A stretch of 64,000 bases of DNA, from positions 62,001 to 126,000 of the forward strand of contig JAFEBQ010000022.1 in assembly GCA_018242585.1 (NCBI GenBank), in the 5' to 3' direction. Position numbers and translations under genes: made by a program. The notes beneath the pieces were generated by a model. It did not search any database. It had not been told where the DNA came from and saw only the letters and a program-made list of their open reading frames with translations. This document shows, in pieces, positions 1 to 64,000 of this stretch (its first letter is position 1; the number at the start of each line of letters is the position of its first letter). This DNA comes from Planctomycetota bacterium (GTDB taxonomy: Bacteria; Planctomycetota; Planctomycetia; Pirellulales; PNKZ01).

Positions 1-140
1 AGGCCATGCTCGCGCAACAACCGGGCAAACGTCAGTTGCAGCCGATCGCTCGTGCGGACCAGGTTCAGCGTCGCTTCCTGGGCCAGCGAATCGAACGGCC
101 GCGCCTTCTTCAGTTCGCGTTGGAGTTTGCCGCGGGTCAT
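1..140 (-). CDS. MarR-family transcriptional regulator, N-terminal part (runs off the window)
   Basis: Reading the minus strand from the ATG at 138-140 gives an uninterrupted 46-codon start that continues past base 1. It begins MTRGKLQRELKKARPF and continues with the helical pattern LNLVRTSDRLQLTFARLLREHG, which matches the first dimerisation helices of MarR-type winged-helix repressors. The DNA-binding wing lies outside the window, so the family call rests on the N-terminus alone. The upstream region carries a strong sigma70-like promoter overlapped by a perfect palindrome, as expected for an autoregulated MarR repressor. The ligand cannot be inferred. Confidence 0.7.
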   Translation of the reverse strand, partial: MTRGKLQRELKKARPFDSLAQEATLNLVRTSDRLQLTFARLLREHG

Positions 141-184
141 GGGGTCGCTCGGCAGAGCAGGGGACTTAATGCATGTCACGTTTA

Positions 185-215
185 ATAGTTTATATATAAA
201 CTATCGTCATGTCAA
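185..215 (-). promoter_or_regulatory. Promoter with overlapping 20-bp palindromic operator for the MarR-type gene
   Basis: Bases 185-204 read ATAGTTTATATATAAACTAT, a perfect 20-bp palindrome. On the minus strand a consensus TTGACA (210-215) is followed after exactly 17 bases by TAAACT (187-192), so the palindrome covers the -10 element. MarR regulators commonly bind such symmetric sites across their own promoters. The spacing and symmetry are seen directly; binding by the neighbouring regulator is inferred. Confidence 0.65.
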
Positions 216-277
216 TAGTCTGGCCTTGAGTTTCTTGGGGACGGTGACTAAGGCGGGAATCTAAGGGGGTGGAAAGC

Positions 278-306
278 AAAAAGCCCCCGGTCATTGACCG
301 GGGGCT
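278..306 (-). terminator. Rho-independent terminator of the Gfo/Idh/MocA gene
   Basis: On the minus strand the arms AGCCCCCGGTCA and TGACCGGGGGCT pair around a minimal loop and are followed directly by TTTTTGC. It starts about 35 bases after the stop codon of the oxidoreductase gene. Confidence 0.85.
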
Positions 307-340
307 AAAGGGCGAGTGGACCGCAAGTTGCGACGACGAG

Positions 341-1663
341 CTAGACCCCCTTGGGGATGGCCCAGTGGCCGGGTTCGTATTCGCGGCGGACCAGCCGGTT
401 GGCCTCGTCGTCGCCGACGACCTGCTCCTTGGCCGGGTCGAAATTGAGGGGCCGACCGACCCGCGTGGCGATGTTCCCCAGATGGCACAGCGACGCCGAC
501 AAGTGGCCAATCTCAACGTCGGCCGTGGGGCGATTGCCGCTGGCGATGCAGTCCAAGAAGTTCCGCGCGTGCGCGACTTCGCGTTCGCTGATCTTGCTCT
601 CGCGGATCAACTTGTTCTTGGGGCCGAACAGTTGCCAGCCGTCCCCCTTGCCGAACAGCATCATCCCCTTGGTGCCGTAGAAGGCGTTGCCGTTCTCGTA
701 CCCTTCTTGCCGGTACGGGGTCCAGATTCGTTGTTCAAAGATTAGTTGTCGCCTGTGGCCGACGCGGCCATCGCCTGGGTACTCGAAGATCACGTACTGG
801 TTGTCGGCGAACTCCTGGTCATCGTCGAAGAAATACTTGCCACCCGAGGCGAGGATGCGCGACGGGTGCGTGGTGACGCCCAAGCCCATGCGGGCCATGT
901 CGATGTCGTGAACTCCGTCGTTCCCCATATCGCCGGTGCCAAAGGCATAGACCCAGTGCCAGCCATAGTGCAGCCGGTTGGCCTGGTAAGGAATGTGCGG
1001 CGCGGGACCGAGCCAAAGCTTGTAATCGAGTTCTGGCGGCGGCTCGCTGGGCGCGCCGTGGCCGATATCGCGACGCTTCTGGCTGTTCCAGGCCTTGGCC
1101 ACCAGGATGTCGCCGATTTCACCGCCGCGGAGGATGTCCATCGCTTCGATGGCGTGCGCGCCGCTGCGCGTTTGCGTGCCGGTCTGCACGACTTTGTTCT
1201 GGCGGCGAGCCGCTTCGACCAGCAATCGCCCTTCGCGAAGGTTGTGCGAGCAGGGTTTCTCGACGTAGACGTGCTTACCTGCTTCGAGGGCCAGGATCGC
1301 GGCCGGCGCGTGCCAATGGTCGGGCGTGGCGACGATCACGGCATCGATCTGCGGATCGTCGAGCACGCGGCGCAGGTCCGACACTTGTTTCGGCTCTTTG
1401 CCTTGCTTGGCGCCGATCTTCTCGGCCGCCTTGGCCGCGCGGGTTGATTCGGGATCGCAGGTGTAAGCGATTTCGGCGTCGGGCAGGCCGGCGAACGTCG
1501 TGGCCACGGCGGTGCCGCGTCCCCCGCTGCCGACGAGCGCGATCACTTTCTTGTTCGACGCGGCGTTGGCCCGGGCCACGGCCGACCAGCGGGCAAGGAC
1601 GGCGGCGCTGGCCACGGACAGCCCGGCGGTTTGCAAGAAGCGGCGACGCGGAGTGTCGTGCAT
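341..1663 (-). CDS. Tat-exported Gfo/Idh/MocA family oxidoreductase
   Basis: A 440-residue NAD(P)-dependent sugar/inositol-type dehydrogenase homologue. The ATG at 1661-1663 is preferred because a GGAG ribosome site lies about 10 bases upstream and the protein then begins with a twin-arginine signal (RRRFLQTAG followed by an Ala-rich hydrophobic stretch to about residue 33). The Rossmann motif ALVGSGGRGTAVA follows, and the EKP motif (HVYVEKPCSHN) typical of the family lies near residue 135. The C-terminal half is the usual Gfo/Idh C-terminal alpha/beta domain with the GNDGVHDIDMARMGL segment. Planctomycetes encode many exported members of this family of unknown substrate. It is monocistronic, closed by its own terminator. 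Confidence 0.9.
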   Translation of the reverse strand: MHDTPRRRFLQTAGLSVASAAVLARWSAVARANAASNKKVIALVGSGGRGTAVATTFAGLPDAEIAYTCDPESTRAAKAAEKIGAKQGKEPKQVSDLRRVLDDPQIDAVIVATPDHWHAPAAILALEAGKHVYVEKPCSHNLREGRLLVEAARRQNKVVQTGTQTRSGAHAIEAMDILRGGEIGDILVAKAWNSQKRRDIGHGAPSEPPPELDYKLWLGPAPHIPYQANRLHYGWHWVYAFGTGDMGNDGVHDIDMARMGLGVTTHPSRILASGGKYFFDDDQEFADNQYVIFEYPGDGRVGHRRQLIFEQRIWTPYRQEGYENGNAFYGTKGMMLFGKGDGWQLFGPKNKLIRESKISEREVAHARNFLDCIASGNRPTADVEIGHLSASLCHLGNIATRVGRPLNFDPAKEQVVGDDEANRLVRREYEPGHWAIPKGV

Positions 1664-1871
1664 GGCGTGTCTCCGAGTGTGGTGGGAATGTGGGGGCCGG
1701 TTGTCCGCTACTTGACCATTCGCCGCCGGCAATTGCAACTTTTCTTTGTCGCATGGCGATCGCGTGCGAGTCACAAGATGCACGGCGAGGGCTGTTCGGT
1801 TCTCGCACGAAGGGTCAGAATAACGGCGCTCCGTGTGAACGATCTTTCGTGACCTGTTCGAGTGCGCAGCG

Positions 1872-2561
1872 ATGGACCTGAAGCAGTTTGGCCTTAACCT
1901 GGCCGTGGCGTTTCTGGGCGGCTTTCTGGTTGGCCTCGAGCGGCAGATTCAGCAACGGACGGCCGGGCTGCGGACCAACACCCTGGTGGCGGTCGGGGCA
2001 GCGCTGTTCTTATCGGTGGCCGACGCCTATACGGCGGCGGACGGCGCGGTGCGGATTGCCGCGCAAGTGGTCAGCGGCATCGGCTTCCTGGGCGCCGGCG
2101 TTATCATGCGCGAAGGGCTTAACGTCCGCGGCATGAACACGGCCGCCACGCTGTGGTGCAGCGCGGCCGTGGGCTTGCTGGCGGGTTCCAGCCAACATTG
2201 GGCGGCGCTGATCGGGGCCGGCGCAATTCTGGCCGTGCATCTAACGCTCCGGCCGCTGGCCAATCGGATCGGCCGTGGCAGCTCGTACATCAGCGAGTTG
2301 GAAACGCTGTACGAGATTTGCGTCGTCTGCGATCAGACCTACTTGGACGAGGTTCGCAACTTGTTCGTCCAGACCATCGAAGCCAAGGACAACATGACCA
2401 TCCAAGGCGTGTCGACGGAAGACGGACGGCACGACGGTCGCACGACGTTGTTGATCGACATCTATTCCACCGAGCGGAACGACAACTTCCTGAACACGCT
2501 CGTCGGCCCGCTCAGCCTGAAGCCGCACGTCACCGCGATCAGTTGGAAGCGGAAGCCGTAG
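1872..2561 (+). CDS. MgtC/SapB family inner-membrane protein
   Basis: A 229-residue membrane protein. The N-terminal 130 residues hold about four transmembrane helices with the MgtC family signatures GGFLVGLERQ and GIGFLGAGVIMREG, plus the LWCSAAVGLLAG helix. The soluble C-terminal half (about residues 140-229) resembles the ACT-like tail of MgtC proteins. MgtC proteins are linked to growth at low magnesium and to modulation of the F-type ATPase in other bacteria; the role here is not shown by the sequence. It is divergent from the upstream oxidoreductase gene, leaving about 200 bases for two promoters. Confidence 0.88.
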   Translation: MDLKQFGLNLAVAFLGGFLVGLERQIQQRTAGLRTNTLVAVGAALFLSVADAYTAADGAVRIAAQVVSGIGFLGAGVIMREGLNVRGMNTAATLWCSAAVGLLAGSSQHWAALIGAGAILAVHLTLRPLANRIGRGSSYISELETLYEICVVCDQTYLDEVRNLFVQTIEAKDNMTIQGVSTEDGRHDGRTTLLIDIYSTERNDNFLNTLVGPLSLKPHVTAISWKRKP

Positions 2562-2969
2562 CACGGCTGGCTTGGGGCCAGTCATTAAACGCCAGCCCTG
2601 TTTCCGTCATTCCCGCGCAGGCGGGAATCCAGAGGGTAACCGCAATCACTAGATTCCCGCCTGCGCGGGAATGACGGCCTCGATCGTCGCGCTTCAGCGA
2701 ACTGAAGACTCTACGAGTGCTCTCACGAGGCATGCGCTCGTGCTGGCACACGCTTGCTGGCACATTCATAAGCTGGCTGGCCTGCGCCGTTTGCCCTCGC
2801 GCGCCGACGCACTCGACGTATTGGATAGAGTTTGCCTAACCGGTATGACGATACCAGTCGGTATAGGCGTCAAAGTTTCACATGCGTGGTGACGCCAGCA
2901 TCGTCGCGCTGCCTCGGGCCGTTGATTGGCGTGGGGCGCTTTCTGGTTCAGCAACTCGGGGGCTTGAGC
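2562..2969. other. Intergenic region with a REPIN-like palindrome and otherwise no gene
   Basis: This 408-base stretch contains the 74-bp palindromic element at 2604-2677 and then about 290 bases in which I see no convincing coding sequence. The frame of the downstream porin extends back to 2832, but that extension lacks signal-peptide character, so the gene is started at 2970. Confidence 0.6.
2604..2677. repeat. 74-bp REPIN-like palindromic element, copy 1
   Basis: Two inverted copies of a REP-type unit with core GTCATTCCCGC...GCGGGAATC, separated by about 22 bases. A second copy of identical length lies at 56672-56745, and the central spacer of that copy matches the reverse complement of this one, so both descend from one element. 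GTCATTCCCGC-type palindromes are widespread in bacterial genomes. Confidence 0.85.
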
Positions 2970-4427
2970 ATGTCGGTCGCAGGCGGATCGCTTCGTACGT
3001 TGGCGTTACTCGTTGTAATGAGTGCGGGCCTCCTCGATGGCGTCAACTTATTCGCCGCCCTGCCGACCAGGCCCGAGGAGTTGGGCACGTCGACATTAGC
3101 GTTGGACGATGCCAAGGATCCGCCGGTGGCCAACGACATCGAGGCGCTGCCAAGCAACGATGCGAAAGCCCCGTCACCGACGACAATGGGCGGCGCGTAC
3201 CGTGGCGGTTGCCCTTATGATTGCTGCGGGGAAAACCCGTGTGGCGGTCAAGGCTGCTGCGACAACGAGTGCGGCGACTGTGGCGACGGTTGCGATGTGC
3301 CGGCGATCGACCCCTATTGCCGGCTGTTCCGCCAGGACCGCGCGATTCGCCTGCGCGGCTGGCTCGACGCGGGCATCCTGGGCAACACCCAAAACCCGGG
3401 CAGCAGCTTCAACGGACCTTACAACTCGCAAGAAGTCGACAGCGGCCAGTTCAACCAGGCCTATTTGATCGCCGATCGGTTGATTACCAATCGCACCGGC
3501 CTGGGCGTGGGCGGACGCGTCGATCTGCTGTACGGCGGCGACTATAACGTGGCCCAGTCGTTCGGGCTGGAACGGAACAGAGACGGCAGCAATCGTTGGA
3601 ACAGCAACCAGTACTACGGTCTGGCGCTGCCGCAAGCCTATGGCGACATCGGCAACACCCGGCTGCAAGCGCGGCTGGGGCACTTCTATTCGATCGTGGG
3701 TTATGAAGGAGTACAGTCGGCGACCAACTTCTTCTATTCGCACGCTTACAGCTATCAATTCGCCGGCCCGTTCACCCACTGGGGCGGCTTGGGAACCTGG
3801 CAGCCCGGCAAGCGGCTGACCGTACAGGCTGGCCTGGTCAACGGTTGGAACAGCTTGGACAACGGCACGAACCAGCCGGCCTTCATGGGGGGCGTGAAGT
3901 ACAAGAACGACGACGCCGGCTGGTGGAGTTCGTTTGCGATCATCACCGGCAACGAACAGAACAACCCAGCCGCGCTGGCCACGGTGACCAACGCCGTAGC
4001 CAATCGGACGCGCTACAGCTTTTTGTTCAGCAAGCAGATCGGCTGCCGCACTGAATACGTGTTTCACCACTGGCTCGGTAGCCAGGCGACGGGCTATCCC
4101 GGCGGCGGGACGGCGCTGTGGTACGGGCTCGATCAATACTTGTACTATCGGATCAATCCCAAGTGGCGCGTGGGTGCTCGCACTGAATGGTTCCGCGACG
4201 AAGGGGGTACGCGCGTCGGGTTGACCGAGCCGTCGAACCCGAACGCGGCGCCGCTGCCGGGCACGTACATGTCGTGGACCGTTGGCGGCAATTGGACGCC
4301 AGCACGCAACGTGGTCATCCGGCCGGAACTACGCTGGGACACGTATGCCGGCTCGGCTCGGCCCTTCAACGACGGGCAACAGACGTACCAGTTGCTGCTA
4401 GGCGCTGACGCGATCGTGCAGTTCTAA
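2970..4427 (+). CDS. BBP2-like outer-membrane beta-barrel porin with Cys-rich N-terminal segment
   Basis: A 485-residue exported protein. The ATG at 2970 is chosen because a signal peptide starts there (hydrophobic LALLVVMSAGLLDG, then an Ala-containing cleavage region near residue 30). Residues 81-117 contain ten cysteines with CC and CGDC spacings. From about residue 118 the protein alternates polar and aromatic residues as in an outer-membrane barrel, with LRGWLDAGILGN, GHFYSIVGYEG and YSHAYSYQFAGPFTHWG, patterns I associate with the planctomycete BBP2/OmpL-like porins (PF07642). It ends in FGADAIVQF-like aromatic style (GADAIVQF), as barrel proteins usually do. The substrate is unknown. 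Similar Cys-rich modules occur in two other barrels of this window. Confidence 0.85.
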   Translation: MSVAGGSLRTLALLVVMSAGLLDGVNLFAALPTRPEELGTSTLALDDAKDPPVANDIEALPSNDAKAPSPTTMGGAYRGGCPYDCCGENPCGGQGCCDNECGDCGDGCDVPAIDPYCRLFRQDRAIRLRGWLDAGILGNTQNPGSSFNGPYNSQEVDSGQFNQAYLIADRLITNRTGLGVGGRVDLLYGGDYNVAQSFGLERNRDGSNRWNSNQYYGLALPQAYGDIGNTRLQARLGHFYSIVGYEGVQSATNFFYSHAYSYQFAGPFTHWGGLGTWQPGKRLTVQAGLVNGWNSLDNGTNQPAFMGGVKYKNDDAGWWSSFAIITGNEQNNPAALATVTNAVANRTRYSFLFSKQIGCRTEYVFHHWLGSQATGYPGGGTALWYGLDQYLYYRINPKWRVGARTEWFRDEGGTRVGLTEPSNPNAAPLPGTYMSWTVGGNWTPARNVVIRPELRWDTYAGSARPFNDGQQTYQLLLGADAIVQF

Positions 4428-4466
4428 GGCGATCGAGGGCGTTGCCGGCGAACGGCAAGTTCGTTC

Positions 4467-6443
4467 TTAGGCGACAAAGTACGCCAGGTACGCGGCGGTC
4501 GCCCAGCAGGCCACGCCGGCGACAACGACCGAGCGCGGCCCTGGCTTCACAGTCAGGCGTTCGAGGCCGGCGACGAACAGCAACGCAAAGCAGGGCGTCA
4601 GGCCGAGCAGGTACGTCGCCTTGACGGTGCTGTAGATCGGCAGGTTGAGGAACAGCCACATCATCGCCGCCAGGTAGACGACAATACAAAGCACGGCGAA
4701 CCGAATGCTTCGGGCCGGCGGTGACGCATCCTTGGTAAAGCCCGAGACCGCGCCGATCAGCATGGCCCCCGTGGGCAAGACAGCCAGCCACGCGCCGGCC
4801 AGCAGCCAGGTGTAATTCCAAGGCGGGCGTCGTTCGAAGATCACTTTCGAGCTGAGCCAGCCGTCCAGCCAGAACGTCGAGTACAGCCCGTCCCAAAAGC
4901 TGCACGCGCCGGAGTAGATCGGATAGGTCAGACAGCCGCCGAAACGAACACACTGCTCGATGGTGCGGAAACCAGGATCCTGCCACCAATCGAGCCCTCG
5001 ATCCGACGCCCAGCCGGCGACGAACGGCTTGCCAAAGTAAAAGCAGTTTCGGGCGTAGTACCAGCCGGTCGCCAAGACCGCGGCGCCACAGACCGTTGTC
5101 ATCGACGCCAGCCAGCGGCGCGCTCCGCTGCGGGATTCACTCTTGAGCAGAATCACAATGCTCGGGAGCAAGAGCACCGGCGTCACCTTGGCCAACATTG
5201 CCAGTCCCCACAGCAAGCCCAAGCAGGGGAGGGCCCAGCGCCGGCGCGCCACGTCGGGTGCATTGATCAAGTGCAGCGCGACGACAATCGTTGCTGCCGT
5301 CAGCGTGCTGGCCAGCGGCTCGTTGCTCACCGCTTGCGAAGCGTAAAGGTTCATCGGCAGCAGCCCGCCAAAGACCGCGCCCAGCGCTTGCAGGTCGAAC
5401 CGGCTGGGCCACACGCCACGGATCGCGCGATAGCAGAGTTCGATTTGCAGCGCGCCGCACAGAGTCGAGAACAATCGCAAGATTCGCCACAGCGTGATCT
5501 CGTCGCCCATCATCGCCAGCGACAACACTTTGTAAACTGGCGCGAGAATCAAATAGTAAAGCGGCGACTGGAACATCTGCATGCCGTCGGTGGCCAGCGG
5601 CAAATGGCCACGCTCGGCGATAAAGCGCACGTAGTCGATGTGAAAGGAGGCGTCGTAGCCGAGCAGCGGTGAGAGCTTGCCAAAGTTGTTGGCCGCCAGA
5701 GCTACCCACAGGAGCAGCAAGCCCACGCGCAATACCAGCACGCCCCATGCGCCGCCCAGCCACGATGGTAAATACCGGCTGAACAACATCACGGCCACAA
5801 ACACACCGCCAAGCGTGATCAGGTGGCGGCCAAACGCGAGCCCGGCCGGCGGAAACTGCCGCGACATCTCGACCGGCCAGTTTTCCTCGGCCGTTCGCAC
5901 CGGCTGCCAGGTGCTGCCGTCGTCGCTTCCCTGCCATTCACCATTGGTCAGGATGTCTAGCGACACACCGTGAGCCAGCAGGGCACAAGGTCCATTGACG
6001 TTGTGAACGTCGATTTGCAATTCGTGCTTGCCAGGGGCGAGCTTGCCCGTCAGGTCGACCCGATGAGCCACCCGCCAGTTACTCCATTCGGCCGGTGCAT
6101 AGATCACCCGGCCATCCAGCAGCACGCGGGGAAGCTTCAGGGCGTGGATCGTCACGACCGTTTGTTCAGCCGGCGCCGAAGTCTCGCGCGTTGCCGGCGC
6201 TACGAACTCGGTTCGGAACGACGCGCGGACCACGTCGGACGTGCGCGCGAACAGATTCATCGGCTTGTCGAGTCGAATCCACGACGCCCCGTCCTCGGGC
6301 ATCAACCACACCATGTCGGGACTGCTCAGGCACCGACCGACAAAAGCAACCACCAGCGCGCCAATCAACAACAGCGCCAGCGCACGCACGCCGACGCGCA
6401 CGACACGACGGTCAAACGTCGATGAAGCAAGTGAGGAGGACAT
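4467..6443 (-). CDS. GT39-like (GT-C) membrane glycosyltransferase
   Basis: A polytopic protein of 658 residues from the ATG at 6441-6443; in-frame ATGs at 6509 and 6587 would add an Arg-rich extension and cannot be excluded since no start has a clear ribosome site. The first helix (VGVRALALLLIGALVVAFVG) is followed by a soluble domain of roughly 200 residues and then about ten further helices. The motif GYDASFHIDYVRFIAERGHLP and the MFQSPLYYLILAPVY segment match the lumenal loop of dolichyl/polyprenyl-phosphate sugar glycosyltransferases (PMT/ArnT type). It would transfer a sugar from a polyprenyl carrier on the outer face of the inner membrane; acceptor unknown. It converges with the upstream porin gene. 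Confidence 0.8.
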   Translation of the reverse strand: MSSSLASSTFDRRVVRVGVRALALLLIGALVVAFVGRCLSSPDMVWLMPEDGASWIRLDKPMNLFARTSDVVRASFRTEFVAPATRETSAPAEQTVVTIHALKLPRVLLDGRVIYAPAEWSNWRVAHRVDLTGKLAPGKHELQIDVHNVNGPCALLAHGVSLDILTNGEWQGSDDGSTWQPVRTAEENWPVEMSRQFPPAGLAFGRHLITLGGVFVAVMLFSRYLPSWLGGAWGVLVLRVGLLLLWVALAANNFGKLSPLLGYDASFHIDYVRFIAERGHLPLATDGMQMFQSPLYYLILAPVYKVLSLAMMGDEITLWRILRLFSTLCGALQIELCYRAIRGVWPSRFDLQALGAVFGGLLPMNLYASQAVSNEPLASTLTAATIVVALHLINAPDVARRRWALPCLGLLWGLAMLAKVTPVLLLPSIVILLKSESRSGARRWLASMTTVCGAAVLATGWYYARNCFYFGKPFVAGWASDRGLDWWQDPGFRTIEQCVRFGGCLTYPIYSGACSFWDGLYSTFWLDGWLSSKVIFERRPPWNYTWLLAGAWLAVLPTGAMLIGAVSGFTKDASPPARSIRFAVLCIVVYLAAMMWLFLNLPIYSTVKATYLLGLTPCFALLFVAGLERLTVKPGPRSVVVAGVACWATAAYLAYFVA

Positions 6444-6811
6444 GACGACGGCACGGCGCGACAAGCTGCGCCGCGAAAGGCGAGGCCAGCGGGCACGCTC
6501 ACGCCCCATCGGCGAGCGCGCAAACCGGTTGTTCCAACTGTAGGGCGCGGCTTGCGCCGGCGCGGCAGCCTGGGACCAGAACATCACCAGTTCAGGCCGC
6601 TAGGGGAAGGAAACAGCCGTGGTGACCGCCGTAATGCGCCCTTTGGCGGTGGCCCTGAACCAAGCGCGCCGATTGTAGCGAGTATGCGAGTTTGACAATG
6701 AGTGGGTCAGTGCGGGGTGCGAGTCGCTCGAACTGGTCCCCTCGCGCAACAAAAAACCCCGGCTTGGCCGAGATTCGCAATCAATCGCGAACCTTGGCCA
6801 AACCGGGGCAA
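6444..6811. other. Intergenic region between glycosyltransferase gene and tRNA
   Basis: It holds the tRNA terminator at 6751-6808. The remaining roughly 300 bases show no supported gene; they form the likely 5' leader of the glycosyltransferase gene. Confidence 0.5.
6751..6808 (-). terminator. Strong terminator downstream of tRNA-Val
   Basis: On the minus strand a stem of about 22 bp (arms starting CCCCGGTTTGGCCAAGG and ending CTCGGCCAAGCCGGGG with few mismatches, short loop around GATTGATT) is followed by TTTTTTG. It begins four bases beyond the tRNA. Confidence 0.85.
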
Positions 6812-6885
6812 TGGGCGACACAGGACTCGAACCTGTGACCCCTACCGTGTGAGGATAGTGCTCTAACCAACTGAGCTAGTCGCCC
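6812..6885 (-). tRNA. tRNA-Val (anticodon CAC)
   Basis: The minus strand folds as a canonical cloverleaf: acceptor GGGCGAC/GTCGCCC, D arm GCTC/GAGC, anticodon stem CTATC/GGTAG with loop CTCACAC giving anticodon CAC, and T arm ACAGG-TTCGAGT-CCTGT. The discriminator base is A. The CCA end is not encoded, so it must be added post-transcriptionally. It decodes GUG. Confidence 0.95.
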
Positions 6886-7155
6886 GAACGCGTCGCCCCG
6901 TGGGGCGACGATCTTCCAAAATACTCGATTGCCGCCCGGGGCTCAAGCGGCCCGAATTCAAGTCGCGCCGCTCGAAACAAACTGCTGGCGGCTTTCGCGA
7001 GAATCCACGCATAGCGAGGCCCGCTGCTTGCTGGCACGATGTCGATACCAAGGAACGGCCCATGCACCGGCCGGGGTGTCAGTTTCGGCTCGTTCCATTA
7101 GAATCCGGCGGATACAGCAACCATTCCCTATGACGACTGATTTGAAAGAGTCTTC

Positions 7156-8241
7156 GTGAGTCAATCTGGTTCGGCCATCGCGACTGCACAACCAACGGCC
7201 CCGGCAAACGCGGCCGGGCGGCCGCTGCTGGAAATCGTCGAACTCGAAACCGTGTTTCACACCGAGCGCGGCCTGGCCCGGGCCGTCGATGGCGTCTCGT
7301 TCAGCGTAGCCGCCGGCAAGACGTTGGCCGTGGTCGGCGAAAGCGGCTGCGGCAAGACCGTCACCGCGCTCAGCGTGCTACGACTGATCGCCGAGCCGCC
7401 GGGGGAAATCCGTCAGGGACAGATTCGCTTCGAGGGACGCAACCTGCTCGACCTGCCGGCCGGCGAGCTGCGCGGCATCCGCGGCGCGGCTATCGCCATG
7501 ATCTTCCAGGAGCCCGCCACCAGCTTGAACCCGGTCTTCACCATCGGGCAGCAGATCGGCGAGGCGATCCGACTGCACCGCCAGGTGCCCAAGGATCAGT
7601 TGCAGCAAGAGATTCTCCGTGCGCTGACCGATGTGCGCATCAGCGAGCCCGAGCGGCGCATCGACCAGTATCCGCACGAGCTTTCCGGCGGCATGAAGCA
7701 ACGGGCAATGATCGCCATGGCCCTGGCGTGCAATCCACGGTTGTTGATCGCCGACGAGCCGACGACGGCGCTCGATGTGACGATCCAGGCGCGGATTCTT
7801 GACTTGCTGCGGCGTGTGCAGGCCGAGCACGGCATGGCCATTATGCTGATCACCCACGACCTGGGCGTGGTGGCCGAGATGGCCGACGACGTGGTGGTGA
7901 TGTACGCCGGCAAGGTGGTCGAGCAGGCCGCCGTCGAGCCGTTGTTCGCGCGGCCGCTGCACCCTTACACGCGCGGACTGTTTCACAGCCTGGTCCGCGT
8001 CGATCAGCGTCAGGAACGTCTGCAGCCGATCGAAGGGAATGTGCCAGCGCCGACGAACTTTCCCAGTGTCTGCAGGTTTCGCGCCCGGTGTCCGTTGGCG
8101 ATCGACAAGTGTACGGAAGAGCCGCCGCTGGCCGAGGTGCGGCCGGGGCACTGGTCGGCTTGTTGGCGCGCCGATGAGTTGTTGAACGAGGCCAACACCT
8201 CTCCCTTGAAGGGAGAGGTCGCGAACGAAGTGAGCGGGTGA
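7156..8241 (+). CDS. Oligopeptide/dipeptide ABC transporter ATP-binding protein (OppD/DppD type)
   Basis: A 361-residue ATPase starting at GTG 7156 (GAAAGAG upstream). It has Walker [10 protein letters not shown]-loop region, ABC signature [16 protein letters not shown], Walker [14 protein letters not shown] and the H-loop LITHDLG. The C-terminal oligopeptide-transporter extension with the Cys motif ([14 protein letters not shown]) is present, a known feature of this subfamily. The last 15 or so codons ([15 protein letters not shown]) come from an interspersed repeat rather than from the family. It is followed by the partner ATPase; no permease or binding protein genes are adjacent, so these must be encoded elsewhere. 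Confidence 0.92.
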
Positions 8242-8246
8242 GGGTA
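8196..8246 (+). repeat. Interspersed hairpin repeat forming the 3' end of the OppD-type gene
   Basis: A CCTCTCCCTT-GAAGGGAGAGG hairpin followed by TCGCGAACGAAGTGAGCGGG. It supplies the last codons and stop of the ATPase gene. Its sequence style (CTCTCCCTTGAAGGGAGAG) is related to the CCCTCCC repeats at 8310 and 53220. Confidence 0.6.
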
Positions 8247-8309
8247 AAGACGTCGCGGGCCTGCGTGGATTCCATTGTCAGTTGAAGCAGTGGAGAGCTG
8301 GGCAACGCG

Positions 8310-8352
8310 TTTACCCTCCCCCCAGCCCCTCCCTGAAAGGGAGGGGTGTTTA
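8310..8352. repeat. Intergenic CCCTCCC hairpin repeat, copy 1
   Basis: TTTACCCTCCCCCCAGCC followed by a CCCTCCCTGAAAGGGAGGGG hairpin and TGTTT. A nearly identical copy lies at 53220-53260 downstream of proB. Confidence 0.75.
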
Positions 8353-8390
8353 TCGATGGCGCGATTGAGGTTGTCGCTGAAAGTGAGCCG

Positions 8391-9494
8391 ATGAGTTCTT
8401 CTGCTGTCGCCACACCACCCAAAACTCCCGCGGCTCCCGCCGAGGCCCAGCCTGCGTCGGCGAAGCACGCGGGGCCGATGCTCCAGGTGGTCGACCTGGG
8501 CAAGTGGTTTCCCGTGCGGCGCGGAGTGTTTCGCCGCGTGCATCAGCACGTCCGCGCGGTCGACGGCGTGACATTCAACCTGGAACGCGGCAAGACGCTG
8601 GGGCTGGTCGGCGAAAGCGGCTGTGGCAAGACCACGGTCGGTCGCACCATTCTGCGGCTCATTCCCGCCACGCGCGGCAAGGTGCTATTCGATGGGGCCG
8701 ATATTTTCAGCCTGCCGCGCGACCAGATGCGCACCCTGCGGCAGCGGATGCAGATCATCTTTCAAGACCCGTATGGGTCGTTGAACCCGCGGATGACTGT
8801 CGGCGCTACGGTCGGCGAGCCGTTGCTGATTCACAAGATCGCCCGTGGCCGGACGCTTGAACAGCGTGTGGCCGAACTGCTGACCAAGGTCGGTCTGACT
8901 CCTGACGCCGCGATTCGCTATCCGCACGAGTTCTCCGGCGGCCAGCGACAGCGGATTGGCATCGCCCGGGCGCTGGCGCTGAATCCTGCGTTCATCGTCT
9001 GCGATGAACCGACGAGCGCGCTCGATGTCTCGATTCGCGCGCAAGTGATCAATCTATTGGGCGATCTGCAAGAACAATTCCAGCTTGCCTATCTGATGAT
9101 CAGCCACGATCTGGGGGCCGTGCGGCACGTCAGTCACGAAGTCGCCGTGATGTACCTGGGCAAGATCGTCGAGCACGCGCCGACCGAGGCGCTGTTCGAT
9201 CAGCCGCGACATCCGTACTCGCGGGTATTGTTGTCGGCGATTCCTCGCCCCGATCCCACCGCGCGGCACAAGCGGATTGTCGCCACCGACGACGAGTTGC
9301 CGTCGCCGATCAACGTACCGCCGGGCTGCGCATTTCACCCGCGCTGCCCGTTGTATGAGCTCAAGGGACGCCCCGAGACTTGCCGCCGCGACGTGCCCGA
9401 GCTGCGCGTCGTCGATGCCACCACCAACCACCGCGCGGCATGTCACTTTGCGGAAGAGAGCGAGAAGCTTGGCGAAACGCCGAGCGGGAAGTAA
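8391..9494 (+). CDS. Oligopeptide/dipeptide ABC transporter ATP-binding protein (OppF/DppF type)
   Basis: A 367-residue ATPase from ATG 8391; an in-frame GTG at 8346 lies inside a repeat and is less likely. Walker A is GESGCGKTT, signature FSGGQRQRIGIARALA, Walker B FIVCDEPTSALDV, and H-loop MISHDLG. The C-terminal Cys motif (GCAFHPRCPLYELKGRPETC) is that of OppF/DppF proteins. Together with the preceding gene it would form the heterodimeric motor of a peptide or nickel importer at the inner membrane. The 150-base gap between the two genes is filled with repeats, suggesting a repeat-expanded intergenic space in one operon. Confidence 0.92.
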   Translation: MSSSAVATPPKTPAAPAEAQPASAKHAGPMLQVVDLGKWFPVRRGVFRRVHQHVRAVDGVTFNLERGKTLGLVGESGCGKTTVGRTILRLIPATRGKVLFDGADIFSLPRDQMRTLRQRMQIIFQDPYGSLNPRMTVGATVGEPLLIHKIARGRTLEQRVAELLTKVGLTPDAAIRYPHEFSGGQRQRIGIARALALNPAFIVCDEPTSALDVSIRAQVINLLGDLQEQFQLAYLMISHDLGAVRHVSHEVAVMYLGKIVEHAPTEALFDQPRHPYSRVLLSAIPRPDPTARHKRIVATDDELPSPINVPPGCAFHPRCPLYELKGRPETCRRDVPELRVVDATTNHRAACHFAEESEKLGETPSGK

Positions 9495-9498
9495 TGAG

Positions 9499-9559
9499 TG
9501 CTGAATGATGAATGCTGAGTAACAGAGGACCGCCTACATTCATCACTCATCATTCAGCA
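9499..9559. repeat. Inverted repeat between convergent genes
   Basis: The 13-base arms TGCTGAATGATGA (9499-9511) and TCATCATTCAGCA (9547-9559) are perfect reverse complements around a 35-base spacer, with further degenerate copies of TGAATGATGA on both sides. The element lies exactly between two convergent stop codons and may act as a bidirectional terminator or be an inserted palindrome. Confidence 0.65.
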
Positions 9560-9563
9560 ATCA

Positions 9564-10724
9564 TCACTTCTTCTCCGTCGGCCACGCCAGTCTGAGCGTT
9601 TGCAGGATTAAGAACGCACCCAGCAGTCCGAACAACACATACGGCCAATAGCTCGCGCCGGGCACTCCCCAATAGACCGCGGTCGTGGCGACGATGGTGG
9701 CCAATAGCGCGACCATCAACAGCACACAGCCCCCCGCCGCCATCATGCCTTTGAAGGTTCCTTGCTCGGTCTGCTCCTCGCCATAGACATCGATCGTGCG
9801 GCCCCGCGCCACGCTCCGTTCGACGGCATCGACGATTTCCATGTCGCGACAAGCATCAAGCCAGGTCGGTTCGACCGGCTGGCCGGCGCAGGCCAGCTCG
9901 AAGCGTTCGATTGCCTCGGCCGTTGGATTCCACTCGTCGTAGGTTTCGGTGCGCGTCTCGCTGCCGGTTCGAATCTGCAACACCCACTGCTCGTCAATCG
10001 GCATTGTCAGCGTGGCCTTGCCCGAGCGCCCGACCAGAGCGACTTGCGCCGCCGTGCGGTCCTCGACCGGCCCGATCGACCAGCGGACCAGGCAACCGCT
10101 CGGCCCGGCGGTTTGCACATTGAGATTGGCCCAGTCGATGCCGCCGGCCGCGGTCGCCGAACTCATCGCCCCGATCTTGCGCAGCGTGCCCGCCACGGTG
10201 CGTAGCAGATCAATATCGCTGGCCAGGGCCGAGCGCACCTGCTGACGATCGCGCACCGGCATGGGGCGATCAAAGATCAACTGATCGACCTGTCCGATTG
10301 GGCTCCGCTCGCCGGCGGCGACCATCTCGGCCAGCCGCGCCACGGCCGGGTGCCAGCGCGCTGGGATGAACGGCATCAGCACCGCCCCGGTACTTCCTTG
10401 CCGGTGCATGTCGAGTTCGTAGAAGCTGAGCATCGAGTCGACGACCGGATGCTCGACCAAGAGGGGAACCCCGGCCTGGATAAGTGTACGCAGTTGTTCC
10501 AAGCGCAATTCGTCGGCCGAGTGCCCGACGATCACGGCGTCGGCGATTTTGCCGCCGAGTAGGGCCTGCCAATCGTCGGCCAGGGCGCTCGACTGGCCGG
10601 CGTCGGCCGGTTCGAGCGACGACCGCAGCCCGGGGTAAGCGGCCGTGACCTCGTGACCGGCCGCCTGGGCAGCTTGGCCCAGGGCGTGGGTCGTCGCGGT
10701 AAGTCCAAGCAGGGCAAAGCGCAT
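9564..10724 (-). CDS. Gfo/Idh-like NAD-binding protein with C-terminal membrane tail
   Basis: A 386-residue protein from the ATG at 10722-10724. The N-terminus MRFALLGLTATTHALGQAA is a Rossmann-like start with a degenerate glycine motif, and IQAGVPLLVEHPVVDS occupies the place of the EKP motif, with H for K. The middle resembles the C-terminal half of Gfo/Idh proteins. From about residue 315 two hydrophobic helices follow (GGCVLLMVALLATIVATTAVYWG and YVLFGLLGAFLILQTL), ending WPTEKK. The loss of the EKP lysine suggests a non-catalytic or altered role. Longer open reading through to 12506 is antisense to the next gene and rejected. Confidence 0.65.
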   Translation of the reverse strand: MRFALLGLTATTHALGQAAQAAGHEVTAAYPGLRSSLEPADAGQSSALADDWQALLGGKIADAVIVGHSADELRLEQLRTLIQAGVPLLVEHPVVDSMLSFYELDMHRQGSTGAVLMPFIPARWHPAVARLAEMVAAGERSPIGQVDQLIFDRPMPVRDRQQVRSALASDIDLLRTVAGTLRKIGAMSSATAAGGIDWANLNVQTAGPSGCLVRWSIGPVEDRTAAQVALVGRSGKATLTMPIDEQWVLQIRTGSETRTETYDEWNPTAEAIERFELACAGQPVEPTWLDACRDMEIVDAVERSVARGRTIDVYGEEQTEQGTFKGMMAAGGCVLLMVALLATIVATTAVYWGVPGASYWPYVLFGLLGAFLILQTLRLAWPTEKK

Positions 10725-10883
10725 CGGGCGATTCTGGGCCCGGCGGCGGACCCCGATCCCAGGATGAAAATGTGTTGATGATTTTCGGTTGCTGTCATTA
10801 GAATAACCAGTGGACCCCTGGTCCGTCTCCCCCCGCCATGCCCGCCCGTACCCGACCCGCCTATTTCGCGGAGCCCCGCGTCG

Positions 10884-13800
10884 ATGGAACGTATCAATTG
10901 GCAATCGCTGCGCCGCTGGCGCTGCGTCCGAAACTTGGCCGCGCTGGCCATAACTGGATTCACTTTGCTGGCCGCCGGAGTCGTTGCGGCCGACGAAGCG
11001 CCGAAGCCCGAGGCGGCGAAAACCGAAGCGGCTAAACCGCCAGCGTCCGCGCCGGCCGCGGTGAAGCTGGATGCCGCGTCCAAGCCGGCGGCTTTGCCGC
11101 CGACGGCTAAGCCTGTAGCACCCAAGTCCGCTGCCGCGCCACCAACTCAGCCCGCGCCAAAGGCCGCTCCCACTCCGCTGACCTTCGAGCAGCACGTCCG
11201 TCCGCTGCTCAAACAACATTGCTTCCAGTGCCACGGCGAAGAGCCGAACCCGGAGGGAAGCCTCGATCTGCGGCTCGTTCGCACCATGACGACTGGCGGA
11301 GACTCGGGGGCCGCGATCGCGCCGGGCAAAGCGAGCGCCAGCCTGTTGATCGAAAAGCTTCGCGCCGGCGAAATGCCGCCGGGCGAAAAGAAACTGCCCG
11401 CCGCCGAGATCGATCGCATCGCCCGTTGGATCGACGGCGGCGCCAAGACCGCGCGTCCCGAACCGGCGGCCCTCTCGCACGACGACATCACCGACGAGGA
11501 ACGTCAGCATTGGTCGTTCCAGCCGGTCAAGCGTCCCGAGGTCCCCAAGGTCAAGCACGGCGACTTGGTGCGAACGCCGGTCGATGCCTTCCTGTTGGCC
11601 AAGCTGGAAGAGCAGGGGGTCGCTTACTCGCCGACGGCCGACAAGCGGACGCTGGTGCGCCGCGTCTACTTCGATTTGTGGGGCGTGCCGCCCACGCCCG
11701 ATCAGGTGGATGAGTTCCTGGCCGACACGGCCCCCGATGCGTGGGACCGGCTGGTCGATCGACTGCTCGCGTCGCCGCACTATGGCGAGCGTTGGGGTCG
11801 GCTCTGGCTCGACGTGGCCGGCTATGCCGACAGCGACGGAGCCAGCGAGAAGGACATCGTCCGCCAGTACGCTTACAAGTATCGCGATTACGTGATTCGC
11901 TCGATCAACTCGGACAAGCCGTTCGACGAGTTCATTCGCGAGCAAGTGGCGGGCGACGAAATGCTCGCGCCGCCCTACACGAATCTGACGCCGGCCCAGA
12001 CCGACCGGCTGGTGGCGACGGGCTTTTTGCGAATGGGCCCCGATGGAACGGGCGCCGGCGAAGGGGACCAGAACGTCGCTCGCAACGAAGTGATGGCCGA
12101 GACGATCAAGATCGTCAGCACGTCGCTGCTGGGCATGACGGTCGGCTGTGCCCAGTGCCACTCGCACCGCTATGAACCGATTTCCCAGGCCGACTACTAT
12201 CGCTTCCGCGCCATTTTCGAGCCGGCTTACGACTGGAAGAACTGGCGGTCCCCGCAAGGGCGGCTGGTTTCGCTGATGAGCGACGCCCAGCGAAAGCAGA
12301 TGGCCGAAGTCGACGCCGAGGCCAAGAAGCTGAGCGACGAGCGGCTCAAAACGCTGCAAGCCTGGGTCGACCAGGCCTTTGACGAAGAGATCGTCAAGAT
12401 ACCCGAGGATCAGCGCGAAGCCCTGCGCGCGACCTTCAAGACGCCCGCCGACAAGCGAACCCCCGAGCAGAAGCAACTGGTCCGCGCCCACCCCCAGATG
12501 TTCCACACCACGGGCTCGATCTATCTGCGCGAGCGGAAGCGGTATAACGACTTTGACAAGAAGTACACCGAGGAACTAGCCAAGATCAAAGCCCGCCGGC
12601 CGGCCGAGCAGTACGCCCAGGCGTTGACCGAGGTGCCCAACAAGACGCCCGACACGTTCCTGTTCTTCCGAGGCGACATCAACCAGCCGCGCGAAAAGCA
12701 GAAGCCCGCGGAGTTGACGATTCTGGGCGCCGCGCATCCGGTGACGATTGCCGATGACGATGCCAAGTTGCCGACTTCGGGGCGGCGATTGGCGTATGCC
12801 AAGCACCTGACCGATGGCAAGCATCCGCTGTTGGCGCGCGTGCTGGTGAATCGCGTCTGGCTCAATCACTTTGGCCGCGGCATTGTCTCGACGCCGGCCG
12901 ATTTCGGCGTGGCGGGCATGCGCCCCAGCCATCCCGAATTGCTCGACTGGCTGGCCAGCGAGTGGATGGCCGGTGGCTGGCGACTGAAGACGCTGCACAA
13001 GCTGTTGCTCACGTCGACGGCCTATCAACAAGTTTCGGCTCGCACGCCAGAGTTGGACAAGATCGACGTCGAGAACCGGTTGCTGGGGCGGATGAACATC
13101 CGCCGCCTCGAAGCCGAGATGGTCCGCGACGCGATCCTGGACGTGGCCGGCTCGTTGAACAACGAGATGTTCGGGCCCGCGGTGCCGGTGTCGCCCGACG
13201 ACGTCGGCCAGATCATCGTGGCCGTTGACACTCGCGACTCGGCCGGTCGGCCCAGCAACAAGAAGGTCGATCTTGGCGACGACGTTTATCGGCGGAGCGT
13301 TTATGTGCAGGTCCGCCGCTCGATGCCGTTGAGCATGCTCGACACGTTCGACATGCCGCGTTTGGCCCCCAATTGCGAACTGCGCAACAACTCGACCGTG
13401 GCCCCGCAATCGCTGTTGCTGTTGAACAACACGTTGGTCTTGGACCAGTCGCTGGCGTTTGCCCGCCGCGTGCGCCGCGCCGCGCCGAATGATGTGCCGG
13501 CCCAGGTGCGACTGGCCTGGCAGTGGGCATTTGCCGACGAGCCGACCAAGGCCGAGTTGGATCAGGCGGTGGCGTTCATCAACGAGCAGATCAAGTCGCT
13601 GAGTCCGTCGGCCCCCGCCCCCGCCAAACCGGCAACGGTCGAGACCCCGGCCAAGCCAGCCCCCGTGGTCGCCAAGCAAGTGTCGGAGACGAAAGTGGCT
13701 GCGGAGGTGAAGAAGGAAGCGCCAAAGACCGAGGCAGCGGCTAAACCGCAAGCGCCGGCACCGGCCGCGAACAAGCCCGAAGCGGCGTCGAAGCCGGATG

Positions 13801-13988
13801 CCGTAACCAAGCCGGCGGCTCCGCCGCCAGCCACAGCCGCGAAACCCGCCACGCCTCCACCAGCGGCCAAGCCCGCGACACCCCCCGCCGCGCCGGCCAA
13901 GAAGCCGGTGGCCGATCCGGCCGAGACGGCCCTGGCCACGTTCTGCCAGGCGTTGCTCTGCTCGAACCGATTCTTGTACATCGACTAG
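10884..13988 (+). CDS. DUF1549/DUF1553 cytochrome-domain protein (PSCyt1-PSD1 type)
   Basis: A 1034-residue planctomycete-type exported protein. The signal sequence (LAALAITGFTLLAAGVVA) is followed by an Ala/Pro/Lys-rich linker to about residue 95, then a cytochrome-c-like domain with the haem motif CFQCH at Cys113. DUF1549 follows (RVYFDLWGVPPTPDQVDEFL, HYGERWGRLWLDVAGYADSDG), with a second CAQCH at Cys422, then DUF1553 (LVNRVWLNHFGRGIV, LLDWLASEWM). The conserved C-terminal helix pair is split by a 105-residue Ala/Pro/Lys insertion (about 13606-13920) before the usual ending FCQALLCSNRFLYID. The next gene, DUF1501, begins 31 bases after the stop; the pair is a standard planctomycete operon of unsettled function. 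Confidence 0.92.
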   Translation: MERINWQSLRRWRCVRNLAALAITGFTLLAAGVVAADEAPKPEAAKTEAAKPPASAPAAVKLDAASKPAALPPTAKPVAPKSAAAPPTQPAPKAAPTPLTFEQHVRPLLKQHCFQCHGEEPNPEGSLDLRLVRTMTTGGDSGAAIAPGKASASLLIEKLRAGEMPPGEKKLPAAEIDRIARWIDGGAKTARPEPAALSHDDITDEERQHWSFQPVKRPEVPKVKHGDLVRTPVDAFLLAKLEEQGVAYSPTADKRTLVRRVYFDLWGVPPTPDQVDEFLADTAPDAWDRLVDRLLASPHYGERWGRLWLDVAGYADSDGASEKDIVRQYAYKYRDYVIRSINSDKPFDEFIREQVAGDEMLAPPYTNLTPAQTDRLVATGFLRMGPDGTGAGEGDQNVARNEVMAETIKIVSTSLLGMTVGCAQCHSHRYEPISQADYYRFRAIFEPAYDWKNWRSPQGRLVSLMSDAQRKQMAEVDAEAKKLSDERLKTLQAWVDQAFDEEIVKIPEDQREALRATFKTPADKRTPEQKQLVRAHPQMFHTTGSIYLRERKRYNDFDKKYTEELAKIKARRPAEQYAQALTEVPNKTPDTFLFFRGDINQPREKQKPAELTILGAAHPVTIADDDAKLPTSGRRLAYAKHLTDGKHPLLARVLVNRVWLNHFGRGIVSTPADFGVAGMRPSHPELLDWLASEWMAGGWRLKTLHKLLLTSTAYQQVSARTPELDKIDVENRLLGRMNIRRLEAEMVRDAILDVAGSLNNEMFGPAVPVSPDDVGQIIVAVDTRDSAGRPSNKKVDLGDDVYRRSVYVQVRRSMPLSMLDTFDMPRLAPNCELRNNSTVAPQSLLLLNNTLVLDQSLAFARRVRRAAPNDVPAQVRLAWQWAFADEPTKAELDQAVAFINEQIKSLSPSAPAPAKPATVETPAKPAPVVAKQVSETKVAAEVKKEAPKTEAAAKPQAPAPAANKPEAASKPDAVTKPAAPPPATAAKPATPPPAAKPATPPAAPAKKPVADPAETALATFCQALLCSNRFLYID

Positions 13989-14019
13989 CCCCTCGCGGGC
14001 CAGTCAGGAGATACGCACT

Positions 14020-15483
14020 ATGAACGAGCGCAATACCAACCGCTGGGCCATCAACCGCCGGCACTTCTTGGCCCGCCAGGCGTTCAGCCTGGGCCCGATG
14101 GCGCTGGCGTGGCTGTTGAATCAGGACGCACTGCGCGCCGCGCCGGAGAAGCCACCCCTCGAAGCGCCGAAGTTTGACCTCCTGCCCAAGCGCCCCACGG
14201 CCGAGCCGCAGGCCAAGGCGATGATCTCGCTGTTCATGCAAGGGGGCCCCAGCCATATCGACTTGTTCGATCCCAAACCCGAGATCGAGAAGTTGCAGGG
14301 CAAGACGTACACCGGCGAGATCAAGTTCGACAACACCGCCGAAGCCAGCACCAAGTTGTTCCCTTGCCCGTGGAAGTTCAACAAGCACGGTTCGTCGGGC
14401 ATGGAACTGAGCGAGCTGCTGGCGAACCTGGGCGAAGTGGCTGACGACATCTGCGTCGTCCGTTCGATGCACACCAGCGTGAACAACCACGGCCAGTCGA
14501 TCTTTGCCCTGAACACTGGCCGCATTCAGGCCGGCCGTCCGGCGGTCGGCTCGTGGCTGACCTATGCGCTGGGGAGCGAGAATCAGAACCTGCCCGCGTA
14601 CGTCGTGCTGACCGATCCGGGCGGGTTGCCAGTCGAAGGAGTCGAGAATTGGTCGAACGGCTGGTTACCCTCGATTTACCAGGGGACCGTCGTGCGGCCG
14701 ACCGAGCCGAGGATCTTGAACCTGGACCCGCCGTCACACCTGGCTGGGGAGCCACAGCGCCGCTTGCTCGATTACCTGGCCAACCTGAACAAGCAGCACA
14801 TTGAGTCCCATCCCGGCGAGCATGACTTGTCGGCCCGACTGGCCAGCTACGAACTGGCCGCGCGGATGCAAACGTCGGCCAAGGAAGCGCTCGATCTGTC
14901 GCAAGAGTCGGAAGCGACGCGCAAGATGTACGGCCTGGACGAACCGGCGACCCAAGAGTTTGGCTCGCGCTGTCTATTGGCGCGGCGCTTGGTCGAGCGC
15001 GGCGTGCGGTTCGTGCAAATCTGCACGGGCAACCAGACCTGGGATCATCACAACAACATCCAGAAGTCATTGCCCGACGTCTGCAAGCGCGTCGACAAGC
15101 CGTCGGCGGCGCTGGTTCGCGATCTGAAGCAGCGCGGCCTGCTGGACAGCACCCTGGTCCAGTGGGGTGGCGAGATGGGGCGCTTGCCGGTGATTCAGAA
15201 CGAAAAGAACATCGGCCGCGACCACAACACCTATGGTTTCAGCATGTGGATGGCCGGCGGCGGCATCAAGGGTGGCACAGTATACGGCGCTACCGACGAG
15301 GTGGGGCACAAGGCCGTCGAGAATCCCGTCTCGCACTCCGACTATCACGCCACGCTGTTGCACCTGTTCGGGCTCGACGGCGAAAAGCTCTTCTTCCAGC
15401 GCCCCAACGGCAAGGGTTCGCTCATCGATGGCCAGAAAGCCCGCATCGTCCACGAGATTCTCAAACGCGGCAAACCGGCGTGA
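14020..15483 (+). CDS. DUF1501 family (sulfatase-like fold) exported protein
   Basis: A 487-residue protein beginning with a Tat-like signal (RRHFLARQAFSLGPMALAWLL). DUF1501 signatures are present: MISLFMQGGPSHIDLFDPKP, the SMHTSVNNHGQSI segment, GSWLTYALGSENQNLPAYVVL, GNQTWDHHNNI, and GRDHNTYGFSMWMAGGGIKGG near the C-terminus. The family is related to alkaline-phosphatase/sulfatase-fold proteins and retains several His/Asp residues. It follows the DUF1549/DUF1553 gene by 31 bases with a CAGGAG ribosome site, implying co-transcription and a joint periplasmic task. Confidence 0.93.
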   Translation: MNERNTNRWAINRRHFLARQAFSLGPMALAWLLNQDALRAAPEKPPLEAPKFDLLPKRPTAEPQAKAMISLFMQGGPSHIDLFDPKPEIEKLQGKTYTGEIKFDNTAEASTKLFPCPWKFNKHGSSGMELSELLANLGEVADDICVVRSMHTSVNNHGQSIFALNTGRIQAGRPAVGSWLTYALGSENQNLPAYVVLTDPGGLPVEGVENWSNGWLPSIYQGTVVRPTEPRILNLDPPSHLAGEPQRRLLDYLANLNKQHIESHPGEHDLSARLASYELAARMQTSAKEALDLSQESEATRKMYGLDEPATQEFGSRCLLARRLVERGVRFVQICTGNQTWDHHNNIQKSLPDVCKRVDKPSAALVRDLKQRGLLDSTLVQWGGEMGRLPVIQNEKNIGRDHNTYGFSMWMAGGGIKGGTVYGATDEVGHKAVENPVSHSDYHATLLHLFGLDGEKLFFQRPNGKGSLIDGQKARIVHEILKRGKPA

Positions 15484-15491
15484 GCTGGAGG

Positions 15492-15526
15492 GGACGAGGG
15501 GCTAGAGGCGAGGGGCTAGGGAAGAA
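15492..15526 (+). repeat. GGGGCTAG-type interspersed repeat, copy 1
   Basis: GAGGGGCTAGAGGCG followed by AGGGGCTAGGGAAGAA. A copy in the opposite orientation is at 45666-45705. Both sit in short intergenic gaps. Confidence 0.6.
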
Positions 15527-15663
15527 AGGGTCTCACGCAGCGTGGTGCCGCGACTCTCGCGCACTTGTCACACTGGGGGCCGAGCCCGTAAGTTTGTAGT
15601 CAGCAGCCAGCGCACGCCGCCGCTGTCACTTACGCCCTGACTTCGCTTACGGAAACTCCTCTC

Positions 15664-18183
15664 ATGCGATGGCTCCTTGCCGCTGCGCTGTTATTCGCGG
15701 GCTTGTGTTCGAGCGCCCAGGCCGCACCGCCGGGGGCGTGGGACAACTATACGCCTGATCCTCACTCGGTGGTTCGCCACGGGCCGGCCTATCGTTATCC
15801 GCAGGCTGGCTGGACCGTGCTGCACATCGAAGGGGGGCCATACGAGCGCGGCTATCAGCACGGCCGGCTGATGGCCCGCGAGATCGTCGCGTTGATTGGC
15901 GATCTGGCGACCGAGCGCAGCCCCAAGGCGCCCGAGGACGCCTGGCAATTGCTGCGCCAGTCGGCGGCGGCGATGTATCTGCGCCGGTTTCACCCTGAGT
16001 ACATCGAGGAGATGAAGGGGATCGCCGACGGCGCAGCCGCCGCCGGAGCCGAGTACGCCGACCGGCCGATCGACCTGACCGATATTGTGGCGGTGAACGT
16101 CGACATCGAAGCCTCGTTCATGGAAGCCGCCCTGGGCGCTTCGCCCACGGGACTTGAAGGGCGCAAGTTCGCCGAGCCCATCGCGCCGGTCCATCAACAC
16201 AAGTCCCCCGATCGCTGCAGCGCCTTTGTGGTGACCGCGCCGGCCACGGCGGATGGCGAAGTGATGATCGGGCACATCACGATGTTCGTGCTGTTGTATG
16301 TGCGACACTACAACGTCTGGCTCGACATCCAGCCCACCACCGGGCGGCGCGTGGCGATGCAGTCGTTCCCTGGCGGCATCATGAGCGGTCTGGACTATTA
16401 TTTGAACGACGCCGGGATTCTGATCTGCGAGACCACGGTCGATCAGACCAGCTTTGAACCGCAGGGCTCGCCGTTCTGCTCGCGCATTCGCCAGGCCGCC
16501 CAGTACAGCACCTCGCTCGACGAGGTGATCAGCACGCTGTCGAAAGAGAACAACGGACTGTACACCAACGAGTGGCTGCTGGCCGACGTGAACACCAAAG
16601 AGATCGTCATGTTCGAGTTGGGAACGCGCTCGCACAAGCTGTGGCGCAGCACCAAGGGGGAATGGCCCGGCGGAGCGACCGGCTTTTACTGGGGTTGCAA
16701 CAACGCCAAGGATTTGCACGTTCGGCTCGACACCTTGCCGAACGTCAAAGGGAAGCCGGGCAACGTGGTGGTCCACACCTCGGATCGCGATTTGGCCTGG
16801 TTGAAGCTGTTCGACAAATACACCGGCAAGATCGATCTCGACTTCGGCTTCCGCGCGTTCAGCACGCCGCCGCTAGTCGGCTTTCCTTCGTGCGACGCCA
16901 AGTTCACCACGGCGAAGCTGGCCCGCGATATGAAGACCTGGGGCGTGTTTGGTCCGCCTTTGGGTCGAACGTGGGACGAATCGACCGCCGAGCGCAAACG
17001 CTTTGGCGATGTGCGGCCGCTGGTGGCGAACGATTGGACGTTGTTGGGGCCGTCGACGCCTTCGTCGGGGAACGGCACGGCCAAGATTGTCGACCTGAAA
17101 TCCCCCGCCGACGATGACGACAAAGAAGACAAGCATTCGGTCGTTTCGCCCGACGAGATTGTCAAGTACCCGGCCGCCTGGCATGGAACCTTGTTGCCGG
17201 CGAGCGATGCCGACGCGTGGCTGGCCGCCGGGTTTTCGGACTTGGAAAAGATTGTTTCGCTAGAGCAATACCTGCGCAAGCAGGCTCGCGGCAAGCCGCT
17301 CGATGCCGCCGCGCGCGAGCAGATTGAGTTGGCGCGGTTCGAACCCTGGTCCCGGTGGCTGGCGGCCGAGAAGCAGCGCGGCGCGGCGTTGTCGTTGAAC
17401 GCGGCGCGTGCCGACTGGCGCGACGCCACCTGGTATCCGATCGTTTCGGGGCGCGGGACGATGTTACTGGCGGCCTTGCGCACCGAGCTGGGGGCCGACA
17501 TCTTCGACGCCGCGGCCGATAAGTTCGGCCGTGAATGGGCCGGCAAGGAAGTGAGCTCGCATGCGTTTCAGTCTCACATGGAAAAAGCGGCCGGCCGCTC
17601 GCTGGGCGAGTTCTTCAAGCGCTGGCTCGAACAAACCACGGACCCCGACGAAGACGCCAAGGGGAACTTCTGGTCGATCGGCTCGTTCCGCCAGCAACTG
17701 GATCAAACGGTGATCGTCTATGGCACGCTGCACGATGTGGCCGCCCAGCGCGAAGCGGCCGACCGCTTGCAGCGACAGATCGCTCGGACTTGGAGCAATG
17801 CTTACTTGCCGATTCGCGCTGATACGGACGTGCAACTCGACGACTTGCGCGGCAAGCATGTGTTGCTCATCGGCCGGCCGGCGACCAACGCCTGGGCCGC
17901 GCGGTGGGCCGACAAGCTGCCAGTCTCGTTCGGCACGACGTCGTTCACGATTCGCGAGCAGACGTTTGCGCATCCCGACAGCGCCGTAATCGCCGCCGGG
18001 CCGAACCCCGAGAATCGGGCGCGCTCGCTAGTCGTCTTCGCCGGGCTCAGCGCCGACGCGACCTGGCACGTGGTTAGCAAGCTGCCGAAGAATGACGTCC
18101 TCTGGCCCCAGGCGATCGTCCGACCCGCCATCGGCCGCGTGCAACAACTGGGCGCGGCCCGCTTCACCCCGGCGGCGAAATGA
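15664..18183 (+). CDS. C45-type autoproteolytic acyltransferase/hydrolase with long C-terminal extension
   Basis: An 839-residue secreted protein (signal peptide MRWLLAAALLFAGLCSSAQA). Residues 45-420 resemble C45/phospholipase-B-like Ntn hydrolases: GGPYERGYQHGRLMA, EEMKGIADGA, and the nucleophile context SPDRCSAFVV with Cys185 expected to become the new N-terminus after self-cleavage. HITMFVL and DYYLNDAGILICETT follow as in the family. After residue 500 an unrelated region (SRGTMLLAALRTELGADIFDAAADKF, FFKRWLEQTTDP) resembles the C-terminal part of M1-like peptidases without a visible HEXXH. The substrate is unknown; amide-linked acyl groups are the usual target class. Confidence 0.75.
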   Translation: MRWLLAAALLFAGLCSSAQAAPPGAWDNYTPDPHSVVRHGPAYRYPQAGWTVLHIEGGPYERGYQHGRLMAREIVALIGDLATERSPKAPEDAWQLLRQSAAAMYLRRFHPEYIEEMKGIADGAAAAGAEYADRPIDLTDIVAVNVDIEASFMEAALGASPTGLEGRKFAEPIAPVHQHKSPDRCSAFVVTAPATADGEVMIGHITMFVLLYVRHYNVWLDIQPTTGRRVAMQSFPGGIMSGLDYYLNDAGILICETTVDQTSFEPQGSPFCSRIRQAAQYSTSLDEVISTLSKENNGLYTNEWLLADVNTKEIVMFELGTRSHKLWRSTKGEWPGGATGFYWGCNNAKDLHVRLDTLPNVKGKPGNVVVHTSDRDLAWLKLFDKYTGKIDLDFGFRAFSTPPLVGFPSCDAKFTTAKLARDMKTWGVFGPPLGRTWDESTAERKRFGDVRPLVANDWTLLGPSTPSSGNGTAKIVDLKSPADDDDKEDKHSVVSPDEIVKYPAAWHGTLLPASDADAWLAAGFSDLEKIVSLEQYLRKQARGKPLDAAAREQIELARFEPWSRWLAAEKQRGAALSLNAARADWRDATWYPIVSGRGTMLLAALRTELGADIFDAAADKFGREWAGKEVSSHAFQSHMEKAAGRSLGEFFKRWLEQTTDPDEDAKGNFWSIGSFRQQLDQTVIVYGTLHDVAAQREAADRLQRQIARTWSNAYLPIRADTDVQLDDLRGKHVLLIGRPATNAWAARWADKLPVSFGTTSFTIREQTFAHPDSAVIAAGPNPENRARSLVVFAGLSADATWHVVSKLPKNDVLWPQAIVRPAIGRVQQLGAARFTPAAK

Positions 18184-18515
18184 GAGAGATGCTTGGGGCG
18201 TTGCCCCTGGTTGGGATGGGGCTCGCGGCCGACACGCGATTTGTTAAAAGGCCATGCTCCGCGCGTAGCTGTCCGAGGCCAGTGGTCCGTTGCACTCGGT
18301 GAAATCCGGGGGCCACTGCGCGCCGCTTCATTAGCGGCATTCGAGGATCAAGCGTCATCCCCGCCTGCGCGGAAATGACGGAATCGGCCGGCAAGAACTA
18401 GCATTGGCGCCCGGTGCCTTTGCGGTTCAATAGCCTTGCTCTTATCCGGCGTCGTGTCCGTCGTGGTCGAATGCTCTTCGTCATTCGACACTCAGCACCT
18501 TCGACGCGAACCGGC
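18184..18515. other. Intergenic region with a half REP unit
   Basis: This 332-base gap separates convergent genes. It contains the single REP unit at 18352-18380; otherwise I see no gene or clear terminator. Confidence 0.5.
18352..18380. repeat. Single REP unit related to the 74-bp elements
   Basis: GCGTCATCCCCGCCTGCGCG followed by GAAATGACGGA forms one imperfect palindrome. It matches one arm of the elements at 2604 and 56672 with a few changes and has no partner arm nearby. Confidence 0.6.
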
Positions 18516-20366
18516 TTAGTACGCGAACTGGATGCCGGTGACCAGGCCGTGCAGGATCAGACTGCCGTTGGTGTGGACGCTTTGCATGTAAGCGGTGTCG
18601 GCCATGTATTGCGGAATCTGGTTCTCGGCCAGCGCCAGCCCCGCCACGCCCATGGCGCGATACGAGATGAACGTGCTCCACCGAGGCGTCATCTGCCAGG
18701 CCGCGCCGAGGTCGATCTGGCCGAGCATCGTCACGTCGTTTTTATAGCCCTGGTTGTCGAAGCCCAAGGCCCCGGCGTCGCTATGCAGGAAATTGCGAGT
18801 GTTGATCGAGTTGGCCAGCACGGCCACCTTGGGCGTGGCATACAGCCGCAGGTTGGGCAGCACGTACCAGTGCATGCGAGCGCCGACCTGGCCGCCGAGC
18901 AGATCGTTGGTCGTCTGCACCGTGTACTGCGCCGACGTGGTGCCGCCGTTTGCGAACGGATCGGTCCCGGCTTGTGACGAGCCATAGGTCCAGCCTTCGT
19001 GGAAGTGGAACCAGCGGAAGCCAGCGATCCCCATCACGCCCCAGCGACTGCACGGGTCGCACATCGATTGGCGGAGGAAGTTGATTTCCAGGTTGTAAAT
19101 CTCGTCGCGGCGTTGCACGTATTGGGTGTGGGCATTGTCAAAGAACGTATCGGCCGAGGTTCCATTGATCGTCACTGGTCCGCCGGTGGCAAAGTCGAGC
19201 GCGCTGCTAAGCGAATTGGTGGAGCTCGTCGCGCCGGCCGTGTAGTAGAACGGGTCGAGCATCCAGAACACTCCTTCGACGGCCCAATTGCAATTCAGCA
19301 CATGGCCGACGCGGGCTTCGCCACCCGAGCGCCATTGGCCGTTGACGGTGTCGCGCATGTCGATCACGTTCGACGCCAGGTTGGTGTTATCGAACGTAAT
19401 CGTGCGGGCGTTCGGCAGATCGCGTGTCATCAACAAGTAGGCCATGCCGCCGAACCAACGCGGGCCATTGCCATTGAAGCAAGGCTCGCAACTGCCATCG
19501 GGGCCGCAGTACCCCCCCGCGCCATAGCCACCTGCTCCACCGTAGCCGCCGGGAGCAGCGTAGTTGCTCGGGTCATTGAACACGTTACCTGTGGGCATGC
19601 CTGACGGAGCGCCCCAGCCGCCAGTCGGCCCCGAGGGTTGCGCCGCGGGGCCTTGGAAGCCCGGATAACCACCCGCCGTGGGACCAGGATAATTTTGCAT
19701 CACCGGCGCGCCGCTCGGTGCGCCATAGTTCGGTGCGCCGTAGTTTGGATCGGGCATCGCGCCGTATGCCCCCGGGGCCGCGTTCATCGGCGGCGTTCCC
19801 CAAGCGGGATTACCCGCGGCTGGCGCAGGTACCGATTCACTCGGCGGCATCCCCGCAGCAGGCGTCGGAGCGTACGACTGGCCGGGGTAGCCCAGACCGG
19901 GCGCGGGTGGCGTGGGCTGTGACACGAAACGGGCCGGCACTTGCCCGGCGGCTTGTTGTCGCGCCGCGAACGGCGCGTAACCGGCCGTCGGGCTCAGTGG
20001 GGCACGCAGCTGTGAATTGCCAGGCGTGGCCGTGGGTTGATAGTTCGGGTACGAGACCTGGGCGACCGGCCGGGTCGGTGCGTTTGGCACCCCATAGTTC
20101 GCATTGGCCGCCGGCGGATAGCCCGCCTGGGCCGTCATCGGCGGCGCTACTCCCCAACCGTTCGGCGCGGGGCCGGCGGCCGTTTGGGGCGCGGCCCAAG
20201 TCGGCGTCAACGGCTGGGTCGTCGGCACGGCCGGCGCGGGAGCATAGCCGGCATTGTAAGCGGCCCGCGGGGCCGCGGCCTGCGACGGGTAGCCCGCGTA
20301 TTGAGCCGAGGCCGAGGCTGCCGTCATGCCCACAAGCAGTCCCGTCGCCAAGTGAATTGATTTCAT
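18516..20366 (-). CDS. BBP7-type outer-membrane beta-barrel protein with Pro/Ala/Gly/Tyr-rich N-terminal region
   Basis: A 616-residue protein; the ATG at 20364-20366 has AAGGA eight bases upstream. A signal peptide (HLATGLLVGMTAASASA) is followed by roughly 270 residues of low complexity rich in P, A, G, Y and N, with repeated NYGAPNYGAP-like and GYPGxxAxP units. From about residue 300 a barrel domain begins with CEPCFNGNGPRWFGGMAYLL, the typical opening of planctomycete BBP7 porins (PF07585), and it continues with alternating strands to FVTGIQFAY-like ending (VTGIQFAY). It is likely surface-exposed or wall-spanning; no substrate is evident. Confidence 0.85.
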   Translation of the reverse strand: MKSIHLATGLLVGMTAASASAQYAGYPSQAAAPRAAYNAGYAPAPAVPTTQPLTPTWAAPQTAAGPAPNGWGVAPPMTAQAGYPPAANANYGVPNAPTRPVAQVSYPNYQPTATPGNSQLRAPLSPTAGYAPFAARQQAAGQVPARFVSQPTPPAPGLGYPGQSYAPTPAAGMPPSESVPAPAAGNPAWGTPPMNAAPGAYGAMPDPNYGAPNYGAPSGAPVMQNYPGPTAGGYPGFQGPAAQPSGPTGGWGAPSGMPTGNVFNDPSNYAAPGGYGGAGGYGAGGYCGPDGSCEPCFNGNGPRWFGGMAYLLMTRDLPNARTITFDNTNLASNVIDMRDTVNGQWRSGGEARVGHVLNCNWAVEGVFWMLDPFYYTAGATSSTNSLSSALDFATGGPVTINGTSADTFFDNAHTQYVQRRDEIYNLEINFLRQSMCDPCSRWGVMGIAGFRWFHFHEGWTYGSSQAGTDPFANGGTTSAQYTVQTTNDLLGGQVGARMHWYVLPNLRLYATPKVAVLANSINTRNFLHSDAGALGFDNQGYKNDVTMLGQIDLGAAWQMTPRWSTFISYRAMGVAGLALAENQIPQYMADTAYMQSVHTNGSLILHGLVTGIQFAY

Positions 20367-20418
20367 GGCTCGCATCCTTGCGCCAGCGCTCCGGCCGGCA
20401 ATGATTTCGTCGTTTGGT

Positions 20419-21492
20419 CTAACGCAACATCTGATACCAGCGGGCAGTCCGCGCGGTGGACGCCGCGGCGCGGGTCGCGTCGTTCGTTCGCGCAGGCAGC
20501 ATCACAGGTTCACTGGTCGTGAACGTGGTCTGGTTGCCCGCGGCATCCGTGGCCGTCAATCGCAGGTAAGCCGCGCTGTCGACGCTGGTCGGCAGTTGGC
20601 CAATGCGGCAGGCGTGACCGCCTTTGTGCGGTTGGTGGTCGGTCAGCTTGGTCCAAGGACCGGCGGGCGAGGCGGCGCACCAGACCGCGGCGGAGCCTTC
20701 GGCCCATTGCTCGTCGGTCCAGTCCCAACGTACGACCAACTCTTCGCCTTGGGCCGAATTGCGCAGCTCGGCGGTGGCAATCGCCACTTGGGGCGGTTGG
20801 GTATCGACGTTGACCCAGATCTGCGGCGTGTCGCCCGAACGGGGCGCGCGGTCGCGACTGGTTCCACGTTCGCTGACCAGCCAGAAGCCGAACAGTCCGT
20901 CGTTGCCAACGGCGAGGCGCATGGGGCTGCGCTGGTCATCGTCGATACCGTAAGCCTGCCAGGTCTGACCAGCGTCAGCGGTCCACCAGAGCGTGACCCT
21001 GGTCACGGGACGTTCTTCTTCACCGGCCAGGCCATAGTCGAGTTCAAAGCTGCGCGAGTTGACCGCGCGGCTGCGAACGCCCAAGGGCATCTGGGCACAG
21101 CTCGTCTTGGAGACGATGGCGGTGGCGCTGGGCTTGGGCGCAACGATGACTCGCATGGCCGGCGTCAAAGGTTCATCATCCACGGCCCGGCCTTGAGCGT
21201 TGACCAGTCGCACCAGGAACCAGAACTCGCCCGAGTGAGGCGCACGAAATACGAAGCTCCCTTTGCCCGGCAGATCGTCGGCATAGAAATGCCAACTTTC
21301 GCCACGATCGGCCGAGACGTACAACTGGACACGGCTGCCCAGCTGCGCAGGCCCGTCGGTCGTGAAGGGAATCGCGAACTCAGTTTCGGCGGTGAGCAAC
21401 GGCTCGGGCAACGACGTCGGCGCTTCGGCCCGCGCCACTTCGACCGCGAGACTGGCCGCTATGATCGCAATGAGTCGAGCCCAGCGTTGCAT
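20419..21492 (-). CDS. Secreted planctomycete protein of unknown function with sialidase-like repeats
   Basis: A 357-residue protein started at the ATG at 21490-21492, which opens a signal peptide (WARLIAIIAASLAVEVARA). Longer frame upstream lacks coding character. The sequence is all-beta in style, with YVSADRGESWHFYADDLPG and LWWTADAGQTWQAYGIDDD resembling BNR/Asp-box turns (S/T-x-D-x-G-x-T/S-W). It then carries fibronectin-like segments (SAAYLRLTATDAAGNQTTF). Asp-box repeats occur in sialidases and many secreted beta-propellers, but two copies do not define an enzyme. It is co-directional with the BBP7 gene, 52 bases upstream of it. Confidence 0.65.
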   Translation of the reverse strand: MQRWARLIAIIAASLAVEVARAEAPTSLPEPLLTAETEFAIPFTTDGPAQLGSRVQLYVSADRGESWHFYADDLPGKGSFVFRAPHSGEFWFLVRLVNAQGRAVDDEPLTPAMRVIVAPKPSATAIVSKTSCAQMPLGVRSRAVNSRSFELDYGLAGEEERPVTRVTLWWTADAGQTWQAYGIDDDQRSPMRLAVGNDGLFGFWLVSERGTSRDRAPRSGDTPQIWVNVDTQPPQVAIATAELRNSAQGEELVVRWDWTDEQWAEGSAAVWCAASPAGPWTKLTDHQPHKGGHACRIGQLPTSVDSAAYLRLTATDAAGNQTTFTTSEPVMLPARTNDATRAAASTARTARWYQMLR

Positions 21493-21670
21493 CGAGCCAG
21501 CACCCTGAGTAAAGACAACGAGCGCATCGGGCCGCGCAGACTGCGCGGCCTCATCTGTGGTATCGGACCTGCCGAACAAACCACTTGAATCGAAAAGGCC
21601 GATAGCAAAGTCTGCGTAGTTTGGGAGAAGACCCCCAAGAAGACGACCGCACGCTAGCACACGCGGCGAG

Positions 21671-22795
21671 CTATTGGCGGCGGAGAGCCCGGAGCAAGCG
21701 CTGGCACGCTCGAACCGCGAGCTGTTGCGCGCGCCACGAGGCCAAGTAGCAATGCGCGCCCCAACTCCGCGCCGCGCAGTAGTAGTGCAGCAGAGGGCGC
21801 GTCGCGGCATGGGTCCGCAGGACCGGAACCGCTGTCGTGCCACGGACCAAGAGGTGGCGATAACCTTCGGTCACGGCGCGGCGGAGCGCCAACACCGAAT
21901 GGAGCGTCGCGACGGGGCCGCCGGCTCCCGCGGCCCAGGTGTGATGATAGACATAGATCGTGTCGTCGCCGACAAAACCATACTCGGCCGCGATCGGTTG
22001 ACCGTCGAGTTCGGTCCACTGCAGGTGCAGCAGCCCGATGGACAGAAACTGCCGCGCGGCTGATTGGTGAAACGCCTCGCTGGCAACGCGGCCCGGCGGT
22101 CGCGAGGCGCGCCCTTCAGACGTCGCCAGCTTTTGCAGCAGGTCCAGTCCGCGCCGCACGTCGTCCGAGCAAATCGCGGTTCGCAGCACGGCTCGGCCGG
22201 TGGCGATGTACTCGCGGTCGACTTGCTCGACCAACTCGCGATCGACTTCGGCCAATTGGCTGGTCCAGCGATCAAAGCGCCGTGGCAAGGCGGCCGCGAG
22301 CGACTGGCATTGCGGGCGGCGTCCCACGGTGTGCCACCGCGCCTGCAGAGCGTCGGCCAAGCGCGAGCAGGCTTCATCATCCGCGTTGACGCCGTCGAGC
22401 AGCAACAGATCCCAATGTCCGGCCCCTTCGCAACACAACCAGGCGGCAATCCGCACGGCGATCGTACGTTCGAGTCCCGGCACGGCCAGCAAGGACAAGT
22501 CGGTCGGTTCCGTATCGTGCCCCAGGAAACAAAGCGAGCGACCGGCGCCAATCGTGTTGCGCAAGTACCAGGGGGCGATGCCGACGATCGAGTCATCGCC
22601 ATCGAGCACCAGCAGCACGAACAGCTCGTCGTCGTGTCGAGAACAATGCTTCCACCAGGCGGAGCACCATTCCCAGCGCCGAAAGGGGACGTCCCCCGCC
22701 AGCCGGTTCCAGGCCGTACTCAGTTGCGTGAGGGCGTCGAATGACCGGACGCGGACGACGCGAAAGGTCAAGGAAGTGATCGCGGCAGTCGACAT
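21671..22795 (-). CDS. GNAT-fold protein, CelD/BioF2-like acetyltransferase (Acetyltransf_6 type)
   Basis: A 374-residue protein from the ATG at 22793-22795; ATG 22810 and a far upstream TTG are alternatives. It has two GNAT-like halves: FRRWEWCSAWWKHCS and VLDGDDSIVGIAPWYL in the first, and LQWTELDGQPIAAEYGFVGDDTIYVYHHTW with LRRAVTEGYRHLLVRGT in the second, the pattern of CelD/BcsL family proteins often linked to polysaccharide synthesis. No exopolysaccharide cluster surrounds it, so the substrate is unknown. Confidence 0.75.
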   Translation of the reverse strand: MSTAAITSLTFRVVRVRSFDALTQLSTAWNRLAGDVPFRRWEWCSAWWKHCSRHDDELFVLLVLDGDDSIVGIAPWYLRNTIGAGRSLCFLGHDTEPTDLSLLAVPGLERTIAVRIAAWLCCEGAGHWDLLLLDGVNADDEACSRLADALQARWHTVGRRPQCQSLAAALPRRFDRWTSQLAEVDRELVEQVDREYIATGRAVLRTAICSDDVRRGLDLLQKLATSEGRASRPPGRVASEAFHQSAARQFLSIGLLHLQWTELDGQPIAAEYGFVGDDTIYVYHHTWAAGAGGPVATLHSVLALRRAVTEGYRHLLVRGTTAVPVLRTHAATRPLLHYYCAARSWGAHCYLASWRAQQLAVRACQRLLRALRRQ

Positions 22796-22987
22796 GGCGG
22801 CGAAACCCATTGCAACGGCGTCCGAAAAAGCCCTCTCTATCGAAGGTAATTGCGATGCCGATCGTGTCAAAGACAGAGGCTGCAATGACAGCAAAGTTTT
22901 TACCGAGCACGCCGGTCGTAACGGTTATGCCGGTTGTAACGGCCGTATCGATTGTAGGGGCCGATCGCTGATGAAGCCGAGCCTGGG

Positions 22988-24601
22988 CTAACGCCGCGGC
23001 TCGAGCGGCGCGTAGCGCGCCATGACGGCCTTGGCCACGCGCAGGCCGTCGACCGCGGCGCTGACAATGCCGCCGGCGTACCCGGCCCCTTCGCCCGACG
23101 GGTACAGCCCCACGACGCCGGTGCTTTCGAGCGTGGCCTTGTCGCGCGGCAAGCGAACAGGGGAGCTGCCGCGGGCTTCGGGCCCGACCAGCGTGGCCTG
23201 GTCGAGGAACTTGCCCCGCCAACGCCGGTCGAGCAAGGGGAGCCCAGTGTCGAGCGCTTCGATCACCGCCGGCGGCAGCAGTTCGGCAAGTTGAGTTGCG
23301 ACAACGCCGCGCCGGTAACTGGAAGAGAGTGGTTCGCTGCTGAGTCGTCGTGCCAAGAAGTCGCGCGCGTTTTGGATCGGACAGAGCAACTCGCCGCGCG
23401 AGCGTGCCAAGGCCAGCCCTTCGTAGTGTCGCTGTAGTTCGATGCCGGCCAGCGTGTGCGGGCTGCCGAACATGGCCGGCTCGATCGTGACCATCAGGCC
23501 GCTGTTGGCCCAGGGGCTGGCCCGGCGTGACAGGCTCATGCCGTTGGTGCAGAAGCGGCCCGGTTCCGAGACGCTGGGAATCACTTGCCCGCCGGCGCAC
23601 ATGCAGAAGGTGAATAAATCGCGGCTGCCATGCGCCACCAGCGAATAGTCCGCCGGCCCCAGGATCGTTTCGGCCTGGTTCTCGCCGTACTGAACCCGGT
23701 TGATCTGGGCCTGGGGCTGTTCGATGCGGACGCCGAATTGAAAGGCCTTGGCTTCCATCGGCACGCCGCGGCGCAACAGCATTTCGAAGGTATCGCGCGC
23801 GCTGTGACCAATGGCCAGGACCGCGACGTGAGCGGGAATGGTTCCGGCACTCGTCATCAAGGCGCGCAGCCGGCCTTCGCTGAGGTCCAGATCCTCGACA
23901 CGCGTGCGAAAGCGGAACTCGCCGCCCAGCGCGATCGTCCGTTGCCGCAGCGCCTTGACAATGGCCGGCAGCCGGTTGCTCCCCAGATGCGGGCGATGTT
24001 CGTAGATGACGCCGGGCTTGCCCTTGTGCTCGGCGAACAGCTCGAGCACGCGGCGCACATCGGGGCCGGTGTTGCGGCAGGTGAGCTTGCCATCGCTGAA
24101 CGTGCCGGCGCCCCCTTCGCCGAACAGGTAGTTGCTTTCCGGATCGTGCGGGCCGCCCGATTCGAGCCGTTCGACGTCGACAATCCGATCGCGCACGGCC
24201 GTGCCGCGTTCGAGAACCAGCGGCCGGTAGCCGTGCTCGGCCAGCAGCAGCGCCGCGAACAAGCCGGCCGGTCCCGAGCCGACAATCACCGGCGGCTGCG
24301 CCAGCGGCTCGGTTCCCGGCGGCGGCAGCTCGAACGGCGGTTCGGTGTGCAACTCGGCGGTCAGCGAACGATCGCGGCGGCGCACCCGGTCGATGCCCGC
24401 GCGCTCGTCGTCGCGCAGCGCCACCTCGGTCGAATAGACGAAAGCCAAGTCGCGTTTGTCGCGCAGGTCGAGACTCTTGCGCAGAATCCGCCAGCCGGCC
24501 AGCGCGTCGCGCGGCACTCCCAGCGCGTGGGTCATCCGTTCGACGAGCGCCTGTTCGGATTCTTCGATCGGGAGTCGCAGGTTGGACAGGCGAATCGGCA
24601 T
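22988..24601 (-). CDS. FAD-dependent oxidoreductase, COG2509-like
   Basis: A 537-residue protein from ATG 24599-24601 (MPIRLSNLRLPIEE). After an N-terminal alpha/beta region of about 85 residues comes the FAD-binding motif VIVGSGPAGLFAALLLAEHG and VLERGTAVRDR, then NYLFGEGGAGTFSDGKL and a second nucleotide-contact HVAVLAIGHSARDTF. The C-terminal segment GLYPSGEGAGYAGGIVSAAVDGLRVAKAVM closes the flavin site. This organisation is typical of uncharacterised COG2509 flavoproteins. It is single, upstream of the GNAT-like gene in the same orientation. Confidence 0.85.
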   Translation of the reverse strand: MPIRLSNLRLPIEESEQALVERMTHALGVPRDALAGWRILRKSLDLRDKRDLAFVYSTEVALRDDERAGIDRVRRRDRSLTAELHTEPPFELPPPGTEPLAQPPVIVGSGPAGLFAALLLAEHGYRPLVLERGTAVRDRIVDVERLESGGPHDPESNYLFGEGGAGTFSDGKLTCRNTGPDVRRVLELFAEHKGKPGVIYEHRPHLGSNRLPAIVKALRQRTIALGGEFRFRTRVEDLDLSEGRLRALMTSAGTIPAHVAVLAIGHSARDTFEMLLRRGVPMEAKAFQFGVRIEQPQAQINRVQYGENQAETILGPADYSLVAHGSRDLFTFCMCAGGQVIPSVSEPGRFCTNGMSLSRRASPWANSGLMVTIEPAMFGSPHTLAGIELQRHYEGLALARSRGELLCPIQNARDFLARRLSSEPLSSSYRRGVVATQLAELLPPAVIEALDTGLPLLDRRWRGKFLDQATLVGPEARGSSPVRLPRDKATLESTGVVGLYPSGEGAGYAGGIVSAAVDGLRVAKAVMARYAPLEPRR

Positions 24602-24824
24602 GACGGCAAGCAATCGAAAATCGAATGGGACGTGCGCCGCGTGATGAATCTCGCTCGAGCGCAAACAAATGGGGCGGCGATCTCAGCGGAGAAAGCCGCC
24701 CCAGTGTGATTGGTCGATAGGATTGTAGCGCCGATGCGCGAACAGACCAGTACCGGCCGACAATTTGTCGCCGTTCAAGGTTTTTCAGCAACTGGCTGGC
24801 GTGGCGATTGGTCCGTCTGAATCG

Positions 24825-25184
24825 CTAATTGCGCGGTGGGCGTCCACCGCCGTAACCGCCACCACCACCATATCCACCGCCGCCCCCGCCGTAGCCGCCG
24901 CGACCGCGGCCACCACCACCTCCGCCGCCACCGCCGCTTCGTTCACGCGCTTCATTCACCGTGAGCGGCCGGCCGTTGACGTCCTTCTCGTGCATCTCGC
25001 GAATCGCATTCTCCATCCCTTCCTGCGAATCGAGTTCGACGAAGCCGAAGCCTCGCGAACGCCCCGTCTCTCGGTCGCTGATCACTTCGGCGCTGATCAC
25101 GGTGCCGAACTGTCCGAATAATTCAGAAAGTTCAGTCGAAGTGAACGACCACGGCAGGTTTCCTACATACAACCGTTTCCCCAT
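24825..25184 (-). CDS. RRM-type RNA-binding protein with Gly-rich tail
   Basis: A 119-residue protein from ATG 25182-25184. One RRM with RNP2 LYVGNL at residues 5-10 and RNP1 RGFGFVEL at 44-51, followed by a tail from about residue 84 of Gly with Arg and Tyr (GGYGGG units). This is the layout of bacterial cold-inducible RNA-binding proteins of cyanobacteria and planctomycetes, which bind single-stranded RNA. The 529-base upstream gap could hold a long regulated leader. Confidence 0.93.
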   Translation of the reverse strand: MGKRLYVGNLPWSFTSTELSELFGQFGTVISAEVISDRETGRSRGFGFVELDSQEGMENAIREMHEKDVNGRPLTVNEARERSGGGGGGGGGRGRGGYGGGGGGYGGGGGYGGGRPPRN

Positions 25185-25713
25185 GAGACTATTCCTCGAC
25201 CCAAACGAAACTAAACCTCGCTCTGGAAGGAACGAGGCGCCAAAACGTGACTGGCAAGCGCCGACAGGCCGTGCCCCTGTTCGAGCAATCGCTACGGTCA
25301 AGCAATTGCCATGCGGCAGACTTTACGAGTTCGGATCGGGGATCGAAGGTCCATCACCAATCTGCGACTGACGTTTGCATCCCCGCGAACGTGCGCAACG
25401 CATGATCGGGACACCGCAGGCGCGAACGGAGAACAGTTTGGCAGAGGGATCGAGAATTGCCCGCCTTTGGTTCGAAAAGTCCTGCCGTTCAAGGCAGTTC
25501 CGCAAATGATACTTGTTTCGGAATCACGATGTCCAGACTTTTTTGCCGGCACAAGCCGGGCGTCAAGCAGGTGTCGACTGCACTGTAGCCCGGTGGCGAT
25601 CGGTCGATTTCCCATCTGGCAACTCCCCCCGGTCCTTAACGGCGCGGAACCGGCACGCTACATTCGGGCTGCCGACCGAGCGCCCGCCAATCGTCTTATT
25701 TTGAGAAATCACC
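25185..25713. other. Long intergenic region between divergent RRM and pyrF genes
   Basis: 529 bases without a supported gene on either strand. It must contain the promoters of both flanking genes. Long leaders are common for cold-inducible RRM genes, but no specific structured element was recognised here. Confidence 0.5.
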
Positions 25714-26634
25714 ATGAACCCAGTGACTCCGTTCCCGACTCGACTGGCCCAGCGCGTTCGCCAATGCCGCAATCCGGTGGTCGTGGGCTTGGACCCTCGC
25801 TGGGAGCAGTTGCCCCCGGCCGTGGCCGCCGAGTTAAAGGCCGATACCCTGGCTGACCGGGCAGGCGTGTTCCTGAGCTTTTGTCGGGAGGTCATCGATG
25901 TCGTGGCCGACCTGGCACCGGCGGTTAAGCCGCAGGCGGCCTTCTTTGAACAGCTTGGCTCGGCCGGGATGGTCGCTTTGGAGCAGACGATCGCCTATGC
26001 CAGGCAGAAGGGGCTGATCGTCATCCTGGACGGCAAGCGAAACGACATCGGCTCGACGGCCGAGGCCTATGCCCAGGCTTACCTGGGGGCCGACAGCCCC
26101 TGGCGCAGCGACGCGCTAACGGTATCTCCCTACCTGGGGGGCGATAGTTTGGAGCCGTTCTGCCAGGTCGCCGGCGAGCGCGGGGCAGGGCTGTTTGTCC
26201 TGGTCAAAACCTCGAATCCTGGCGGCGGGCACTTCCAGGACTTGGTGGCCAATGGGCGGCCGTTGTATCGGCACGTGGCCGAGCACGTCGAGCAATTGTC
26301 CAAGGCGGCCGCGGTCGACGGCTATGGCCCGACCGGCGCGGTCGTGGGCGCGACCTATCCGGCTCAGCTTGGCGAGTTGCGGGCGGCGATGCCTTCGGCT
26401 TGGATCTTGGTGCCCGGCTATGGCAGCCAGGGGGGCACGGCCAAGGACGTCGCGCCGGCGTTCGACGAGCGCGGGCTCGGCGCGCTGGTGAACAACTCGC
26501 GGGGGATTATCTTTGCCCACGCCAAGAAAGAGTTCGCCCGGTTCGCACCGGCCGATTGGCAGCGCGCCGTCGAGGCCGCCACGCGGGACATGATCGAACA
26601 ACTGCGAGCCGAAACCACCGCCGGCCGGCTGTAA
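25714..26634 (+). CDS. pyrF: Orotidine 5'-phosphate decarboxylase, type 2
   Basis: A 306-residue enzyme converting OMP to UMP, the last step of de novo pyrimidine synthesis. It shows CRNPVVVGLDPRWEQLP at the start, VKPQAAFFEQLG, and the catalytic DGKRNDIGSTA motif with its Asp-Lys-Asp set, then LVPGYGSQGGTAKDV near the phosphate site. Its length and the DGKRNDIGSTAEAYAQAYL segment fit the longer type 2 (Mycobacterium/Myxococcus-like) subfamily rather than the E. coli form. It is monocistronic and convergent with ndk. Confidence 0.95.
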   Translation: MNPVTPFPTRLAQRVRQCRNPVVVGLDPRWEQLPPAVAAELKADTLADRAGVFLSFCREVIDVVADLAPAVKPQAAFFEQLGSAGMVALEQTIAYARQKGLIVILDGKRNDIGSTAEAYAQAYLGADSPWRSDALTVSPYLGGDSLEPFCQVAGERGAGLFVLVKTSNPGGGHFQDLVANGRPLYRHVAEHVEQLSKAAAVDGYGPTGAVVGATYPAQLGELRAAMPSAWILVPGYGSQGGTAKDVAPAFDERGLGALVNNSRGIIFAHAKKEFARFAPADWQRAVEAATRDMIEQLRAETTAGRL

Positions 26635-26637
26635 ACA

Positions 26638-26664
26638 AAAACCGCCGACGGGTGTCGGCGGCTC
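26638..26664. terminator. Terminator between convergent pyrF and ndk
   Basis: Arms CCGCCGAC and GTCGGCGG around a GGGT loop. On the minus strand the stem is followed by TTTTTG, an intrinsic terminator for ndk; on the plus strand it is followed by CTCTTG and could also stop pyrF transcripts. Confidence 0.8.
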
Positions 26665-26694
26665 TTGAAAGGCGTTCGTTACCCGGACGAAGGC

Positions 26695-27156
26695 TTAGGT
26701 TTCGTCAGCCGCGCGCATCCACGGCGTGATCGTCGGCTCGTAGCTGATCAATTCATCGGCCTTGAAGTACAGTTCGACCTCGCGCTTGGCCGCTTCGGGG
26801 CCGTCGGAAGCGTGGACCAGATTCATCTGCCGGCTCGAGCTGAAGTCGCCGCGGATCGTGCCGGGCGCCGCCTTCAAGCCGTTGGTCGCGCCGAGCATCT
26901 CGCGGACCACGCGAATCGCTTCCAAACCTTCGAGCACGGCGGCCACGATCGGCCCGCCGGTGATGAAACCTTCGAGCGTGGGATACCAGCTCTTGGCGAC
27001 GTGTTCGGCATAGTGCTGCTTGGCCAGGGCCGGCGTCACGCGCATCAGTTTCATCGCGATGGGCGTCAAACCTTTGTTTTCAAAACGTGACAGTATCTGT
27101 CCGACCAGGCGGCGCTGAACACAGTCGGGCTTGAACAGGATGAGCGTGCGCTCCAT
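26695..27156 (-). CDS. ndk: Nucleoside diphosphate kinase
   Basis: A 153-residue protein from ATG 27154-27156, preceded by GAGAGG. It transfers the terminal phosphate from ATP to other (d)NDPs through a phosphohistidine. The family pattern TLILFKPDCVQRRLVGQIL, the GATNGLKAAPGTIRGDF loop and the active-site NLVHASD with His115 are all present. The C-terminal tail continues about ten residues past the usual end (SYEPTITPWMRAADET). Confidence 0.95.
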   Translation of the reverse strand: MERTLILFKPDCVQRRLVGQILSRFENKGLTPIAMKLMRVTPALAKQHYAEHVAKSWYPTLEGFITGGPIVAAVLEGLEAIRVVREMLGATNGLKAAPGTIRGDFSSSRQMNLVHASDGPEAAKREVELYFKADELISYEPTITPWMRAADET

Positions 27157-27431
27157 GAAGAACCTCTCGATAGACCGGCGACTCGTGGTGGTGTTTTGGT
27201 AAGCGCGAAACCGATTCGCGCCGCCAGCCGCGGCGCGCGACGTTCGGTGCGCCAGCACGCGGCTGCTGGCTGCGGATTCTAATCGGCGCATGGTGAATCG
27301 CCAATGACCTACGGGTGCTAGCAAGGCGAGTTTGAGCCGCTATCAAGTGACCGACCTTGACCGAGGGCGCGGGGCCTGTTAATCAACGCGTCCCCAAATC
27401 CCCCCAGCCGCTTTTCTGCGCTCCCTTTCCT

Positions 27432-28676
27432 ATGCGCTTCAGCCGCTTGTCGACCCGTTGGCGTCGCTTGTTTGCCCTGGTGGCAGGCTGCGCGCTCGTG
27501 GCCGTGGCGTTTGACGTGCAAGCGCAGCGGGTGATCTTTCCGTCGCCGGTACAGTCCACCGGTTCGGTGTATCAGACGCCGGCCTACACCGCGCAATTGC
27601 CGACCTCTCCGGCCACCGCGCCGACGCCGGTCTACACGGCGCCGGCCGTTCCCTATGGAGCCGCCCCCCCCGCGACCACCGCGCCTGCGCTGCCCTACAG
27701 TTATGCGCCACCGACGACGAATGTCGCGCCGCCGGCCTATTCGCCGTATTCAACTCCGGCCCCAGCGCCCTATGCCGCGCAGCCATTCGATCCTTATGCC
27801 ACGCCAGCGGCCCAGCCGTTGGGCGTAGCGCCTCCGGCGTATCGCGGCCCGACGGCCACCTATAACGAAGGGGTCGCGCCCGGCGCGTTCAAGGTGTGCC
27901 AGGAGATTCGCTGGCAACAGACGTACATCCCGCGCTGGGGATCGGGAACCAGTGACTTCGGCACCAACGACACCGAGCTATATGCTTCGTTCGGCTTCCC
28001 GTTCTTGCTTCACGCGCCGATTCTGGTGACGCCCGGCTTCAACTTTCACTTTTGGGACGGACCAGACAGCGTGCCAGGCGTGGTGCAAGACCTGCCGCCG
28101 CGCGTGTACGACACCTATCTGGCCACCAGTTGGCGACCGCAGATCACGCCGCGGCTGGCGGCCGATTTGGCGGTGAGCGTCGGTCTGTACACCGACTTCA
28201 GCACGGTGAGCAGCAGCCAGATTCGTGTGCTGGGGCGCGGCGTCGGTCTTTACACCTTGTCGCCGAACTGGCAGTTGGCCGGCGGCGTGGTGTACGTGAA
28301 TCGTTTTCAGGTCAAACTGCTGCCGGCGTTCGGCGCTATCTGGACTCCGCATCCCGACGCGCGATACGAGATCGTGTTCCCCAACCCAAAGCTGTCGCAG
28401 CGCCTGACTACCTGGGGCCAGACGGAACTTTGGGGTTACATCGCCGGGGAATACGGCGGCGGCCAGTGGGGCATCGATCACGCCGACGGCAGCCACGACA
28501 CGGTGAACTACAACGACCTGCGATTGATCTTGGGGGTCGACTGGTTCCGCGGCCAGCGGATGCGCGGCAACTTTGAAATTGGCTATGTGTTCAATCGTTC
28601 GCTGATCTATGCCAGCGGCATTCCGAACGTGAACCCGGGCGACACGATGATGCTCCGGGGGGGGCTCTCGTTCTAG
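27432..28676 (+). CDS. Outer-membrane beta-barrel protein, paralogue of the next gene
   Basis: A 414-residue protein started at ATG 27432, where a signal peptide begins (LFALVAGCALVAVAFDVQAQ). Residues 35-145 are low-complexity (Pro/Ala/Tyr/Thr), then a barrel-like region starts at YIPRWGSGTSDFGTND. The segments LLHAPILVTPGFNFHFWDGP, LPPRVYDTYLATSWRPQ and ELWGYIAGEYGGGQWGI, and the final GDTMMLRGGLSF, are shared in pattern with the following gene. This looks like the DUF6268-type barrels, a label I give tentatively. No ribosome site is visible. Confidence 0.7.
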   Translation: MRFSRLSTRWRRLFALVAGCALVAVAFDVQAQRVIFPSPVQSTGSVYQTPAYTAQLPTSPATAPTPVYTAPAVPYGAAPPATTAPALPYSYAPPTTNVAPPAYSPYSTPAPAPYAAQPFDPYATPAAQPLGVAPPAYRGPTATYNEGVAPGAFKVCQEIRWQQTYIPRWGSGTSDFGTNDTELYASFGFPFLLHAPILVTPGFNFHFWDGPDSVPGVVQDLPPRVYDTYLATSWRPQITPRLAADLAVSVGLYTDFSTVSSSQIRVLGRGVGLYTLSPNWQLAGGVVYVNRFQVKLLPAFGAIWTPHPDARYEIVFPNPKLSQRLTTWGQTELWGYIAGEYGGGQWGIDHADGSHDTVNYNDLRLILGVDWFRGQRMRGNFEIGYVFNRSLIYASGIPNVNPGDTMMLRGGLSF

Positions 28677-28697
28677 CGAACCGAGCGCAGGCCTCGC

Positions 28698-29924
28698 ATG
28701 CCACGCGCCTTTCGGACAGTCAGGCGCGATTTCAATCGTGACCATCAACCAAGCGGCGACTATTACAGAAAAGCAATCGCGTTGGGACGGTTTAGCATTC
28801 AACGTCGAGTTTTCACCAGCCATCTGTTGGCTGGACTGGCGGGAGCGCTTGCGCTGCCGTGGCCGTTGAATGCCGCGCGCGCCGAGCCGCCGGCTGTCAG
28901 CCCGGACGCGGTCTTCTCCGACTCGCGTCCGCATGTTCCCTCGATGGCGATGGTGCCACCGGCGTCGGACTATCCAGCGTTCTTGCCTTACCCGGCCGCG
29001 CCGGCCGCGAACTCGCCGTTGTATGTGCCGTCGCCGCCCACCGCCGCCTATCCGGCCGAAGACGCGCCGGCCGTTTATTACAATCTGTTCGGTCAACAGA
29101 AGACCGAGCCGCCGATCTTGCGGCAGTTGGCCTATCGCAAGTCGATCATGCCGCCGGGGACGGAATTGTTTGGCATCGTTGACATCAATCTCGAAGCGAC
29201 GTTCGCGCCGCGGCGGCCGATCTTGGGCACCACGTTGTACGCCACGCCGTTCTTCAATTTCCACCTGTTCGAGTCGCCGCAAGTGATCACCACGCCCGGC
29301 ACCGTGTACGACGCGGGGGTAGAACTGCGGCAGATGTATCAGTTCATTCCCCGCTGGACGTTCGACATGGCAGTCGCGCCCAGCGTGTACACTGACTTCG
29401 ACACGTCACAACGCAGTGTCTACCGCGTGGTTGGTCGTGGCGTGGCGATTTATGACGTGTCCCCCACGTTGCAATTGGCGCTGGGCGCGACCTATCTGGG
29501 GCGTAACGACATCAAAGCGTTGCCGATCTTTGGCGCGATCTGGCGGCCCGACAGCGCCACGGAGATCGAGGCCATTTATCCGCGACCACGCGTTTCGCGG
29601 CGTTTCACTCCTCCCACGATCGTGGAGAAGTTTTCCCATCACCCCCTCGCTCCGTTGTTCGGCTTTTCACCGATTCAGCAGTATTGGCTGTACGTGTCCG
29701 GCGAACTGGGGGGCAACACTTGGGCCGTGCGTCAGAACGGGCTCGACGATCAACTGACGTACTACGACCTGCGAGTGATGCTGGGCATCGAGCAGCGCGC
29801 CGCCCACGGGCCGCGCGGACGAATTGAAATCGGCTACGTCTTCAACCGCGAAGTATCGTACGCCAGCGGCGCGGACGCGCTGTTGCACGACACGTTCATC
29901 ATGCGCGGCGAATTGGCGCATTGA
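28698..29924 (+). CDS. Outer-membrane beta-barrel protein, paralogue of the preceding gene
   Basis: About 408 residues; the ATG at 28698 gives a long n-region before the signal peptide (FTSHLLAGLAGALALPWPLNAARA), so a downstream non-ATG start is possible. The mature part opens with a Pro/Ala/Tyr linker and then matches its neighbour: FGIVDINLEATFAPRRPILG, LYATPFFNFHLFESPQ, YWLYVSGELGGNTWAVRQNG, IEIGYVFNREVSYASGAD and LLHDTFIMRGELAH at the end. The preceding gene ends 21 bases upstream, so the two form a tandem duplicated operon. Confidence 0.7.
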   Translation: MPRAFRTVRRDFNRDHQPSGDYYRKAIALGRFSIQRRVFTSHLLAGLAGALALPWPLNAARAEPPAVSPDAVFSDSRPHVPSMAMVPPASDYPAFLPYPAAPAANSPLYVPSPPTAAYPAEDAPAVYYNLFGQQKTEPPILRQLAYRKSIMPPGTELFGIVDINLEATFAPRRPILGTTLYATPFFNFHLFESPQVITTPGTVYDAGVELRQMYQFIPRWTFDMAVAPSVYTDFDTSQRSVYRVVGRGVAIYDVSPTLQLALGATYLGRNDIKALPIFGAIWRPDSATEIEAIYPRPRVSRRFTPPTIVEKFSHHPLAPLFGFSPIQQYWLYVSGELGGNTWAVRQNGLDDQLTYYDLRVMLGIEQRAAHGPRGRIEIGYVFNREVSYASGADALLHDTFIMRGELAH

Positions 29925-29934
29925 AACGAACATG

Positions 29935-29963
29935 CCCACGCGGGTGAGGCGTGGGCATGTCGC
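29935..29963. terminator. GC-rich hairpin between convergent genes
   Basis: CATGCCCACGC and GCGTGGGCATG are 11-base perfect complements around a 7-base loop, located between the stops of the barrel gene and the His-rich gene. No T-run follows on either strand, so termination efficiency is uncertain. Confidence 0.55.
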
Positions 29964-29991
29964 CGATTCAAATCCGACCGCGCCAGTGGCG

Positions 29992-30807
29992 TTAGCTCGG
30001 ATTGTTGGCCGCGGCGGGCGTGTTGCCGGTGGCTGGAGTGCCGCTCGGCTTGCCCGACGACGGTTGCAAGGCGTGGCGAATTGCGGCGGCGCGGGCTTCG
30101 TCGTGGCGCAGTTGGCTGGCGTCGCGCTGCTCGTGACGTTCGTCGTGACGCAGTTCGGCGCGGTCGCGGCCGAGCCTGTTGTCGTCCTGGCGCAGCGTGT
30201 TGCGGTCGCCGTGCAAGGTCCGCTCGTCGCCGCGAATGTTGGCTTCGTCGCGACGCACGGCCCCCCAGTTGCCTGCCGCCATGTCGCGGCGCATGGCATT
30301 CAGGTCCAGGTTCAATTTGCCGCGGTCCCGGCCAAGCTTGTTCTGCTCTTGGGCGATGGCCTGGCGATCCTGACGCACCGCGCCGCGATCGTTTTGGACC
30401 TGCTTCTGCTCCTGATGCTTGGCCTGCAAGTCCTGGTGCAGCTTGTTGCCGTTGAAGCCGGCCGCCGCCTTGAGGGCTCCCTGTTGATGGGCGAGCTGCG
30501 CCGCATGATGCTGGGCGGCCGAGAAGCCGCCGCCAGCCTGATTGCCCGGCGCAGCGTGATGTTGGTGCTGGGCAGCGCCGCCGGGTGCGGCAGGAGCATG
30601 GTAGCTCGTCGCTCCGCCAGGGACGCCACCACCGGACATGTGGTGATGCATGGTCGGGGCTGCCTGCGGAGCCGCGTGGGCAGGAGCCGCGGGAACGCCA
30701 CCGCCGGTCGCGCCGGCGTGCCCCCCGCCGGGATGATGGGCCTGCAAGGACGCAACGGGCAGCAATACGGCGCACGCCAAGGCGGCTGGCAACAACGAGC
30801 GTTTCAT
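29992..30807 (-). CDS. Secreted His/Ala/Gln-rich protein with Arg-Asp helical repeats
   Basis: A 271-residue protein with GAGGAGA ribosome site and signal peptide (LLPAALACAVLLPVASLQA). Residues 22-120 are rich in His, Gly and Ala (HHPGGGHAGATGG, MHHHMSGGG, AQHQHHAAPG). Residues 125-235 form a charged helical region with recurring R-x-D or D-R pairs at seven-residue steps (RQDRQAIAQEQNKLGRDRG, RGDERTLHGDRNTLRQDDN). The last 30 residues are Ser/Thr/Pro/Asn. The His-rich part suggests metal contact and the rest a periplasmic coiled coil; both are inferences. No family was recognised. Confidence 0.7.
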   Translation of the reverse strand: MKRSLLPAALACAVLLPVASLQAHHPGGGHAGATGGGVPAAPAHAAPQAAPTMHHHMSGGGVPGGATSYHAPAAPGGAAQHQHHAAPGNQAGGGFSAAQHHAAQLAHQQGALKAAAGFNGNKLHQDLQAKHQEQKQVQNDRGAVRQDRQAIAQEQNKLGRDRGKLNLDLNAMRRDMAAGNWGAVRRDEANIRGDERTLHGDRNTLRQDDNRLGRDRAELRHDERHEQRDASQLRHDEARAAAIRHALQPSSGKPSGTPATGNTPAAANNPS

Positions 30808-31087
30808 GGACGTTCTCCTCGAAGCAGATAAGCGGTGGTGCGTGAACGTGCGCCATTGAAGGCCGCATTAGTTATCTACTTCATTTCGCGACAGCGTGTC
30901 GCGATGGAACGCCGTTCCGATGCTTAATTCGTAGTAACGAATCGCTGTATGCGCGCAACCACGACGCCAAGACGCAACCAGGCCCGGCGCTCACGAAGCA
31001 AAAACGCCACATCGCGCGAAGAAACGTGTAGCCCGTTGGCCCACTGAGGATGCCAGAAGTCAACACTGGCGGCGTCGGTCGCGCGGC

Positions 31088-32314
31088 TTACTGCACGCGA
31101 TTGGTGTCGCTCATGAAGTTGGCGTTGTTGGCCACCGGCAGATAAGGCATCCACTGTCGGCCGACGATCGTGCTGCTGCGCGCGGTGCGTCGGGGGTAAA
31201 AGACCAGGCTGACCGAGAAGTTATAGACCTGTTGCCGCGAGGCCCCGGCCGTGGTGGTGTTCCAGGTTTGGCCGTTCGTGGCGATGGCCAACCGATCGCT
31301 GAGCGGATAGTTGAACGAACCGCCAAAGGTCATCTTGCCATAGCTGTCGTCGTCGTTGGCGCGACGCTGGTCGGTGATGCCGCACCACATCATGCTCTCG
31401 GCGCCGCGCCAAAGGAACTTGTGGTTCCAGAACAGGCTTCCCTGGCTGATCGGGCGGAACAGCGTCGGCGTGCCGTTGACGTTCTTGATGTCCAGCGTCT
31501 CGCGCCATGAGCCTTGAATGCCAAACTCATTGCGGGCCGTGAATGCGTAGCCTAGTCGGGCGCGTCCCTGACCCAGCGTCGGCGACTGGGAAAAGACGCC
31601 GAAGTTGTCGGTAATCATCCAGTCGTAGCCGACGCCCATGCTTACCGGGCAACTGGCCGTGCCGCGGCGGAAGAAGCCGGTGGTGACGAACCATTGATCA
31701 GTGTTGTCGGTGGTGGGGATTTGGCGGTCGGGGCTGCCCCCCAGGTTGTACGCGCCGTAGCTCGCCCCCACCTGGTAGCCGAGGCCCAGGCGACTGAACA
31801 GCGGCACCGGCATGCCCAGGTTCGCGCCTTGCACCAGGCCGTTGTTGATCTGACTGTGATCGGGGATGCCGCGGAATGTTTCGAAGCCTTGAAACGCATA
31901 GCCAGTCACGGTCGGCGATGGATCGATTTGTGGCGGGCACCAATCGGTGCCGATGCCGCAGAACTCGCGTGTGAATTCGATGCCGCGTCCGATGTAGCGG
32001 CGCGGCGTCCAGCCTTCTTGAAGCCAGGGATCGTAGGCGTCGCCCGGGGGTGACCCCTCGGCGGGTGGCGTCGCGTTGGGGACAGTGTGTTGCTCAATGC
32101 CCCAGACGTTGGCCGGCGGGGCGTCGGCCGCTTCGTAGTTCGCCGACATGACGGGCTGGGGCGGCTTGACGAGCGATTGCCGCTCGGGCATGGCGTCGGC
32201 CCGAGCCATGATTGCGGCGAAGTCAGGCGGCGGCGCACCCTGGCCTGGCGCGACAACGAACCAAGCGGCGAGCGCGAGCAACCAACTCGATAAAGACGAT
32301 CGAACTCGTCGCAT
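31088..32314 (-). CDS. Planctomycete outer-membrane barrel (DUF6666-like), member 1 of tandem array
   Basis: A 408-residue exported protein (signal LLALAAWFVVAPGQGA). It lacks the Cys-rich module found in its two paralogues and has instead a Pro/Ala linker and a short Cys pair (EFCGIGTDWCPP). The body shares WFVTTGFFRRGT, GYDWMITDNFGVFSQSP, ARLGYAFTARNEFGIQGSW and the C-terminal GRQWMPYLPVANN...SDTNRVQ with the two genes upstream of it. Alternating short strands suggest a barrel in the outer membrane. The DUF6666 label is from memory and tentative. Confidence 0.75.
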   Translation of the reverse strand: MRRVRSSLSSWLLALAAWFVVAPGQGAPPPDFAAIMARADAMPERQSLVKPPQPVMSANYEAADAPPANVWGIEQHTVPNATPPAEGSPPGDAYDPWLQEGWTPRRYIGRGIEFTREFCGIGTDWCPPQIDPSPTVTGYAFQGFETFRGIPDHSQINNGLVQGANLGMPVPLFSRLGLGYQVGASYGAYNLGGSPDRQIPTTDNTDQWFVTTGFFRRGTASCPVSMGVGYDWMITDNFGVFSQSPTLGQGRARLGYAFTARNEFGIQGSWRETLDIKNVNGTPTLFRPISQGSLFWNHKFLWRGAESMMWCGITDQRRANDDDSYGKMTFGGSFNYPLSDRLAIATNGQTWNTTTAGASRQQVYNFSVSLVFYPRRTARSSTIVGRQWMPYLPVANNANFMSDTNRVQ

Positions 32315-32512
32315 GAACGAAGCCTGGCGAGAAACCTTGTTTTTCAGTGCCGGTCGGCCCGGCGCAACGGGTGCGACCGGCCGTGCGCGGCACTCCTTGG
32401 CAGAATCGACCCGCCTTTACGGGTAAATCCATAACTTCCGTTTTCTACGGCACGGTTTGCCAGGGGGCCCTAATCGGAATTGATAGCACTGATTCGCTGG
32501 CGACTCTTCCAG

Positions 32513-32554
32513 TAAAACAAAACGACCTGCCGGGCTGGCGAGCCCGGCAGGTCG
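32513..32554 (-). terminator. Terminator of barrel gene 2
   Basis: On the minus strand CGACCTGCCGGGCT and AGCCCGGCAGGTCG form a perfect 14-bp stem with a four-base loop, followed by TTTTGTTTTAC. It lies about 40 bases beyond the stop at 32596. Confidence 0.88.
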
Positions 32555-32595
32555 TACGGAGTCTTTCTCGTTACGTCACTCGTCAGCCCTTTGGC

Positions 32596-33834
32596 TTAGC
32601 GAATGATGTTGGTGTCGGTCATCATCGTGCCGTTGTTGGCGATCGGCATGTACGGCATGAACTTGCGGCCGGCCACGGTCGTGCTGCGAGCCGCGTTGCC
32701 CGGGTAGAAGACAAGGCCAAGTTGCAGGTTCCAGACTTCGTCACGCGAGGTCACGGCCGACGACCCACCCGAGGGCGCCATGTAGGCCCAGTTGCCATAG
32801 ATGGCCAGTCGATCATTCAGCGGAACCAGGGTGTTGAAGCCATAGATCACGCTGCCCAGGCTGCCACCGGTGGTGCCCTGGGGGAAGGGAGCGACGCCGC
32901 TGGTGTTGTTCGACAATCGCCAGGTTTCAGGAATGCCGGCATAGAACCAGCAATCGCCGCCGCCACGAGCAAACTTGCGGTGATAGAACAGGTTGTACTG
33001 CTGTACCGGGCGATACGAGGTGAGATTGATCGAACTGCCGCCCCCCATCAGGGCCGCGGTGCCCCACAGGCCAACTTCATTGCGGTCGTCCAGGTTATAG
33101 CCGATCTGAGCGCGAATCTGGCTCATGGTGAACGAATCACCGAACTGACCAAAGTTGTTGGTATTCATCCAGTCTTGGACGACGCCCCAGGCGATCGGCC
33201 GGCACGTATCGGCGCGGCGGAAGAAGCCGTAGGTGACAAATAGCTGTTGTTGGATTTGCTGGTTGGTGGTCGAAGGGGGGGGGCCACCGGCGGCAGTTGG
33301 GCTGCCCGACCAGTTGTATAGGCCATAGGTGGCGCCTACCTGGCCGGCAATGCCATGTTCGGCCAAGAGCGGAATGCCAACATTCAAGCCCGTGTTGCCA
33401 CCTTGGTTGCCGGTCGCGCTTCCTTCCGAAGGGCCACGCCACATGTCATAGCCGCTCTGGGCGTACATGCAGATTTTGGGGCAAGGGTCGGCCGTCGGCG
33501 GGTTGTGGCTGAACAAGCCAGGGAAGCGATTGGCCAAGCCCGGCACTGACGAGCCACAGCACTGGCCGCAGCCCGCGCCAAAGCACTGGTTGCAACGCCC
33601 GCGGACGCCGCAGCCCATACCACGGCTTTGCCCGCAGCATTGATCGCAGTTCCCGCAGTTGCCACAGCAGGGGGTGCCCGCTGGCGAGTCGGTCGCCACT
33701 TGGTCCGCATAGCTTGGGGTGGCGGCATTGGTGTCGTCGTAGTTAGCGGTGACTTGATAGTCTTGAGCCTGTAGGCTCAAGCCAGCAATGAGCATGCCCA
33801 GCGTCATTGCGGCGCAAAGAAAGCCCTTTTTCAT
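32596..33834 (-). CDS. Outer-membrane barrel with Cys-rich module, member 2 of tandem array
   Basis: A 412-residue protein with a clear ribosome site (GAGAGGAACGA before ATG) and signal peptide (LCAAMTLGMLIAGLSLQAQ). Residues 56-93 hold twelve cysteines with repeated CGNC, CNQC and CC spacing. The barrel part starts near GLANRFPGLFSHNPP and contains SGYDMWRGPSEGSATGNQGG, TYGFFRRADTCRPIAWGVVQDWM, IGYNLDDRNEVGLWG and the ending GRKFMPYMPIANNGTMM. It has its own terminator, so it need not be co-transcribed with member 1. Confidence 0.82.
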   Translation of the reverse strand: MKKGFLCAAMTLGMLIAGLSLQAQDYQVTANYDDTNAATPSYADQVATDSPAGTPCCGNCGNCDQCCGQSRGMGCGVRGRCNQCFGAGCGQCCGSSVPGLANRFPGLFSHNPPTADPCPKICMYAQSGYDMWRGPSEGSATGNQGGNTGLNVGIPLLAEHGIAGQVGATYGLYNWSGSPTAAGGPPPSTTNQQIQQQLFVTYGFFRRADTCRPIAWGVVQDWMNTNNFGQFGDSFTMSQIRAQIGYNLDDRNEVGLWGTAALMGGGSSINLTSYRPVQQYNLFYHRKFARGGGDCWFYAGIPETWRLSNNTSGVAPFPQGTTGGSLGSVIYGFNTLVPLNDRLAIYGNWAYMAPSGGSSAVTSRDEVWNLQLGLVFYPGNAARSTTVAGRKFMPYMPIANNGTMMTDTNIIR

Positions 33835-34161
33835 TCGTTCCTCTCCGTGGAATTCGAGACTGGCCGTGCGCCGGTTTGCCTGTCGGTGACGAAGTCCTCT
33901 TCGTATTTGGACACCGCGGCTCGGCTATGCACGGCGACGCTGATTTGCGCCACGTAAGAGAGGGTCGGCTATACTTTGGCGGAATATCGAGAACTTTCGG
34001 TATGTCGAGTAGGGTCTTCCCCGATTGCCTAGCTTCTTCCGCGGCGTGCCGTGAGCGGTTCACCCGGCGCGCAAAAAAAGACCTGCCTGGCTCCCGTGGG
34101 AACCAGGCAGGTCTGAAACTTTCAGCAGTCGAGTAACAGGCCAGTGCCTGTTAGCTCATGC
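33835..34161. other. Intergenic region upstream of barrel gene 2
   Basis: 327 bases holding the terminator of barrel gene 3 at 34073-34113 and the promoter region of barrel gene 2. No gene seen. Confidence 0.55.
34073..34113 (-). terminator. Terminator of barrel gene 3
   Basis: On the minus strand AGACCTGCCTGGTTCCC and GGGAGCCAGGCAGGTCT pair almost perfectly and are followed by TTTTTTT. Its stem shares the ACCTGCC start with the terminator of barrel gene 2. Confidence 0.92.
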
Positions 34162-35427
34162 TTACCGCACGTTGTTGGTATCGACCATGAACGTGCCGTT
34201 GTTGGCCACCGGCATGTAGGGCATGAACTTCCGGCCGGCCACCGTCGAGCTGCGAGCGGCGTTGCCTGGGTAGAACATGAACCCGAATTGCAGGTTCCAA
34301 ATCTGATCAGCGGCAGCCGACGCCGAGTAGGCGCTCGACGGAGCCAGGTAAGCCCAATTGGCGTACAGGCTCACGCGATCGTTAATCGGGGCGATGACAT
34401 TGGTGCCGAGGGTCAAGCAGCCCAAGCTGCCACCACCGAAGTTGGAGGTAGGCACGCCAGCGATACCGATCACCGAGCTCGGACCAGCCAGACGATAGGT
34501 TTCTGGCAGGCCGATATAGAACCAACCGTCAGCGCCACCGCGAGCAAACTTGCGATGGTAGAAGGCATTGATCTGCTGCACCGAGCGATATTGGTCGCCG
34601 TTCAGCGTGCTGCCACCACCCATGACCGCCAGCGAGCCCCACAGACCAACTTCGTTGCGATCGCTCATGGCGTAGGCAACCTGGCCGCGGAACTGGCTCA
34701 AGCTGAAAGAGTCGCCAGCGACGCCGAAGTTGTTGACGACCATCCAGTCTTGCACAACGCCCCAGCTAATCCGCCGGTCGGTGTCAGCACGACGGAAAAA
34801 GCCGTAAGTGAGGAACAGTTGGGATTGCATTTGCTGATTGGTGTTGCCAACTGGCACCGGGCCACCCAAAGCAGCGCCCGTGGCGGCGGCGTTGCCGTTC
34901 CAGTTGTACAGGCCGAAGGTACCGCCAACTTGGAAGGCGATGCCCCGGTCACGCAGCAGCGGAAAAGCCATGTTGACGCCGCTGTTGCCGCCGTTGTTGC
35001 CGGCGAACGTACCCTGTGACGGGCCGCGCCACGAGTCGTAGCCGCTGATCGCGTAGACGCCCACGGTCGGGCAGCAATCCGAGGTCGGCGGCAGGCAGCT
35101 ACGCAGACCCGCCAAACGGCCACGCAGCAGATTGGTCAAGCCGGAGCCACCGCAGCAACCGGTATCGCAGCAGCCTTCGTTGCCGCAACCACCATTGCAA
35201 CCTTCTTTGTCGCAGCAGCCATTGCCACAAGCGTTGTCGCAGCAACCTTGCTTGCAGGCATCGCAGTCGCCGCAGCCACCACAGCCACTGTCGCCGGCGA
35301 ACGACGTCGGCGTCACTGCGCCCGACTGGTCGTAATTGCCGGTCATGTTCAAGTTGTCAGCCTTTAGGCTGCCACCGCTAATCATCAGCCCCAACAGGGC
35401 AGCGGCGCTAAGCAGGCGCACTTTCAT
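34162..35427 (-). CDS. Outer-membrane barrel with Cys-rich module, member 3 of tandem array
   Basis: A 421-residue protein; the ATG at 35425-35427 is preceded by AAGGAGA and opens the signal peptide (LLSAAALLGLMISGGSLKA). Residues 49-92 contain fifteen cysteines in 44 residues, alternating with Gly, Asp and Asn (CGDCDACKQGCCDNACG). The barrel part shares SGYDSWRGPSQGTFAGNNGG, TYGFFRRADTDRRISWGVVQDWM, AYAMSDRNEVGLWG, FYHRKFARGG and GRKFMPYMPVANNGTFM with member 2, to which it is closer than to member 1. The Cys cluster could bind metal or form a disulfide-knotted surface module. Confidence 0.83.
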   Translation of the reverse strand: MKVRLLSAAALLGLMISGGSLKADNLNMTGNYDQSGAVTPTSFAGDSGCGGCGDCDACKQGCCDNACGNGCCDKEGCNGGCGNEGCCDTGCCGGSGLTNLLRGRLAGLRSCLPPTSDCCPTVGVYAISGYDSWRGPSQGTFAGNNGGNSGVNMAFPLLRDRGIAFQVGGTFGLYNWNGNAAATGAALGGPVPVGNTNQQMQSQLFLTYGFFRRADTDRRISWGVVQDWMVVNNFGVAGDSFSLSQFRGQVAYAMSDRNEVGLWGSLAVMGGGSTLNGDQYRSVQQINAFYHRKFARGGADGWFYIGLPETYRLAGPSSVIGIAGVPTSNFGGGSLGCLTLGTNVIAPINDRVSLYANWAYLAPSSAYSASAAADQIWNLQFGFMFYPGNAARSSTVAGRKFMPYMPVANNGTFMVDTNNVR

Positions 35428-35868
35428 GAGTTCCGTCTCCTTGAGATTTCGTTGAGCGTGTCCGTTCCAACCCCGGTCCGAATACCTCTGCGCATCGTTC
35501 CTCAAGAGCCGAGTCTCCGACCCGGTCGCTTCCAAGGAGCCGATTCCGCCATGGCGCGTGTGGGCAGTGAGGACGCGGGATTGAAACGCATTCGGCATTT
35601 GCCGAAGGTGCTCCAATAAAACGCCACGCCGACTTTGCCGGCACGCCTAGGTAGCTGGATCGACGGAAATAACTAGAACTCTGCATCCGACAAGATTTCT
35701 AACGACAAGTCTCGCTAAACTACCCAGTTTAATGGCGTGCGGCGCACGCGGAAGCCTGTCTATACGTTGTAAGTCTTACCCAGCCGCTATATTCTGACAT
35801 TCTCGAAGTGGTTGGCGGATGGACCGCACCTTCGGCTTTACCAAGATTGTCAGGGAGGTAGGAAAGTG
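35428..35868. other. Intergenic region between divergent barrel 3 and cyclophilin genes
   Basis: 441 bases, relatively AT-rich around 35650-35800. It must hold two divergent promoters. No gene or repeat was recognised. Confidence 0.5.
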
Positions 35869-36450
35869 ATGTGCCGGATTGCTCTGTTTGCTGTGACGTC
35901 CCTATTTGCGTTGTTGGCCAGTTCAATAACCGTGGCGGCCGAGCCCTTGCCCCAGGTCTTGTTGCACACGACCAAGGGGGACATCGTGATCGAGCTTTAC
36001 GAGGACCAGGCGCCGAACGCCGTCGCCAACTTCATCAGCCTGGTCGAAAAGAAATTCTACAACGGCCTGACCTTTCACCGCGTGATCGATGGATTCATGG
36101 CGCAAGGGGGCGATCCCAAGGGCACTGGCACGGGGGGCCCGGGCTACACGATCGCCTGCGAGTGTTACCGGAGTGACGCGAGGAAGCATCAGCGTGGCTC
36201 GCTGAGCATGGCCCACGCCGGGCGCGACACGGGCGGCTCGCAGTTCTTTTTAACCTTCGCGGCCACGCCGCACTTGGACGGCAAGCACACGGTCTTTGGC
36301 CAAGTGATCCAAGGGATGGACGTTTGCGATCGATTGCAGCGGATTGATCCGCGGTTGCCCAATTCGAGCATCCGCCCCGACAAGATTCTCGAAGCCCGCG
36401 TGCTGCAAAAACGCAATCATCCGTACGTTCCCAAGACGACTGCCGAGTGA
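35869..36450 (+). CDS. Secreted peptidyl-prolyl cis-trans isomerase, cyclophilin type
   Basis: A 193-residue protein from ATG 35869 with GGGAGG upstream and a signal peptide ([21 protein letters not shown]). The cyclophilin core is complete: [26 protein letters not shown] in shortened bacterial form, [55 protein letters not shown]. The catalytic Arg of FHRVI and the [14 protein letters not shown] segments are retained. It should assist proline isomerisation in the periplasm. Confidence 0.93.
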
Positions 36451-36507
36451 GCGGCGCGCTTGTCTGATGAGCTGACGATTGTTGACGGCAGCGCCCGAGT
36501 TCCTTGT

Positions 36508-36933
36508 ATGCCGGCCATCTTCGAGTTTGCGCATCGCGTGCGCCCAGACGAGATCGACTCGCTGGGCCATGCGAACAACCTGGCCTACTTACAGTGGTTC
36601 GTGCGCGCGGCCGTGGCCCATTCGGCGGCCCAGGGGTGGCCGACCGAGGCGTATTTCAAACTCGGCGCTGGTTGGGTCGTGCGGCGGCACGAGATCAAGT
36701 ATCTGCGTTCGGCGCTGGTCGACGAGGAGTTGGTCGTGCGCACGTGGCTGGCCCAGTCGCGCAAGTTTTCCTGCCTGCGGCGCTATCAGCTGCGTCGCGT
36801 GAGCGACGGCGAAATCATGGCGGCCGGCGAAACCGAGTGGGCGTTCATCACCTTCGCCACCGGCAACTTGGCGCGCATTCCGGACGAAGTGGCCAGCGCC
36901 TTTGTCATGGTGCCCAACGGCGAAGCGACGTAG
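36508..36933 (+). CDS. Acyl-CoA thioesterase, 4HBT hotdog-fold type
   Basis: About 141 residues from ATG 36508; a TTG at 36460, ten bases after the cyclophilin stop, would add 16 residues. The motif RPDEIDSLGHANNLAYLQWF is the 4-hydroxybenzoyl-CoA/YbgC-like active-site segment with the catalytic Asp, and WVVRRHEIKYLRSALVDEELVVRTW completes the hotdog sheet. It would hydrolyse an acyl-CoA in the cytoplasm; chain specificity is not visible. Confidence 0.85.
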   Translation: MPAIFEFAHRVRPDEIDSLGHANNLAYLQWFVRAAVAHSAAQGWPTEAYFKLGAGWVVRRHEIKYLRSALVDEELVVRTWLAQSRKFSCLRRYQLRRVSDGEIMAAGETEWAFITFATGNLARIPDEVASAFVMVPNGEAT

Positions 36934-36963
36934 CGGAGCGGCCCAGATGTCACCGTGCCGCGC

Positions 36964-37920
36964 CTATGACTCGCGGCGTTTGACCATCGTGATCTGATTG
37001 CCCGTCGAGTTGTGCCGCACCTCTTCCATGAACGTGCGGACCAGCAGCAGCCCGCGACCGTAGACCCGTTCCAAGTTGCACGGATCGGTCGGGTCGGGCA
37101 GCGTCGAAGGATCGAAGCCTGGGCCTTCATCCCGGATGATGATGCGCGCTTCGTCGTGAGTGACCGAGACGTCCACATGCACCCGCCGGCCGGAAAAGGG
37201 TTGCTCGCGGCGACGCTGTTCGATCAGCGCCTGGTATTTACACTCGTCGGACTCGCGCAACTCGGACTTCATTTCCAGGTTGCCGTGCTGGACCGCGTTG
37301 ACCAGTGCTTCGTGTACGGCAATGCCGACGCGCGTCAGCCCGGTTTCATCGCACAATTGCATTCGCGCCAAGTCTTGCCGCAATTGATCGACCAGCGGCG
37401 GAATCAAGGCGATGTCATTGTCGAGCGAGTACTTCCAACGCGTCTCGGCCAGACAGTCCATCAACCGGCCTTGGTGCCGATTGGCCCGCGTGGCCGACAA
37501 GACGGTGTCGATTGTTTCGAGCAGTTCGTCGGACTGCCGCGATTTGGACAGATAGCAGGCCGCCCCCCTTTGCAGCGCGGCCACCGCGGCCTCTTCGCTA
37601 CCCTGTGACGTAAGCACCACGACGGGAACCAACGGAAACCGGCGTCGGACTTCGACGACCAGTTCCAGGCCGCTCAGATTGGGCATCTGCAAGTCGGTGA
37701 GCACTAGTTCGGGCAAGCGCTCTTCCATTTGACGCAGCGCGTCTTGGCCATCGACCGCATAGCGCACCGACACCCCCGGCGCCTTGGCAAGCAACCCACC
37801 GGTGACACGGCGTTCGGTTGCGGAATCGTCAACGACAAGCACATCGGTCATGCGTGAGAGTCTATGCGTGCAATGCTCGGCGATCAAATCGGACACCGTG
37901 TCGAGCGACTCGCTGGTCAT
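36964..37920 (-). CDS. Response regulator with C-terminal RsbW-like HATPase domain
   Basis: 318 residues. GGGAG seven bases before the ATG at 37918-37920 supports this start; M24 is the alternative. Residues 25-145 form a receiver domain (VLVVDDSATERR, phosphoacceptor Asp76 in LVLTDLQMP, VVLTSQG, the Lys of YLSKSRQ). After a linker, residues 180-315 form a GHKL ATPase of the anti-sigma/serine-kinase type: GIAVHEALVNAVQHGNLE as N-box and IIIRDEGPGFDPSTLPDP as G1, ending YGRGLLLVRTFMEEV. The output is therefore likely serine phosphorylation or partner-switch binding of an anti-sigma antagonist. It lies 78 bases downstream of the hybrid kinase gene. Confidence 0.85.
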   Translation of the reverse strand: MTSESLDTVSDLIAEHCTHRLSRMTDVLVVDDSATERRVTGGLLAKAPGVSVRYAVDGQDALRQMEERLPELVLTDLQMPNLSGLELVVEVRRRFPLVPVVVLTSQGSEEAAVAALQRGAACYLSKSRQSDELLETIDTVLSATRANRHQGRLMDCLAETRWKYSLDNDIALIPPLVDQLRQDLARMQLCDETGLTRVGIAVHEALVNAVQHGNLEMKSELRESDECKYQALIEQRRREQPFSGRRVHVDVSVTHDEARIIIRDEGPGFDPSTLPDPTDPCNLERVYGRGLLLVRTFMEEVRHNSTGNQITMVKRRES

Positions 37921-37998
37921 CGAGCGCTCCCGGGCGTGCGACCATGGGATCGTGAGCGCGCTAACACGGGGATAACGTCTGGTAAAAGCTTAAACAAC

Positions 37999-40900
37999 TT
38001 AACCGCTCAGGTTCACGTCGTGCAAGGCGGCGACCAGCCGCTGTAGCTCGACCTCAAGCGGGGGAAACGCTTCGTCCATCTGCTCCAGGTTACCACTCCG
38101 CGCCAGAGTTTCGAGTCGCAAGGCCGCCTCGAACGCTGGCCGGGCCAGGAAATTGCCCACCGCCCCTTTAATAGTATGGGCAGCCAACCGAACCGCCGCC
38201 ACATTTCTTTCCCGCATTCCCGTCCGCAGATTCGCCTCTAGCTTGGGACATTCGCTCAAAAACACCCGGACCAGGTCGGCCAACAGCGGCCGGTCATCGT
38301 GCAACCGGGCCAGCGCCCCGTCCAGATCGAGCACCACGCCCGTCGGGTGTGGCGCCGGCTGGCCATTGGTCGCCCCCTCGGCCGGGCAGCCGCGCCGTTC
38401 GACGGCATCGAACAGCTCCTTGGGCCGCACCGGTTTCGAGACATAGCCGTCCATGCCGGCATCCAGGCAGCGCTGCCGATCCTCGGCCAGGGCGTGCGCC
38501 GTCAGGGCGATAATTGGCACGTGGCGGCCCGTTCCTTGTTCGCGGCGGCGGATTTCCGCGGCCGCCGTCAGGCCGTCCATGCCAGGCATTTGCACATCCA
38601 TCAGCACCACGTCGAACTGGTCGCGGGCCAGGGCTTCGAGCGCTAGCTCGCCGTTGTTCACCACGTCCACCTCGTGGCCGCGGTTCTCCAGCAGTCGCAC
38701 CGCGACCAACTGGTTCACCTGGCTGTCCTCGGCCAGCAGGATCCGCAAGCGTTGCACGTTGTGGTGACGCTGCGGCGGGGCGACCGGCTCGCCGTTACTA
38801 CGCTGCAGGTTGTCGGCCACCTTGCCCAACAGGTCGAACAGATCGGACGGCTTCACCGGCTTGACCAGATAGTGCTGCAGTTGCAATTGCCGGCAGCGTC
38901 CCAAATCGGCGAGTTGGCTGCCCGGGTTCAAGAGCATGATCGGCGCCGCTTCGATCCAACCTTCGTGGTGCAGTTCATGCGCCAGCTCAAAGCCGTCGTC
39001 CTGGCCAATTAGCGAATCGAGTAACGCGATCGTGAACGGACGCGAGGCGCCGCGGCACGCTTCGCGAGCGGCCGCGGCGCTGGCCACCGCGGTGACGGGA
39101 ATGTGCCAGGCGGAAAAGTGCTTTTCCAGCACGGCCCGCTGTGACGGATGATCCTCGACGATCAGCACTTGCAGCGACTCGGTCGGCGCCAGCGCGCCGT
39201 TGAGCGGCTCGACAGTTTCGGCCGGCGCCAACTGCAACTGGGCCGTGAAGTGGAACACGCTGCCGTGGCCGGTCTCGCTTTCGACCCAAATCTTGCCGTG
39301 CATCAATTCGACCAGTCGTGCCGAAATGCTCAGCCCCAGTCCCGTGCCGCCGAATCTCCGCGTGGTCGAGGTGTCGGCCTGTTCGAAGGGCTGGAAAATG
39401 GTTTCCTGAATGTCGGGGGAAATGCCGATGCCGGTGTCGTGGACCGCAAAGTGCAGCATCAACTCACCGGGCGGCGCCTCGGCCAGGCTGATGTTCAGCC
39501 GCACTTCTCCCTCGGCCGTGAACTTGATGGCATTGCCAATCAGGTTCACCAACACCTGCCTTAATCGCCCAACATCTCCCAACAGCCGATCGGGTACGTC
39601 GTCGCTCACGTCGGCCACCAACTCCAGCCGCGGCGTGTGAATGCGCACGCCGAGCAATCGCATGATGTCGCCAATCGCGTCGCGCAGCGCGAACTCGTGG
39701 ACGTCCAGTTCCAATCGGCCGGCTTCGATCTTCGAGAAGTCGAGCACGGCATTGATCACCGCCAGCAGCGACTCGGCCGATTCGCGAATCACGGTCAGAT
39801 GGCTGCGCTGCTCGGTCGACAGGGGCGAATCGAGCAGTAATTCGCTCATGCCGATAATGCCGTTCATCGGCGTGCGAATCTCGTGGCTCATGTTGGCCAG
39901 GAACGCGCTCTTGGCCCGGCTGGCCGCTTCGGCTTCCTCGCGCGCGCGGCGCAGCTCTTCTTCGGTGCGCTTCAGCGGGGTGACGTCCCAGGCCATGCCT
40001 TGCGTGCCGACGATCTTGCCGTCGGCGTCGAATACCGGAGCTTTGAACGTCTGGATATAGATCTCGCTGCCGTCCGGCTTGCGAAACCGCTCGATGGCCT
40101 GAAACACCTGGCCGGTTTCGAGGACGTGTCGGTCGTCTTCGCGGTATTTGTTCGCCAGTTCGGGGGGCGAGAAGTCGTTGTCATTCTTGCCCAAAATTTC
40201 TGGCAATGTTTTCGCGTGTCGCTCGCACCAGAGCCGATTGGCGAACGTGAACCGGCCTTCCAAATCCTTGTTCCAAGTCACCAGTGGCAGGCTGTTCACC
40301 AACAGCCCGTACCGCGCCTCGGCCTGACGCAGGGCGGCGTCGGCGCGGCGGCTGGCGGTGATGTCTCGGAATACCACCACCCCCCCTTGGGTCTGACCCG
40401 CTTCGTCGACCAACGGGCGGCCGGTACTGCTGATCCAGGTCTGCGAATGATCGGGTCGTTCGACAAAGATATCGACCGCATCGGTTGGCTCGCCGCGCAT
40501 TGCCCGCACCAGCGGCAGCTCCTCGAACGGATACGGCGTGACACGATCCGATAGCATAAAGCCGAAATGATTCGTCCAGGGCTGGGTGCCGTCGGCCGGC
40601 GGATCGATCCCCAGCACGCGCTGGGCCGCCGGGTTGAAAATGAGGAACTTTCCCTGGGCGTCACAGACCGCCACGCCGTCACCCATGCTGTTTAAGATCG
40701 ATTGCAGGATCAGCGCCTGGGCCCGCAACGCCTCTTCCGAGTGGGCCAGTTCCCGGGTCCGCTCGGTCACGCGTTGTTCCAGCAGCGCGTACGAGTTGTT
40801 CAGCTCCTCGGTCATCCGGTTAAACGCGCTGGCTAGCGCGCCGATCTCGTCGGTTGACGGCACTTCGACGCGCGTGGTCAGCGCGCCGCTGGCCACCGCT

Positions 40901-41916
40901 TCGGTCGCCCGGGCCAATTGCACCACTGGCCAGGTCAAACGCTTGGCCAAAAAATGGGCCGCCGCCCCGCCGACAAACAGCACCACCAGCAACAGCCCCA
41001 GCAGCGTGTTGCGCAACTCGGCCAGCGGCCGGTAGGCGTCGGCCAGGTCGACCTCGGCCACGATCGTCCAACTCTCATAACCCACTGGGCCATACGCCGC
41101 CAAGAGCGGCACGCCGAACTGGTTGCGGACCTGTTGAAATCCCGTGGCTCCCTCGCCGACGGCGGGACTAGCCGGCTGGTCCATCTGGTTGACGTGTAAC
41201 TGAGCATTGAGCACGCTTTGACCGGAGCCGTCGCGCCGCGCGAGTAGTTCGACTGTTTCGGATCGTTGCAGGTGGCTCCGATCGCGCAGAATATCAACCA
41301 GCGGTTCGGCATTGATTTGCACCAATAGCACGCCCACCAGTTCATCCCGACTGCGCACCGGTCCCGCTAGCCAGGCCAAATAGCGCCCGTCGTCGGCTCG
41401 CGTGGGAAAGCTGATGAAGCGGTGCTGCGATCCCTGTTGAAACGCTTCGAGTGGCGATACGTCGCGGAGCGCGTCCCCTTCTTCGGTGGTTACGATTACG
41501 CGCCCTTGCCGATCGGCCAGCCGCAGCGACACGAAGCTGGGCACGTTGTCACGCATGTCCTCCATCACCCGCCGCCAATCGGCCCGGGTCGAGGCAACCA
41601 CCTGCTCGTTGGCAACTGGCTCGGCCAGCGTCGAGCGCATTCGCGGACGGGTGGTCAGGTAGCCAACCCAGTCGAGTTGCTGGTGAATGTAGCCCAGCAC
41701 GCGCGATTCACGATCTTCGACCAACTCGGCCAGTCCTTGCTGAATCTGTTCCTCGAGCGCGACGTGAGCGAACCGATAGGCAGCGCCGCCGACGATGCCG
41801 GCGGTCAGCACCACCAGCACCACGGCGAAGGTCGACATCTTGGCGACCAGCGACGAGGTGGCGCGCTGCACGGGTCGTGGAGCGGGAGTGCGACTGGGGG
41901 CGGACACTTGGCTCAC
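37999..41916 (-). CDS. Hybrid sensor histidine kinase with two PAS, two receiver domains and Hpt
   Basis: A 1305-residue membrane kinase with GTG start (41914-41916). Order: TM1 at about 28-48, extracytoplasmic sensor (about 50-298, dCache-like), TM2 at 303-323, HAMP (325-378), PAS (400-520), PAS with PAC (530-655), HisKA with H-box LANMSHEIRTPMNG (His678), HATPase (FGGTGLGLSISARLVELM), receiver 1 (LQVLIVEDHPSQ, Asp in LLDSLIGQDDG), receiver 2 (RILLAEDSQVNQ, Asp in VVLMDVQMPGMDG) and Hpt with HTIKGAVGNF (His1247). Phosphate can flow from His678 through a receiver to His1247 and on to a separate regulator; the downstream receiver-HATPase protein is the obvious candidate. Confidence 0.93.
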   Translation of the reverse strand: MSQVSAPSRTPAPRPVQRATSSLVAKMSTFAVVLVVLTAGIVGGAAYRFAHVALEEQIQQGLAELVEDRESRVLGYIHQQLDWVGYLTTRPRMRSTLAEPVANEQVVASTRADWRRVMEDMRDNVPSFVSLRLADRQGRVIVTTEEGDALRDVSPLEAFQQGSQHRFISFPTRADDGRYLAWLAGPVRSRDELVGVLLVQINAEPLVDILRDRSHLQRSETVELLARRDGSGQSVLNAQLHVNQMDQPASPAVGEGATGFQQVRNQFGVPLLAAYGPVGYESWTIVAEVDLADAYRPLAELRNTLLGLLLVVLFVGGAAAHFLAKRLTWPVVQLARATEAVASGALTTRVEVPSTDEIGALASAFNRMTEELNNSYALLEQRVTERTRELAHSEEALRAQALILQSILNSMGDGVAVCDAQGKFLIFNPAAQRVLGIDPPADGTQPWTNHFGFMLSDRVTPYPFEELPLVRAMRGEPTDAVDIFVERPDHSQTWISSTGRPLVDEAGQTQGGVVVFRDITASRRADAALRQAEARYGLLVNSLPLVTWNKDLEGRFTFANRLWCERHAKTLPEILGKNDNDFSPPELANKYREDDRHVLETGQVFQAIERFRKPDGSEIYIQTFKAPVFDADGKIVGTQGMAWDVTPLKRTEEELRRAREEAEAASRAKSAFLANMSHEIRTPMNGIIGMSELLLDSPLSTEQRSHLTVIRESAESLLAVINAVLDFSKIEAGRLELDVHEFALRDAIGDIMRLLGVRIHTPRLELVADVSDDVPDRLLGDVGRLRQVLVNLIGNAIKFTAEGEVRLNISLAEAPPGELMLHFAVHDTGIGISPDIQETIFQPFEQADTSTTRRFGGTGLGLSISARLVELMHGKIWVESETGHGSVFHFTAQLQLAPAETVEPLNGALAPTESLQVLIVEDHPSQRAVLEKHFSAWHIPVTAVASAAAAREACRGASRPFTIALLDSLIGQDDGFELAHELHHEGWIEAAPIMLLNPGSQLADLGRCRQLQLQHYLVKPVKPSDLFDLLGKVADNLQRSNGEPVAPPQRHHNVQRLRILLAEDSQVNQLVAVRLLENRGHEVDVVNNGELALEALARDQFDVVLMDVQMPGMDGLTAAAEIRRREQGTGRHVPIIALTAHALAEDRQRCLDAGMDGYVSKPVRPKELFDAVERRGCPAEGATNGQPAPHPTGVVLDLDGALARLHDDRPLLADLVRVFLSECPKLEANLRTGMRERNVAAVRLAAHTIKGAVGNFLARPAFEAALRLETLARSGNLEQMDEAFPPLEVELQRLVAALHDVNLSG

Positions 41917-42016
41917 GCAAAAGACGAGTGGCGATGCGATGGCGGCGGCACGGCCAGGGCCCCTGGGCGTGCGAAGCCCGGCTGACCCGCTACCATCATC
42001 TTACGCAAATGGCATC

Positions 42017-43330
42017 TTAGCGAGCCGAATCGTCCAGCGAAGCAGGATTCAACTGGGCCAGCCTAAGGAAATCGAGCGCCTGCTTGGCCAGCCGCGGCCG
42101 GATCAGGGCCGAATGCCCGGCCAGGCTCACGGTTCGGGCCTTGGCCCGGTCCCGCGTGGCCAGGGCCAGGGGCACATCGCCCGCCTCGCCCGCCGCGCCG
42201 GCCAGAACTCGCGCCGGCCCGACAATCAACGCATAGTCGGTCCCCCAGGCCTCGCGGGCCGCCGTGGCCAGCCGGCGAGCTGCCGCCTCGATTTCGCTGG
42301 CTGGCCCGCTCGGGTAAGCGGCGATGGCTCTTGCCAAGTCAGCAGCCGCCGCGGCGACCGGAGCGGTCAAACCCGCCGACGCCTTGTCCCCCGCCCTCAG
42401 GATGACCCCGCCGGCGAAGGTCGGGCTGGCCGTCTCGCCACGGCTCAGGCTGCGGGCCAAGAGCCCGGCCGTGTGCCACTCGACCGTCGCCAACGTCGCG
42501 CCAGCCTGAGCGAGCTGGCGCAAGACAACATCCTCAAGCTCGTCCTCCTCCTCGCCGAAGACGAGCGAACTCAGGCACTCGTGAATCGTGTCGATCGTCG
42601 ACCGCATCTGCTCGCGACAGGCGGCCTCATTGAGACCAGCAGCGGTGAGCCGTAGCGTGATCGTGGCGTCGCTGACGGTGATGCCCACCTGTGGCACTCG
42701 GCCACGGCGGATCAGGTCGGGGAGCATCTGTTCCAAGTCGCTTTCGCCGACGCCAAAGCATTTGATCCGATGATGGACCAAGACTTGCTGGCCGGCGCCC
42801 AACTCGAACAGGGCAGGGCGAACCGAGCCGGCCCACATCTGGAACATCTCGGCCGGCACGCCGGGCAGGGCAAACACATGGCAAGCCGTGCCGTCAGCGC
42901 GCGGAATGCGCATGGCCACGCCCGGCGCGGTCCCCTCGGGATTGAAGATCGGTTGGCTGCCGACTGGGAACAGAGCCTGGACTCGATTGCGCTCGGGCAT
43001 GGGGCGCTGGCGGCGCGAGAAGATGCGCTGAATGTGTTCGAGCTGAGCCGGGTCGAGTTCCAGTGGCACGCCGGCCACCTCGGCCAGCACTTCGCGCGTC
43101 AGATCGTCGGCGGTCGGCCCCAGCCCGCCGGTCGCGATCACGATCTCGGCTCGGGCGACCGCCTGGCGAAACACCTCGACGTTGGCCGCACGATCGTCGG
43201 CGACCGTCACGTGAGCGACCACCGGCACGCCGATCTCGCCGAGCCGTTGGCTGAGCCATTGGCTGTTGGTGTCCAGACGCTGGCCGCTGGTCAATTCATC
43301 GCCGATCGAAACGATTTCCGCTCTGAGCAT
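42017..43330 (-). CDS. cinA: CinA family protein (MoCF-like domain plus nicotinamide-nucleotide amidohydrolase-like domain)
   Basis: 437 residues. The N-terminal half is the MoaB/MogA-like domain (RAEIVSIGDELTSGQRLDTNSQWLSQRL in pattern, and IVIATGGLGPTADDLTREVLA, PGVPAEMFQMW). The C-terminal part from about residue 270 is the CinA amidohydrolase domain (TLATVEWHTAGLLARSLS, TFAGGVILRAGDKA, DYALIVGPARV). In the canonical deamidase the motif around the catalytic Ser/Lys is AESCTGG; here it reads TVEWHTAGLLA, so the Cys-Thr-Gly-Gly core is lost and activity of this domain is doubtful. An AGG ribosome site precedes ATG 43328-43330. Confidence 0.85.
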   Translation of the reverse strand: MLRAEIVSIGDELTSGQRLDTNSQWLSQRLGEIGVPVVAHVTVADDRAANVEVFRQAVARAEIVIATGGLGPTADDLTREVLAEVAGVPLELDPAQLEHIQRIFSRRQRPMPERNRVQALFPVGSQPIFNPEGTAPGVAMRIPRADGTACHVFALPGVPAEMFQMWAGSVRPALFELGAGQQVLVHHRIKCFGVGESDLEQMLPDLIRRGRVPQVGITVSDATITLRLTAAGLNEAACREQMRSTIDTIHECLSSLVFGEEEDELEDVVLRQLAQAGATLATVEWHTAGLLARSLSRGETASPTFAGGVILRAGDKASAGLTAPVAAAAADLARAIAAYPSGPASEIEAAARRLATAAREAWGTDYALIVGPARVLAGAAGEAGDVPLALATRDRAKARTVSLAGHSALIRPRLAKQALDFLRLAQLNPASLDDSAR

Positions 43331-43540
43331 GTCGAGCTACCTGGCCGAAGGTTCCAAGATTACGAATCGGGGAGCATTGCCGGGATTCTTCCCTGTGGTT
43401 CTACTGTCGACGTCGCCGATTTGCCAGATTCACGCTGCCGGCTCGGCGAATGCCATTGCCGTCCGTATTGTCGGCATGGGACAATAGTTCGGCTCCTCCG
43501 AGACGATCGTCCAGCACCCAGCGCTTGATTGCCGCCGACT

Positions 43541-44281
43541 ATGAAAGTCGTTCTGCTCGGCACCGCCGGCTATCACCCCAGCGAGACACGGCATACCGCT
43601 TGTGTCGTTTTGCCCGAGGTGGGAGTCGTGCTCGACGCGGGCACCGGCATGTTCCGCCTGCCGCGTTATCTAGAGGGTGACGAGCTCGACATTTTCCTCT
43701 CGCATGTACACTTGGACCATGTTGCCGGCCTGACCTTCTTGCTGGACATCAATGCCCAGCACCCGTTGAAGCGCGTGACCGTTCACGGCGAAGCGGAAAA
43801 GCTGGCGGCCGTGCAACAACACCTGTTGAGCGAGTTTCTGTTTCCCGCGCCGCTGGGGTGTACGTTCCAGCCGCTCGTGGGGCCGACGTCGCTGGCCAAG
43901 CTGGGGACGCTGACGAGTTTTCCGCTCGAACATCCCGGCGGGTCGATCGGCTTCCGGCTCGATTGGCCTGGTCATTCGCTGGCGTACATCACCGACACGA
44001 CGGCGCGGCCGAACTCGGCATACATCGAGAAGATTCGCGGCGTCGATCTGTTGCTGCACGAGTGCAACTTTCCGACCGCCAAGAGCGAGTGGGCCGAGTT
44101 CACCGGCCACAGCTATACCTCGGCCGTGGCCCAGGTGGCGAAAGCCGCCGGCGTGGGACGCTTGGTCCTGATCCACGTCGTGCCCGAAGAAGGCGTCGAA
44201 GACCCCGTGGGCTTGGCCGACGCCCAGCGCATCTTCCCGCGCACGGAACTCGGGCAGGATCACCTGGTGCTGGAGTTCTGA
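43541..44281 (+). CDS. MBL-fold metallo-hydrolase, RNase Z-like
   Basis: 246 residues from ATG 43541 (an in-frame TTG at 43529 is the alternative). It begins KVVLLGTAGYHPSETRHTACVVL, has VVLDAGTGMFRL, and the metal-binding LSHVHLDHVAG (HxHxDH). Further ligands appear in LAYITDTTARPNSAYI (Asp) and the GHSYTSAVAQVAKAAGVGRLVLIHVVPE segment (His). This matches the phosphodiesterase-type MBL proteins related to RNase Z. The substrate may be tRNA precursors or a cyclic phosphodiester. Confidence 0.85.
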   Translation: MKVVLLGTAGYHPSETRHTACVVLPEVGVVLDAGTGMFRLPRYLEGDELDIFLSHVHLDHVAGLTFLLDINAQHPLKRVTVHGEAEKLAAVQQHLLSEFLFPAPLGCTFQPLVGPTSLAKLGTLTSFPLEHPGGSIGFRLDWPGHSLAYITDTTARPNSAYIEKIRGVDLLLHECNFPTAKSEWAEFTGHSYTSAVAQVAKAAGVGRLVLIHVVPEEGVEDPVGLADAQRIFPRTELGQDHLVLEF

Positions 44282-44336
44282 CGGCTGCAAGGTAGCCGAA
44301 GTCGTAAGACTTTGGACCTTTGGCGTGGCTTAGGAT

Positions 44337-44387
44337 GGGTAGCCGCGACAACTTGTTGTCGGGGTTCGTCGCAGACGAACAAGAGGG
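44337..44387 (+). repeat. REP element 1, upstream of the RAYT gene
   Basis: GGGTAGCCGCGACAACTTGT followed by TGTCGGGGTTCGTC and ending ACAAGAGGG. The GACAACTTGTTGTC palindrome forms the REP hairpin and the GAACAAGAGGG end matches the other two copies near the same transposase. Confidence 0.88.
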
Positions 44388-44445
44388 CTCGGGTAGGGAA
44401 CATACTGCTCGAACGGCCACCAACCGTATTCGTCAATCAATCGTC

Positions 44446-44958
44446 ATGCCGAAACGAGTAATCTACGACCAGGAATCACATGCCCAGTTCGTGACATTTT
44501 CTTGTTACCGACGGCGGCGATTGCTTGACGACGACCAGTCCAAAAGGTGCGTCCTCGGCGCGTTGAACGCCCAATTGCGTCGACTAATGGGCAAATGCGT
44601 CGGCTTTGTCGTCATGCCCGATCACGTCCACGCCATCCTCTGGTTCGCCAAACCGGGAGAATTGAGCGAAGCAATGAAGCAATGGAAGCGAACGAGCGGC
44701 ATTCGCATCAAAGAGTTGTTCGCAAAAACGCTAACTAACTACGGCCAAGTGACCGATCAGGCCGAGCCGACCTGGCAAGCGAAATACCACACGTTCAACC
44801 TCTATTCACGCCAGAAGATTGAAGAAAAGCTCAGCTACATGCACCTGAATCCCGTTCGAGCGGGATTGGTTGCCCAGGCGACCGATTGGCGTTGGAGTTC
44901 GGCACGCTGGTACGAGGAGCATCGTACTGTGGGCGTGCCGATTACTTGGCCGGAGTGA
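44446..44958 (+). CDS. REP-associated tyrosine transposase (RAYT, IS200/IS605-related)
   Basis: A 170-residue protein from ATG 44446 (MPKRVIYDQESHAQFVTFSCY). It carries the Y1 HUH motif HVH (His60, His62 in VMPDHVHAILWF) and the RAYT hallmark KLSYMHLNPVRAGLV with a Tyr at 131 as the likely catalytic residue, plus WRWSSARWYE. RAYTs cut and move REP/REPIN sequences as single-stranded DNA but usually stay as single chromosomal genes. Three cognate REP sequences surround it (44337, 45484, 45578). Its base composition is lower in GC than neighbouring genes. Confidence 0.93.
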   Translation: MPKRVIYDQESHAQFVTFSCYRRRRLLDDDQSKRCVLGALNAQLRRLMGKCVGFVVMPDHVHAILWFAKPGELSEAMKQWKRTSGIRIKELFAKTLTNYGQVTDQAEPTWQAKYHTFNLYSRQKIEEKLSYMHLNPVRAGLVAQATDWRWSSARWYEEHRTVGVPITWPE

Positions 44959-45029
44959 CATCAGGTCTGTCAGCTGTAGACACCGATAAAAGGGATCGGC
45001 GTTGATCGGGTAGTTTTCTTGGAGTCAAC

Positions 45030-45464
45030 ATGATTCGCATCATCGAGTGGCAGCACGCATTTACGATTCCGTTTGCCGACAATGTGCATGATGTCCTGAA
45101 AGCCTTCCTGCGCACTTCAATCCAAGGCGAATGGAGATTTGATGAGTCCGCGGAAATCGACAACTTCGTACTGCATCTGCGACGAGGTAAGTGGAAGAAG
45201 TCTTTGTTTGGTGGCCTCAGTCCCGCGTTCCCAACAAATGACCCCAAGGCTACGCCGATGACTTTGCGTATCACTTTGCGGCCGACCAGTAGTGAAGTAC
45301 TGATCCGGCTTTATCATTGGTTTCACTACAACTTTGTTGAACAATCACAACGCACCGCCGAGATGGAAAAGTGGTACGGTAATTACGTTAGTCGAGAGGT
45401 GGCGGAACTGGCGCGATACCTTCGGGATTTCTATCGCCTTCCAGAATTGCCAGAGATTGCCTAG
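45030..45464 (+). CDS. Hypothetical protein inside the RAYT/REP region
   Basis: 144 residues (MIRIIEWQHAFTIPFADNVHDVLKAF) preceded by GGAG seven bases before the ATG. It has no signal peptide or membrane segment. The C-terminal half is basic-aromatic and helical (LIRLYHWFHYNFVEQSQ, VAELARYLRDFYRLPEL). I do not recognise a family. It lies 71 bases after the transposase and directly before the REPIN, with codon use less GC-rich than the core genes, so it may have arrived with the region. Confidence 0.65.
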   Translation: MIRIIEWQHAFTIPFADNVHDVLKAFLRTSIQGEWRFDESAEIDNFVLHLRRGKWKKSLFGGLSPAFPTNDPKATPMTLRITLRPTSSEVLIRLYHWFHYNFVEQSQRTAEMEKWYGNYVSREVAELARYLRDFYRLPELPEIA

Positions 45465-45483
45465 AGCACGACGAAATTGCAGA

Positions 45484-45531
45484 GGGTAGCCCGGACAACT
45501 TGTTGTCCGGGTCGCGTCAGCGACAAGAGGG
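45484..45531 (+). repeat. REP element 2 (left arm of REPIN)
   Basis: GGGTAGCCCGGACAACTTGT then TGTCCGGGTCGCGTC and ending GACAAGAGGG. Direct orientation relative to REP 1; pairs with REP 3 as an inverted doublet. Confidence 0.88.
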
Positions 45532-45577
45532 CGAGTTCCTGTGAGGCGATTTCTTGGCGATTCGGACTTTCCACGAT

Positions 45578-45624
45578 CCCTCTTGTTGCTGCGCAACCCC
45601 GACAACTAGTTGTCGGGGCTACCC
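45578..45624 (-). repeat. REP element 3 (right arm of REPIN)
   Basis: CCCTCTTGTTGCTGCGCAAC followed by CCCGACAACTAGTTGTCGGG and CTACCC. It is the reverse complement type of REP 2 with a 46-base spacer, so 45484-45624 is a complete REPIN. Confidence 0.88.
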
Positions 45625-45665
45625 AGTTGGAGAACGAGTGGCCAAGCCGAATCGTGTGCCTTCCG

Positions 45666-45705
45666 TTCTTCCCTAGCCTCTCGTCTCTCGCCCCTAGCCC
45701 CTAAT
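45666..45705 (-). repeat. GGGGCTAG-type interspersed repeat, copy 2
   Basis: TTCTTCCCTAGCCTCTCGTC then CTCGCCCCTAGCCCCTAAT. The reverse complement matches the repeat at 15492-15526. Confidence 0.6.
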
Positions 45706-47044
45706 CCCTCTTTGCCACGTCAAACTTCGCGATCCACTTCTTCAGTCGTTCGCGGTAGCTGAAGTGTTCGACTTCTAGCTGATGTCGCGTGGAGCGGAGA
45801 TAGTGAATTCCGTCGCCGAGATCGTCGCTTGGGTTCGCCTTGGCTCGGCGGAATTGCTCGGCCACGGTTGCACCTTTGTCGAACGTCGCGACATTGTCGA
45901 GTGACGCAAAGAACCGGGCGATCAACTGCGCCTGATAATCGACCAGGCCCCACTGGCCGCTGTCGGGTTGTAGCAACCCCGCCACGCACAGCGTGTCGAA
46001 CTCGGGATGAAAAATGTTCAGGTAAAGCTCGGGCCGCTCGTCGCGACAGTTGAGCCAGCGGCGGTCGATGAACGGAAACGAAATCTTGAAGCCCGTCGCA
46101 CAGACGACCACGTCGAACGGCGTCTGGCTGCCGTCCGCGAAGCGCACCTCGTTGCCGCACCACTCGGCCAGATCAGGGCGCACGCGAATCCGGCCGTGAC
46201 CGGCGAAATAGGGTAACTGCGAATTGACGATCGGATGAGTCTCGTACAACTCGTGGTCCGGCCGTGGCAAGCCGTACGATTCGGGACGCCCGACCGACAA
46301 ACGCAACAAGACCTGCGATATCTTCCGCCTGAGCCACAAGGGCAATCGCTTGCGCAGCATCCATTCGTTGCACGCGTCGACCGGCTTGCCCAGCAGGAAC
46401 TTGGGAACATAGTGATATCCGCGCCGCAGGCTCAAGTGGACCTCGGCCGCATGTTGCGCGGCTTCGACGGCGATGTCACAGCCCGAGTTGCCCCCACCGA
46501 CGACCAGCACGCGCCGCCCGGCCAGCACGTCGGGAGTCTTGTACTGGCAGGAATGAAGCAGCGTGCCGTTGAACGTACCCGGCACGTCGGGCCAGCGCGG
46601 ATCCCAGTTGTGACCATTGGCGATCACCACGCCGCGATAGACCTGCGAGCGCCCGTCCGACGTGACGACGCGCCAGGCCCCGTCGGCCGGCTCGATCGAC
46701 TCGATCGACACGCCAAACGTGATGTGCCGGTACAGGTCGAAATGCCGCGCGTAGGACCGCAGATATTCCCACGCCTGCCGATGGCTGGGGTAGGGGGGAT
46801 ACTCGGCGGGCATGGGAAAGTCGGTGTACTCGGTGTACCGCTTCGAGCTAATCAGGTGCGTCGAGGCGTACACGCTGCTGGCCGGCCGGCCGTAGTACCA
46901 GTTGCCGCCGACGTCGTCTTCGCGCTCGAAGCAATCGAACGGCAGCCCTAGCGCCAGCAAGTTCTTGGCCACCGTCAGCCCCGACGAGCCAGCGCCGACA
47001 AGGCAGTATCGGCCGTTCGATGGCGTGGGGGGCTGGCTGATCAT
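45701..47044 (-). CDS. Flavin-containing monooxygenase
   Basis: 447 residues. FAD-binding motif CLVGAGSSGLTVAKNLLALG and EREDDVGGNWYYGRPASSVY at the start, the FMO fingerprint FNGTLLHSCQY (FxGxxxHxxxY), and the NADPH-binding VLVVGGGNSGCDIAVEAAQHA. These are the features of class B flavin monooxygenases that oxygenate N or S atoms or carry out Baeyer-Villiger reactions. The gene stops inside the neighbouring repeat region, and its last residues (WIAKFDVAKRD) are consistent with the family's basic C-terminus. It converges on the REPIN. Confidence 0.93.
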   Translation of the reverse strand: MISQPPTPSNGRYCLVGAGSSGLTVAKNLLALGLPFDCFEREDDVGGNWYYGRPASSVYASTHLISSKRYTEYTDFPMPAEYPPYPSHRQAWEYLRSYARHFDLYRHITFGVSIESIEPADGAWRVVTSDGRSQVYRGVVIANGHNWDPRWPDVPGTFNGTLLHSCQYKTPDVLAGRRVLVVGGGNSGCDIAVEAAQHAAEVHLSLRRGYHYVPKFLLGKPVDACNEWMLRKRLPLWLRRKISQVLLRLSVGRPESYGLPRPDHELYETHPIVNSQLPYFAGHGRIRVRPDLAEWCGNEVRFADGSQTPFDVVVCATGFKISFPFIDRRWLNCRDERPELYLNIFHPEFDTLCVAGLLQPDSGQWGLVDYQAQLIARFFASLDNVATFDKGATVAEQFRRAKANPSDDLGDGIHYLRSTRHQLEVEHFSYRERLKKWIAKFDVAKRD

Positions 47045-47276
47045 GGCGTGACTGCTGGCTTACCGGGCGCTACCCTAGGGGGCAAAAGAATCACGCCATC
47101 ATAGTCGGCGTGCCGTGGGGGATGAATTGCGCCGCTCGGGTGGCCGGCTCCCCGTCTTTTCGACCGGCGGCGTAATTGTTATGCTCGACCATGAATCGGG
47201 CGCGGCCTGGGCTGGTGTTTTTGCCAACCTGCCACGACCAAACAACGTACATCGAAATTGAAGGAGTCATCGTCCT

Positions 47277-47375
47277 ATGGCCAAGCCACATCGCGGCTTA
47301 AAGAAATCGAACCACGGCGCCCGCCCCGCCAACAGCAAGGCCCGCAAGGCCAAGCGTCACCGTGTGAAGACCTAA
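47277..47375 (+). CDS. Small basic protein of 32 residues
   Basis: ATG GCC AAG at 47277 to TAA 47373-47375 encodes MAKPHRGLKKSNHGARPANS followed by KARKAKRHRVKT. A strong AAGGAG lies about ten bases upstream. Thirteen of 32 residues are Lys or Arg, which suggests nucleic-acid or ribosome binding, in style like short ribosomal proteins, but it does not match bTHX or any family I can name. It lies 46 bases before a FabZ-like gene and may head that operon. Confidence 0.7.
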   Translation: MAKPHRGLKKSNHGARPANSKARKAKRHRVKT

Positions 47376-47421
47376 GCGACCGGGTTCGTCAAAAGGGGAT
47401 GAAAGTTCCGGAGACGCCGCC

Positions 47422-47943
47422 TTGGCCGAGAAAGAACTGATCATCGACCCGGGGCAGATCGACCTCGACCGGGTGGTGGCCGACACAGCAGCGATACGCC
47501 GCGCGAATCCACAGCGCTTCGAGATGGAGCAGTTGACGGCGGTGGTCCACACCGATCCCGAGCAGCATATCTGCGTCGGGTACTTGGACCTGAAGCCCGA
47601 CGCCTTTTGGGCGCGCGGGCACATGCCTGGCATGCCCCTGATGCCGGGCGTGCTGATGTGCGAGGCGGCGGCACAGTTGTCGAGCTACTATGTCGTCAGT
47701 ACCAAGCTGATGTCCGAGAATGCCATCCTCGGGTTCGGCGGCCTGGACGGAGTACGTTTTCGCGACCCGGTGTTACCCGGCGCGCGGCTGGTCGTGGCGA
47801 TCAAGCTGACCAAGATGCGGAAAGACGTGATGATGGTCTTCCGCTTCCAGGAGTTCGTCGATCGCGTGCTGGTCTGCGAGGGAGAGCTGCGGGGCGTGGC
47901 GCTGCCGCTCGACCGGCTGCGCACTGGGGAGACGAGCAAGTAG
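47422..47943 (+). CDS. FabZ-like 3-hydroxyacyl-ACP dehydratase
   Basis: 173 residues from TTG 47422, with GGAG nine bases upstream. The active-site helix FWARGHMPGMPLMPGVLMCEAAAQL in pattern carries His67 and Glu81 of the FabA/FabZ family, and FGGLDGVRFRDPVLPGARL follows. N-terminal extension of about 35 residues relative to E. coli FabZ. It would dehydrate 3-hydroxyacyl-ACP in fatty-acid elongation; whether it is the housekeeping enzyme or a specialised paralogue cannot be told. The stop is 25 bases before trmB. Confidence 0.85.
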   Translation: MAEKELIIDPGQIDLDRVVADTAAIRRANPQRFEMEQLTAVVHTDPEQHICVGYLDLKPDAFWARGHMPGMPLMPGVLMCEAAAQLSSYYVVSTKLMSENAILGFGGLDGVRFRDPVLPGARLVVAIKLTKMRKDVMMVFRFQEFVDRVLVCEGELRGVALPLDRLRTGETSK

Positions 47944-47968
47944 GCTCGTTCAAGTTCGAGAAGCATCG

Positions 47969-48616
47969 ATGAATCGCCGCGCGGTACGCACGATTGGCCA
48001 CGACATCGACCTGTCGGGCTGGCTCAAGGAGTTCGACGATCTGCCCCAGCCGTGGGATGACGTCGCCTTGTTCGGGCGCGCGGCCCCGCTGGTCGTGGAA
48101 CTCGGCAGCGGCAAGGGGTTGTTCTTGACCGGCGCGGCGGCGGCGCACCCGGAGTGCAATCTGCTCGGCCTCGAGATGGCCCTTCGCTACGCCAAGCTGG
48201 CGGCGTCCAAGCTGGGGCAACGCAATCTGACCAACGCGCGGATGGTTCACGGCGACGGGCTGCGCGTGTTTCGCGAGCGATTGCCGACCGCCGGCGTGCA
48301 GGCGATCCATGTTTACTTCCCCGATCCGTGGTGGAAGGCGCGGCACAAGAAACGCCGCGTGCTGAACGAAGCGTTTCTGGCCGACGCCGAGCGGACGCTG
48401 GTGCCCGGCGGCGCGTTGCACTTCTGGACCGATGTCGAAGAGTATTTCCAGACGACGCTCGAGATGATCGCCCGCTGCAGCCGCCTGGAAGGACCGTTGC
48501 CGGTGGTCGAAAGCGCGGCCGAGCACGATCTGGACTATCGCACCCACTTCGAACGCAGAACCCGGCTGGCCGGCTTGCCGGTCTTCCGCAGCGAGTTCCG
48601 CAAAGCTTTGAAGTAG
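47969..48616 (+). CDS. trmB: tRNA (guanine-N7-)-methyltransferase
   Basis: 215 residues. SAM-binding LVVELGSGKGLFLTGAAA, LGLEMALRYAKLAASKL and the signature HVYFPDPWWKARHKKRR for tRNA binding and catalysis, followed by ADAERTLVPGGALHFWTDVEEYF. It methylates G46 in the variable loop of tRNAs. The gene follows fabZ-like by 25 bases in the same direction, so they are probably co-transcribed. Confidence 0.95.
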   Translation: MNRRAVRTIGHDIDLSGWLKEFDDLPQPWDDVALFGRAAPLVVELGSGKGLFLTGAAAAHPECNLLGLEMALRYAKLAASKLGQRNLTNARMVHGDGLRVFRERLPTAGVQAIHVYFPDPWWKARHKKRRVLNEAFLADAERTLVPGGALHFWTDVEEYFQTTLEMIARCSRLEGPLPVVESAAEHDLDYRTHFERRTRLAGLPVFRSEFRKALK

Positions 48617-48659
48617 GGCAAGGTATCCGCGACTAGCGTCCTCGCCAGTTGCGCGAAAC

Positions 48660-49070
48660 TTAGCCTGCGAAAGACTCGCCTTCCGTCAGGAGATTGTCGC
48701 GAACCTCGACACGTTGCCGATCGTTCATCGCCAGCAACCGCACCGTGGCTCGGCCGATCGGAGTTATCCCAACAACGACCGTCTCGCGCCACTCGAAGTG
48801 TTCAGCCCAAGAATCACGTCGAGGATGGAATAAGGGAACAAGCGCACCCGTCAACGGGTCCAAGGCCGCAATGTTTGGCCCCTTGTGGTAATTGCAGAGG
48901 CCACACGACAGCGCCAGGTTGTCGGCCTCGCTCGATCCACCATGCTGTCGGGCGATAATGTGCTCGATGTGAAATCGCACGAATCGCGATGATTGTTGCG
49001 GCAGGCGGCAATACTCGCAAACGTCCCGAGCGCGCTGGCGTACGAGCGTCCGCAACGCCTCGTCCATCAT
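48660..49070 (-). CDS. HNH endonuclease family protein
   Basis: 136 residues. Zinc-knuckle cysteines Cys18/Cys21 (VCEYCRLP) and Cys56/Cys59 (SCGLCNYHKG), with the HNH core HIEHIIARQHGGSSEADNLAL (His34/His37, Asn51). The stop of the upstream small gene overlaps its ATG (ATGA), so the two are translationally coupled. The domain is a single-domain nuclease frequently annotated as HNH; its target is unknown. Confidence 0.88.
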   Translation of the reverse strand: MMDEALRTLVRQRARDVCEYCRLPQQSSRFVRFHIEHIIARQHGGSSEADNLALSCGLCNYHKGPNIAALDPLTGALVPLFHPRRDSWAEHFEWRETVVVGITPIGRATVRLLAMNDRQRVEVRDNLLTEGESFAG

Positions 49071-49324
49071 GCCAGCTTTCGCTGCTGAGAACGCGCTTTG
49101 GCCTGCAGAATCGAGATCACGTCGATGGCGTGGAGATAGGCTTCGTACTCGCCCCGTTCATCCGCCGTGAGCAGCCCTTCATTCGCGCGATCGGCCAGAT
49201 AGTCGATCCGGGCTTGCATCGCATCATCGGCGCGCAGGTCCGAGACTTTGGCTGCTACTTCGGGCGGGAAAACACCCACGAACGGCTCTAGGAGTCGATC
49301 GAGATAGGAGGAGGTCGTACTCAT
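49067..49324 (-). CDS. Small conserved helical protein paired with HNH gene
   Basis: 85 residues. Helical throughout, with KVSDLRADDAMQARIDYLADR, the NEGLLTADERGEYEAYLHAID segment and ISILQAKARSQQRKLA. I recall this pattern (LRAD..QARID.LA...NEG.LT.EER.EYE.Y..AID.I.ILQ.KAR) as a widespread small family beside HNH genes; its role is not established. The overlap of four bases with the nuclease gene argues for a fixed functional pair, such as partner or inhibitor. Confidence 0.75.
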   Translation of the reverse strand: MSTTSSYLDRLLEPFVGVFPPEVAAKVSDLRADDAMQARIDYLADRANEGLLTADERGEYEAYLHAIDVISILQAKARSQQRKLA

Positions 49325-49632
49325 CGGTAGCTACTGCAAGTATGTGCCGACGGATGCATGCTTCGATTCTACTCTACGGCTGGGCGAAATGCAGCGCAAG
49401 TGACAGTGCGCCGTTTCTGCCGCTAGCGGCGGAGATTGCTGCTTTCTTGGCGATTAGGCTTGATCGCTTGCGATTGATGAAGCGGCGTGATCGCCAGCGT
49501 TTTTCTTCGTGTATTGCCGGCGATTCCGCGCTTCAGGCAGCGCTTGCATGTGTCCCGCGGCGGCGTTCGGCACGGTTGTTGCAATCTCGCGGCGGCAACT
49601 GATCACGTCCCGCGCGCAAGTGGAGCAGACCG
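49325..49632. other. Intergenic region, no gene seen
   Basis: 308 bases between divergent genes, with T-rich tracts near 49430-49520 that may include promoters. No repeat or RNA structure was recognised. Confidence 0.45.
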
Positions 49633-50139
49633 ATGGACATTTCCAGCATCACCAGTCGCTTGCCCAGCCTGACCGGCAGCGGCTCGTCGGGCAACCCGTT
49701 TTTGAATTTGCCGTCCATCGGTGGCACGCCGCCGAACTCGGCCACGATGTCGGCCCTGGGCCCCACGGCCAAGGCCCGGGCGATTCTGGCCCAGTACGAC
49801 ATCCACCAGATCAGCCCTCGCGAGTTGAGCGAAGTCGTGCAAAAGCTGACCGATGCCGGAGTGTTGTCCCCGGGCGACGCGCAAGACCTGACCCAGTTGC
49901 GATTGAACATGGATTCCGAGGGGATTCAGGCCGACGAGACAATCGACCTGCCGTCGTTCCTGACCAAGCAGATCAACGATCAGTCAAACGCCGTCGAGCA
50001 GTTACAGAGTCAGCCCGATAGCAATTCCGAGATGACCGCGGCCAAGACTAAGCTCGACACGTTGAATCGGCAACTGGCCTGGGTCCAGAAGTTCACCGCC
50101 GTGCAAGATTCGCCCGCCGGGATTCAAGCGGTGGTTTGA
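49633..50139 (+). CDS. Hypothetical protein, Ser/Gly-rich N-terminus and helical C-terminus
   Basis: 168 residues with GTGGAG eight bases upstream. No signal peptide. Residues 1-45 are Ser/Gly/Pro-rich (SLTGSGSSGNPFLNLPSIGG); residues 46-165 are helical, with YDIHQISPRELSEVVQKLTDAG, LSPGDAQDLTQLRLNMDSEG and a long amphipathic helix rich in Gln and Asn. The SP/EF-hand-like DxxSEG turn is not a calcium site. Family not recognised; convergent with purF, 27 bases apart. Confidence 0.65.
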   Translation: MDISSITSRLPSLTGSGSSGNPFLNLPSIGGTPPNSATMSALGPTAKARAILAQYDIHQISPRELSEVVQKLTDAGVLSPGDAQDLTQLRLNMDSEGIQADETIDLPSFLTKQINDQSNAVEQLQSQPDSNSEMTAAKTKLDTLNRQLAWVQKFTAVQDSPAGIQAVV

Positions 50140-50166
50140 ACGCCGCCGCGAAAGACGAACGCCGGA

Positions 50167-51753
50167 CTACGCCGGAGCGTTTTCGTACGTGCGGCGCGCC
50201 GGAACGCCCCGCGCCGAGTTGTCGAGCGCAATCTGATAGAGCTGTCTGCCCGCCGCGGTCGGGTACTCGCCGGTGATACAGGCCTGGCACAGTTGATCGT
50301 CGTCGAACTCCAGCGCCCGAGCGATCGAATCGACCGGCAGGTAGCGCAACGAGTCGGCCCCCAGCACCTGGGCCATTCGATCCTGGACCTCGGGCGTGAG
50401 GACGCCATTGTCGAGGAACTTGGGGGCGAACAGTTCGTCGATCGTCGACATATCGATGCCGTAGAAGCACGGCGCCACGATCGGCGGGCAAGCTACGCGA
50501 ACGTGAATCTCGCGGGCGCCTCCCAGGTCGCGAATCCGCTGCAGCAGCACTTTCATGGTGGTCGAGCGGACGATCGAATCTTCGACCAGGAACACCCGCT
50601 TGCCCGCCAGCACTTCGCGCAGCGGGGTGTACTTGCTCTCGGCCTTGCGGCGGCGGCCGGCCGAACCCTCGATGAAGGTGCGACCGGTGTAGCGGTTGCG
50701 AATCAGCCCTTCGCGCGACGGCACACCCAGTTTGAAGGCCATGGCGTCGGCGGCCGCCTTGCTGGTGTCGGGGACCGGGACGACGATGGTGTCGTCATCA
50801 ATCGCGACCGTCTCCAGGCGGGCCAACTCTTCGCCCAGCGCCGTGCGCGACAGGTACACGCTCCGGTCGTCCATCGTGCTGGCCACGTTGGCAAAGTAGA
50901 TCCACTCGAAGAAGCAGTGGGCGTGTCGCGGGCTATTGGCAAAGCGGTGAATCTCGAAGTTGCCGTTGGTGATCGAGATGGCCTGACCCGGCAGCAGCGA
51001 CTTGATCGACTCGGCCGGGAAGCCCAGATTCAACAGGGCCACGCTCTCGCTGGCTGTGGCGAACAGCGGCCCAACCTTGGCATAGCACAAGGGCTTGAGT
51101 CCCAGCGGATCGCGAACCACGAGCATATCGCCCAGCGCCGTCAGCAGGACCAGCGAATAGGCCCCGTCAAAACGCCGGCTGACGCGCTGCCACAACTCGA
51201 CCAGCGACATCCGCGGGCCATCGGGGGCCTCGTTCGACAGCTCCTTACCCAGAGCGTGCAGGATGATTTCGGTGTCGGTGTCACGGGACAGGTGACTGTC
51301 CCCCGAGGCCATCACCTCGTCGCGCAGCTGCTGGTAATTGGCCAACTGACCGTTGAAGGCAAAGCTGAACCACTTGTGTTTTTGCAGATGCTGCCGCTCG
51401 AACGGCTGGGCATAATCGACGTCTTCGGCGCCACAGGTGGCGTAGCGCACTTGGCCAATGGCCGCCCGCCCGGCGAATTCCTTCATCAGGCTTTCGGCCT
51501 TGCCGCGGTGGCTGAGGCGGAACACCTCGCTGACCGAGCCCAGTTCCTTGTACGTGGCCAACAACTGGCGACGGTCAGGATCGTAGGTGGTCATCCCCGC
51601 GGAAAGCTGCCCGCGGTTCTGGATGTCCAAGAGCATCCGCGGCAGTAGCCGGGAAACTTCATTGGGCAACACCTCGGGACACAACTCGCTGGGAGTTGCC
51701 GAGGGAAGATGATAAACGGCCGCAATACCGCATTCGTGGTGCAGGTCGCTCAT
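50167..51753 (-). CDS. purF: Amidophosphoribosyltransferase, Fe-S cluster type
   Basis: 528 residues catalysing the first committed step of purine synthesis. The nucleophile Cys8 ([10 protein letters not shown]) becomes N-terminal after removal of a seven-residue propeptide. The glutaminase domain has [11 protein letters not shown] where most PurF have QHRGQESAG. The PRPP site is [15 protein letters not shown]. Cysteines matching the B. subtilis-type Fe-S ligands are present ([17 protein letters not shown], and the [11 protein letters not shown] pair), so an oxygen-sensitive [4Fe-4S] cluster is expected. The gene is monocistronic. Confidence 0.92.
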
Positions 51754-52023
51754 AACGCCAATTCTATGAGAACCGAACTAAAATCGAAAGCGTCCGCGCC
51801 CCGAATCGTGAACCGGCGCTGACACCCGCCCCTCATATGATGTACTCTGGCGGGTTCGAGGGGGCGAGCGGTATCATGCGTCAGGCATTCAGGATGCGCC
51901 CGCCCCGTGCAATCTGTGCCACGGGGCGCGCCGCAGCCGTGCCGTATAACATTTGCTCGTTACGCTCCATTTTTCAATCACCGTTTGCCCAGCCCGCCGT
52001 CCGGCCAGGAAGCTTAGATCGCG

Positions 52024-53175
52024 ATGACTGAATTGTTACGGCAGGAAATCGCCGCCGCCGCTGGCACCATCGTGGTCAAAGTGGGCACCCGTGTCCTGAC
52101 CCACCCGGGGGGCGGTTTGAACCATGAGCGAATCGCGGCCCTGGTTGAGGAACTGCACGACCTGATGAGCACCGGCCGGCGCGTGGCGCTGGTCAGTTCG
52201 GGGGCCGTCGGCGCCGGGATGGGACAGTTGGGGATGAAGCAGCGCCCCACCGATCTGGCCCATCTGCAGGCCGTCGCCGCCATCGGTCAGTGTTACCTGG
52301 TCCACGCGTACGACAAGGCGTTGAAGGTTCACGGCCGGCATGCCGCGCAGATTCTCCTGACGGCCGATGACTTGGACGATCGGCCCCGGTACTTGAACGT
52401 GCGGAATACGATCCTGACGTTGCTCGAGTTGGGCGCGCTGCCGATCATCAACGAAAACGACACCGTCAGCGTCGAAGAGCTGCAAACCACGTTTGGCGAC
52501 AACGACCGGCTGGCGGCCATGGTGACCAATCTGATCCGCGCGCCGCTGCTGGTGCTGATGTCCGATGTCGACGGGCTGTATGACGGCGACCCGCGGCAAC
52601 CAGGCGCACAACTCATTCCCACGGTGACGCGGCTGGATGAGTCGATCTTCAACCTGGCGCGCGACGTGAAGACCGGCCTGAGCAAAGGGGGCATGACCAG
52701 CAAGCTGAACGCCGCCCGCATGTGTACCGTGGCCGGCGAGAATGTGATCATCACCAGCGGGCGCGAGCCGGGGGCGCTGCGCCGGATCGTCGCCGGCGAA
52801 GCGGTCGGGACATTGTTCGTCGCTCAAGGTGGCAGCATTCCGTCGTGGAAGCGCTGGATTGGGTTCACCGCCCAGCCGCGCGGCAAGCTGGTGCTCGATG
52901 CCGGCGCACGCCGCGCGATCGAGCAGCAGGGGCGCAGCCTGCTGGCGATTGGCGTCACGCAGGTGACTGGCGACTTCAAGAAGGGGGATGTCGTGGCGCT
53001 CGTGGACCCGGCCGGGGTGGAATTTGCCCGCGGCTTGACGAACTACGACGCGAGTGACCTGCAAAAGATTCGCGGCCAGCGAACCGACGCGATCGCCGCC
53101 CAGTTGGGACATTGCCCGTACCAGGAAGTAATCCACCGCGACAACATGGTGGTCACGGTTCCGGGGCAGGGGTGA
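52024..53175 (+). CDS. proB: Glutamate 5-kinase with PUA domain
   Basis: 383 residues. The amino-acid-kinase domain opens GTIVVKVGTRVLTHPGGGL and has LVSSGAVGAGMGQLG, IINENDTVS and FGDNDRLAAMVTNLIRA, LLVLMSDVDGLYDGDPR, the ATP and glutamate sites. Residues 285-383 form a PUA domain (GKLVLDAGARRAIEQQGRSLL). It catalyses ATP-dependent phosphorylation of glutamate in proline biosynthesis. proA is not adjacent. Confidence 0.95.
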   Translation: MTELLRQEIAAAAGTIVVKVGTRVLTHPGGGLNHERIAALVEELHDLMSTGRRVALVSSGAVGAGMGQLGMKQRPTDLAHLQAVAAIGQCYLVHAYDKALKVHGRHAAQILLTADDLDDRPRYLNVRNTILTLLELGALPIINENDTVSVEELQTTFGDNDRLAAMVTNLIRAPLLVLMSDVDGLYDGDPRQPGAQLIPTVTRLDESIFNLARDVKTGLSKGGMTSKLNAARMCTVAGENVIITSGREPGALRRIVAGEAVGTLFVAQGGSIPSWKRWIGFTAQPRGKLVLDAGARRAIEQQGRSLLAIGVTQVTGDFKKGDVVALVDPAGVEFARGLTNYDASDLQKIRGQRTDAIAAQLGHCPYQEVIHRDNMVVTVPGQG

Positions 53176-53219
53176 AGGCGAGGCGTTCCGAAGTCCATCC
53201 GTCGCCGCAGCACGACATC

Positions 53220-53260
53220 TTTACCCTCCCCCAGCCCCTCCCTGTCAGGGAGGGGTGTTT
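53220..53260. repeat. Intergenic CCCTCCC hairpin repeat, copy 2
   Basis: TTTACCCTCCCCCAGCCCCT followed by CCCTGTCAGGGAGGGGTGTTT. Nearly the same as the repeat at 8310-8352. Confidence 0.75.
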
Positions 53261-53338
53261 GTCGCACAAGTGACTACCCTTTCCCTTCCTCCGTGCCAAC
53301 CTCCGTGTCTCGGTGACTCCGTGGCTGGCATTTGAGCG

Positions 53339-54883
53339 TTACTTTTTCGCCGACCAGGAAGTTTCGTTGGCCCGGTCTTCGAGCACGATGTTCAACTCGG
53401 TCAGGCCCTTGCGAATCTGGTCGGCCATGGCAAAGTTCTTGGTCTTGCGCGCTTCGGCCCGCAGCTCGATGATCAGCTTCATCAGCTTGCCGACCAGATC
53501 GCCGTCGGCCCCCGTGGCCGGCGACGCCGGGGCGGTCAGCATCAGGCCGAGCACTTGCATGAACTCTTTCAGCAGCAGAGCGCCTTGCTCGAAATCGGCC
53601 CGAGCGGCCGCCTTGGGATCGGCTTCCAGCTTGGCCTCGTCGGCCAGCCGGTTCAGGGCCGTCACCAACTCGAACATCACGCCGACCGCGCCGCCGGTGT
53701 TGAAATCGTCGTCCATGTGTTCGACGTATTTGGTGGCCAGCTGCGCGAACTCGGGGCGTGACAACTGCCGGCTGTCGTCACGGCGCGTCGGGGCGTTCAG
53801 CTTGTAGAAGCTTGTGCCGGTGATTCGCTCGTAACGCTGGGCAAAACGCAGGAAGGTCTCGAACGACTTGTCGGCCGCGGCCAGGCCCGAGGGAATGTCA
53901 TGCACCTTAGGGTCGAAGTCCCCCAGGTCGATCGGCGACCGGTAATGAGTGTTGACGATGAAAAACCGCAACACCTCGGCCGAGGTCTTCGTCAACGCAT
54001 CGACCACATTCAGCACGTTGCCGACCGAGCCGGCCATTTTGCCTTTGCCCATCTTCAACAGTCCGTTGTGCATCCAATAGCGGACGAACGTCTTGCCGGT
54101 GTGCGATTCGCTCTGGGCCAGTTCGTTCTCGTGATGCGGGAATTGCAGGTCCAAGCCGCCGCCGTGGATGTCGAGCGTCGGGCCTAGCAGTTTCATGCTC
54201 ATGGCCGTGCATTCAATGTGCCAGCCTGGTCGACCAGGGCCCCAGGGGCTGTCCCAGGCGGGTTCGCCCGGCTTGGCCCCTTTCCAAAGGGCAAAGTCGC
54301 CAGGGTTTCGCTTCCGATCGGTGACTTCGATGCGCGCGCCGGCTTCCATCTGCTCTGGGTCGCGGTTGCACAGCTTGCCGTAGTCTTCGTCCTTCGAGAC
54401 GTCGAAGTAGACGTCCCCCGCCGCCGGATAGGCGTACCCCTTGGCGATCAAATCCTTGATCACCGACAACATCTCGTCGAGCGTCTCGGTCGCCTTGGGC
54501 ATCTTGTCGATGCCGGTGACGTTCAGGCTGTGCAGACAGGCGATGTAGTCGCCGGTCATCTTCTCGGCCAACTCTTTGACCGTGGTGTTCAGTTCGCGCG
54601 CGCGGACGATCAACTTGTCGTCAACATCGGTGATATTCACCACCCAGGTCACCTGATAGCCCAGGTACGCCAGGTAGCGCTTGACCGTGTCGAAGATCAC
54701 GGGGCCGACCATGTGGCCGATGTGGCTGGGCTTGTAGACCGTCGGACCACAGACGTACATCGTCACTTGCCCCGGCACGAGGGGCTCGAACTTTTGCTTG
54801 GTGCGCGTCAGCGTGTTGTGAATGCGCAGGTTCGTGGCGATGGTCGGAGTAGTCTTCACGGCAGCAGTGGCAGTAGTTGGCAT
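53339..54883 (-). CDS. cysS: Cysteine--tRNA ligase with non-canonical KMSKS loop
   Basis: 514 residues from ATG 54881-54883, 13 bases after the ispF stop. Class I features: MYVCGPTVY with zinc ligand Cys45, HIGH at 54-57, [20 protein letters not shown] with the second Cys, and [20 protein letters not shown] with the His and Glu ligands. The KMSKS region reads [17 protein letters not shown], so the usual KMSKSLGN is replaced by KMAGSVGN, losing the second lysine. The C-terminal DALR-like helical domain has [20 protein letters not shown]. The N-terminal 17 residues are a Thr/Ala extension. Confidence 0.95.
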
Positions 54884-54896
54884 GGCTTCGTTCGTT

Positions 54897-55397
54897 TCAC
54901 CTGGCAGAAGGTTCTTTTTCAAGCAAGACAACGCACTCGGCCGACAGGGCCTCTAAGCGCCCGATCGGGCCGACGTGTTCACCGGTTTTGGCTTTCAGGC
55001 CGACACAATCGACCGGCACGTTCAACAGTTCAGCCACTCGGGTGCGAATGGCCGTCTTGACCGGCGAAAGTTTCGGTTGCTGGGCAAACACGATCATGTC
55101 GCAATTCACCACCCGGTAGCCGGTCCCGGTCACCTGGGCGAGCGCGGCCTGTAGCATCTGGCCCGAGTCACGACCACGGTTGGCTGGATCGGTGTCGGGA
55201 AACAGTTCGCCAATGTCACCCAGCGCCGCCGCCCCTAGCAGCGCGTCGGTCAACGCGTGCAGCAGCACGTCGGCGTCGCTGTGGCCGACCATTTCGCGGT
55301 CGAACGGCACATCGACACCCCCCAGGCGCAGCGGCCCGCCCGGTTGCAGCCGGTGTGTGTCGTGTCCGATTCCGATGCGAAGGGGTTGCTGGGCCAC
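54897..55397 (-). CDS. ispF: 2-C-methyl-D-erythritol 2,4-cyclodiphosphate synthase
   Basis: 166 residues. Metal site GHDTHRL (Asp13, His15), VGHSDADVLLHALTDALLGA, DIGELFPDTDP, VNCDMIVFAQQPKL and the end ALSAECVVLLEKEPS. It forms the cyclodiphosphate in the non-mevalonate isoprenoid pathway. It is the first gene of an ispF-cysS operon, a pairing also seen elsewhere. Confidence 0.95.
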   Translation of the reverse strand: MAQQPLRIGIGHDTHRLQPGGPLRLGGVDVPFDREMVGHSDADVLLHALTDALLGAAALGDIGELFPDTDPANRGRDSGQMLQAALAQVTGTGYRVVNCDMIVFAQQPKLSPVKTAIRTRVAELLNVPVDCVGLKAKTGEHVGPIGRLEALSAECVVLLEKEPSAR

Positions 55398-55608
55398 AGG
55401 CAGTCATTCGACGAGCGACAGGAACAAGGGTCCGACAGCCGGTGCGGGTTCACCCTGGGGTACTCGCCGTGCGGCTACATGGTGCAAGCTCAGTGAAGTT
55501 GCGCATGAAAATATAACGGCGAGGCCAAAAACCCACAACGCGAGGGGTGGCCACCCCATTGCCGCGTGTCCGTCACTTCTGCCGCCTTTAAGCCGCGCGC
55601 TAGCATGC

Positions 55609-55614
55609 CTATAA
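55609..55614 (+). promoter_or_regulatory. Consensus -10 box close to the ABC ATPase start
   Basis: A perfect TATAAT at 55609-55614, with the weak candidate TTTAAG 17 bases upstream. It ends only eleven bases before the ATG at 55626, so the predicted transcript would be almost leaderless. No ribosome site is visible before that ATG, consistent with leaderless translation. Confidence 0.4.
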
Positions 55615-55625
55615 TCTCCGCAACT

Positions 55626-56618
<993 letters not shown>

Positions 56619-56671
56619 CCGCAGGTTGCGATCAGAACGGGTTGCAATTCGCTATCGCGTGCCCACCCAGA

Positions 56672-56745
56672 CCGTCATTCCCGCACAGGCGGGAATCTAG
56701 TGGTGGCGGTTAGCGTCTAGATTCCCGCCTGCGCGGGAATGACGG
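56672..56745. repeat. 74-bp REPIN-like palindromic element, copy 2
   Basis: Arms CCGTCATTCCCGCACAGGCG and CCTGCGCGGGAATGACGG with a central GTGGTGGCGGTTAGCG. It has the same length as the element at 2604 and matches its reverse complement along the whole sequence. Confidence 0.85.
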
Positions 56746-56819
56746 CATAGGGGCTGGCGTTTTATTGTTGCTTCCTCACGCCCAGCGAGTGGGCGTGCCA
56801 CCCAGAAGCGAGGCTGAGA

Positions 56820-57620
56820 CTAGCCCAGCCCTAGCACGTCGTTCATGCCGTAGAGCCCGGCTGGCTTGCCGGCCAGGAACTTGGCCGCGGCCAGCGCGCC
56901 GTGGGCGTAGCAATCGCGGTTGCTGGCGCGGACGGCAATTTCGAGCGTCTCGCCCAGCAGTCCGAAAATGATCGTGTGCTCGCCGGGATTGTCGCCGACG
57001 CGAACGGCGTGATACCCGATCTCATCATGCGGCCGGGCCCCAGGGCGACCTTCGCGACCGTGGGCCGTTTTGCCCTGGCCCATCTTCTGCCGCACGATTT
57101 CGCCGAACTTCAGCGCCGTGCCGCTAGGGGAATCTTCCTTGAAGCGGTGATGCCGCTCGATGATTTCCACATCAGCGCCGGTCGGATGGTCCTTCAGTGC
57201 TTCGGCCGCCACGGCCGTCAGCTTCATGGCCAGATTCACGGCCAGACTCATGCTCGGCGCCCAGAGGATTGGCAACGTCTTGGCCGCGGCGCGCACCTTG
57301 TCGGCCTGCTCCGGTTCGAGGCCCGTGGTCGCCACGACCAACGCGACCTTCCGCGCCAAGCACTGATCGACAATTCCCAGCACTGCGGCCGGCACCGAAA
57401 AGTCGATCACCACGTCGACCCCCTCGGGCAGCTTGTCCCCCAGGGGCACGCCGATCGGGCCGGCGCCGGCGAGCGTGCCGGCGTCACTACCGGCTTGCGA
57501 GTGGCCGGCGCGATCGACCGCCGCCACGATGCGCAGCGTCTTGTCGGCCGAGCCGAGCGCGATCAGCCGCTGGCCCATTCGTCCGGCGGCGCCATGAATG
57601 GCAACTTTCAAAGGGTTCAT
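56820..57620 (-). CDS. dapB: 4-hydroxy-tetrahydrodipicolinate reductase
   Basis: 266 residues. N-terminal nucleotide site VAIHGAAGRMGQRL, then DFSVPAAVLG, ATTGLEPEQ, APSMSLAVNLAMKL, and the substrate motif IIERHHRFKEDSPSGTALK with the catalytic His pair and Lys. It reduces the dapA product in the diaminopimelate/lysine pathway. Diaminopimelate would feed peptidoglycan synthesis if the organism makes it. Confidence 0.95.
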   Translation of the reverse strand: MNPLKVAIHGAAGRMGQRLIALGSADKTLRIVAAVDRAGHSQAGSDAGTLAGAGPIGVPLGDKLPEGVDVVIDFSVPAAVLGIVDQCLARKVALVVATTGLEPEQADKVRAAAKTLPILWAPSMSLAVNLAMKLTAVAAEALKDHPTGADVEIIERHHRFKEDSPSGTALKFGEIVRQKMGQGKTAHGREGRPGARPHDEIGYHAVRVGDNPGEHTIIFGLLGETLEIAVRASNRDCYAHGALAAAKFLAGKPAGLYGMNDVLGLG

Positions 57621-57680
57621 ACGAAATTCCCTGTGCGATGTACTAGATCGCTTCTCGATTCACGGTAGCGCGCGTATCTA

Positions 57681-57730
57681 CCAAGCCGGTGGCTTTGCCA
57701 CCGAAATCGGCGGCAGAGCCGCCGGCTTGG
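57681..57730. repeat. CCAAGCCGGCGGC-type palindromic repeat, copy 1
   Basis: CCAAGCCGGTGGCTTTGCCA then CCGAAATCGG and CGGCAGAGCCGCCGGCTTGG. Two more copies lie at 63025 and 63721. Each has outer arms CCAAGCCGG/CCGGCTTGG and inner hairpins. Confidence 0.8.
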
Positions 57731-57916
57731 GTCAGCAAACGATACATGCTTCTAAGAACTGCTCTGGCGTTTCAGTGATTATGCGAAGCGTGAATGCCGC
57801 CTTCGGTTCAACGCCACGACGTAAACGTGCGGCGCGAGCCAGCATCATACCGCAAACCGTCGCCCGCTGCCGAGCGAAGCCCGGCCGAGATTTCGTCGCC
57901 CAGAAAGATGCGACGG

Positions 57917-58867
57917 CTAGTTGACCGACTCGGGCTTAAAGTTCTCGTCGACTTCGACGAAACTGGCGACCGGGTTTTCCTGTTCGCGTAACGCGGTCAT
58001 ATCGGTTACGTCCCCCGGTTGCAAGACTTCGAGCCGCGAGAGTTGTCCCGCACGGTCGGGCACATAGGCCATCACGTACGAGTCGCCGACAACGGTCAAT
58101 CGCTGATCGCGCACGCGAACGACCAGCGCCGTCCGTTCGTCGATGCCAAAGCCGATCAGGTCTCCGTGCGCCGCCATGAACTTCTTCAAGCGGTCCGGCC
58201 GATTGCGCTTCAGAAAGTGTTGATCGACCACCGCGCCGGGGAGCAGGTCGAACCCTTCCCCTTCACGCGGGTTGTGGCGGCCGCTGGCGATCATCACCCG
58301 GGTCATGCAAGCCGCGCCGGCCGAGTTGCCCCCGATGGCGCCGCCACGGTCGAGCAACTCGTGCAGTTCTTCCTCGAACTTAGTGTTGGCATAGGGCTGG
58401 GTCAGCCACTCCTGGTCGCCGCCCTCGATCCATACTCCAGTAGCGTTGCGCAGCGGTTCAAGAAAGTCGTCGTCGTCGGCCACTTCGCGGCTGCGGGTGT
58501 GCAGGAACATCACCTCGGCCACGCCCAGCTTCTTCCAATCTTGAATGCCGGAAACAATGTGCGGGTCGAGCGGATCGATGTCGTCGGCTTCGTAGTGCGC
58601 GGTGGGGATGATCACCAAGCGCGCTTCGCGCCCGCCGGCCAGGCGGACGAAGCGTTGCTCGACTTCGCGCGGCACGTCACCGCCGCCGCAGATGACCAAC
58701 GTGCCGCCGGCCTCTTGCCCCGGGGCCAGTTGGGGCGCGTCGCCGCGCTCGGGAGCCAGCCACATGGCCAGCGCCACCAGCCCGACAATCGCGCCGGTAT
58801 AAAGGAGCGTCGAGACCCGAACTTGGGCCTTGAGGAGTTGATCGATTTGGTATCTCAGGCGTTGCAT
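57917..58867 (-). CDS. Cyanophycinase-like serine peptidase (S51-like), membrane-anchored
   Basis: 316 residues. A probable signal anchor at about 20-38 (LLYTGAIVGLVALAMWL) precedes a class I glutaminase-like fold: LVICGGGDVPREVEQRF, IIPTAHYEADD, VWIEGGDQEWL and the nucleophile elbow IGGNSAGAACM with Ser182. His of the triad is likely in VVDQHFLKRNRPDRL. Cyanophycinases cleave Asp-Arg dipeptides from cyanophycin; the membrane anchor and absence of cphA nearby make this a homologue of uncertain substrate. Confidence 0.85.
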   Translation of the reverse strand: MQRLRYQIDQLLKAQVRVSTLLYTGAIVGLVALAMWLAPERGDAPQLAPGQEAGGTLVICGGGDVPREVEQRFVRLAGGREARLVIIPTAHYEADDIDPLDPHIVSGIQDWKKLGVAEVMFLHTRSREVADDDDFLEPLRNATGVWIEGGDQEWLTQPYANTKFEEELHELLDRGGAIGGNSAGAACMTRVMIASGRHNPREGEGFDLLPGAVVDQHFLKRNRPDRLKKFMAAHGDLIGFGIDERTALVVRVRDQRLTVVGDSYVMAYVPDRAGQLSRLEVLQPGDVTDMTALREQENPVASFVEVDENFKPESVN

Positions 58868-59199
58868 CGGTGGCTAGCTGCTAGTGACAAAAACCATTCT
58901 ACGGGCGATGCGCTGCAAAAGTGCGGATCATTAAGACGGTAACGCTTAATCTCATCGGACCATTGCTCCGATTCCTTGCCGTGGCGGCCCAGGCCGAGGC
59001 GGCTTACCCGGTTCTTGCGGCCACGGCGGCGCGACCTGCTAACCATAGCATTCGACGTGCGAGCGGCTGAAGATTGGCCTTTCCCGTCGCTTTGTCGTGT
59101 GAGCTTCGTGGCAGCGCAACCGTCACGACTCGCGGCGTCATTTACACCCATCAGCGTGTATCGTTGCGTTTGCCGTGTGGCTCGCAAACCTCGGTAAAC
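58868..59199. other. Intergenic region, no supported gene
   Basis: 332 bases between the peptidase and thrC genes. A basic 63-codon frame on the minus strand (59046 to 58855) overlaps the peptidase start and was judged unreliable. Confidence 0.45.
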
Positions 59200-60594
59200 C
59201 TAGCTGTATAGCTTGATGACCTTGACGATTTCGTCCAGGTCGTTGGGAACCGCGACGGCGCGATTGGCGAAGGCCGCGCGACGCACTCCGCGGCTGCCCA
59301 GTACTTCGTTGAACATGGCCTGATCGGTCGTATGATAGGCCACGGTTGCCGTCGGATCCTTCAATTGGTGCCCAGTTAAGATGCAAACCACGGTCTCGTC
59401 CGCGCCGATGATTCCCTCGCTGCATAGCAGCTTGGCTCCCGCCACGCTGGCAGCGCTGGCCGGCTCGCAGCCCAGCCCGCCGGCGCCGACTTGGGCCTTG
59501 GCGTCAAGGATTTCCTGGTCGCTGACTTGCCGCACGACCCCCCGACAGAATTCCAGTGCCCGCAGGCACTTGTTCAAGTTGACCGGCCGGTTGATCTCGA
59601 TGGCGCTGGCAATGGTCGACGCGCGGCGATGCTCGGCGTCCATCGCCTGGTAGTACGCATCGATCTTCGGCTCGTCGACGTTTCCCTTGTTCCAGCGCAG
59701 GCCCTGTCGCTCGTACAACTCGTAGAGCGTGCTGGCCCCGGCCGCGTTGATGACGGCTAGTCGTGGCACGCGGTCGATCAGCCCTAGTTCGTGCAATTCG
59801 TAGAAGGCTTTGCCAAACGCGCTCGAATTGCCAAGGTTGCCCCCGGGGACGACGATCCAGTCGGGAACCTGCCAGCGCAGACCCTCGAGCACGCGGAACA
59901 TGATCGTCTTCTGCCCTTCAAGACGGAACGGATTGACGCTATTCACCAGGTAGATGCCCAGCTCGCGCGACGCTTCCTTCACGCGGGCCATGGCATCGTC
60001 GAAGTCGCCGGCGATTTGGACCGTCAGCGCGCCATAGTCGAGGGCCTGCGACAATTTGCCGTAGGAAATCTTTCCCGTGCCGACGAAGATCACCGCCTTC
60101 ATCAGCTTGGTGACCGAGCAATAGGCCGCCAGCGAAGCGCTGGTGTTGCCGGTCGAGGCGCAGGCGGCTCGCTTGGCCCCCACGGCCCGCGCGTGGGTAA
60201 AGGCGGCGCTCATGCCGTTGTCTTTGAAGCTCCCCGAGGGGTTCATCCCTTCGTATTGCAGATAAAGTTGGCCGCTGGTCATGCCGACGTACTTGCCAAC
60301 GCCGGGCGAGGGCTGGAGCAGGGTTTGCCCCTCGCCAATCGTGACCACGTTCTCGGGCCGGGTAAACGGGAGCAGCTCGTGGAACCGCCAGACCCCGCTC
60401 AGCGCCAGCGGCTCGTACCGGCGGGACCATTTGGCCTCAAAATACCCCCAGTCGGTGGGGGGCTTCAGCCGGCCCCAGTCGTAGATGACGTCCAGCAGGT
60501 TGCCGCACCGCTCGCACGCGACCAGTGCCTGGTCGACGCCGTAGGTGGCCTGGCATGCCGGCGAGATGCATCGCTGAAATGCCAAATCGGACAT
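59200..60594 (-). CDS. thrC: Threonine synthase
   Basis: 464 residues. An N-terminal zinc-finger-like segment has Cys9, Cys14, Cys27 and Cys30 ([23 protein letters not shown]). The PLP lysine is Lys124 in [10 protein letters not shown], with [14 protein letters not shown] and [16 protein letters not shown] as phosphate-binding loops. It converts O-phosphohomoserine to threonine. The 464-residue length with the zinc finger fits the longer threonine synthase type. Confidence 0.93.
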
Positions 60595-60660
60595 GCTGAC
60601 GGCTCCAACACCGGTGTGGCCACGGGGATAGGGCGCGGTGGGCCGCCCAAGGGACGTGAT

Positions 60661-60689
60661 AGTGTACGTCGCTCGGCAAATAGCGACAA
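60661..60689 (-). promoter_or_regulatory. Candidate promoter of thrC
   Basis: On the minus strand TTGTCG (60684-60689) is followed by 17 bases and TACACT (60661-60666). Both hexamers match four of six consensus positions. Confidence 0.35.
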
Positions 60690-60804
60690 GCGCAGCGATT
60701 TACCCGCGGTTTCGCGTGGGTTTTGTCGTTGTGGCCGTGTCGCAAGTTTATGTTTTGCGCCGTGTTACGGCGAGAAGTGCCGCACTTAAATAGCGGTCGT
60801 TTGT

Positions 60805-60833
60805 TTGACAGAGCCGACTGCCATTTTTAGAAT
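60805..60833 (+). promoter_or_regulatory. Sigma70-like promoter of the DksA/TraR gene
   Basis: Perfect TTGACA at 60805-60810, 17-base spacer, TAGAAT at 60828-60833. The start codon of the DksA-like gene is 62 bases further on. Confidence 0.75.
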
Positions 60834-60895
60834 TGAGGTTCTGGCGCTTTGATAAAGGCCGCCAACAGTGACACTCCAAGGGAGACGAGCAGCTT

Positions 60896-61264
60896 ATGAA
60901 GAAGGCTGAAGCAAAGGTCTACAAGGAACGACTCCTCGAGTTGCGGGCTCGGCTGCGGGGCGACGTAAGCCAAATGGCGGACGCCGCTTTGAAGAAGAGC
61001 CGGATGGATGGCAGCGAAGTGTCGAGCATGCCGATCCATATGGCCGACTTGGGGAGCGACAATTTCGAACAGGAATTCACCCTCAGCCTGATGGAGAACG
61101 AAGAAGAAGCTCTGGAACTCGTTGAAGCAGCCATGGAGCGCATCGAGGAGGGTATTTACGGGGTTTGCGAAGAATGTGGAGCCAAGATTCCCAAGGCCCG
61201 CCTGAATGCGATCCCCTATGCTCCCAACTGCGTGAAGTGCGCCGAGCAACTCGAGCGCGGCTAA
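60896..61264 (+). CDS. DksA/TraR family zinc-finger transcription factor
   Basis: 122 residues. Two helices with the tip segment HMADLGSDNFEQEFT, acidic as in DksA-type coiled coils, and a C4 zinc finger with Cys91, Cys94, Cys112 and Cys115 (GVCEECGAKIPKARLNAIPYAPNCVKC pattern). Such proteins enter the RNA polymerase secondary channel and modulate promoters with or without ppGpp. A consensus promoter lies upstream; a terminator lies 60 bases beyond the stop. Confidence 0.92.
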   Translation: MKKAEAKVYKERLLELRARLRGDVSQMADAALKKSRMDGSEVSSMPIHMADLGSDNFEQEFTLSLMENEEEALELVEAAMERIEEGIYGVCEECGAKIPKARLNAIPYAPNCVKCAEQLERG

Positions 61265-61323
61265 GCGGGACATCAAGCGCGGTAGGGAATCCGTCCTGTC
61301 CGACGATCGACATTGTTTGAAAC

Positions 61324-61367
61324 TTGGCTCGCGTGGTTCAATAGCAACCACGCGGGCCAGTTTTTTA
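61324..61367 (+). terminator. Terminator after the DksA/TraR gene
   Basis: TGGCTCGCGTGGTT and the later AACCACGCGGGCCA form a stem with one mismatch and a short loop, followed by TTTTTT. Confidence 0.9.
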
Positions 61368-61419
61368 TCGTGGTCGACCGATCGCAGCGCTGGCTCAAAC
61401 ACGTAGACGATCGCGACGG

Positions 61420-61962
61420 ATGCGCATGATCCCAGGTTTGACCAAGCGGTTCTTCATCTTTTGCGCGATTGCTGCCGCCGGCTGCGCGTTGGACCTTTGG
61501 ACCAAGCATTGGGTCTTCGACTGGCTCGGTTATCCGTCCATCGAACCCCATTGGCTGTGGACGGGGCACGTCGGCCTGCAAACCAGCTTGAACCGGGGCG
61601 CTCTGTTCGGTATTGGCAACGGCCAGGTTTGGCTGTTCGTGACCCTTTCTATTCTGACGGCCGCGGGCATTGTCTATTGGTTGTTTGTCCGCGGGGCGGC
61701 GCGCGACGGAGTCTTGAACATCGCGCTGGCCGTGATAATGGCCGGCATCCTTGGCAACTTGTACGACCGGTTGGGCCTCTGGTCGCATCCAGGGCTCGAG
61801 CCCGATCAGTGCCGCGCGGTTCGCGATTGGATCCTGGTCCAATACGACAACAACTGGGTCTGGCCCAATTTCAACGTCGCCGACAGTATGCTCGTCGGCG
61901 GTTCCTGCGCGCTGTTTCTGTTCAGCCTCCGCCGCCAGCCGTTGATGGATGATGCCGAGTAG
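61420..61962 (+). CDS. lspA: Lipoprotein signal peptidase (signal peptidase II)
   Basis: 180 residues with four transmembrane segments. Catalytic aspartates Asp116 (GILGNLYDRLG) and Asp155 (FNVADSMLV) are present, as is SLNRGALFGIGNGQ. It cleaves prolipoprotein signal peptides at the inner membrane after diacylglyceryl addition. The loop between Asp116 and Asp155 is longer than in E. coli, containing DWILVQYDNNWVWP. Confidence 0.95.
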   Translation: MRMIPGLTKRFFIFCAIAAAGCALDLWTKHWVFDWLGYPSIEPHWLWTGHVGLQTSLNRGALFGIGNGQVWLFVTLSILTAAGIVYWLFVRGAARDGVLNIALAVIMAGILGNLYDRLGLWSHPGLEPDQCRAVRDWILVQYDNNWVWPNFNVADSMLVGGSCALFLFSLRRQPLMDDAE

Positions 61963-62087
61963 GGCTGCGCCAGGATTTGGTCGACGGATGTCACCTGGAT
62001 AGCCCCTGTGATTCCCGCCCCCGCGGCGTCATAATCAGCCACGCATTCCGCTCAAACCGCTCCCTCACCAAGCACAAGTGAACCGTT

Positions 62088-62990
62088 ATGTCGTTGCTCG
62101 TCGTTGGCTCGGTGGCCTTGGACAATGTCGAAACTCCCTCGGCGCGGCGCGACAACGTACTGGGCGGCTCGGCCGTTCACTTTTCGTACGCGGCCAGCTT
62201 CTTCTCGAAGGTCCACCTGGTTGGCGCGGTCGGTGAAGACTGGCCGGCCGAGCACACCCAACTGCTCAGCGGTCGCGGCATCGATGTCAGCGGCTTGAAT
62301 GTGGTTCCCGGCGGCAAGACGTTCCGCTGGACCGGCAAATACCAGCCCAACATGAACGACCGCGAGACGTTGGAAGTTCACTTGAACGTGCTGGGGACGT
62401 TCGATCCCAACGTGCCCGACCATTACCGCAAGTGCAAGTATCTATTCCTCGGCAATGGCTCGCCAACCTGGCAGTTGAAAGTTCGCGAGCAATTGCCCAA
62501 CGCGGCCCTGACCATGGCCGACACGATGGACCTGTGGATCAACATTCAGCGCGATGAGTTGAATGCCCTGTTGCGCCGCATCGACGGCCTGGTGTTGAAC
62601 GATCACGAGGCCAAGCTGCTGACCGACGAAGAAAACCTGGTCGCCGCCGGTCGTCGCGTGCTCGAACTGGGTCCGCGGTTCGTGGTGGTCAAGAAGGGGG
62701 AGCACGGCTCGATTTTCTTCAGCCGAGACGAAACGTACGTCCTGCCGGCCTTTCCCACGGCCCGCGTCGTCGACCCGACGGGGGCTGGCGACAGCTTTGC
62801 CGGTGGCCTGATGGGTTACCTCGCCGAGCAAGACAAGATCGACGGCAAGACCATGAAGCAGGCCCTGGCCTATGGCACCGTGACGGCCAGCTTCAACGTC
62901 GAGGACTTTTCGCTCGATCGGCTGCGCGGGCTGTCGCGAGCCGACATCGACCGGCGCTTGGAAGATTATCGCCGCATGTTGGCGCTCTAA
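62088..62990 (+). CDS. PfkB family carbohydrate kinase
   Basis: 300 residues. Family motifs: VVGSVALDNVETP, GGSAVHFSYAASFFSKVHLVGAVGEDW in pattern, and the ATP/catalytic VDPTGAGDSFAGGLMG with the base Asp. The substrate-specific residues are not decisive between ribokinase, sugar kinase or nucleoside kinase. It is followed by thpR after a repeat. Confidence 0.9.
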   Translation: MSLLVVGSVALDNVETPSARRDNVLGGSAVHFSYAASFFSKVHLVGAVGEDWPAEHTQLLSGRGIDVSGLNVVPGGKTFRWTGKYQPNMNDRETLEVHLNVLGTFDPNVPDHYRKCKYLFLGNGSPTWQLKVREQLPNAALTMADTMDLWINIQRDELNALLRRIDGLVLNDHEAKLLTDEENLVAAGRRVLELGPRFVVVKKGEHGSIFFSRDETYVLPAFPTARVVDPTGAGDSFAGGLMGYLAEQDKIDGKTMKQALAYGTVTASFNVEDFSLDRLRGLSRADIDRRLEDYRRMLAL

Positions 62991-63024
62991 AACGAAATCT
63001 CACGGCACACGAATGCCGTCGCGA

Positions 63025-63076
63025 CCAAGCCGGCGGCTCTGCCGCCGAATCAACGGCGACCGAGTCGCCGGCTTGG
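63025..63076. repeat. CCAAGCCGGCGGC-type palindromic repeat, copy 2
   Basis: CCAAGCCGGCGGCTCTGCCG, then CCGAATCAACGGCGACCGAG and TCGCCGGCTTGG. Almost identical to the copy at 63721. Confidence 0.85.
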
Positions 63077-63112
63077 AACGAAATACACGTCTCCAGAAAG
63101 CTCGTCGCCGCC

Positions 63113-63691
63113 ATGCGTCACAAGGTTCGCACGTTCGTCGCCGTGGAACTTTCCCCCGAGGTGCTCTCGAACGCCCGGAATCTGTTGCGCGAGTGGCGGA
63201 AGTTCGACGCCCCGATCCGTTGGGTCGACGATGGCCAATTGCACCTGACGCTCGCCTTTTTGGGCGATGTCGACGCGCTCGACTTGCCCCAGGTCTGTCA
63301 GGCGGTGACCAAGGCGGTCGAGCCGCTGCCGCCGTTCGAGTGGCACGCCACGGGAGTCGGCGCCTTCCCCGCCCTGGAACGCCCGCGGACCATTTGGCTC
63401 GGCACCGGCGAAGGGGCCGACGATCTCGTCACGCTGCACGAGGCGATCGAACGCTGCCTCAGCCAACTGGGCTTTCGTGGCGAGGGACGCCGGTTCAAGC
63501 CGCACGTCACCTTGGGGCGCGTACGAGGCTACGACGAGCGGCTGGCCCCCTTGGTCGAGCAGCTTCGCACCCAGGCGTCGCTGTTCGCCGGCGTTTGCGA
63601 TGTGACCGACGTGACGGTCTTTTCCAGCGAACTCGAACGTCACGGCCCAACGCACGAGCCGCTGGCCGTGGCGCCCCTGGCGGGCAGTTAA
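63113..63691 (+). CDS. thpR: RNA 2',3'-cyclic phosphodiesterase
   Basis: 192 residues of the 2H phosphoesterase family. Two HxT motifs are present: HLT at residues 44-46 (QLHLTLAFLG) and HVT from residue 131 (KPHVTLGRVRG). The family opens 2',3'-cyclic phosphates on RNA ends. It lies 122 bases after the kinase gene and between two copies of the same repeat. Confidence 0.93.
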   Translation: MRHKVRTFVAVELSPEVLSNARNLLREWRKFDAPIRWVDDGQLHLTLAFLGDVDALDLPQVCQAVTKAVEPLPPFEWHATGVGAFPALERPRTIWLGTGEGADDLVTLHEAIERCLSQLGFRGEGRRFKPHVTLGRVRGYDERLAPLVEQLRTQASLFAGVCDVTDVTVFSSELERHGPTHEPLAVAPLAGS

Positions 63692-64000
63692 TCCGCGCCC
63701 GTCGATGGTCAGTCGGCGTTCCAAGCCGGCGGCTCTGCCGCCGAACCGACGGCGACGAAGTCGCCGGCTTGGTCCGGTCAAGTTGTACCGACGGTAGCGA
63801 TTCTGCCGCCGCCGGCCTTCCGCTGACACCCCGCAAGGTGCCGCCCGACCACCATTCAGTGTGGGCTTCGGCCAACACTCGGGATTGTGACCTAAAGTTT
63901 TATGACCGATTTCGCGCGCCCAGGGTGTGCGCGAGCGTCACAAGTTGTCGGTTGATGTTGCAAGGGCCCGCGTCCGATGTCGCAGTTTTGGCACTACTGG
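63692..64000. other. Terminal region with repeat and a possible new start
   Basis: 309 bases holding repeat copy 3 and then unassigned sequence. ATG at 63977 opens MSQFWHYW to the window end, but there is too little to call a gene. Confidence 0.35.
63721..63772. repeat. CCAAGCCGGCGGC-type palindromic repeat, copy 3
   Basis: CCAAGCCGGCGGCTCTGCCG, then CCGAACCGACGGCGACGAAG and TCGCCGGCTTGG. Third copy of the family, flanking thpR on its other side. Confidence 0.85.

Follow-up and report, generated by a model that had tools for sequence, protein, structure and literature searches.

A single-copy RAYT with two-hairpin REPs, a REPIN and a 144-aa orphan ORF in a planctomycete genome

A 1288-base unit in the window (the whole 64,000-nucleotide stretch of Planctomycetota DNA analyzed here) carries a gene of the REP-associated tyrosine transposase (RAYT, or TnpA-REP) family, three REPs and an additional open reading frame (ORF). 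The features are as follows:

44337-44387, + strand: REP1, a GTAG-tagged two-hairpin REP upstream of the RAYT (R1 covariance model, 54.3 bits; ssDNA fold, z -3.1)
44446-44958, + strand: RAYT/TnpA-REP gene, 170 aa (NF047646, Y1_Tnp, 4ER8 fold and catalytic residues)
45030-45464, + strand: 144-aa orphan ORF, a probable passenger (family and homologue searches; ORF-length shuffles)
45484-45531, + strand: REP2, left half of the REPIN (R1 covariance model, 74.4 bits)
45532-45577, no strand: REPIN spacer of 46 bases (read from the sequence)
45578-45624, - strand: REP3, inverted right half of the REPIN (R1 covariance model, 75.4 bits)

The earlier note had placed REP1 upstream of the RAYT, and REP2 and REP3 as an inverted pair with a 46-base spacer after the 144-aa ORF; the sequence bears out these positions base for base. 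Facing outward, REP1 and REP3 delimit the 1288-base unit like an oversized REPIN.

Against NCBIfam NF047646, the family of REP-associated tyrosine transposases, the RAYT scored 105.2 bits (cut-off 80), and against Pfam Y1_Tnp (PF01797) it scored 34.4 bits (cut-off 23). Its catalytic motifs are H60-V-H62, Tyr131 and Asn135; in an alignment of 18 RAYT homologues the HVH motif and Asn135 are invariant, and Tyr131 is nearly so. A search of the PDB with the single sequence (phmmer) returned no relatives, and with a profile of the three RAYT paralogues of this genome the best solved sequence was 4ER8, the E. coli TnpA-REP with a bound REP hairpin. The catalytic region aligns with 4ER8, and an AlphaFold (AF2) model built with the 18 homologues as input (pLDDT 88.7) gave 4ER8 as its top fold match (E 4e-10, TM 0.71), ahead of IS200/IS605 transposases. 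By motif comparison alone, DHVH, WQ and YMHLNP lie near RAYT subclass 2.7 ([ND]HVH, WQ and YI[LR][NQ]NP; PMC6006769), the Tyr motif being inexact.

Two sister RAYTs (52% identical) were found in the same genome at C19:30285 and C27:272154. In GTDB contigs, related RAYTs were found at 53 loci, most of them from Planctomycetota, and the closest relative, at locus L151, is 67-68% identical. The window genome also holds a decayed piece of a RAYT gene, interrupted by an in-frame TAG (at C8:67908, within G000:C8:66800-69300, locus L223); it adjoins a REPIN with a stem type of its own, CAGCCGC.

The three REPs, read directly, are GGGTAGCCGCGACAACTTGTTGTCGGGGTTCGTCGCAGACGAACAAGAGGG (REP1, +), GGGTAGCCCGGACAACTTGTTGTCCGGGTCGCGTCAGCGACAAGAGGG (REP2, +) and GGGTAGCCCCGACAACTAGTTGTCGGGGTTGCGCAGCAACAAGAGGG (REP3, -). 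They are 47-51 bases long when read 5′ to 3′ from the GTAG end, and the order in each is GGGTAGC, a main hairpin with a 2-base loop, a short second hairpin and ACAAGAGGG. The stem GACAAC-NN-GTTGTC and the terminal ACAAGAGGG are common to all three, as the earlier note had said of the stem and of a shared end. The second-hairpin stems in REP1-3 are TTCGTC/GACGAA, TCGC/GCGA and TTGC/GCAA. The complete REP2-REP3 REPIN folds as ssDNA at -46.6 kcal/mol (z -9.5). As in GTAG REPs, a GT[AG]G tag lies 0-2 bases 5′ of the hairpin and many copies are dispersed in the genome; the units depart from the usual single-hairpin form, which is not a strict criterion, by a covarying second hairpin and a conserved tail. 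The inverted pairs are REPINs, having two inverted REPs and a variable spacer and being over-represented.

The core palindrome SGACAACNNGTTGTCS occurred 49 times in the 5.57-Mb genome, compared with once for the reversed pattern, and GGGTNGC..CAAGAGG occurred 106 times, compared with twice for the control, so that these copies are not due to chance. With a covariance model derived from 22 REPs, at least 149 strong matches were obtained, a lower bound, with 150 of the 5758 candidates scored. The absence of other REPs of this type, which would have spoken against the earlier note, is therefore excluded. In the ∼70 REP stretches whose complete sequence was read, the GTAG ends pointed outward in 54 of the 56 neighbouring REP pairs lying within 200 bases. 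REPIN spacers fell into classes of ∼18-21 bases, ∼40-46 bases and, for GGTTGC stems, 44-71 bases; the window REP2/REP3 pair is an ordinary member of the middle class. The spacers of copies of this class diverge strongly from one another, and recent activity of the window RAYT is thus no more than possible.

A further, very homogeneous REPIN family is present in the same genome (contigs C1, C8, C9, C16 and C45; loci L215-L222), with a GTGG tag, GATGGC and CAGGTGC stems and the tail CAAGAAAC. At another locus (L114, G000:C12:255620-256030), a REP of a different family sits inside the spacer of a window-class REPIN.

Each RAYT of this genome is accompanied by REPs with their own main stem: GACAAC in the window, GGTTGC at C19:30285 and CGGTTGC at C27:272154. 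At the 34 RAYT loci with REPs on both sides, including the three of the window genome, the two flanking REPs agreed in their stems at 85.7%, against 46.5% when shuffled, and none of 10,000 shuffles reached 85.7%; the statistic ignores kinship between loci, which would raise the shuffled value. Flanking REPs thus match within a locus far better than between loci, which supports the reading that REPs and RAYT are cognate. The covariance model found REPs at most of the 53 related RAYT loci and, at E 1e-5, gave matches in 12 of 29 relatives, the window genome apart. At locus L178 (Pan216), tandem direct REP arrays with a period of ∼62 bases lie on both sides of the RAYT (2182-2476 and 3017-3188), in contrast to the inverted REP pairs seen elsewhere.

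The RAYT might have been domesticated for a host function, such as a part in replicating or repairing DNA at REP hairpins, and the REPs might then be relics. This reading would fit the presence of each RAYT type in one copy, the extragenic position of the REPs where seen, their diverged spacers and the description of TnpA-REP as a domesticated transposase in the literature (PMC8266576). We consider it unlikely, although worth weighing, because one genome holds several REP families, each adjoining its own RAYT, and because the decayed, stop-bearing RAYT fragment beside its own REPs fits selfish gain and decay.

The REPs of this group share one architecture: GGGTRGC is followed by a main stem that varies, then by a second hairpin that is short and covaries, and finally by CAAGAGG. 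In a MAFFT alignment of 22 REPs, 96.6% of the second-hairpin pairs were paired, and both sides had changed at two of the four pairs. Among 134 distinct REPs taken from related RAYT loci the values were 98.6% and four of four, in an alignment that was fitted to the model and hence leans towards it, so the 22-REP count is the cleaner one. At five loci (L155, L168, L171, L175 and L177) the REPs span 86-88 bases with a greatly lengthened main hairpin, and the second hairpin and a CAAGAGG-like tail are retained. The second hairpin and the CAAGAGG tail are probably part of the recognized or structural unit in this clade. We tentatively propose, at somewhat less than even confidence, that a planctomycete RAYT clade, extending into Desulfarculales and Verrucomicrobia, uses a previously undescribed two-hairpin REP, in which the main stem would give RAYT specificity, and the second hairpin and CAAGAGG would form a shared module required for REP binding or for pairing of the REPIN halves.

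The 144-aa ORF lies in the same direction as the RAYT, 71 bases downstream of it. When the segment was shuffled, ATG-initiated ORFs of 144 codons or more arose in 4 of 3000 cases, GGAG stands just upstream of the ATG of the ORF, and GC differs between its codon positions (54.5, 39.3 and 56.6%), so that the ORF is plausibly, and by these sequence features probably, a real gene. Homologues were absent from 57 relatives, 392 genomes of the phylum, GTDB contigs, viral contigs and plasmids, an orphan status that comes from sequence searches, in which fast evolution could hide relatives. Family searches assigned no protein family, and a single-sequence AF2 model (pLDDT 43) was useless. The matches obtained in 396 genomes of the order were weak (E 0.008-1) and short, and many of them contained stops.

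The earlier note had proposed that this gene might be cargo or a partner of the RAYT. A functional partner or regulator, co-mobilized in the REP-bounded unit, would fit the low GC of both the RAYT (54.8%) and the ORF (50.1%, lower than its surroundings as had been noted) relative to the whole window (63.3%), their shared direction and close spacing, and the position of REP1 and REP3 on either side of both. The outer neighbours of the unit encode an MBL-fold hydrolase and a flavin monooxygenase; in G002, the only relative seen with these two genes adjacent, 57 bases separate them and both RAYT and ORF are missing, so that the 1.3-kb unit is either an insertion in the window genome or a loss in G002. 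The ORF, however, was found beside a related RAYT at none of the 53 loci, no gene lies between RAYT and REP at the two paralogues of the same genome, and no homologue was detected anywhere searched. The proposal therefore found no support, and we regard a partner role as very improbable.

The first REP follows the end of the RAYT after 526 bases in the window, compared with 4-168 bases at the other 37 of 38 loci. No decayed REP turned up directly after the RAYT stop, the full model without filters giving at best 4.4 bits. At L151, a possible 98-aa membrane-like gene (776-1072, - strand) lies between the RAYT and the downstream REPIN; it is unrelated to the 144-aa ORF and occupies the same slot, so it may be more than chance that a gene lies at this position. 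For the 144-aa ORF the likeliest reading is nevertheless an unrelated gene, specific to the lineage, that is lodged between the RAYT and the downstream REP pair; as judged from sequence comparison, it is most likely dispensable for REP spread.

Taken together, these data make it very likely that the locus is a REPtron, in which a single-copy HUH/Y1 (IS200/IS605-like) RAYT is accompanied by the REPs it recognizes on both sides, with the 144-aa ORF as an unrelated passenger. The REPtron assignment is based on (i) the gene family (NF047646), the predicted 4ER8-like fold and the conserved catalytic residues; (ii) the dispersed REPs of the census and the GTAG-outward REPINs; and (iii) the paralogue-specific REPs and stem matching within loci. 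On these grounds the earlier identification of a RAYT with cognate REPs and a REPIN stands. An alternative in which the REPs end transcription or stabilize RNA, unconnected with the RAYT, is hardly credible: strong hairpins and a position between convergent genes would suit it, but terminators would not be expected to have the GTAG/GTGG tag, a conserved tail, pairing as REPINs or stems specific to each RAYT.

As a REPtron, the system is probably the planctomycete version of a familiar type of genome parasite, in which the RAYT, a small single-strand DNA transposase, spreads the short hairpin repeats that flank it. By analogy with TnpA-REP (PMC8266576, PMC6006769), the RAYT would bind the REP strand as single-stranded DNA, guided by GTAG/GTGG plus the main hairpin, and would cut at a dinucleotide near the REP and then rejoin; REPINs may be moved or copied by the RAYT during replication.

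The REPtrons of E. coli, Pseudomonas and Stenotrophomonas (PMC6006769, PMC8266576) likewise consist of an HUH/Y1 gene flanked by GTAG-tagged REPs, with one RAYT type per REP type and REPs dispersed as inverted pairs. The planctomycete system differs from them in the second short covarying hairpin and conserved CAAGAGG tail, in the frequent replacement of GTAG by GTGG and in the orphan gene inside the REP-bounded unit of the window. It resembles the REPINs of P. fluorescens SBW25 (PMC3116915) in having two inverse REPs around a less conserved spacer, foldable as one long hairpin, and several types, each with its own RAYT. In contrast to SBW25, the halves are ∼47 bases long with two hairpins each, and they often differ in stem and second hairpin, as left and right types (compare the Y and Z REPs of E. 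coli). The available part of PMC3733652 describes degenerate GTAG-1 units of P. putida and P. fluorescens to which unrelated stem-loops are attached, along with other double-palindrome TIRs, and names GTAG families of R. baltica. Those double palindromic repeats, as presented there, are a precedent for a REP with a second hairpin attached, and they too adjoin a RAYT and occur hundreds of times in the genome. Their GTAG unit, however, is degenerate and has an unrelated stem-loop as its second element, whereas the REPs described here combine an intact GTRG unit with a second hairpin that is short, covaries and is kept across a phylum. Our literature search on two-hairpin or planctomycete REPs yielded nothing beyond PMC3733652 (its available part) and PMC6006769. 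The REP architecture is a less usual one, possibly undescribed for this phylum.

RAYTs and REPINs form transposase systems that persist over long times, mostly in single copy, and are of interest for their benefit to the host and for the mode of REP spread. The 144-aa gene itself adds little to these questions. Planctomycete genomes hold several sister RAYTs together with separable REP modules, namely a variable stem and a retained second hairpin and tail, and such modules provide a natural test of which part of the REP confers specificity.
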